A stretch of 26,048 bases of DNA, taken from positions 1 through 26,048 of the IMG/VR virus record IMGVR_UViG_3300020195_000154, one strand, 5' to 3'. The first letter of the stretch is position 1. Each line of letters opens with the position of its first letter. Made by a program: the position numbers and the translations under genes. Source of the stretch: a virus. The notes below the pieces were generated by a model. The model did no database searches. It was not told the origin of the DNA and saw only the letters and a program-made list of their open reading frames with translations. Below are positions 1 to 26,048 of the stretch, one piece after another.

Positions 1-183
1 GCCTTCGGTCGCCTCGGTCCCGACGAGCAGGAGCTGCTGGTCTACGTGAGCGAGCACGGGGTCGCGGGCGCCGCTCGTGAATGGAGCCGCCGCGCCAAGA
101 AGAAGGTGTCGCGACGCCACATCGACGCGCGAGTCGCCCGGATGCGATCTCGCTTCGAGTACTCAGGACTTGGCTGCGAATGA
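1..183 (+). CDS. C-terminal fragment of an HTH (sigma-70 region 4-like) protein
   Basis: This reading frame enters from the left edge and gives the last 60 residues of a protein ending in TGA at 181-183. The visible part runs FGRLGPDEQELLVYVSEHG, then a helical stretch with GAAREWSRRAKKKVSRRHID, then a basic C-terminal helix. The pattern 'L-P-x-E-x-E-L-L ... AA..W...KK.VSRR...AR.ARMRSRF' resembles the helix-turn-helix of sigma-70 region 4 or a phage late regulator of that kind. It would bind DNA through the second helix. Position just upstream of the replication operon fits a transcription regulator, but the N-terminus is missing, so a full sigma factor, an activator and a small HTH protein cannot be told apart. 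Confidence 0.55.
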   Translation, partial: AFGRLGPDEQELLVYVSEHGVAGAAREWSRRAKKKVSRRHIDARVARMRSRFEYSGLGCE

Positions 184-200
184 TCGCGCACCCGCGCTCT

Positions 201-236
201 CGACGGCATAGAGCCCCCAGAGGCGGGACCTCTCGC
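201..236 (+). promoter_or_regulatory. Leader motif shared with the structural-gene leader (copy A)
   Basis: The 190-base gap between the HTH fragment and the gene at 374 holds a segment starting cgacggcatag, followed by a run of five C and ending tctcgc. It matches 15826-15860, upstream of the head genes, at about 30 of 36 positions with one gap. In both places it lies on the same strand and ahead of a rightward operon. A short hairpin (agagg/cctct) sits at its 3' half. It could be a phage promoter, an antitermination site or an operator; no clear -35/-10 pair is visible. The rest of 184-373 holds nothing else I can name. Confidence 0.35.
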
Positions 237-373
237 TCGCCCTTGCCTCTCTCCCCTCCGGAGCACCCGGCCATCGGAGCGTCGCGCGACCGCGATCAGC
301 GTCGCACGCCTCCGTGGCCGGACTTCGGACGCGGGATTCGCGCCGACCAACCGCCCTTTCGGAGCACACACCC

Positions 374-697
374 ATGACCACGGCCGTCTTCCGATTCACG
401 TTCGCATCCGACATGGACCTCCACGATGCCGAGTCCACGTTGCAGCTCTCGATCCTCGCCGCCGAAGGGCTCTTCGGCGAGGCTCGCGTCCGCATGGACG
501 CGTCCTATCTCGCCGACGCGCCGCGCTCGGTGATCCTCGTCGACGGCAGCACGCCCGTCGGTGACGCGATCGTCCGCATCTACACGGGCTTCCTCACCCG
601 TGAGATCGGTGCCGACGGGTTCTCCGTTCGGCGGATGTCCGCGCCACGAACTCCCCCCGCCGCAGCGGCCCGCGGCGTCGCCGGAGTGGCCGCGTGA
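374..697 (+). CDS. Small hypothetical protein at head of the replication operon
   Basis: A 107-residue protein. An upstream in-frame ATG at 314 would add 20 residues of unconvincing R/T-rich sequence, so the ATG at 374 is preferred. The first ~90 residues look folded (alternating hydrophobic strands and one helix; FRFTFASDMDLHDAESTLQL near the N-terminus, then DAIVRIYTGFLTREIG). The last ~17 residues are Ala/Pro-rich and probably disordered. Its stop overlaps the GTG of the next gene (GTGA, 694-697), so the two are translationally coupled. That suggests a partner or accessory role for the Cas4-like nuclease, but I do not recognise the family. Confidence 0.7.
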   Translation: MTTAVFRFTFASDMDLHDAESTLQLSILAAEGLFGEARVRMDASYLADAPRSVILVDGSTPVGDAIVRIYTGFLTREIGADGFSVRRMSAPRTPPAAAARGVAGVAA

Positions 698-1716
698 AGT
701 CGCTCTTGACGTACAGCGCGCTCAACACCTTCCGCAACTGCCCGCGGAAGTACCAGCTCAGGTACGTCGAACATCTCCGACGGCCCGAGCGCCCCGATGC
801 GCTCGCGTTCGGCTCCGTGATCCATGCGGCGCTCGAAGCGTGGTACCGAGCCACGGACGATCCGCATCGGCTCCTCGAGGCTCAGGCGCTGATCGACGGA
901 TCGTTCCCGCTGCGCGACGCCGATCCCGAAGTTCGCCATCACTGGCAGCTGGCGCGAGCGATGGTCGAGGGCTACGCCGCTCGGTACCCAATCGAGCCGT
1001 TCGAGATCGTCGACATCGAGAAGGAGTTCACCGCCGAGATCCGCAACCCCGACACCGGGCGCGAGAGCCAGACGTTCGTGATCGGAGGCAAGGCCGACGG
1101 CATCGTGCGGATGGACGGAGATCTCTATCTCCTCGAGCACAAGACCGCGTCGAGCATCACGTCGGACTACCTCGACCGTCTCTGGACCGACACGCAGATC
1201 GCGCTGTACTCGCACTACCTGCGAGAGCTCGGTTATCCGATCGTCGGCGTTCTCTACAACGTCCTGCTGAAGACCCGGCTTCGGCAACGCGCTGGCGAGA
1301 CGCAGGACGAGTACGAGATCCGTCGCGCCGAACTCGCCGCGAAGAACAAGTCCGGCCGCTCCACCGCGCAGCGCCAGGAACCCGAGACCGACACGGAGTT
1401 CCGCGCTCGGCTCGCCGACTGGCACTCCGCGCCCGGCTCGTTCCACCGCGAGCGCATCTTCCTGTCCGAGGACCGCATGGCCTTGCTGACCGAGGAGGTC
1501 TGGCAGGTCACGCAGCAGTACCTCGATGCGAAGCGCCGCGGGAAGTGGATGCTCAACACTTCGCACTGCTTCAGCTTCCAGCGCCCGTGCGAGTACCTGC
1601 CGCTCTGCCAGTCGGGCTTCAGCACGAACGTGCGCGACAACCTCTACGAGGTCGTGCCGCCGCACGAGGAGCTCACGCAGTTGACGGTCTCCGCAGCCAA
1701 CGACGACTCGTTCTGA
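694..1716 (+). CDS. Cas4/RecB-like PD-(D/E)XK nuclease with Fe-S cysteines
   Basis: A 340-residue protein starting at GTG 694. It has the RecB/Cas4 nuclease layout: an N-terminal SALNTFRNCPRKYQLRY segment with Cys16, the 'AFGSVIHAALEAW' helix with its metal-binding His, Asp135 (KADG), then Glu148-x-Lys150 (LLEHKTA) of the PD-(D/E)XK core. Near the C-terminus Cys292, Cys299 and Cys305 complete a four-cysteine set typical of the [4Fe-4S] cluster of Cas4/AddB-type nucleases. Such proteins are DNA exonucleases, and many phages use them with a recombinase to make single-stranded ends. The neighbouring RecA-like ATPase and ssDNA-binding protein support that recombination role. There is no CRISPR array or Cas1 here, so a CRISPR role is unlikely. 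Confidence 0.9.
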   Translation: MKSLLTYSALNTFRNCPRKYQLRYVEHLRRPERPDALAFGSVIHAALEAWYRATDDPHRLLEAQALIDGSFPLRDADPEVRHHWQLARAMVEGYAARYPIEPFEIVDIEKEFTAEIRNPDTGRESQTFVIGGKADGIVRMDGDLYLLEHKTASSITSDYLDRLWTDTQIALYSHYLRELGYPIVGVLYNVLLKTRLRQRAGETQDEYEIRRAELAAKNKSGRSTAQRQEPETDTEFRARLADWHSAPGSFHRERIFLSEDRMALLTEEVWQVTQQYLDAKRRGKWMLNTSHCFSFQRPCEYLPLCQSGFSTNVRDNLYEVVPPHEELTQLTVSAANDDSF

Positions 1717-1753
1717 CCCTTCCCCCGGAACCCGAACCGGAGCGTGATCCCCC

Positions 1754-2512
1754 ATGCCCATCGCCTTGCCCACGACCAAGTCGACGCCGACATCGACACT
1801 CGCCACGAAGACCACTTTGATCTACGGACAGCCGAAGATCGGGAAGTCGACCTTCGCCAGCCAGTTCCCCGACGCGCTCTTCCTCGAGTGCGAGCCCGGC
1901 CTCAGCGAACTGTCGGTCTTCAAGATCCCGACCTATTCGTGGGAGGACTTCCTCGCCGCGTGCAAGCTCGTCGCCGCGGGCGACCACCAGTTCAAGACCA
2001 TCGTCGTCGACACCGCCGACAACGCGTTCAAGCTCTGCTCGGACCACGTCTGCGCGAAGCACAACGTCGAGTACGAGGGCGATCTCCCGCACGGCAAGGG
2101 CTGGTCGTTCGTGAAGAACGAGTGGCATCGCGTCCTCACCCGCCTCGCGAGCCTGCCGTACGGACTGGTCTTGATAAGCCACGCGATCGATCGCCAGATC
2201 GAGACCCGGACCGGCGACTTCACGAAGACGCTGCCGAGCCTTCCGGATCGCGCTCGGCATGTCGTCCTCGGCCTCGTCGACATGATCCTCTTCTGCGACA
2301 CGGTCGCGCGGAAGGACGAGCGCGGCCAGTCGACCGTGCATCGCGTCATCCGAACGAAGCCGCACCCGACATACGAAGCGGGCGACCGCACCGGCCGCCT
2401 GCCCGACACCTTGCCGCTCGACTACGCCGCCTTCGCCCAGTGCTTCGAGGCGCCGGCAATCGCCACACCCACCACGAATCCCCCCACGACCAGGAAGGAC
2501 ACGCAGCGATGA
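1754..2512 (+). CDS. RecA-fold phage ATPase (Sak4-like recombinase / AAA_24)
   Basis: A 252-residue P-loop ATPase. Walker A is GQPKIGKST at residues 25-33; Walker B is FKTIVVDTAD with Asp86. Further RecA-fold features are the 'LVLISHAIDRQIETRTGDF' strand-loop and the C-terminal strand with DMILFCDTV. This is the pattern of phage nucleotide-binding proteins of the Sak4/AAA_24 group, short RecA-like enzymes that act in single-strand annealing or strand exchange together with a phage SSB. It sits between a Cas4-like exonuclease and a DUF669 protein, the usual company of this family. ATG 1754 is the first good start; the stop overlaps the next ATG by 4 bases. Confidence 0.88.
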   Translation: MPIALPTTKSTPTSTLATKTTLIYGQPKIGKSTFASQFPDALFLECEPGLSELSVFKIPTYSWEDFLAACKLVAAGDHQFKTIVVDTADNAFKLCSDHVCAKHNVEYEGDLPHGKGWSFVKNEWHRVLTRLASLPYGLVLISHAIDRQIETRTGDFTKTLPSLPDRARHVVLGLVDMILFCDTVARKDERGQSTVHRVIRTKPHPTYEAGDRTGRLPDTLPLDYAAFAQCFEAPAIATPTTNPPTTRKDTQR

Positions 2513-3036
2513 CCACGACCTTCGCCAACGGTTCCGCACATCCCGACGGCTTCGAACCCGAAGAGCGAGGCGGTGCATTCGGAGCCCCGAGCCGAGGCGC
2601 ACCGGCCGCCGACCTCAGCGCCTTCGACGCCGACTACGACGGCGTCGAGGCGCCGAGCCATGACGACGTGCCCGACGGGAAGTATCAGGTCCGCGTGCAT
2701 CGCGTCGAGCTCGGCCAGAGCCAGGCGGGCGATCCGATGCTCAAGTGGGATCTCGTCGTCATCTCCGGCTCGCACGCGGGTCGCCACGTCTTCAAGAACT
2801 CGGTGATCACGCAGAAGTCGCTGCCGTTCGTGAAGGGCGACCTCGAGACGCTCGGAGTCCGCCTCGCGAAGTTCAGCGACCTGCCGCGTCACCTCGACGC
2901 GCTGCTCGACCAGACGATCGAGATCACCCAACGGACCAAGGGCGAGTACCGGAACGTCTACCTCAACCGCCGCATCGCCGTCCCTTCCGGGGCGCGTGAC
3001 GTCGGCGCTCGTGGCGACGACTCCATTCCGTTCTGA
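2509..3036 (+). CDS. DUF669-type phage ssDNA-binding protein
   Basis: A 175-residue protein starting at ATG 2509, inside the stop of the ATPase gene (ATGA). The first ~50 residues are Gly/Ala/Asp-rich linker; residues ~52-155 form the conserved core (VPDGKYQVRVHRVELGQS, then KWDLVVISG...GRHVFKNSVI, then LGVRLAKFSDLP and KGEYRNVYLNRR), matching phage DUF669 proteins that act as single-stranded DNA-binding proteins. The C-terminus is GDDSIPF, very close to the DDDIPF tip of bacterial SSB, which recruits helicases and repair proteins. It most likely coats ssDNA during recombination and replication and docks host factors. An AAGGA Shine-Dalgarno lies in the end of the previous gene. Confidence 0.88.
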   Translation: MTTTFANGSAHPDGFEPEERGGAFGAPSRGAPAADLSAFDADYDGVEAPSHDDVPDGKYQVRVHRVELGQSQAGDPMLKWDLVVISGSHAGRHVFKNSVITQKSLPFVKGDLETLGVRLAKFSDLPRHLDALLDQTIEITQRTKGEYRNVYLNRRIAVPSGARDVGARGDDSIPF

Positions 3037-3088
3037 GCGCCCTCCCGCGCCTCTCGCACACCGACCGTCGTGGGGCCACCTCTCAAGT

Positions 3089-3109
3089 CCCCGGCTTCCT
3101 TCACCGGGG
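3089..3109 (+). terminator. Weak hairpin between ssDNA-binding and ERCC4 genes
   Basis: A 6-bp perfect stem (ccccgg at 3089-3094, ccgggg at 3104-3109) with a 9-base loop lies in the 124-base gap after the DUF669 gene. No T-run follows. It could be an attenuator or mRNA-stability element; evidence is only the pairing. Confidence 0.25.
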
Positions 3110-3160
3110 TCGGGGACCGGAGGTCGGCTTGGCCCTCCTGTTCACGGAAGGACACCGCAG

Positions 3161-3628
3161 ATGGATTTCCGGATCGTCATCGACACCCGCGAGCAGCATC
3201 CCTACGGGTTCTCGTGCGCGACCGAGCGCCGCAAGCTCGACGCGGGCGACTACTCGGTCGCGGGCTGCGAGTCGCAGATCGCCGTCGAGCGGAAGAGCCT
3301 TGCCGACTTCGTCCACACCGTCATCCATGACGCCGATCGCTTCCGATCCGAACTGGGGCGGCTGGAGACCTACACGCTCGCTTGCATCGTCGTGGAGGCC
3401 GACCTCGATGCGGTGCTCCGCGGGCATCGGCAGTCCGATCTCCGCATGGTGACACCGGGGGCGGTCCTCGGTGCCGCCCTCAATATCTCGATCCGACATC
3501 ACATCCCCGTCCAGTGGTGCGGAAGCCGTCAGGCCGCCTGCGCATTCACCGAGCAGTTCCTCCGCATGGCGGTCCGCGAGGGTGTCCTCTCCCTTCCAAG
3601 TGCCGGATCGGGGGTGTCCAATGCCTGA
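3161..3628 (+). CDS. ERCC4/XPF-family nuclease, single domain
   Basis: A 155-residue protein that is essentially one ERCC4 nuclease domain. Motifs in order: IDTREQ with Asp8 and Glu11, LDAGDYSVAG with Gly29-Asp30, and VERKSLADF with Glu43-Arg-Lys45 and Asp49, the XPF-type GD...ERKxxxD active site. Family members cut branched or flap DNA in a metal-dependent way; here it probably resolves recombination or replication intermediates. The ATG at 3161 follows a good AAGGA site (ggaaggacaccgcag), almost the same leader as at 2509; an upstream in-frame start at 2996 would read through the non-coding gap. There is no helicase or HhH tail, as is usual for phage versions. It overlaps the next gene by 8 bases. 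Confidence 0.88.
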   Translation: MDFRIVIDTREQHPYGFSCATERRKLDAGDYSVAGCESQIAVERKSLADFVHTVIHDADRFRSELGRLETYTLACIVVEADLDAVLRGHRQSDLRMVTPGAVLGAALNISIRHHIPVQWCGSRQAACAFTEQFLRMAVREGVLSLPSAGSGVSNA

Positions 3629-5729
3629 CGTCGTCACCGGCACGGTCGAGCGGACCTACTACAGCGACGCGGCGTTCTCGGCTGGCATGCTCCGCACCGA
3701 CGACGGCGCGAAGGTGCGGTTCCGCGGCAAGTTCTATGCCGCCGCTGGGGATCGGCTCTCCGCGATCGGCACGTGGACGATCGACCCGAAGTACGGCCAC
3801 CAGTTCGAGGTGAAGGAGCTCGACTACGAGCTGCCGCAGACGCCCGAAGGGATCGTCAACTATCTCGCCAAGCATCCCGCGTTCGAGGGGATCGGCGAGA
3901 AGACCGCGAAGCGAATCGTCGACGCGCTGCGGGAGGGCGAGTCGCTGGATGAACTGCTGCGCGGTCGGCCCGCTGATCTCCTCCGCGCCGGAGTGCCGAA
4001 GCGCGTGGTCGAGACCCTCGCCACTGCATGGAACGAGCACGCCAGCGAGAACGCGGTCCGGTCCTACCTCGCGGGCTTCGGACTGACGCACCACCAGATG
4101 GAGACGCTGCTCGGGAAGTTCGGCACGAGCATCGTCTCGATGCTGAAGCACGATCCGTACCTCCTCATCAAGCACCTCTTCGGCTACGGCTTCACGCGCG
4201 TCGACCAGATCGCCCTCAAGATGGGGATCGCGAAGACCCATCCCGGACGCATCGAGGCGGCGCTCTCCCACAGCCTCTCCGAGCAGGTGAACGACGGGCA
4301 CACCTGGACGGCGGGCGCCGACCTCGTCGACAAGGCCAACGAACTGCTGATCATCGACTCGCTCGACAGCCGCGATCTCATCCAGGCGGCCGGGAACCGA
4401 CTCATCGAGCGCGGCGATCTCGTCGCGGACGGCAACGCCGTGACGTCGCCGGGCATCCAGAAGGACGAGCTCCTCATCCGCGACGCGCTCGCTCGACACG
4501 CGTGGCTTCAGCCGGAGCGGATGTTCGACTCGGTGGTCGAGACCGATCTCGGCGACGACCAGCGCGAGGCCTGCCGCACCTCGCGCGGCAGCCGGATCAG
4601 CGTGATCTCGGGCGGCGCTGGCACCGGCAAGACGTTCGTTGTCGCCCGCATCGCCGCCGCATGCCGCCGCTCGGGACATGTGCTTTCGCTCTGCGCGCCG
4701 ACCGGCAAGGCCGCCAAGCGCATCGAACAGCTTCTGGCGAGACACGGAGTCGACGCGTCGGCATCCACGATCCACCGGCTCCTTGGCTACAACGGCATCG
4801 AGTTCCGCGAGGGCATCCTCGCCGCCGATGTCGTCGTCGTCGACGAGTTCTCGATGGTCGACGTCCGGCTCATGGCCGAGCTCCTTCGGCACATCGACCT
4901 CGGCCGCACGCAGCTGATCCTCGTCGGCGACCACCATCAGCTCCCGCCGGTCGGACCCGGCAACGTGCTCCGAGACATCATTGAGCACGGCCTCGCGCCC
5001 TCCACGGTGATGACGAAGGTCCACCGCCATGCGGGGGCGCTCAAGACCAACAGCGTCGGCGTCCTCGACGGCGAGATCGGCCGAAGCGCCGAGGACGACC
5101 GGTCCCGCTGGATCGTCGTCGACAGCTTCCGCGAGGCAGCGGCGATCAAGAGTCACCTGCGGGACCTCATCCTCGACGAGATTCCACGGCGCTTCGGGTT
5201 CGACGCGATCGCCGACGTCCAGATCATCACGCCCGAGCATCGCGGCGACCTCGGCACCAAGTCCATCAACCAGATGATGCAGTACCTGCTGTTCGGCTCG
5301 GTCGACGGCAGGTTCGCCGTCGGCGACAAGGTGATCCAGACCAAGAACGACTACGACATCAACGTGATGAACGGGACGATCGGATTCGTCCGAGAGGTCA
5401 AGAAGGACGGCGTGACGATCGAGTTCGAGGCCAGCGGCACCCACACGATCGACTGGGGCAAGGCGAAGCTGATCGAGCTCGCCTACGCGCTCACGGCCCA
5501 CAAGGCGCAGGGCAGCGAGTTTCCCTGCGCGGTCGTCCTCTGCCACAAGTCGCACTTCTTCGCCGACCGCAACTGGCTCTACACGGCGGTCACCCGGGCG
5601 TCGAACACCTGCGTCCTTGTCGGTGACGACTACGGCCTGCGACGTGCGGCCCGGCATGTCCGGAACATGAACCGCCGCACGCTCCTGAGCCTGTGGGCGG
5701 GCCGCGATCGCACGGAGGCCGCGGCATGA
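3621..5729 (+). CDS. RecD2-like SF1B DNA helicase
   Basis: A 702-residue helicase. The N-terminal ~300 residues resemble RecD2: a beta-rich OB-like start, then helix-hairpin-helix segments (FEGIGEKTAKRIVDAL; DPYLLIKHLFGYGFTRVDQIA). The helicase core has motif I GGAGTGKT (331-338), motif II DEFSM (Asp408-Glu409), motif III GDHHQLPPVGPGNVL, then a C-terminal UvrD/SH3-like region with AYALTAHKAQGSEF (621-634) and WLYTAVTRAS. RecD2 enzymes unwind DNA 5'-3' without RecBC. ATG 3621 overlaps the ERCC4 stop by 8 bases; the stop overlaps the primase ATG by 4. It likely serves as the replicative or recombination helicase partner. About 700 residues is normal for RecD2. Confidence 0.92.
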   Translation: MPDVVTGTVERTYYSDAAFSAGMLRTDDGAKVRFRGKFYAAAGDRLSAIGTWTIDPKYGHQFEVKELDYELPQTPEGIVNYLAKHPAFEGIGEKTAKRIVDALREGESLDELLRGRPADLLRAGVPKRVVETLATAWNEHASENAVRSYLAGFGLTHHQMETLLGKFGTSIVSMLKHDPYLLIKHLFGYGFTRVDQIALKMGIAKTHPGRIEAALSHSLSEQVNDGHTWTAGADLVDKANELLIIDSLDSRDLIQAAGNRLIERGDLVADGNAVTSPGIQKDELLIRDALARHAWLQPERMFDSVVETDLGDDQREACRTSRGSRISVISGGAGTGKTFVVARIAAACRRSGHVLSLCAPTGKAAKRIEQLLARHGVDASASTIHRLLGYNGIEFREGILAADVVVVDEFSMVDVRLMAELLRHIDLGRTQLILVGDHHQLPPVGPGNVLRDIIEHGLAPSTVMTKVHRHAGALKTNSVGVLDGEIGRSAEDDRSRWIVVDSFREAAAIKSHLRDLILDEIPRRFGFDAIADVQIITPEHRGDLGTKSINQMMQYLLFGSVDGRFAVGDKVIQTKNDYDINVMNGTIGFVREVKKDGVTIEFEASGTHTIDWGKAKLIELAYALTAHKAQGSEFPCAVVLCHKSHFFADRNWLYTAVTRASNTCVLVGDDYGLRRAARHVRNMNRRTLLSLWAGRDRTEAAA

Positions 5730-8050
5730 ACGCGACCTGCGAGACCCCTGCAACGACGATCGATCGGCTCGCGCTCCTCGAATGGCTGCGCCCGAACTGC
5801 GAGCCGGATCGGGTCGCGCTGCTCTACCCGAAGCGCGGCGGCGAGCTTTCTCCCGGCTGGGTGATGTCGCAGCAGGACGCCGATCGCGCGATCGCGGCGT
5901 ATCGCGACGGAACGCTCGACGCGGAGTCGTTCCAGTCGACGACCAAGAATGGCAAGGCGTACCGGATCAAGGACGCGGTGCGCCTCGGGCTGGTCCCCCA
6001 TCGCAATGGCCGCGTGCTGACCTTCTGCGTCGATCTCGACGACCACGCGGGCGACGGCGGCACGGTGCATCTCGCCTCGGCCATCGGTCGCTTCTTCGGT
6101 GCAGCACCCATCGTCTTCACGTCGAAGGGCGGCAAGGGCCTCCACTGCTTTTTCCGAATCGCGCAGCCGATCGAGGCAGAGGCCTTCGTCGCGTGGTCCC
6201 GCGCCTGGGGGTTCAACCGCCAAGGCGAGCCGGAGGTGTTTCCGAAGACCCCGAAGAACTCGCAGGCGTGGCTTCCGAACGAGCCCAATGAGCACCGCGG
6301 CGACGCCTACGTCTCGGGCACGTTCGAGACCTGCGTCGTCGCGGCGCTCCCGAAGCCACCGACCACGAAGTTCACGACCACGACCCTTCACTTCCTGCGC
6401 GGATTCGCCCGGCAGCCCGGTCGCAACGAGGCGCTGAACAAGGCGGCATTCGAGCTTGGGTCGAAGCGTGTCTCGCGTCCCGAGGCATCGGAACTCTGCA
6501 TGTTCGGGGCTCGGCTGTGCGGGCTGCTGGCGGAGGAGCCTGAGCAGACTCGTGCCACGTTTGACAGCGGCTACGAGGCTGGCGCGAAGTCTGCACCGGC
6601 TGCGGACGCTTCGGACGGCCATGACGGCCATGACGGGATCAACGCGGTGCCCAAGTTCCGTCGGCTCGACGGCATCGGCAACGGCGAGCGCTTCGTCGAC
6701 CAGCACGGGCAGGATGTCCGGTTCTCCTACGAGCTCGACTCCTGGCTCGTGTGGTCCGGCAAGCGATGGTCGGTCGATGCGCAGGCGGAGGTCGAGGCGA
6801 AGGCGAAGAAGACGGCACGGCTGATCCTCAAGGAGATGGAGCGAGCCCTCGAGGAAGCCCGCGAGGCGGGCAAGACGGACGACGAGCTCGAGGCGATCGA
6901 ATCGGCCTACCGCAAGCAGTACGTGTCGGCCGCCCGGGTCCACGGCGTCCGCGACATGCTCACGATGGCGCAGTCGGAGCCGGGCGTGAAGGTGTCGGTC
7001 GCACAGATCGACGCTGGCCACATGCTCCTCAACGTCCGCAACGGGACGATTGATCTGACGACGGGCAGGCTCCGGCCGCACCAGCGATCCGACGGCATCA
7101 CGAAGATCGCGCCGGCATCGTTTGATCCCGACGCCGACTCCACGCTCTGGCAGTCGTTCCTCGACCGCATCTTCGCCGGCGACGAGGAGCTCATCGCCTA
7201 CATCCAGCGTGCCGTCGGCTACTCGCTCACGGGCCAGGTCGGCGAGCAGTGCCTCTTCTTCCTCCACGGCACGGGGCAGAACGGCAAGTCGGTCTTCATT
7301 CAGACGCTGCTCTCTGTCCTCGGCGAGTACGCCCAGAAGGCGCCGACCGAGATGATCATGAAGCAGGACCGGGCGTCCGGCGGCGGCGCGACGCCCGACA
7401 TGGCGAGGTTGCGCGGGGTTCGACTGGCCGTTACCGCGGAGCTCGACGAGGACCAGCGGATGGGCGAGGCCAAGGTCAAGGACCTGACCGGCGCTGACCG
7501 CATCGTCGCGCGGAAGCTCTACTGCGAGCCTGTCGAGTTCGATCCCACGCACAAGCTCTGGATCTATGGCAACCACAAGCCGTCGATCCGGGGCACCGAC
7601 GACGGCATCTGGCGGCGCATGCGGCTCGTGCCCTTCGCCGTGACGATCCCCAACGCGGAGAAGGACCCGCACCTCGTCGACAAGCTCCAGCTTGAGCGCG
7701 ACGGCATCCTCGCGTGGGCCGTTCGAGGCTGCCTCGAGTGGCAACGCGACGGGCTCGGTCTTCCCCACGCGGTGGCCAGTGCCACGGAGGCCTACCGCGG
7801 CGAGAGCGATCGACTGGCGACATTTCTCGACGAGTGCTGCGTCGTCGGCCAGTGGGCCAGCGTCGGCAAGAGCGACCTCTACTCGGCCTACGAGGCGTGG
7901 TGCCGGGAGTCGGGCGAGCACGCCATCAGCAAGAAGCGGCTGGGCATCCGGCTCACCGAGCGCGGGTTTGCGGAGCGCCGAGACATGCGCCAGCGCTCGT
8001 GGGTCGGCCTCGGGCTGATCGAAGGAGGGCTGCTGCATGCCTCCGCATGA
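5726..8050 (+). CDS. Primase-polymerase (AEP) / SF3 helicase fusion, P4/D5 type
   Basis: A 774-residue two-part replication protein. Residues ~1-220 carry an archaeo-eukaryotic primase-like domain: VDLDDH with Asp103 and Asp105, then SKGGKGLHCFF (133 onwards), the catalytic hDhD and sxH motifs. Residues ~355-395 are a charged helical, coiled-coil-like linker. The D5_N region follows (MLLNVRNGTIDLTTG), then an SF3 helicase: Walker A GTGQNGKS (515-522), Walker B-like VTAELDED and the IYGNHKPSIRG...GIWRRMRLVPF block. A winged-helix-like C-terminus ends the protein. Such proteins prime and unwind phage or plasmid origins; the repeat block directly downstream is a natural target. A slightly longer ATG at 5693 is possible, but the ATGA overlap at 5726 is favoured. 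Confidence 0.92.
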   Translation: MNATCETPATTIDRLALLEWLRPNCEPDRVALLYPKRGGELSPGWVMSQQDADRAIAAYRDGTLDAESFQSTTKNGKAYRIKDAVRLGLVPHRNGRVLTFCVDLDDHAGDGGTVHLASAIGRFFGAAPIVFTSKGGKGLHCFFRIAQPIEAEAFVAWSRAWGFNRQGEPEVFPKTPKNSQAWLPNEPNEHRGDAYVSGTFETCVVAALPKPPTTKFTTTTLHFLRGFARQPGRNEALNKAAFELGSKRVSRPEASELCMFGARLCGLLAEEPEQTRATFDSGYEAGAKSAPAADASDGHDGHDGINAVPKFRRLDGIGNGERFVDQHGQDVRFSYELDSWLVWSGKRWSVDAQAEVEAKAKKTARLILKEMERALEEAREAGKTDDELEAIESAYRKQYVSAARVHGVRDMLTMAQSEPGVKVSVAQIDAGHMLLNVRNGTIDLTTGRLRPHQRSDGITKIAPASFDPDADSTLWQSFLDRIFAGDEELIAYIQRAVGYSLTGQVGEQCLFFLHGTGQNGKSVFIQTLLSVLGEYAQKAPTEMIMKQDRASGGGATPDMARLRGVRLAVTAELDEDQRMGEAKVKDLTGADRIVARKLYCEPVEFDPTHKLWIYGNHKPSIRGTDDGIWRRMRLVPFAVTIPNAEKDPHLVDKLQLERDGILAWAVRGCLEWQRDGLGLPHAVASATEAYRGESDRLATFLDECCVVGQWASVGKSDLYSAYEAWCRESGEHAISKKRLGIRLTERGFAERRDMRQRSWVGLGLIEGGLLHASA

Positions 8051-8253
8051 CACATGTTGGCGATCCATGACACGTCATGACGCATCGGAATCCCGATGCG
8101 TCATGCGTCAAGCGCCGGTGAACGCTTGGGTTGCGCATCGCATGACACATATGACACGTATCTGCCTATGTACGCGTAGCGCGCGCCTGTGTGTGACGCA
8201 CACGCATGTGCGGAAAACTCCTGTTTCTCGCGGTCACATGCGTCATGTGTCAT
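8047..8253. repeat. Iteron-like array of ATGACRCRT; candidate replication origin
   Basis: The gap after the primase gene holds eight exact copies of the 9-mer ATGACRCRT. Five are on the plus strand, starting at 8047, 8067, 8077, 8142 and 8151; three are inverted, at 8096-8104, 8238-8246 and 8245-8253. Near-copies lie at 8103-8111 and 8193-8201. Several pairs form palindromes, for example cgtcatgacg at 8073-8082. The block is less GC-biased than the genes around it and has no convincing coding frame. Dense short repeats next to a primase/helicase gene are typical of phage and plasmid origins; a multi-site operator is the main alternative. Confidence 0.6.
8076..8105. repeat. Perfect 13-bp inverted repeat within the iteron block
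   Basis: Arms catgacgcatcgg (8076-8088) and ccgatgcgtcatg (8093-8105) pair perfectly around a 4-base aatc loop. The outer part of each arm is one iteron copy, so the structure is a head-to-head iteron pair extended by unique bases. It could form a cruciform or bind a dimeric initiator or repressor. Confidence 0.7.
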
Positions 8254-8290
8254 TTGGGGTCACCGACCCTCCCGGAAGGCGGGGTGCGTC

Positions 8291-8692
8291 GTGATCCCAC
8301 CGCTGCCACGAGGTCGGGAGACTGCGCAACCGGATCTGCCGCCCAGCACTCGAACTCCGAAGCCGGTCGCGGCGACCCGACTGGCCGCGCTCCTGCGGGC
8401 AAACGCGTCGGCGGAGGAGATTCGTGATCGACTCCTTCCCAGCTTCTCCTACGACGCGGTGCGCAGCGCCGTACTGCGGTGTGCAGCCTCCGACGAGTTC
8501 GTGAGATCCCTGGCTGATGCGCTCCCCGATGCACTCGATACGACAGCGCACTCCGTCCTCGAGTCATGGCGCAATCAGGACCACCGCGTGCCCGACCGCG
8601 AGCGATTCCGATCGCTCAGACGCCTCGTCGCCGACCTCGACCGATTGGCCGAGACCGTCGCCGCACTTCGTGAAGCGAGGCCGACGTCATGA
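8291..8692 (+). CDS. Hypothetical helical protein downstream of the repeat block
   Basis: A 133-residue protein from GTG 8291, chosen because the open frame upstream runs through the repeat block and because a purine-rich ggaaggcgggg lies just ahead. The first ~30 residues are Pro/Arg-rich; the rest is predicted all-helical (ATRLAALLRANASAEEIRDR, YDAVRSAVLRCAASDEFVRSL, ending in LRRLVADLDRLAETVAALRE, which could form a coiled coil). No family is recognised. Being the first gene after the candidate origin, it could be an origin- or operator-binding protein, but that is only position-based. The stop overlaps the next ATG by 4 bases. Confidence 0.6.
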   Translation: MIPPLPRGRETAQPDLPPSTRTPKPVAATRLAALLRANASAEEIRDRLLPSFSYDAVRSAVLRCAASDEFVRSLADALPDALDTTAHSVLESWRNQDHRVPDRERFRSLRRLVADLDRLAETVAALREARPTS

Positions 8693-9078
8693 GCCGCGGG
8701 AACCGTCACCAGAGGCAGGGCCGTAGGGCCGCGGGGTCGGGCCCGTGTCGCCACGAGTCCCTCGACGCCCGCACGGTCCACGGCGACGGAGCGACGCCAC
8801 ACGCGGCAACGTGGGCGGCCACGGCGCGAGTGGGCGCGATGTGGGCAACTGGGTCGAGTGCGGCCGAGGTCCGTAGGTACTTCCCCCGCCTGAGCGGCCC
8901 GAACCCCCGCACGGAAGACCCGCAATACCCGACTGAGTTTGTTGCGCCGGTCCGAATGCCCGCGACGCCCGCCGTGGCCCGCCACGTTGGCGACAGTTCC
9001 GCCCGCCCCGCGACTCCCGCCAACCGCCCCGACCTCCGACCCGACGCGCCTCGTGGCGACGTCGTGGCCCACTTCTGA
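8689..9078 (+). CDS. Doubtful low-complexity ORF
   Basis: A 129-residue frame whose ATG overlaps the previous stop (ATGA), which favours it. Its composition is dominated by Arg, Ala, Pro and His with little hydrophobic patterning (for example GDSSARPATPANRPDLRPDA), which is what random GC-rich sequence gives. A short central part (ATWAATARVGAMWATGSSAAEVRRYF) is slightly more protein-like. If it is not a gene, 8693-9132 is a ~440-base stretch with no gene and only the hairpin at 9091-9110. No function can be suggested. Confidence 0.35.
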   Translation: MSRGNRHQRQGRRAAGSGPCRHESLDARTVHGDGATPHAATWAATARVGAMWATGSSAAEVRRYFPRLSGPNPRTEDPQYPTEFVAPVRMPATPAVARHVGDSSARPATPANRPDLRPDAPRGDVVAHF

Positions 9079-9090
9079 ACCCGAGACCTC

Positions 9091-9110
9091 CCGCGCCCCG
9101 GACGGCGCGG
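9091..9110 (+). terminator. GC-rich hairpin ahead of the methyltransferase gene
   Basis: Perfect 7-bp stem (ccgcgcc/ggcgcgg) with a 6-base loop, 22 bases before the methyltransferase ATG and after the stop at 9076-9078. No T-run follows, so it may be a weak terminator, an attenuator or a translational control element for the downstream gene. Confidence 0.35.
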
Positions 9111-9132
9111 TCACCCCGCAAGGACGCTCCCC

Positions 9133-10482
9133 ATGAAGATCGAACTCCGACCGCTCGCCAGCCTCAAGCCCTACGAGGCCAACCCCCGCATCAACGATGA
9201 CGCCGTCGACGCCGTGGCCGCGTCGATCAAGCAGTTCGGATTCCGTCAGCCGATCGTCGTCGACGAGGCGGGTGTCATCGTCTGTGGTCACACCCGCTGG
9301 AAGGCCGCGCAGAAGCTCGCGCTCGAGAAGGTGCCGGTGCATGTCGCCAAGGACCTCACGCCTGAGCAGATCCGCGCGTACCGGATCGCCGACAACAAGA
9401 CTGCCGAGCTCGCCGAATGGGACATGGACCTCCTCGCGATCGAACTCGGCGCGCTCCGCGAACTCGACATCGACCTGGCCTCGCTCGGCTTCGACGAGGA
9501 CGACCTCGCGAAGATCTTCGCTGGCGACATCAAGGACGGCCTCACCGATCCCGACTCGATCCCCGCGCCGCCCGACGAGGCGACCACGCGCCCGGGCGAC
9601 CTCTGGGTGCTCGGCGAGCATCGGCTTCTCTGTGGTGACAGCGCGTTGCCCGCCGACGTCGATCGGCTTCTCGGCGGCGCTGCGATTCATCTCGTCAACA
9701 CCGACCCGCCGTACAACGTGAAGGTCGAGCCGCGCTCGAACAACGCGATCGCTGCGGGGCTCTCGTCGTTCAGCGCGGCGAAGCCGACGCATCACCAGTC
9801 GATGGACGTAGCGCGGCATCCCGAGAAGTCGAAGGCGACGCACCGGCAGCTCCGCGCGAAGGACCGGCCGCTGGCGAACGACTTCGTGACCGACGCCGCG
9901 TTCGACATCCTGCTCGACGCATGGTTCGGCAACATAGCCCGCGTGCTGCTGCCCGGCCGCGGGTTCTACATCTGGGGCGGCTACGCGAATCTCGGGAACT
10001 ACCCGCCGTACCTCAAGAAGCACGAGCTGTACTTCTCGCAGGGCATCGTGTGGGACAAGCAGCATCCGGTGCTCACGCGCAAGGACTTCATGGGCGCGTT
10101 CGAGATCTGCTTCTACGGCTGGCGCGAGGGAGCCGCGCACGTCTACCTCGGGCCCAACAACGCGACCGACCTCTGGCACGTCAAGAAGGTGAACCCGCAG
10201 TCGATGGTCCATCTGACCGAGAAGCCCGTCGAGCTTGCGACGCGGGCGATGACGTACTCGTCGCGCCCCGGCGAGAACGTGCTGGATCTCTTCGGCGGAT
10301 CGGGCTCGACCCTCATTGCGGCGGAGCAGACGGGTCGTCGCGCGTTCCTCATGGAACTCGACGCGCTCTACTGCGATGTGATCGTTCAGCGCTACGAGGA
10401 GTTCACGGGCAAGAAAGCAGAGCGCGTCGCTGCGACAAACTCTCAGGCCGAAGAGAAAGCCCCGGCAGGAGCCGAGGCGTGA
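9133..10482 (+). CDS. ParB-like domain / beta-class DNA methyltransferase fusion
   Basis: A 449-residue protein. Residues ~1-100 form a ParB/sulfiredoxin-type domain (PLASLKPYEANPRIN, GFRQPIVVD, GHTRWKAA at 52-59, VPVHVAKDLTPEQIRAYRIADN). The rest is an N4-cytosine/N6-adenine methyltransferase: catalytic DPPY at 191-194, then the AdoMet-binding FGGSGSTLIAAEQTGR from 387. DPPY before FGGSG is the beta-class order. It would methylate phage DNA at a specific site, protecting it from host restriction or marking it. No restriction endonuclease is nearby, so it looks like an orphan phage methylase. AAGGA precedes the ATG at 9133. The last ~30 residues are a Glu/Ala-rich tail. Its 3' end faces the leftward cassette. 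Confidence 0.93.
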   Translation: MKIELRPLASLKPYEANPRINDDAVDAVAASIKQFGFRQPIVVDEAGVIVCGHTRWKAAQKLALEKVPVHVAKDLTPEQIRAYRIADNKTAELAEWDMDLLAIELGALRELDIDLASLGFDEDDLAKIFAGDIKDGLTDPDSIPAPPDEATTRPGDLWVLGEHRLLCGDSALPADVDRLLGGAAIHLVNTDPPYNVKVEPRSNNAIAAGLSSFSAAKPTHHQSMDVARHPEKSKATHRQLRAKDRPLANDFVTDAAFDILLDAWFGNIARVLLPGRGFYIWGGYANLGNYPPYLKKHELYFSQGIVWDKQHPVLTRKDFMGAFEICFYGWREGAAHVYLGPNNATDLWHVKKVNPQSMVHLTEKPVELATRAMTYSSRPGENVLDLFGGSGSTLIAAEQTGRRAFLMELDALYCDVIVQRYEEFTGKKAERVAATNSQAEEKAPAGAEA

Positions 10483-10497
10483 TCGCGGAAGCGATCA
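10480..10497. terminator. Hairpin between convergent genes
   Basis: Perfect 7-bp stem tgatcgc/gcgatca with a ggaa (GNRA-type) loop, starting at the methyltransferase stop codon and ending three bases before the last base of the leftward gene at 10500. Its location in the 17-base convergent gap suggests a two-way terminator, though no T-run is present on either strand. Confidence 0.45.
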
Positions 10498-10499
10498 GA

Positions 10500-10853
10500 T
10501 CACTCCGGTCGGGGTTCCTCGCGGAGCGCGTGGAACTCGGTCATCGCGTCGAGGTGCAACCCCTCGGGCGCGGCGTGCGTCCGCCCGTGCTCGGGCGAGA
10601 GGCAGCCCCGCTCCTTCATGAAAGCGATCGCCACCGCGACCCGCGTGAACGGGAGCCCGGTCGCGTCGTGCAGCCGCTCGAGCGTGATGCCCGTCCGCAT
10701 CTCCTCGGCCGCGTGGGCGACCTCCTCGTAGGCGGAGAGCGGGCAACGGTGTTCGTACGGCGTGCCGCGTCTCGGGACCACGCGACGCACGAGGTGGTCG
10801 CGGTCGACCTCGAACGTCTCGACGGCGGGCGATGCTTGGCGCTGGATGTTCAT
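10500..10853 (-). CDS. Hypothetical protein with winged-helix-like region
   Basis: A 117-residue protein read leftward from ATG at 10853; the last gene of the leftward cassette. Visible features: a basic N-terminal part with PYEHRCPLSAYEEVAHAAEE, then a helical region TLERLHDATGLPFTRVAVAIAFMKERGCL, which looks like a small helix-turn-helix or winged helix, and LHLDAMTEFHALREE near the end. I have an impression, unverified, that this 'EHRC...FHAL' pattern is common in planctomycete genomes. The 'VAIAFMKERG' helix resembles VAIEFLKRCG in the upstream neighbour, hinting at a shared fold. Three bases separate it from the previous stop. Function unknown, perhaps DNA-binding. Confidence 0.72.
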   Translation of the reverse strand: MNIQRQASPAVETFEVDRDHLVRRVVPRRGTPYEHRCPLSAYEEVAHAAEEMRTGITLERLHDATGLPFTRVAVAIAFMKERGCLSPEHGRTHAAPEGLHLDAMTEFHALREEPRPE

Positions 10854-10856
10854 CGG

Positions 10857-11351
10857 TCAGCCCTCGCCTTCGCGCTCGTGGGCCTTGATCTGGCCGACCG
10901 CGAACTCCGCGATGGCCTGCTCCGCCGAGAAGCCGTCCGCCGCCCGAAGGCGGTTGGCGGTGCCGTCGTCGCGCACGAGGCCGCAGCGCTTCAGGAACTC
11001 GATCGCGACGTGCGCCGTGATCCACGGCCGATGCGATCCGGTCGCGATCTCGTCGACCACGAACCACTTGCCCTTCGCGTCCTCGATCGCGTAGCCCACC
11101 TGCTCGATGTCGTCGACGTCGCAGGCGTGGTCCTCCGTGGCCCCGCTTGCGAGCGTGCTGAAGCGCATGAGCGTGTCGCCCCGGAACTCGTAGCGCGGGT
11201 TCGTCGCGCTCGGCGGGGCCTCCTCGGCGGCGAGGACCGCGCGTTCGAGGTCGTCCCATTCCTCGCAGGTGTCCATGTCCTGCCGCCGTCCGTAGGTGAG
11301 CGCCGAGGCGGCGTTGAGGAGGTCAGCGAGTCGCGTGTCGATGGTCGTCAC
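10857..11351 (-). CDS. Hypothetical protein of the leftward cassette
   Basis: A 164-residue protein from GTG at 11351 (VTTIDTRLADLLNAAS). It is acidic, with a central beta-rich part (YEFRGDTLMRFSTLASG, then VGYAIEDAKGKWFVVDEIATG) and a C-terminal helical part (ITAHVAIEFLKRCGLVRDDG...SAEQAIAEFAVGQIKAHERE). The last part resembles the helix-turn-helix-like region of the next gene. No known family is recognised. It lies 3 bases after the HARE-HTH stop and 3 bases before the next ATG, so these three genes form one tight transcription unit. Confidence 0.72.
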   Translation of the reverse strand: MTTIDTRLADLLNAASALTYGRRQDMDTCEEWDDLERAVLAAEEAPPSATNPRYEFRGDTLMRFSTLASGATEDHACDVDDIEQVGYAIEDAKGKWFVVDEIATGSHRPWITAHVAIEFLKRCGLVRDDGTANRLRAADGFSAEQAIAEFAVGQIKAHEREGEG

Positions 11352-11354
11352 GGG

Positions 11355-11888
11355 TCACGCTCCCTTTCCGTTGAGGGCGAAGAGGCCGCGATCGGACTTC
11401 TTGAAGCGGGCATCCTTCCCCTTGGCGGCGATCTCCCGGATCATCGCGGCGTAGAGCGTGGCGTGCGGCGTCTTGCCGCTGGTCTTCCAGCCCGCCGCGA
11501 GGACGCGCTCGACGATCGCCTTCGAGTTGAGCGGCTCCTTCGCGGAGGCGAGCGCCTTCGCGGCGAGATCGAGTCCGCTGACGCGCTTGGTCTTCGGCTC
11601 GCGCTTCGTCTTCGCCTTGGCCTCCTTGGGCTTGGCGACCTTCGATCGCGAGGGCTTCGGCGTCGCAATCGCCCGCTCGCTGGCCGTCGATCCGTCGGCG
11701 CTGGCCGCCCGCTCGTCGCGCTTCGCGTCGTTCTGCTGGTCGGCAGCGGCGATCGCCTTGAGGTTCGCGTCGACGGTCGCCTTGGCCCCGGCGAGCGCTC
11801 GCTTGGTGCGGACCGCGCCGTCGGCACGGGCGGCGCTGGCGGACATGCGGGGGGTGGCCTTCTTGCTGGCGTTGGTCTTCTTCGACAT
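11355..11888 (-). CDS. HARE-HTH domain protein with Lys/Ala-rich N-terminus
   Basis: A 177-residue protein from ATG at 11888, preceded by ggagaaccacc. Residues ~1-103 are disordered and rich in Lys, Ala and Ser (repeated KPKEAKAKTKREPKTK-type stretches), like histone H1-type tails. Residues 104-177 form a HARE-HTH winged helix: LAAKALASAKEPLNSKAIVE, then GKTPHATLYAAMIREI, then FKKSDRGLFAL. The family is found in the RNA polymerase delta subunit, the eukaryotic ASXL/HB1 proteins and many bacterial nucleases, and has been proposed to link to DNA modification. The DNA methyltransferase gene about 900 bases away makes a modified-DNA-binding or chromatin-like role attractive, but that is inference. 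Confidence 0.85.
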   Translation of the reverse strand: MSKKTNASKKATPRMSASAARADGAVRTKRALAGAKATVDANLKAIAAADQQNDAKRDERAASADGSTASERAIATPKPSRSKVAKPKEAKAKTKREPKTKRVSGLDLAAKALASAKEPLNSKAIVERVLAAGWKTSGKTPHATLYAAMIREIAAKGKDARFKKSDRGLFALNGKGA

Positions 11889-11921
11889 GGTGGTTCTCCG
11901 TGTTGGAGCGTTGGAAACAGC

Positions 11922-11944
11922 GAAGCCCGCGACGTGCGGGCTTC
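11922..11944 (-). terminator. Strong hairpin overlapping a stop codon
   Basis: Perfect 9-bp stem gaagcccgc/gcgggcttc around a 5-base gacgt loop, between the gene ending at 11943 and the HARE-HTH gene. On the minus strand a short T-containing stretch (ctgtttcc) follows. It may partly terminate transcription or stabilise the upstream mRNA segment within the cassette. Confidence 0.5.
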
Positions 11945-12209
11945 AGGTGACTGGCGTGATCTGGATCTCCCGGCCGCAGGCCGGGCATTGGCATCGGGCG
12001 GGCGTCCGTCGCCGTCGTTCGGAGATGCGGCCTGCCTCGCGTCCGGCCTCGTAGGCGGCGGCGAGGGCCTGCTCCATCGTCCACACCGCGACCTCGCGGA
12101 AGTCGGCACCGGAGAAGGTGCGGTCGAGCGTCGGGAACGGCGTCTCGTCCTTGGCGATCGCGAGGATCGCGGCGTCGCGTGCTGCGTCAGGCTTCGGCTC
12201 GGGCTGCAT
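11943..12209 (-). CDS. Small hypothetical protein with C-terminal CxCPxC cluster
   Basis: An 88-residue protein from ATG at 12209, three bases after the previous stop. A longer frame starts upstream but its extra part is an Arg-rich shadow of the neighbouring gene. Features: an N-terminal helix (DAARDAAILAIAKDE), a middle helix (FREVAVWTMEQALAAAYEAGREAG) and a basic C-terminus with RCQCPACGREIQITPVT. The cysteines look like half of a zinc ribbon; full metal binding would need a partner or dimer. Function unknown. The stop codon lies inside the stem of the hairpin at 11922-11944. Confidence 0.65.
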   Translation of the reverse strand: MQPEPKPDAARDAAILAIAKDETPFPTLDRTFSGADFREVAVWTMEQALAAAYEAGREAGRISERRRRTPARCQCPACGREIQITPVT

Positions 12210-12211
12210 GG

Positions 12212-12520
12212 TCAGCGTGCCTCCGTCTTCGCGGCGGCGAGCGCGTCGATCGCGTTGGTCAGGATCGCGATCGCGGGCTTCGCGTCGCGCATCGCGGCGA
12301 AGCGGGCGAGCGCCATCTCCAGCTCGAAGGCGCGGCCTTGGAGGATGCCGCAGGTGTTGGGCATCTCGTTCGCGTCGAGCCGTCGCTCCGCCTCGTCGAG
12401 CGCCCGGCGGATCGAGTCCATCTTGGCGCGGATGTCGGCCTTCGCGTCGTCGGCGATGCTCGCGAGAGATCGCTTCGCGTACTCGACCTGCCATTCGGTG
12501 TCTGTCGGTGTCTTGGTCAT
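12212..12520 (-). other. Alternative internal-start product of the same frame
   Basis: From the ATG at 12520 a 102-residue protein is read (MTKTPTDTEWQVEYAKRSLASIADDA...), mostly helical with charged repeats (MDSIRRALDEAERRLDANEM, FELEMALARFAAMRDAKP). The start has an excellent Shine-Dalgarno (cggagaacacc) inside the duplicated leader, nearly identical to that of the upstream unit at 12832, so independent translation is likely. Helical-bundle or coiled-coil protein of unknown function; its stop is two bases from the next ATG. Confidence 0.55.
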
Positions 12521-12832
12521 GGTGTTCTCCGTTCGTGGTGTCTCGCGTCCGTTCCCCGTCGTTGGGGAATCCCGTTGACCGACCTCATCGAGGTAGATGA
12601 GCAGGTCGTCCGCGGTCCAATTCGACTGGCGGCCGATGCCCGTCTCCCGCTTTGTTGGCCCCTCGCGACAGTCGAGGTCGATCTCCCAGAGGCGGAAGCC
12701 GCCGGTGCAAATCGGCTCGATCTCCCACGTTCGCCCGTCGGGCGTTCGGAGCCGGAGGCTCGTGATCGCGAGGTCGCGGCCAGCCCAGGCGGTGGCGATG
12801 TCGATCATCTGCTTGGTGTGGTTGCGTGTCAT
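12212..12832 (-). CDS. Hypothetical protein; probable in-frame fusion of two small cassette proteins
   Basis: A 206-residue frame from ATG at 12832 (MTRNHTKQMIDIATAWAGRD). Residues ~1-85 are one unit (SLRLRTPDGRTWEIEPI, GGFRLWEIDLD, WTADDLLIYLDEVG); residues ~86-104 are encoded by a copy of the leader that also precedes this gene and read as unstructured DSPTTGNGRETPRTENT; residues 105-206 are a second, helical unit starting MTKTPTDTEW. There is no stop between them. The start has a good ggaga site 7 bases upstream. Two readings are possible: one fused protein, or a first protein that reads through while the second is also made from its own start at 12520. No family recognised. Confidence 0.6.
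   Translation of the reverse strand: MTRNHTKQMIDIATAWAGRDLAITSLRLRTPDGRTWEIEPICTGGFRLWEIDLDCREGPTKRETGIGRQSNWTADDLLIYLDEVGQRDSPTTGNGRETPRTENTMTKTPTDTEWQVEYAKRSLASIADDAKADIRAKMDSIRRALDEAERRLDANEMPNTCGILQGRAFELEMALARFAAMRDAKPAIAILTNAIDALAAAKTEAR
12521..12577 (-). repeat. Duplicated leader, copy 1
   Basis: A 57-base segment directly upstream of the minus-strand ATG at 12520. It contains a hairpin (ttcccc/ggggaa at 12552-12569, 6-base loop) and the ggaga ribosome-binding site. It matches 12835-12891 at about 51 of 57 positions. In this copy the whole segment is open in the frame of the upstream protein. Confidence 0.85.
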
Positions 12833-12834
12833 CA

Positions 12835-12891
12835 GGTGTTCTCCGTTCGTGGTGTCCCGCGTTCGTTCCCCGTCGTCGGGGATCCCCGTTC
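12835..12891 (-). repeat. Duplicated leader, copy 2
   Basis: Near-copy of 12521-12577, upstream of the minus-strand ATG at 12832, with two extra bases between the repeat and the start codon. The hairpin is kept (tcccc/gggga at 12867-12882). As the most upstream element of the leftward cassette, this leader or the ~70 bases beyond it probably carries the cassette promoter, though no clear -35/-10 is visible. Confidence 0.8.
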
Positions 12892-12964
12892 GCGTTGGTC
12901 GCATCAGGGCATGAGCCGCGCGAGACATCAAGGCGGTGTCCCGCGATTCCCGAGAGAGTGGGCG

Positions 12965-13063
12965 ATGAGTGGGCAACTGTCCGCCCAAGTCGCCGACCTT
13001 GCGGACCTCGCGGGGATGTGCGTCCGGAAGGTGGCCATCACAGCGGGAGGTCCGCATGGCTGA
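12965..13063 (+). CDS. Possible 32-residue leader ORF with HTH-like sequence
   Basis: From ATG 12965 (after gagagagtgggcg) reads MSGQLSAQVADLADLAGMCV and ends at 13063, overlapping the next gene's ATG by 8 bases. 'VADLADLAGMCVRKV' looks like the start of a helix-turn-helix. It may be a real coupled mini-gene, or the remnant of a longer small-terminase start lost by frameshift. Too short to be sure. Confidence 0.3.
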   Translation: MSGQLSAQVADLADLAGMCVRKVAITAGGPHG

Positions 13064-13286
13064 GGCCCCGGATCGCGGCGGGAAGAAGAGCCCGGCGGCG
13101 CTTGAAGTCGACGACGTCGTTCGGCTGCTGCGGGCGTCTGGCGCTCGACACGCGAGCGCGGATCGCGTGCGCGCGGACATCGACGCGGGCGCGCCCACCA
13201 ACGTCGACGGAACAGTCAACCTCGTCCACTACGGCGCGTGGCTCGCGCGACAGGTGGCGGCGGCGGAGGCCAACCGTGGCAACTGA
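13056..13286 (+). CDS. Small Nu1-like DNA-binding protein, candidate small terminase
   Basis: A 76-residue protein from ATG 13056. After a polar N-terminus, residues 16-66 (LEVDDVVRLLRASG ... VNLVHYGAWLARQ) resemble a small winged-helix module. The same pattern occurs at the N-terminus of the next gene, the large terminase (VNLLRYVAWLFDQ, 8 of 13 identical). The small size and position directly before the large subunit fit a DNA-recognition (small terminase) protein such as Nu1-type HTH proteins. The stop at 13284-13286 overlaps the terminase GTG at 13276. A cassette regulator is the alternative. Confidence 0.6.
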   Translation: MAEAPDRGGKKSPAALEVDDVVRLLRASGARHASADRVRADIDAGAPTNVDGTVNLVHYGAWLARQVAAAEANRGN

Positions 13287-15564
13287 CGTGCGACGCCTTC
13301 GCGCGGGCGAGCTCTGTCGCCTGCTCAACTCGACGCCGATGGGCGAGTGCCTCGGCGAGCGGCAGTTGCACCGCCATCGAACCCGCGCAGGACTCCGCAT
13401 CGGTGCCGACGGCGATTCGAACCGCGTGAACCTGCTCCGCTACGTCGCGTGGCTCTTCGACCAGCGGCATGCGCCCGAGCAGGCGTCTGACGCGAGCGGC
13501 GTCCCGGGCTACGACGCCCACCGCGAGCGAAGCCGCCTCCGCAACGCGCTGCTCTCGGTCTCCGGCCGCGACATCGGCGAGATGCCGGGCGTCCAGGACC
13601 CGGTGCGGCGTGCGAGGTGCGAGCGGAACTTCCGGGCCTTCTGCGAGACGTACCTTCCGTTGACGTTTCACCTCAAGTGGTCCGACGACCACCTCAAGGT
13701 CATCGCCAAGATCGAGACCGCCGTGCTCGAGGGCGGACTCTTCGCGATGGCGATGCCGCGCGGGAGCGGCAAGACCTCCCTCTGCGAGACGGCCTGTCTT
13801 TGGGCGATGCTCTTCGGTCACCGTGAGTTCGTCGCCCTGATCGGCAGCGACGAGGACCACGCGGCGAGCATGCTCGACTCGATCAAGGCCGAGCTTGAGA
13901 ACAGCGAGCCGCTCCTCGCAGACTTCCCCGAGGTCTGCTTCCCGATCCGCCGCCTCGAGGGAATCCATCAGCGGGCGGCGGGCCAGCTCCACAACGGGAG
14001 GCAGACGCACATCGGTTGGACGGCACGGGAGATCGTGCTTCCCTCGATCAACGGATCACGCGGGTCGGGCGCGATCATCCGCGTCGCGGGGATCACCGGG
14101 CGGGTGCGCGGGATGAAGTACAAGCGCCCGGACGGCGCTGCGGTGCGCCCCTCGCTCGTCCTGATCGACGATCCGCAGACCGACGAGTCGGCGCGGAGCC
14201 CATCGCAGTGCGAGACTCGCGAACGCATCCTCTCGGGCGCGATCCTCGGGCTTGCAGGGCCGGGCAAGAAGATCGCGGGACTGATGACGCTGACCGTCGT
14301 GCGGCCCGAAGACCTGGCCGATCGCCTGCTCGACCGCGACAAGCATCCGCAGTGGCAGGGCGAGCGGACGAAGATGATCTACTCGTTCCCGACCAACGAG
14401 GCGCTGTGGGCGCGCTACGCGGAGCTTCGCGCGACGGGTCTTCGCGCGGACGCGGGACTTGCCTCAGCGACGGCGTTCTACCGGGACAACCAGTCCGCGA
14501 TGGACGAAGGCGCGAACGTCGCATGGACGGAACGCTTCAACCATGACGAGGCCTCCGCCGTCCAGCACGCGATGAACCTCCGGCTCCAGGGCGAGCAGGC
14601 GTTCTGGGCCGAGTACCAGAACGCGCCGCTGCCGGAAGCGAACCTCGTCGACGACGAGCTGCTCACCGCTGACCAGATTGCGGCGAAGGTGAACGGCCAG
14701 GCGCGGCGCGAGGTGCCGATTGGCTGCACGCGTCTCACGATGTTCATCGACGTGCAGGGGAAGGCGCTCTTCTGGCTCGTCGCCGCGTGGGAGGACGACT
14801 TCACCGGCTACCTGATCGACTACGGCACCGAACCTGATCAGAAGGCGCCCGGTGGATACTTCACGCTGCGCGACGCGAAGCACACCTTGGCCGACGCGTC
14901 GTCGCGCGCGGGACTCGAAGGCGCGGTCTACGCGGGACTCGAGCGGCTGATCGAGGCGACGGTCGGGCGCGAGTGGCGTCGCGACGACGGCGCGATGGTG
15001 CGCATCGATCGATGCCTGATCGACGCGAACTGGGGCTCGTCGACGGATGTCGTCTACCAGTTCTGCCGCCAGTCGAACCATGCCGGGATCGTGATGCCAA
15101 GCCACGGCCGGTACGTCGGCGCGTCGAGCATCCCGTTCAGCGAGTACCGCCGGAAGCGCGGTGATCGCGTGGGCCTCAACTGGCGCGTGCCGACGATCAC
15201 GGGTCGGCGGTCGGTGCGGCACGTCGTCTTCGACACGAACTTCTGGAAGAGCTTCGTCCACGCGCGGCTCGCGGTCCCGATGGGCGATCCCGGATGCCTC
15301 TCGCTCCACGGCCGCTCGCCGGGGACACACCGTCTGATCGCCGACCACATGCTCGCCGAATACCGGGTCAAGACGCAGGGTCGCGGTCGCACCGTCGACG
15401 AGTGGAAGCTCCGAGTCGACGGGCTCGACAACCACTGGTTCGACTGCGCGGTCGGCGCGTCGGTCGCAGCCTCGATGGAGGGTGCGGTGCTCTTCGGCAC
15501 CGGGGAGTCGATGGCTGCCAGCCGTCCTCGCATCAAGCTGTCAGCGCTGCGGAGGGGTCGATGA
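13276..15564 (+). CDS. Terminase large subunit (packaging ATPase/nuclease) with extra N-terminal DNA-binding module
   Basis: A 762-residue protein, longer than most large terminases. Residues ~1-65 repeat the Nu1-like module of the preceding gene. The ATPase has Walker A PRGSGKT (161-167) and Walker B LIDDPQ (Asp298-Asp299). The RNase-H-fold nuclease shows acidic residues Asp492 (MFIDVQGK), Asp583 (CLIDANWG) and Asp723 (WFDCAVG). It would cut concatemeric phage DNA and drive it into the prohead through the portal. GTG 13276 is chosen because it overlaps the previous stop; frames open further upstream are shadows. The large downstream region (~600-760) is complete, and the stop overlaps the next ATG. 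Confidence 0.92.
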   Translation: MATDVRRLRAGELCRLLNSTPMGECLGERQLHRHRTRAGLRIGADGDSNRVNLLRYVAWLFDQRHAPEQASDASGVPGYDAHRERSRLRNALLSVSGRDIGEMPGVQDPVRRARCERNFRAFCETYLPLTFHLKWSDDHLKVIAKIETAVLEGGLFAMAMPRGSGKTSLCETACLWAMLFGHREFVALIGSDEDHAASMLDSIKAELENSEPLLADFPEVCFPIRRLEGIHQRAAGQLHNGRQTHIGWTAREIVLPSINGSRGSGAIIRVAGITGRVRGMKYKRPDGAAVRPSLVLIDDPQTDESARSPSQCETRERILSGAILGLAGPGKKIAGLMTLTVVRPEDLADRLLDRDKHPQWQGERTKMIYSFPTNEALWARYAELRATGLRADAGLASATAFYRDNQSAMDEGANVAWTERFNHDEASAVQHAMNLRLQGEQAFWAEYQNAPLPEANLVDDELLTADQIAAKVNGQARREVPIGCTRLTMFIDVQGKALFWLVAAWEDDFTGYLIDYGTEPDQKAPGGYFTLRDAKHTLADASSRAGLEGAVYAGLERLIEATVGREWRRDDGAMVRIDRCLIDANWGSSTDVVYQFCRQSNHAGIVMPSHGRYVGASSIPFSEYRRKRGDRVGLNWRVPTITGRRSVRHVVFDTNFWKSFVHARLAVPMGDPGCLSLHGRSPGTHRLIADHMLAEYRVKTQGRGRTVDEWKLRVDGLDNHWFDCAVGASVAASMEGAVLFGTGESMAASRPRIKLSALRRGR

Positions 15565-15740
15565 AGCCGAGCGAGCCGAAGCGGCCTGCGAACGACGATC
15601 GCGGCATCCGGTGCCCGGCGTGCGGGTGCGGCCACTGGCGGGTCGTCTACACCCGGCCATCGTCTGGCAGCCGACTCGTTCGTCGCCGCGAGTGCCGTCA
15701 CTGCGGAAAGCGGATCGTCACCTACGAGCGGGCCGCGTGA
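15561..15740 (+). CDS. NrdR-type zinc-ribbon mini-protein without ATP-cone
   Basis: A 59-residue protein whose ATG overlaps the terminase stop (ATGA). A four-cysteine ribbon, CPAC (Cys18, Cys21) and CRHC (Cys45, Cys48), surrounds a basic strand (VYTRPSSGSRLVRRRE) and ends KRIVTYER. This closely follows the N-terminal zinc ribbon of the NrdR repressor (CPxC...SRxxxxxxxIRRRRxCxxCgkRFTTyE), but the ATP-cone domain (~100 residues) is absent. It probably binds DNA or RNA. It could regulate phage late genes, act like an Ogr-type activator, or interfere with host nucleotide-reductase control; only the fold is supported. Confidence 0.75.
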   Translation: MKPSEPKRPANDDRGIRCPACGCGHWRVVYTRPSSGSRLVRRRECRHCGKRIVTYERAA

Positions 15741-15800
15741 GTCGCGGCAGCCTCGGGTGAGGTCCGGATGTCCATATGCGTAACGATCTCGATCCCGCGA

Positions 15801-15812
15801 GCACTCAAGTGC
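15801..15812. promoter_or_regulatory. Short palindrome in the head-gene leader
   Basis: Sequence gcactcaagtgc is an inverted repeat of 5-bp arms around 2 bases in the 137-base gap before the gene at 15878, 14 bases upstream of the shared leader motif. It is a plausible operator half-site pair; nothing more supports it. Confidence 0.25.
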
Positions 15813-15825
15813 GCAGCCCGGCTTG

Positions 15826-15860
15826 CGACGGCATAGCTCCCCCATAGCGGCACATCTCGC
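15826..15860 (+). promoter_or_regulatory. Leader motif shared with the replication-operon leader (copy B)
   Basis: Starts with cgacggcatag, then a run of five C, then gcgg and tctcgc, as at 201-236. It ends 17 bases before the GTG at 15878. A hairpin (gcggc/gccgc) can form at 15847-15863, in the same place as the different hairpin of copy A. That the pairing is kept while the sequence differs hints at an RNA element. The gap otherwise holds no gene. Confidence 0.35.
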
Positions 15861-15877
15861 CGCCATTTGGAGCCGCC

Positions 15878-16075
15878 GTGGCCGAGGACCTCGAACAGAC
15901 CATCCGCGACAACGCCTCCGGCCCCGCCAAGGCGTCCAACGAGACCGGCTCGGTCGAGCAGCACCCGCTGCGCGACCAGATCGAGGCCGATCGCTATCTC
16001 GCGTCGAAGGACGCTGCGGCGAATCCGCGCAAGGCGCTGCGCTTCACGAAGCTCGTTCCTCCGGGGGCGTGCTGA
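15878..16075 (+). CDS. Small gpW-position protein between terminase and portal
   Basis: A 65-residue protein starting at GTG 15878 after a ggag site. It runs MAEDLEQTIRDNASGPAKAS, then SVEQHPLRDQIEADRYLASK, and ends LRFTKLVPPGAC. Lambda-like phages place a small head-tail joining protein (gpW) exactly here. Similar ~65-residue proteins ending in a 'GLRFTKLVPPG' motif are, from memory, common next to lambda-type portals. Its stop overlaps the portal ATG (TGATG). Function is inferred from position; the sequence alone does not prove a gpW fold. Confidence 0.75.
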   Translation: MAEDLEQTIRDNASGPAKASNETGSVEQHPLRDQIEADRYLASKDAAANPRKALRFTKLVPPGAC

Positions 16076-17556
16076 TGGGCCTCCTGTCAACGATCTTCGG
16101 GCGACGCCCGGCAGCGACTACGCCCCGACGCACAGGCAGTCGGCGTCCGGTTCTCCGCGCCGGCTTCGATGCTGCGAAGACCACCGACGACAACCGACGC
16201 CACTGGGCCGAGGCCGATCACCTCTCCGCCGACGCCGCAGCGACGCCCGAGATCCGGCGCATCCTCCGTGCCCGCGCCCGCTACGAGGCCGCGAACAACT
16301 CCTACGCCAAGGGCATCGTCTCGACGCTCGCCAACGACTGCGTCGGCACCGGGCCGCGCCTTCAGGTCCTCACCGACGACCCCGACGCGAACGCCGCCAT
16401 CGAGGCGGAGTTCGCTGCATGGGCAAAGGCGGTCGACCTTCCCGGCAAGCTTCGCACGATGCGGATGGCGAAGGCCGTCGACGGCGAGGCCTTCGCGCTT
16501 CTGACGACCAACCCCGAGATCGCGAGCGCGGTCCTCCTCGACCTGCGCCTCATCGAGGCCGATCAGGTCGCGACGCCGACCATGCGGCTCGCGTCCTTCC
16601 TCGGTGATCGCGACGTCGACGGCATCGAGTTCGACTCCTTCGGGAACCCGACCTTCTACCACGTCCTCCGTGCTCATCCGGGCTCCGCGTTCGGCATCCC
16701 ATCGCTCGAGTACGACCGCGTGCCCGCTGCGGGCATGCTTCACATCCACCGTGTCGAGCGCCCCGGGCAGTCGCGCGGCGTGCCCGAGATCACTCCGGCG
16801 CTGCCGCTCTTCGCTCAGCTCCGACGTTTCACGCTCGCGGTGCTCGGAGCTGCCGAGACCGCCGCAGACTTCGCGGGGATCCTCTACACCGACGCACCGG
16901 CTGCGGGCGAGGCCGACTCGATCGAGCCGATGGACACGGTCGAGCTTGAGAGCCGCGCCCTCGTCACCATGCCCGCGGGCTGGAAGATGGGCCAGGTCGA
17001 CGCGAAGCAGCCCTCGACGACTTACGGCGAGTTCAAGCGCGAGATCCTCAACGAGATCGCGCGCTGCCTGAACATGCCGTTCAACGTCGCGGCGGGCAAC
17101 AGCGCCTCGTACAACTACGCCTCCGGTCGCCTCGACCACCAGACCTACTTCAAGGCGATCCGCGTCGAGCGCAGCGAGTTCGAGTGCCGCGTGCTCGACC
17201 GCATCCTGAACGAGTGGCTGCGCGAGGCGACCCGCGCGCTCGGCATTCTTCCCGCCCGTGGGGGGCTGCGCGACGCGATGACCGTGCCACACGCGTGGTT
17301 CTGGGATGGCCACGAGCACGTGGATCCCCTGAAGGAAGCCACCGCGCAGTCGACCCGACTCGCATCGCACACGACGACCCTCGCCGCCGAGTACGCCCGT
17401 CAGGGACTCGACTGGGAGGACCAGATCCGCCAGCGCGCGAAGGAGATCGAGCTCATGGACGAGCTCGGCCTCATCGCGCCTGCGGTCACCACGAACAACC
17501 AGACCGCCGTCATGGAGGACGATGATGCCCCACCGAACACCCCCCAGCGCAACTGA
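16075..17556 (+). CDS. Portal protein, lambda family
   Basis: A 493-residue protein from ATG 16075. The conserved lambda-type portal (Phage_portal_2) core is visible: RARYEAANNSYAKGIVSTLA, then NDCVGTGPRLQV, the stem/crown region GRLDHQTYFKAIRVERSEFE with EILNEIARCLNMPFNVAAG and a C-terminal helical region (HEHVDPLKEATAQ). Portals form the 12-mer ring at the capsid vertex through which the terminase pumps DNA and to which the neck attaches. The extreme N-terminus is basic; the C-terminus is acidic and disordered. Its last 35 bases overlap the protease-capsid gene. Confidence 0.92.
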   Translation: MGLLSTIFGRRPAATTPRRTGSRRPVLRAGFDAAKTTDDNRRHWAEADHLSADAAATPEIRRILRARARYEAANNSYAKGIVSTLANDCVGTGPRLQVLTDDPDANAAIEAEFAAWAKAVDLPGKLRTMRMAKAVDGEAFALLTTNPEIASAVLLDLRLIEADQVATPTMRLASFLGDRDVDGIEFDSFGNPTFYHVLRAHPGSAFGIPSLEYDRVPAAGMLHIHRVERPGQSRGVPEITPALPLFAQLRRFTLAVLGAAETAADFAGILYTDAPAAGEADSIEPMDTVELESRALVTMPAGWKMGQVDAKQPSTTYGEFKREILNEIARCLNMPFNVAAGNSASYNYASGRLDHQTYFKAIRVERSEFECRVLDRILNEWLREATRALGILPARGGLRDAMTVPHAWFWDGHEHVDPLKEATAQSTRLASHTTTLAAEYARQGLDWEDQIRQRAKEIELMDELGLIAPAVTTNNQTAVMEDDDAPPNTPQRN

Positions 17557-19492
17557 ACTCCGCGCCGTGCGGATGAGCGCGCCGATCGAGCGATGGACCG
17601 ACATCGAGGCCCGAGCGGGCGACAGCGCCGAGGCCAAGTCCCTCCGCCGCTTCGAGATGGTGGCCTACACGGGCACCGCGATGGAGCTTGCGGGCTGGGA
17701 CGCGCCGGTCGTGATCGACCTGGCTGGACTCGCCATCCGTGGCACCGCGCGGCCGATCCTGAAGGATCACTCGCCGTCGATGATCGTCGGCCACACCGAA
17801 TCGGTCGGCGTCGAAGCCGGACGGCTTCGCGTTGCGGGTCTCGTCTCCGGTTCCGGCCGCGTCGCGGGCGAGATCGTCGAGTCGAGCAAGAACGGCTTCC
17901 CGTGGCAGGCAAGCGTCGGCGCGAAGGCGACTCGCGTCGAGTTCGTGAAGAAGGGCCAGTCCGCCTCGGCGAACGGCCGCATGTTCGAGGGACCGGTGCA
18001 CGTCGTGCGCGCGTCGACCCTCAGCGAGATCAGTTTCGTGGCCCTCGGCGCGGACGACGACACGTCGGCGCGCGTGGCCGCGATTGCGCCCGCCTCCGGT
18101 GGCGATGACAACGAGGACACCATGAGCACCGTCAACGACGACACCACCGACTCGCACGCCATCGCCGATCCGATCGCCGCGATGCGCACGCAAGCAGCAG
18201 CCGAGGTCAAGCGGCTCGCGGCGCTTCGAACGATCTGCGCCGGCCACTCCGACATCGAGGCGAAGGCCATCGTCGAGGGCTGGTCGACGGAGAAGGCGGA
18301 ACTCGCGGTCCTCCGCGCCGCACGCCCCGTGGCCGGTCCCTTCATCAACTCCGGTCGTCCGTCTCCCACCGCGAAGGTGCTCGAAGCTGCCGCCTGCCTT
18401 TCGGCCGGCGTCAGCGAGAAGCGTCTCCTCCGCGACTTCGGCGAGCAGACGCTTGATGCCGCGCACTCGATGCGCGCGATCGGCCTCAAGGACCTCGCCG
18501 CCAACTGTGCGCGGCTCGAAGGGAAGGACATCCCGCACGTCTTCGGCGACGGCACCGCGACCATCCAGGCGGCGTTCACCACGCTGTCGCTGCCGACGAT
18601 CCTCGAAGGCACGATGCAGCGGACGATGCTCGAGGCGTACGAAGCCGTGCCGCTCGTCGCATTTGACGTCTGCCGGGTCGGAAGCGTGAAGGACTTCCGC
18701 GAGGTGAGCCGCGTGCGACTCCTCGGCGCCGGCCGCTGGGAGCGTGTCGCGCAGGACGGCGAGCTCCAGAACGGCAAGGTCAGCGAGCAGACTTTCAAGA
18801 ATCAGGCCGAGACGCGTGGTCTCATGATCACGCTCACGCGGCAGGACATCATCAACGACGACCTCGGCGCCTTCCTTGATCTGCCCCGTCAGGTCGGCAT
18901 GGACGGCGCTGCGACGATCGACGACGAGTTCTTCCGGCTGCTCCTCTCGAATCCTTCGAGCTTCTTCTCGGTCGGCAACAGCAACTTCCTCTCGGGCGCG
19001 GACACCGCGTTCGGGGTCGACTCGCTGTCACTCGCACGGGCGACGTTCCAGAAGATCAAGATCGGACCCGGAAGCGAAGCGAAGGACCAGAAGCCGATCA
19101 ACATCCGCCCGACGCGGCTCCTTGTCCCGGTCGAGGTCGAGACCGACGCGCAGATCCTCCTCGGCTCGTCGCAGATCCAGCTCGACGGCTCGTCGGCAAA
19201 GACGAAGCTCCCGGTCGACAACCCGCACCGAGGCAAGTACGGCCTCTCCGTCGCGCCGCATCTGTCGGACACCTTCTACACCGGCAACAGCGCGAAGGCG
19301 TGGTACCTCTTCGCCGACCCGAAGCTCGTGGCGGCGTTCGAGATCGTCTTCCTGAACGGGAAGCAGCAGCCGACCATCGAGCGCACGCCGACTCCGGCGA
19401 ACACGCTCGGGGTCTCGTGGGCCGCGTACATCGACTTCGGCGTGCGGGAGCAAGATCCCCGCGGCGCGATCAAGGTCAAGGGCGAAGCGTAA
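17522..19492 (+). CDS. Prohead protease-major capsid protein fusion
   Basis: A 656-residue protein. Residues ~20-180 look like an HK97-type (U35) prohead serine protease: RPILKDHSP with His83 and FPWQASVGA with Ser131, spaced as in the family. Residues ~200-270 form a helical scaffold-like delta region (AAMRTQAAAEVKRLAALRTI). Residues ~270-656 form a major capsid protein of HK97 fold resembling Mu gpT (LMITLTRQDIINDDLGAFLDLPRQVG, LLVPVEVETDAQILLGSSQIQ, TPANTLGVSWAAYIDFGVRE). The protease would release the capsid domain during maturation. ATG 17522 lies 3 bases after GGAGG; the adjacent ATG at 17525 has better spacing and may be the true start. Confidence 0.9.
   Translation: MMPHRTPPSATELRAVRMSAPIERWTDIEARAGDSAEAKSLRRFEMVAYTGTAMELAGWDAPVVIDLAGLAIRGTARPILKDHSPSMIVGHTESVGVEAGRLRVAGLVSGSGRVAGEIVESSKNGFPWQASVGAKATRVEFVKKGQSASANGRMFEGPVHVVRASTLSEISFVALGADDDTSARVAAIAPASGGDDNEDTMSTVNDDTTDSHAIADPIAAMRTQAAAEVKRLAALRTICAGHSDIEAKAIVEGWSTEKAELAVLRAARPVAGPFINSGRPSPTAKVLEAAACLSAGVSEKRLLRDFGEQTLDAAHSMRAIGLKDLAANCARLEGKDIPHVFGDGTATIQAAFTTLSLPTILEGTMQRTMLEAYEAVPLVAFDVCRVGSVKDFREVSRVRLLGAGRWERVAQDGELQNGKVSEQTFKNQAETRGLMITLTRQDIINDDLGAFLDLPRQVGMDGAATIDDEFFRLLLSNPSSFFSVGNSNFLSGADTAFGVDSLSLARATFQKIKIGPGSEAKDQKPINIRPTRLLVPVEVETDAQILLGSSQIQLDGSSAKTKLPVDNPHRGKYGLSVAPHLSDTFYTGNSAKAWYLFADPKLVAAFEIVFLNGKQQPTIERTPTPANTLGVSWAAYIDFGVREQDPRGAIKVKGEA
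18122..19492 (+). other. Possible internal start giving capsid protein alone
   Basis: Within the fused frame an ATG at 18122 (MSTVNDDTTD) follows a gagga site four bases upstream, exactly at the protease-to-scaffold junction. Use of this start would yield a 456-residue scaffold/capsid protein without the protease, giving the high capsid:protease ratio virions need (compare lambda C/Nu3). The ribosome-binding site is suggestive, not decisive. Confidence 0.45.
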
Positions 19493-19539
19493 GCCGTCGC
19501 CACTCCGCAACTCCTCACTTCTCCGGAGGCAGCTTTCCC

Positions 19540-20115
19540 ATGCACCCGACAGTCGTCATCAAGCAGACCCCGGTCGGACTCGATGTCCAGATCGACTATC
19601 CGGCGCTCCCCGACGGCGGCGAGCGTCCACCGGTCGTCCAGTCGATCGGCCCGCTCGTCCTCTCGAAGTCGGCGCGTTCGAGCGTCCTCAGCGTCGACGC
19701 GGAGATCCCGCCCGAGATCCCCGGCGAGATCGCGGTCGAGTCGATGCAGCTCATGGTCGGCCATCCCTGCGACCGGAACCTCGACGGCACGGTTGACGCG
19801 GCGGACCTCGGCATGCTGCTGGCGGACTCGGACGTCGACGGCGCGGCCATCGGCCGCCTGCTCGGCGCCTGGAACGAGCGCACCGTACCGACGCTCGTCG
19901 CCCGCTCACCATCTGTCCCCAGGATGGGCGGCACCGGCGGCGGCAAGTTCAAGCTCACGGTCACGGGCTCCGACCCGGTGATCGCCGACACCGACGGCTG
20001 GGTGTTCGTCACCCACCGGATCACGCTCCCACCGAACACGCCCGCGAAGGTGCGATGGCTCCTTCCGCTTGCGCCCGCCTCTTCCCCCTCGAATCCCGCG
20101 ATCAAGGAGTCCTGA
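19540..20115 (+). CDS. Virion-associated protein with dockerin-type Ca-binding loop
   Basis: A 191-residue protein from ATG 19540, well served by ccggaggc. The first ~70 residues are beta-rich (VVIKQTPVGLDVQIDYPALP...SIGPLVLSKSARSS). Residues 78-89 are a perfect 12-residue EF-hand/dockerin loop (D-x-N-x-D-G-x-V-D-x-x-D, in DRNLDGTVDAADLGMLL), followed by a degenerate second repeat (DSDVDGAAIGRLLGAWN). Residues ~120-191 are beta-rich again (GKFKLTVTGSDPV, WVFVTHRITLPPNT). It lies between the capsid gene and a DUF2190 decoration-type gene, so it may be a capsid decoration or accessory protein with a calcium-binding module. Dockerin loops of this type are common in planctomycete proteins. Confidence 0.75.
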   Translation: MHPTVVIKQTPVGLDVQIDYPALPDGGERPPVVQSIGPLVLSKSARSSVLSVDAEIPPEIPGEIAVESMQLMVGHPCDRNLDGTVDAADLGMLLADSDVDGAAIGRLLGAWNERTVPTLVARSPSVPRMGGTGGGKFKLTVTGSDPVIADTDGWVFVTHRITLPPNTPAKVRWLLPLAPASSPSNPAIKES

Positions 20116-20118
20116 CCC

Positions 20119-20448
20119 ATGGCTCGTCTCGTTCATGAAGGCAACTCGATCGACTACACGCCCGGCAGCGACACCGCCGCAGGTGCGGTCGTCGTCCAAG
20201 GCGAACTCGTCGGCGTCACCGCCCGCGACATCAAGGCGAACAAGCTCGGAGCGCTCGCCGTCGCTGGCGTCTTCGAGTTCCCGAAGGCGACAGGCGGCAG
20301 CACGGCCATCGCGGCCGGGGCGCTCTGCTACTGGAACGCCGGGGCGTCACAGGCAACGACCACCTCCGCTGGCAACAAGCTCATCGGCAAGTGCGTGAAG
20401 GCGGCCGTCGACGCTGACGCGGTCGTCCGCATCCGTCTCTCGCAGTGA
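20119..20448 (+). CDS. DUF2190-type capsid stabilising/decoration protein
   Basis: A 109-residue protein from ATG 20119, after aaggag. It fits DUF2190: an N-terminal HEGNSIDYTPGSDTAAGAVVVQGELVGV segment, a Gly/Ala-rich middle (GVFEFPKATGGSTAIAAGALCYWN) and a C-terminal AVDADAVVRIRLSQ, giving a small beta-sandwich. Family members sit directly after the capsid gene in many phages and are thought to decorate or stabilise the capsid. The position here, after the dockerin protein, agrees. It is sometimes wrongly labelled a recombinase in databases. Confidence 0.85.
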   Translation: MARLVHEGNSIDYTPGSDTAAGAVVVQGELVGVTARDIKANKLGALAVAGVFEFPKATGGSTAIAAGALCYWNAGASQATTTSAGNKLIGKCVKAAVDADAVVRIRLSQ

Positions 20449-20461
20449 GAGTGACCTCTTC

Positions 20462-20833
20462 ATGCCCGACCTCATCGCCAACGGAGCCGCATGGCTCGCC
20501 GACCAGCGGAAGGCGCATCTCTCGAAGGAGATCGCCTACGTCACAGTCGCGACCAGCGTCACCGTGCTCGCGACCATCGGGAAGACCGAGTTCGAGGTCG
20601 TCGGCGAGGGCGGCGTGATGGAACGCATCGAGTCGCGCGACTTCCTCGTCGCGACTGCTGACCTGATGCAAGCGCCTGAACGCGGCGACCAGATCCGCGA
20701 GACGGTCGGCCCGACCGTCTTCGTCTTCGAGGTGATGGCACCCGTCCAGAGTGCTCCCCCGTGGCGATGGGCCGACGCCCAGCGCACCGCCTACCGCATC
20801 CACACCCGACTCGTCTCCAAGGAGAACGCATGA
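20462..20833 (+). CDS. Head-tail connector candidate
   Basis: A 123-residue protein from ATG 20462. It has a helical N-terminus (LIANGAAWLADQRKAHLSKE) and a beta-rich rest (ITYVTVATSVTVLATIGKTEFEVV-like strands, GDQIRETVGPTVFVFEVMAP, ending AYRIHTRLVSKENA). Small beta-barrel proteins of this length, one or two genes after the capsid protein, are commonly head-completion or head-tail joining proteins. No motif is decisive, so the call rests on position and secondary structure. The Shine-Dalgarno is weak and the stop overlaps the next ATG (ATGA). Confidence 0.6.
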   Translation: MPDLIANGAAWLADQRKAHLSKEIAYVTVATSVTVLATIGKTEFEVVGEGGVMERIESRDFLVATADLMQAPERGDQIRETVGPTVFVFEVMAPVQSAPPWRWADAQRTAYRIHTRLVSKENA

Positions 20834-21174
20834 CCGAAAGCACCTTCATGCTCGAACTGATCAGCTGGTTCCAGCTCATGGCCCTTGTCTGCGGCCTCGT
20901 CGCCGTGTTCGCCTATCTCGGCGAGCGGAACGGCCAGATCGACCAGAACGCACGCGCCATCGGCAAGCTGACCTCCGCCGTCGACGACCTCGTCAAGTCC
21001 CAGGCGACGATGAACGCGTCCATCACGAGCGAACAGCGTGCCATCGAAGGTGTGATCCGCCGTCTCGACGACGTCGTGCGTCGGCTCGAGGAGAGAGAGG
21101 ACGCATCGGGGCGCCCAACGCGTCGACGACACGACGACGGTCCGGCGGTCGCATGCGAAGCGGAGGACCGCTGA
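20830..21174 (+). CDS. Small membrane protein with coiled coil
   Basis: A 114-residue protein from ATG 20830, four-base overlap with the preceding stop and a strong ggagaacgc site. A single transmembrane helix occupies residues ~10-30 (LISWFQLMALVCGLVAVFAY). A long heptad-like helix follows (IDQNARAIGKLTSAVDDLVK, then QRAIEGVIRRLDDVVRRLEE), and a basic hydrophilic tail ends it. It is unusual among head-tail genes. Possibilities are a holin-like or lysis-regulating protein, a superinfection-exclusion factor, or a scaffold at the inner membrane. No signal peptidase site is clear. I cannot assign a family. Confidence 0.65.
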   Translation: MTESTFMLELISWFQLMALVCGLVAVFAYLGERNGQIDQNARAIGKLTSAVDDLVKSQATMNASITSEQRAIEGVIRRLDDVVRRLEEREDASGRPTRRRHDDGPAVACEAEDR

Positions 21175-21176
21175 CC

Positions 21177-21635
21177 ATGCCCGCCCGCATCGTCCTCGTC
21201 GCCGAGGCAGTGGCTGCCGCGATCAACGCGGCCGCGCTGCCGATTCCCGTCCAGGCGCAGATGAAGTGGATGCCGCTCACGGCCCGCGAGGACATGAGCG
21301 TCATCGCGTGCTGGTCGATCCCCGCGAGTGAGACGCCGTCGGCGCTCGGTCGCCAGCGCGGCCAGTACGACTGCGAGATCCTCGTCGCGCTCCAGAAGGC
21401 CGCCGAGGACGAACCCGAGATCAGCGCGCTCGCCGAGAACCTTGAGGCGATCGCGACGGCGCTCTTCCAGAAGTCGCTGCCGCTCGTCGTCGAGACCGTG
21501 CCGCAGGGCGAGGCCGCGTTCATCTCGATGCGGATCGATCCGATCGTCGACACCGAGCACTGGAACCGGCTCAAGCAGTACACAGGCGTCATCCGTCTCG
21601 TCTACCGCGTCTTCGTCGCGACGGGAGGTGGCTGA
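21177..21635 (+). CDS. Tail terminator / tail completion candidate
   Basis: A 152-residue protein from ATG 21177, two bases after the previous stop, with ggaggacc ahead. It starts with a helix (RIVLVAEAVAAAINAAALP), has a central strand-turn (DMSVIACWSIPASETPSALG, YDCEILVALQKAAEDEPEIS) and ends with strands (FISMRIDPIVDTEHWNR, TGVIRLVYRVFVAT). This helix-strand-strand plan and its place before the tail tube gene fit tail terminator or minor tail (gpU/gpZ-like) proteins. No sequence motif proves it. It overlaps the next ATG at 21635 (TGATG). Confidence 0.6.
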   Translation: MPARIVLVAEAVAAAINAAALPIPVQAQMKWMPLTAREDMSVIACWSIPASETPSALGRQRGQYDCEILVALQKAAEDEPEISALAENLEAIATALFQKSLPLVVETVPQGEAAFISMRIDPIVDTEHWNRLKQYTGVIRLVYRVFVATGGG

Positions 21636-21892
21636 TGGCCGCAGCCCCGATCGCCTTCGAGGTCACCGTCGGCGCGAGCTACGTCCGGCTGTCCGCGACG
21701 CGCCTGATTGCCGACGTGACTCTCGTCAACAACACGGCCGCTCGCACGATCTACGTCTCGACCGACAACGGCACGACGCGCGCGTCGCTTCCGACCAACG
21801 TGCCCGTGCGCCTCGGCCGCGTCGACCTCAACGCAGTCTGGGTGGCGGCGAACTCCTCCGGCACGCTACTCGCCGTCGTCGGCACCTCCTGA
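21635..21892 (+). CDS. Small beta-rich virion protein
   Basis: An 85-residue protein starting inside the preceding stop (TGATG). The whole sequence alternates strands with no charged core (IAFEVTVGASYVRLSATRLIAD, TARTIYVSTDNGTTR, NAVWVAANSSGTLLAVVGTS), like a small Ig- or jelly-roll-type module. The location between the terminator candidate and the tail tube gene suggests a minor tail or decoration protein. Family not recognised. A 39-base gap with two 'gaaaggac' copies precedes the next gene. Confidence 0.65.
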   Translation: MAAAPIAFEVTVGASYVRLSATRLIADVTLVNNTAARTIYVSTDNGTTRASLPTNVPVRLGRVDLNAVWVAANSSGTLLAVVGTS

Positions 21893-21931
21893 CTTCGCAC
21901 GGACTCGAAAGGACCCCGAAAGGACTCCCTC

Positions 21932-22381
21932 ATGGCCATCCGACTCGGACTCAACGCCAAGCTCTACCGCAACACCGGCACGTATGCCTCGCCGACATGG
22001 AACGAGATCGGCAACGTCAAGGACGTGACGCTGAACCTCGAGTCCGCCGAGGCGGACGTCACCGTGCGCGCCAACAACGGCTGGCGGGCGACGGTGCCGA
22101 CCCTGAAGGACGCCTCGATCGAGTTCGAGATGGTGTGGGACACCGCCGACGAGGACTTCCAGTCGATCCGCGATGCCTACCTCAACGTGACGACGCTCGA
22201 TGTGCTGGCGCTCGACGGTCCCGTCAGCGGCGCGGGCTCGACCGGCAATCAGGGACTTCGCGCCGTCTGCAACGTCACCGGCTTCTCTCGCTCCGAGCCG
22301 CTCGAGGAGGCGCTCAGCGTGAGCGTCACCGTGAAGCCCGCCTACTCGGTCAATCCGCCGACGTGGTTCGTCGTTCCCTAA
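21932..22381 (+). CDS. Major tail tube protein
   Basis: A 149-residue protein from ATG 21932, preceded by aaaggactccctc. The beginning AKLYRNTGTYASPTWNEIGN followed by VKDVTLNLESAEADVTVRAN, then ATVPTLKDASIEFEMVWDTA, is typical of siphovirus tail tube proteins (beta-sandwich, six-fold rings). The end (LEEALSVSVTVKPAYS) closes the fold. Many copies stack to form the tail tube through which DNA passes. The next genes, a tail assembly chaperone and tape measure, confirm the tail module. Confidence 0.85.
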   Translation: MAIRLGLNAKLYRNTGTYASPTWNEIGNVKDVTLNLESAEADVTVRANNGWRATVPTLKDASIEFEMVWDTADEDFQSIRDAYLNVTTLDVLALDGPVSGAGSTGNQGLRAVCNVTGFSRSEPLEEALSVSVTVKPAYSVNPPTWFVVP

Positions 22382-22401
22382 CGCCTCTCAGGAGCCGACC
22401 G

Positions 22402-22905
22402 ATGCGCACCTTCAAGGACAACGCGGGCCGCACCTGGACGATCTCGCTCACGGTCGCCGCCGTGAAGCGCGTCCGCGACCTCGCGAAGCTCGATCTCCTC
22501 GACCTCGCCAACGGGCGAGTCTTCGAACGGCTCGTGGCCGACCCGGTCACCCTCTGCGACGCGCTCTACGCCGCGTGCAAGCCGCAGGCCGACGCCGAGG
22601 GCATCACCGACGAGCAGTTCGGAGAAGCGATGGCGGGCGACGCGATCGAGCACGCCTCGAAGGCGCTCGTCGAGGAGCTCATCCAGTTTTTCCCGAACGC
22701 CCGCGAGCGGGCGGCGCTCTCGCGGGTCGTGCAGACGATGGATGCCGCGATGGACCGGGCACGATCGACCGTCGAACGACGGATCGAGAGCGGCGAGATC
22801 GAGCGCGCGATCGAGCTGGCGACTGCGGACACGACTCAGGCCACGACGGCTGGATCGTCGTCCATCGGCTCGCCGGAGTTGCCGGTGTCGATCCGAGCGG
22901 CCTGA
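22402..22905 (+). CDS. Tail assembly chaperone, N-terminal part (gpG-like)
   Basis: A 167-residue protein from ATG 22402 after aggagccgacc. It begins MRTFKDNAGRTWTISLTVAA with a helical core (VKRVRDLAKLDLLDLANGRV, LCDALYAACKPQ, EEIQF-type helices) and ends in a Ser/Thr-rich tail. It lies between the tail tube and the tape measure, where phages encode the chaperone that holds the tape measure while the tube forms. The reading frame that continues past its stop in the -1 frame carries the second half of this family, so a frameshifted long product is expected. Confidence 0.85.
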   Translation: MRTFKDNAGRTWTISLTVAAVKRVRDLAKLDLLDLANGRVFERLVADPVTLCDALYAACKPQADAEGITDEQFGEAMAGDAIEHASKALVEELIQFFPNARERAALSRVVQTMDAAMDRARSTVERRIESGEIERAIELATADTTQATTAGSSSIGSPELPVSIRAA

Positions 22906-22925
22906 CTCTGCGAGAGCTTGACGCG

Positions 22926-23138
22926 ATGGCCGACGGAGCCATGCGCGAGCGATGGTCGCACACGTCCTCGCTGATGGCGCTCCTCGCGAATCTCCAGCGA
23001 GACCCGAAGAAGGGCAAGCGCTTCTCGCCGGAGGACTTCGACCCGTTTGCGCGACGACGGAAGAACAGCCAGCCGCCGATCCCGGCGGACATCACGGTCC
23101 TGCGGGACGTCTTCTGCGGGCCGACACGAACGACATGA
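22926..23138 (+). CDS. Tail assembly chaperone, C-terminal part in -1 frame (gpT-like)
   Basis: The -1 frame relative to the chaperone gene carries a conserved block: residues encoded from about 22849 read HRLAGVAGVDPSGLTLRELD, continue through the ATG at 22926 (MADGAMRERWSHTSSLMALL) and end after a PxxDFDPFARRR segment. The 'AGxAGxxPxxxTLREL...W...LANL.RDPKKG' pattern is that of phage tail chaperone extensions (gpGT-like). Listed from the only ATG, but the conserved block begins before it, so a ribosomal frameshift from the gene at 22402 is the more likely route. No classical slippery heptamer is seen near the end of the first frame. Confidence 0.7.
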   Translation: MADGAMRERWSHTSSLMALLANLQRDPKKGKRFSPEDFDPFARRRKNSQPPIPADITVLRDVFCGPTRTT

Positions 23139-23160
23139 ACCACGGGCCGAGGAGGGCCAC

Positions 23161-24069
23161 ATGCGACGACGACAGACGACACGTTCGACACACCGGGCAC
23201 GACTGGCGCTGGCGATCGCCTGCATCGCGACGCTCTCCGTTGCAAATGGCTGCGAGGCCATCCGCGACGGCGTGGCGAAGGTGGTGGGCGCTCCGACGAG
23301 CGCGGAGGTCAAGGCCACCGCCGAGCAGCTCGCCAAGGCGGACGAGGAAATCGACAAGCTCGGCGAGCAGCGGCTCGCGGCAGAACGCGCGCAGGCGAAG
23401 CTGACTGCGTCGGACGACCGGATCGCGCAGCGCCGTGAGGTGCTCCAGCGCTTGCAGGCCGAGCTCGCGTCGAAGCTCGCGACGTCGCCGCCGGAGGCGC
23501 GGCAGATCCTCCTCGCTTCGATCCGCGAAGTCGACGCGCAGCTCGAGGGACTCACGAACGAATCCGCCGGTGTCGCGCGGCTGCTCGCCGAGTATGAGGA
23601 GCAGCTCGCGAAGATCGAGGTCGCGTCTGCAAGAGCGAAGCGCGATCTCGCGCAGCACGAGGCGATGCTCGAGGCGTTCGACGAGGCGACGGCCACCGCG
23701 GTGAAGCGGACGACCGCAGCGGTGAAGGGAATCGGCGAGCAGGTCGGCAACCTTGGCGTTCCCGGCGCGGGCATGATCGCGAGCCAAGTCTCCGACGTGC
23801 TCGGCACCAGCCTCGCGGCCATTCTCGGCGGCGGAGGCGTCGGCACATTGGTCGCGGTCCGCGCGCGGCGAAAGACCCGCGCGATCGAGGACGAGCGCGA
23901 CGAGGCGGTGGAGCAGCGCGACGGCGCGCGTCGCGTCATCGCCGTGACCGAGCGCTTCGGCATCGAGAACATCGCGAGCGACGCGAACGTCCGCAAGCAG
24001 GCCAAGGCCGTGCTCGCCGGTGACGACGTGGCTCGGCGGGAGTTCGCTCTTGCCAAGGCGGAGGCCTGA
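23161..24069 (+). CDS. Coiled-coil, probably membrane-anchored lipoprotein
   Basis: A 302-residue protein from ATG 23161 after gaggagggccac. A basic start and hydrophobic stretch (ARLALAIACIATLSVANGC) form a signal sequence; Cys31 in ANGC is a non-ideal lipobox, so it may be a lipoprotein or a signal anchor. Residues ~45-185 are long charged heptad helices rich in Glu/Ala/Lys (AEQLAKADEEIDKLGEQRLA and onwards). A Gly-rich hydrophobic segment (~198-235, ASQVSDVLGTSLAAILGGGG) may be a second membrane helix, followed by a basic/charged helix. It sits between the tail chaperone and tape measure, an uncommon place. It could be a superinfection-exclusion or membrane-remodelling factor. Confidence 0.7.
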   Translation: MRRRQTTRSTHRARLALAIACIATLSVANGCEAIRDGVAKVVGAPTSAEVKATAEQLAKADEEIDKLGEQRLAAERAQAKLTASDDRIAQRREVLQRLQAELASKLATSPPEARQILLASIREVDAQLEGLTNESAGVARLLAEYEEQLAKIEVASARAKRDLAQHEAMLEAFDEATATAVKRTTAAVKGIGEQVGNLGVPGAGMIASQVSDVLGTSLAAILGGGGVGTLVAVRARRKTRAIEDERDEAVEQRDGARRVIAVTERFGIENIASDANVRKQAKAVLAGDDVARREFALAKAEA

Positions 24070-24072
24070 GGC

Positions 24073-24579
24073 ATGCTCACGATGTCCGTCAGCAGGGCGA
24101 AGAACCTCTTCTTCGATCGCGCGTTCGTCATCGAGCGAATCGACGCCGCGAGCAGGAAGGCGCTGTCGCGCGGCGGCGCGCTCGTCATGCGTTCGGCGCG
24201 GAAGTCGATCAAGGACGGCATCGTCCTCGCGCGAGGCCGGGTGAAGGAAGGCGAGCAACGGAAGGTGGTCGAGCGGCGGACGTCACAGCCGGGCGCTCCA
24301 CCGTTCTCGCAGACCGGGCTTCTCCGCGACAACATCCTCTTCGCGTTCGACCCGGCGAGCCGGAGTGTCGTCGTCGGTCCCGCCCGGCTCGGGCGCAGCT
24401 CTGGCGCGCCTGAGACGCTGGAGTTCGGCGGGACGACCGTGGTGGAACGACGGCGCGATGGCCGACGTGAGAAGGCGACCGTCCGCATCGCCGCGCGGCC
24501 CTACATGGCACCCGCCCTCGCTCGCGAGGCGTCGAAGCTCCCGGAGCAGCTCCGCAACTCTGTCGTGAGGAGGAGTTAG
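24073..24579 (+). CDS. HK97-gp10-like tail completion / neck protein
   Basis: A 168-residue protein from ATG 24073 (another ATG lies at 24082). After a helical N-terminus (KALSRGGALVMRSARKSIKD), it has PGAPPFSQTGLLRDNILFAF, then SVVVGPARLGRSSGAPETLE and ATVRIAARPYMAPALA, the ordered 'G-PP-TG-LR ... VGP ... RP-M-PAL' signature of HK97 gp10-type and virion-morphogenesis proteins. These join head to tail or complete the tail end. They normally lie between connector and tail tube genes, so its place just before the tape measure is unusual. It lies three bases after the preceding stop. Confidence 0.8.
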   Translation: MLTMSVSRAKNLFFDRAFVIERIDAASRKALSRGGALVMRSARKSIKDGIVLARGRVKEGEQRKVVERRTSQPGAPPFSQTGLLRDNILFAFDPASRSVVVGPARLGRSSGAPETLEFGGTTVVERRRDGRREKATVRIAARPYMAPALAREASKLPEQLRNSVVRRS

Positions 24580-24582
24580 TTC

Positions 24583-26048
24583 GTGGCCAAGGGCTCAGCA
24601 TCCGGCATCAAGGCGGGACGAGCGTATGTCGAACTCGGCGTCGACGACCGCTTCACGAAGGCGCTTCGCGCCGCGCAGGCTCGGTTGCAGGCCTTCGGCA
24701 ACGCCGTCCGGAACATCGGACTCGGACTGACCGCTGTCGCTGCCGCCGCGAGCGCGCCCTTCATCGCGTCCGTGAAGCTCTTCAGCGACTTCGGCTCGGC
24801 CATCGACGACGCTGCGAACCGCGCCGGCCTCAGCGCCGAGGCGATGAGTGAGCTCGGCTTCGCGGCGGAACAGTCGGGCACCACGGTCGAGTCGCTCGAG
24901 AAGGGCCTTCGCGTCATGCAGCGGACGCTCGTGAACGCAGCCGAACGTGGCGGTGAGGCGGCAGCGGCCATCTCGGGACTCGGCCTCTCGGTCGAGGCGC
25001 TCCGTGCGCTCTCGCCCGACGGGCAGTTCGCAGCGATCGCCGATCGCATCGGAGCAATCGCCGATCCCGCCGAGCGGGCCACCGTTGCGATGCGCATCTT
25101 CGGGCGCGCAGGTGCCGAACTCGTTCCGCTTCTCGCGGAGGGTGCCTCCGGCATTGCGACGCTTCGGAAGCAGGCCCGCGACTTCGGCATCTCCGTCTCC
25201 GGCCAGGACGCCAAGGCCGCCGGGCTCCTGAACGACACGTTGAACCTCCTGTCGCGAGCCGCGAAGGGTGCGTCGCTCCAGATCGGAGCGGCCCTCGCAC
25301 CTGCGGTGACCGACCTCGCCGAACGCACGGCGCGGATCATCGCGGCGACGACGGAGTGGCTTCGAGCGAACCGCGACGCCGTGGTGTGGATCGCCAAGAC
25401 CGTCGTCATCGTCGGAGCTGCGGGCATCGCTCTCGTCGGACTCGGGCTCACGATCTCGCTTCTCGGCACCGCCCTCGGCGGGATCGCGACCGCGTTCGCG
25501 CTGGCGGTCAAGGCGGTGCTCGCGATCAAGATCGCCTTCCTCGCACTCGTAAGCCCCATCGGGATCGTGGCTCTGGCTCTCGCCGGAGGGATCGCCGCCA
25601 TCCTCTACTACACCGGTGCGGGCGGCGCGGCCCTCCAGTGGCTGCGAGAACGCTTCGGCGAGCTGCAGGAGCGAGCGACGGCCGTGCTCGGAGCGATCGG
25701 CGACGCGCTCGCCGCTGGTGACCTCACGCTGGCCGCACGTGTCGCATGGCTGGCCATCAAGGCCGAATGGGTCCGGGGCACGAACTTCCTGCAGGACCGC
25801 TGGGCCGAGTTCAAGGCGTGGTTCCTGAACGCCTGGCTTGAGACCGTCGGCGGCGTCGAGATCTTCGCCGCCGAGATCTGGCACTCCTTCGAGGTGGCCG
25901 CCGCCGAGGCGTTCGCGTTCGTGTCCCGCGCCTGGAGCACGACGACGAGCTTCTTCCGCTCCGCATGGGAGTCGGTCACCGGCTTCATCGCCGACGGCAT
26001 TCTCGAGGTGATGGGACTCTTCGACGAGTCGCTCGACGTCGACGCGGC
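24583..26048 (+). CDS. Tape measure protein, N-terminal part (runs off the window)
   Basis: Starts at GTG 24583 with aggaggag upstream and stays open to the window end: 488 codons are visible. N-terminal residues (ELGVDDRFTKALRAAQARLQ, AFGNAVRNIGLGLTAVAAAA) and the GLSAEAMSELGFAAEQSGTT, GFRVMQRTL and AIADRIGAIADPAERATVAM blocks are typical of TP901-type tape measure proteins. Residues ~265-345 are several hydrophobic helices (IVGAAGIALVGLGLTISLLG onwards), used in DNA ejection across the membrane. The length of this protein sets tail length. The C-terminal end and any lysozyme domain are beyond the window. Confidence 0.9.
   Translation, partial: MAKGSASGIKAGRAYVELGVDDRFTKALRAAQARLQAFGNAVRNIGLGLTAVAAAASAPFIASVKLFSDFGSAIDDAANRAGLSAEAMSELGFAAEQSGTTVESLEKGLRVMQRTLVNAAERGGEAAAAISGLGLSVEALRALSPDGQFAAIADRIGAIADPAERATVAMRIFGRAGAELVPLLAEGASGIATLRKQARDFGISVSGQDAKAAGLLNDTLNLLSRAAKGASLQIGAALAPAVTDLAERTARIIAATTEWLRANRDAVVWIAKTVVIVGAAGIALVGLGLTISLLGTALGGIATAFALAVKAVLAIKIAFLALVSPIGIVALALAGGIAAILYYTGAGGAALQWLRERFGELQERATAVLGAIGDALAAGDLTLAARVAWLAIKAEWVRGTNFLQDRWAEFKAWFLNAWLETVGGVEIFAAEIWHSFEVAAAEAFAFVSRAWSTTTSFFRSAWESVTGFIADGILEVMGLFDESLDVDA

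Follow-up and report, generated by a model that had tools for sequence, protein, structure and literature searches.

An iteron array directly 3' of a D5-type primase-helicase gene as the probable replication origin of a tailed phage

A dense array of short repeated words occupies positions 8047-8253 of the window analysed here, a 26,048-base stretch of DNA that constitutes the whole of IMG/VR record IMGVR_UViG_3300020195_000154 and is probably a fragment of a phage genome. Judged from sequence comparisons, this block is very likely a replication origin, or at minimum a cis-acting replication element, whose 9-bp words would be read by the primase-helicase encoded immediately upstream. An earlier note on this DNA had proposed the phage origin or the binding array of a regulator; we favour an origin with an initiator-binding array because the block adjoins the primase gene, is conserved in related phages with words that drift in a coordinated manner, has counterparts annotated as the origin of Streptococcus phage Sfi21 and as crr of P4, and belongs to a family of arrays in which, in a related clade, the word co-varies with the C-terminal domain of the primase. 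That note could match the motif to no known initiator, and here we can improve on it: given that the word tracks this domain in the related clade, the most likely initiator is the primase-helicase itself, acting through its C-terminal winged helix.

The word ATGACRCRT has eight exact matches within 8047-8253 and none in the rest of the record, while 100 dinucleotide shuffles gave a mean of 0.85 and a maximum of 3. The earlier count of eight copies in both orientations is thus borne out, and the check by counting and shuffling that had been proposed finds them, within the record, in the block only. Five matches lie on the plus strand, namely ATGACACAT at 8047-8055, ATGACACGT at 8067-8075, ATGACGCAT at 8077-8085, ATGACACAT at 8142-8150 and ATGACACGT at 8151-8159, and three on the minus strand, ATGACGCAT at 8096-8104 and again at 8238-8246, and ATGACACAT at 8245-8253. 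The two near-copies that had been described are also real, one being TTGACGCAT at 8103-8111 (minus strand) and the other, at 8194, retaining the TGACGC core only. The block contains ten copies of the core TGACRC, a density of 45 per kb compared with 1.0 per kb outside it. As had been remarked, the first copy overlaps the primase stop codon, the TGA at 8048-8050 being the TGA of the unit. The primase TGA likewise belongs to the first TGAC unit in L009, L012, L013, L016, L017 and L048, as it does in the window (8047-8050), so that in several phages the primase reading frame runs into the first site. We agree with the earlier note that the block holds no credible gene: the open reading frame at 8037-8294 differs from L009 at 25, 17 and 23 first, second and third codon positions, respectively, and was rejected as coding since it lacks a coding signature. 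A switch in GC skew, which the note had suggested looking for, was not visible at the array, which counts against the origin reading. No sigma-70-type promoter-like or terminator-like site was found within the block, and an RNA-family search with it returned nothing.

From left to right, the block consists of two plus-strand units (8047 and 8067), a palindrome, a tandem plus-strand pair, a gap and an inverted minus-strand pair. The palindrome (8076-8105) is made of two facing iterons, those at 8077 and 8096, set in perfect 13-bp arms around a 4-nt loop. The core of the array comprises the left tandem pair (8142/8151, spaced nine bases apart) and the right inverted pair (8238/8245, seven bases apart), which flank a 78-bp central gap (8160-8237), the presumed melting or loading region, that is found at the same place in relatives. 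The GC content is 55-60% in the block and 59% in the gap, compared with 68% in the record. The gap is therefore only mildly AT-richer than the record and, instead of the AT-rich centre of PICI and SaPI origins, carries alternating purine-pyrimidine tracts, of which the 17-nt run at 8196-8212 is the longest in the whole record and the 12-nt run at 8167-8178 is tied for second. The palindrome, the ordered ++ / -- layout and the position of this longest run are additions to the earlier note.

The same block, with its layout kept, lies directly 3' of the primase stop in five relatives whose primases share 90% (L009), 77% (L010 and L011), 73% (L012) and 72% (L016) identity with that of the window; the facing pair that forms the palindrome, the tandem pair, the central gap and the inverted pair are common to these close relatives. 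Arrays of the same kind follow the primase in L017 (50% identity) and L013 (46%). The word differs between phages, reading ATGACRCRT in the window and L009, TGACRCAA in L010 and L011, TGACAGAT in L012 and L016, and GTGACGGA in L013, and its copies within one phage drift together, including the units outside the palindrome. The palindrome is preserved through paired changes in eight relatives, with 96.9% of cells paired in the corresponding alignment (A7), 13 cells changed on both sides, and none of 500 shuffles scoring as high. Paired changes of this kind are expected if the facing sites of one protein co-drift, and are thus no proof of a stem-loop by themselves.

The gene upstream of the array (5726-8050, plus strand) encodes a D5/P4-type primase-helicase of 774 aa, the presumed initiator, with matches to TIGR01613, D5_N, DUF5906, Pox_D5 and the PHROG DNA primase families. 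Its TIGR01613 score of 312.6 bits, against a cut-off of 108.7, places it within that family, and its wider fold matches D5-type hexameric helicase-primases. The protein also carries what appear to be AEP-like motifs, for which there is no Pfam match. At its C-terminus, a winged-helix domain (7811-8017, plus strand; AF2 model, pLDDT 91) is the presumed reader of the iterons, with a recognition helix (the KKRLGIRL region) encoded at 7931-7960 and a wing at about 7970-8017, both on the plus strand. Modelling of the C-terminal 97 residues from a single sequence gave a poor result, which was left aside, and single-protein scans of viral contigs with the window primase and with L026 gave no matches.

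The relationship between word and protein was analysed in 74 AcaML1-type relatives, a related clade that is about 40% identical to the window over the helicase part, the window's own clade having only a handful of members. In 66 of the 74, the compact origin has left and right words that share an identical core. When word class was compared with the protein columns by mutual information, the top five columns, and 13 of the top 15, fell in the C-terminal domain, which accounts for 45 of the 161 variable columns (hypergeometric p 1e-6). A tree built from the helicase part alone requires at least 11 changes of the word. Residue 390 (K/R) and the word (G/C) go together in 66 of the 68 rows, and the residue follows the word in all five well-supported independent pairs, a number with which a sign test can reach p 0.0625 at best. 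Only columns 390, 393 and 410, out of 107 variable columns, track the word in at least 4.4 of the five pairs; of the 80 columns that precede position 346, none reaches this level, and no column of the helicase domain tracks the word equally well. When transferred to the window model through alignment A4, residues 390, 393 and 397 lie in the recognition helix, spaced as would suit a single face of it, whereas 407 and 410 lie in the wing.

From these features we infer how the element may operate in the window phage. The C-terminal winged helix of the primase-helicase would bind the TGACRC words, and the pairs at 8142/8151 and 8238/8245 would seat two helicase assemblies face to face across the 78-bp gap, in the manner of a double hexamer, with the upstream palindrome and units serving as additional loading or copy-control sites. 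The SF3/D5 helicase motor could then open the central gap, and the N-terminal primase domain would prime the exposed strands, so that initiation would be followed by bidirectional replication.

Comparable arrangements are known from characterised elements. In PICIs the origin is reported to follow the initiator gene immediately on its 3' side and to have two iteron sets around an AT-rich region, and plasmids carrying pri-ori are maintained (PMC6092414); SaPI Rep is reported to recognise iterons just downstream through its C-terminal domain, and Cch2 to bind direct repeats on the downstream side (PMC7581432). Like the pri-rep-ori units of PICIs and SaPIs, the window array abuts the 3' end of its presumed initiator gene and sets opposed iteron pairs (8142/8151, plus; 8238/8245, minus) around a central region, as do its relatives. 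Reading of the iterons by the C-terminal domain, as in SaPI Rep, may apply to the window; in the related clade the word co-varies with the recognition helix and the wing. The window differs in its word, in its alternating purine-pyrimidine centre and in coming from a tailed phage: the record encodes its own terminase, portal, capsid and tail proteins, and is therefore a phage rather than a PICI. The Sfi21 record annotates the block after its primase as 'origin of replication, 302 bp non-coding region, phage inhibitory sequence', and this element has been described as origin-like, with an effect that depends on copy number (PMC6356513). Sfi21 shares with the window a non-coding iteron block directly 3' of the primase gene, words in the ++ / -- order, and upstream genes for a Sak4-like protein, a helicase and SSB; in contrast to the window, it has a GTAAC/GTTAC type word, an AT-rich centre and primase functions annotated in two genes. 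The best reading is that the array belongs with the known replication elements of PICI, SaPI, P4 and Sfi21 type, and that what sets it apart is a gap of alternating purine-pyrimidine sequence rather than plain AT-rich DNA.

The P4 comparison also supplies the strongest alternative. The P4 protein shares a TIGR01613-type C-terminal half with the window primase, and the P4 record places crr directly 3' of alpha, with type-1 repeats (GGTGAACA); as in the window, these are short words in both orientations that begin right after the gene with a facing pair. P4 differs in that crr is a 120-bp direct duplication, in that its alpha protein has a TOPRIM primase (PMC4234260) where the window protein appears to have AEP-like motifs, and above all in that its annotated origin is elsewhere, at the distant ori1. 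The window array might correspondingly be an auxiliary site, bound by the primase-helicase and needed in cis, with synthesis starting at another array outside the 26 kb. P4 needs crr for its replication yet has the same repeats at ori1 as well, some 4.5 kb distant, and the window record is incomplete, so a second array could lie beyond its ends. However, there is no second cluster within the 26 kb, and the site after the initiator gene is the origin itself in Sfi21 and in PICIs (PMC6092414), which the ++ gap -- core matches. We consider such an auxiliary role unlikely.

Far less probable is that the array serves as an operator or partition site for another phage protein, such as a repressor, the product of the gene at 8291 or a ParB_N-methyltransferase. 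The genes upstream of the array encode an exonuclease, a Sak4-like annealing protein, a single-strand binding protein, an ERCC4-type nuclease, a RecD2-like helicase and the primase-helicase, and those downstream encode the ParB_N-methyltransferase, terminase, portal and capsid; this gene order is that of a phage replication module with a head module after it. Short sites in arrays can have regulatory functions, and the gene for the ParB_N-domain protein with an N6/N4 DNA methyltransferase (9133-10482, plus strand) is a conserved neighbour beyond the array, present 3' of it in L009, L010, L011, L012 and L017 at 66-88% identity; we list it as context and do not claim it as a binder. Yet the annotated genes next to the array differ in other phages (AcaML1, PSA, CrimD and Sfi21), in the AcaML1-type set it is the C-terminal domain of the primase that the word tracks, and the block has no sigma-70-type promoter-like site. 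The 8291 product is an improbable binder, as it has no family match and only one weak relative (30%), in L016. Readings of the block as a regulatory, partition or packaging site were rejected on similar grounds, there being no promoter-like or terminator-like site and the ParB_N-methyltransferase not being a general partner of such arrays. The least likely reading, to which we give almost no weight, is a pRN1-type origin in which the palindrome is recognised as an extruded stem-loop and the scattered words are incidental: pRN1 does require a stem-loop 3' of its primase-helicase gene (PMC4234260), and the palindrome is kept by paired changes, but these are to be expected of two co-drifting sites, the units outside the palindrome are also conserved and drift with it, and the AcaML1-type set keeps the ++ gap -- order without an obvious palindrome of this kind. 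pRN1 ORF904 and BPP-1 resemble the window in combining primase, SF3 helicase and winged helix in one protein and in having a cis element after the gene; they differ in having no clear iteron array there (for pRN1, PMC4234260), and the window's 13-bp palindrome sits within an iteron array rather than forming a large stem-loop free of iterons.

Some further features of the record deserve mention. The methyltransferase with its ParB_N domain could possibly have a role in marking the origin. A short conserved stretch 3' of the array, at about 8935-9010 in the window, reads RRYFPRLSGPNPRTEDPQYPTEF in one frame and had no match in an Rfam search; it has counterparts at about 3640 in L009, about 12550 in L010, about 12520 in L011 and 5148-5205 in L013, and in other loci it appears as the DNA GGTNCCTTCC...CGGGAACAG. 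In the structural module, positions 19583-19981 encode a protein that has the look of a dockerin-like repeat (DRNLDGTVDAADLGMLLADSDVDG) and no PHROG match.

To place the window array in a wider setting, we surveyed the sequence that follows D5-type primase genes. Similar clusters, each with its own word, are found after the primase in about half or more of approximately 120 phages and prophages. A first set comprised D5-type primase loci from named phages and from Phycisphaerae genomes. In 22 of its 43 loci an exact 7-mer occurred at least five times after the primase, whereas only 0.8% of 785 control blocks taken from these loci contained such a repeat. As this count was chosen after the first set had been viewed, a second set of 77 separate IMG/VR loci provides the independent check, and gave 36 of 77 against 0.5% of 1,151 control blocks. 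With a looser count of at least four copies, the totals were 28 of 43 and 52 of 77. A mismatch-tolerant 8-mer statistic and a measure of repeat coverage discriminated poorly, and the exact 7-mer count was preferred to them; a query with RcapNL yielded only six loci. The words vary widely among loci (AGTAACA, GTGGATA, GCACAGA, AGGGACG and TGACGGA, for example), and the ++ / -- order is frequent, with about 7-10 bp inside pairs. By the strict count, about half of the D5-type loci have no clear array (such as L020, L031 and L049), and BPP-1 was rejected as a member for the same reason; the trait is accordingly common and not universal.

Of the 74 AcaML1-type origins, 70 contain an alternating purine-pyrimidine run of at least 17, compared with 0.19% of control blocks, although these loci are closely related and do not represent 74 independent cases. 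In the first set, 10 of the 29 arrays have runs of at least 14 positioned between the opposed pairs, compared with 1.2% of control blocks, and several of these arrays belong to the window's own clade. Long runs are rare in the diverse second set (two of 52 arrays), and in AT-rich phages the centres of arrays are often ATATAT runs. The GC-rich alternating tract may have a role in strand opening, and could be an element for melting, for adopting the Z form or for priming. In many of the AcaML1-type origins of L135-L214, a second inverted element of the GTAACT ... AGTTAC type seems to flank the alternating tract about 150 bases after the primase stop, and a loose pattern for it matched 44 of 75.

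Collectively, these data provide a likely origin, and a likely initiator, for a group of phages in which nothing in the literature consulted describes an origin. Close relatives of the window primase are found in Phycisphaerae metagenome-assembled genomes, and the host of the phage is therefore probably a member of that class. Arrays of this type follow the primase of many ordinary phages, and the survey suggests that, for many uncultured phages, the origin can be located in the sequence directly 3' of the D5-type primase gene. Tentatively, and with rather less than even confidence, we propose a general rule for many tailed phages, in which opposed iteron pairs follow a D5-type initiator gene and the C-terminal winged helix reads a legible word code through positions i, i+3 and i+7 of the recognition helix together with the wing, the centre being, in several GC-rich clades, an alternating purine-pyrimidine (Z-DNA-prone) tract rather than AT-rich DNA. 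The co-variation amounts to a concrete recognition code that is open to testing, and it is this code, together with the broader rule, that makes the finding of interest.
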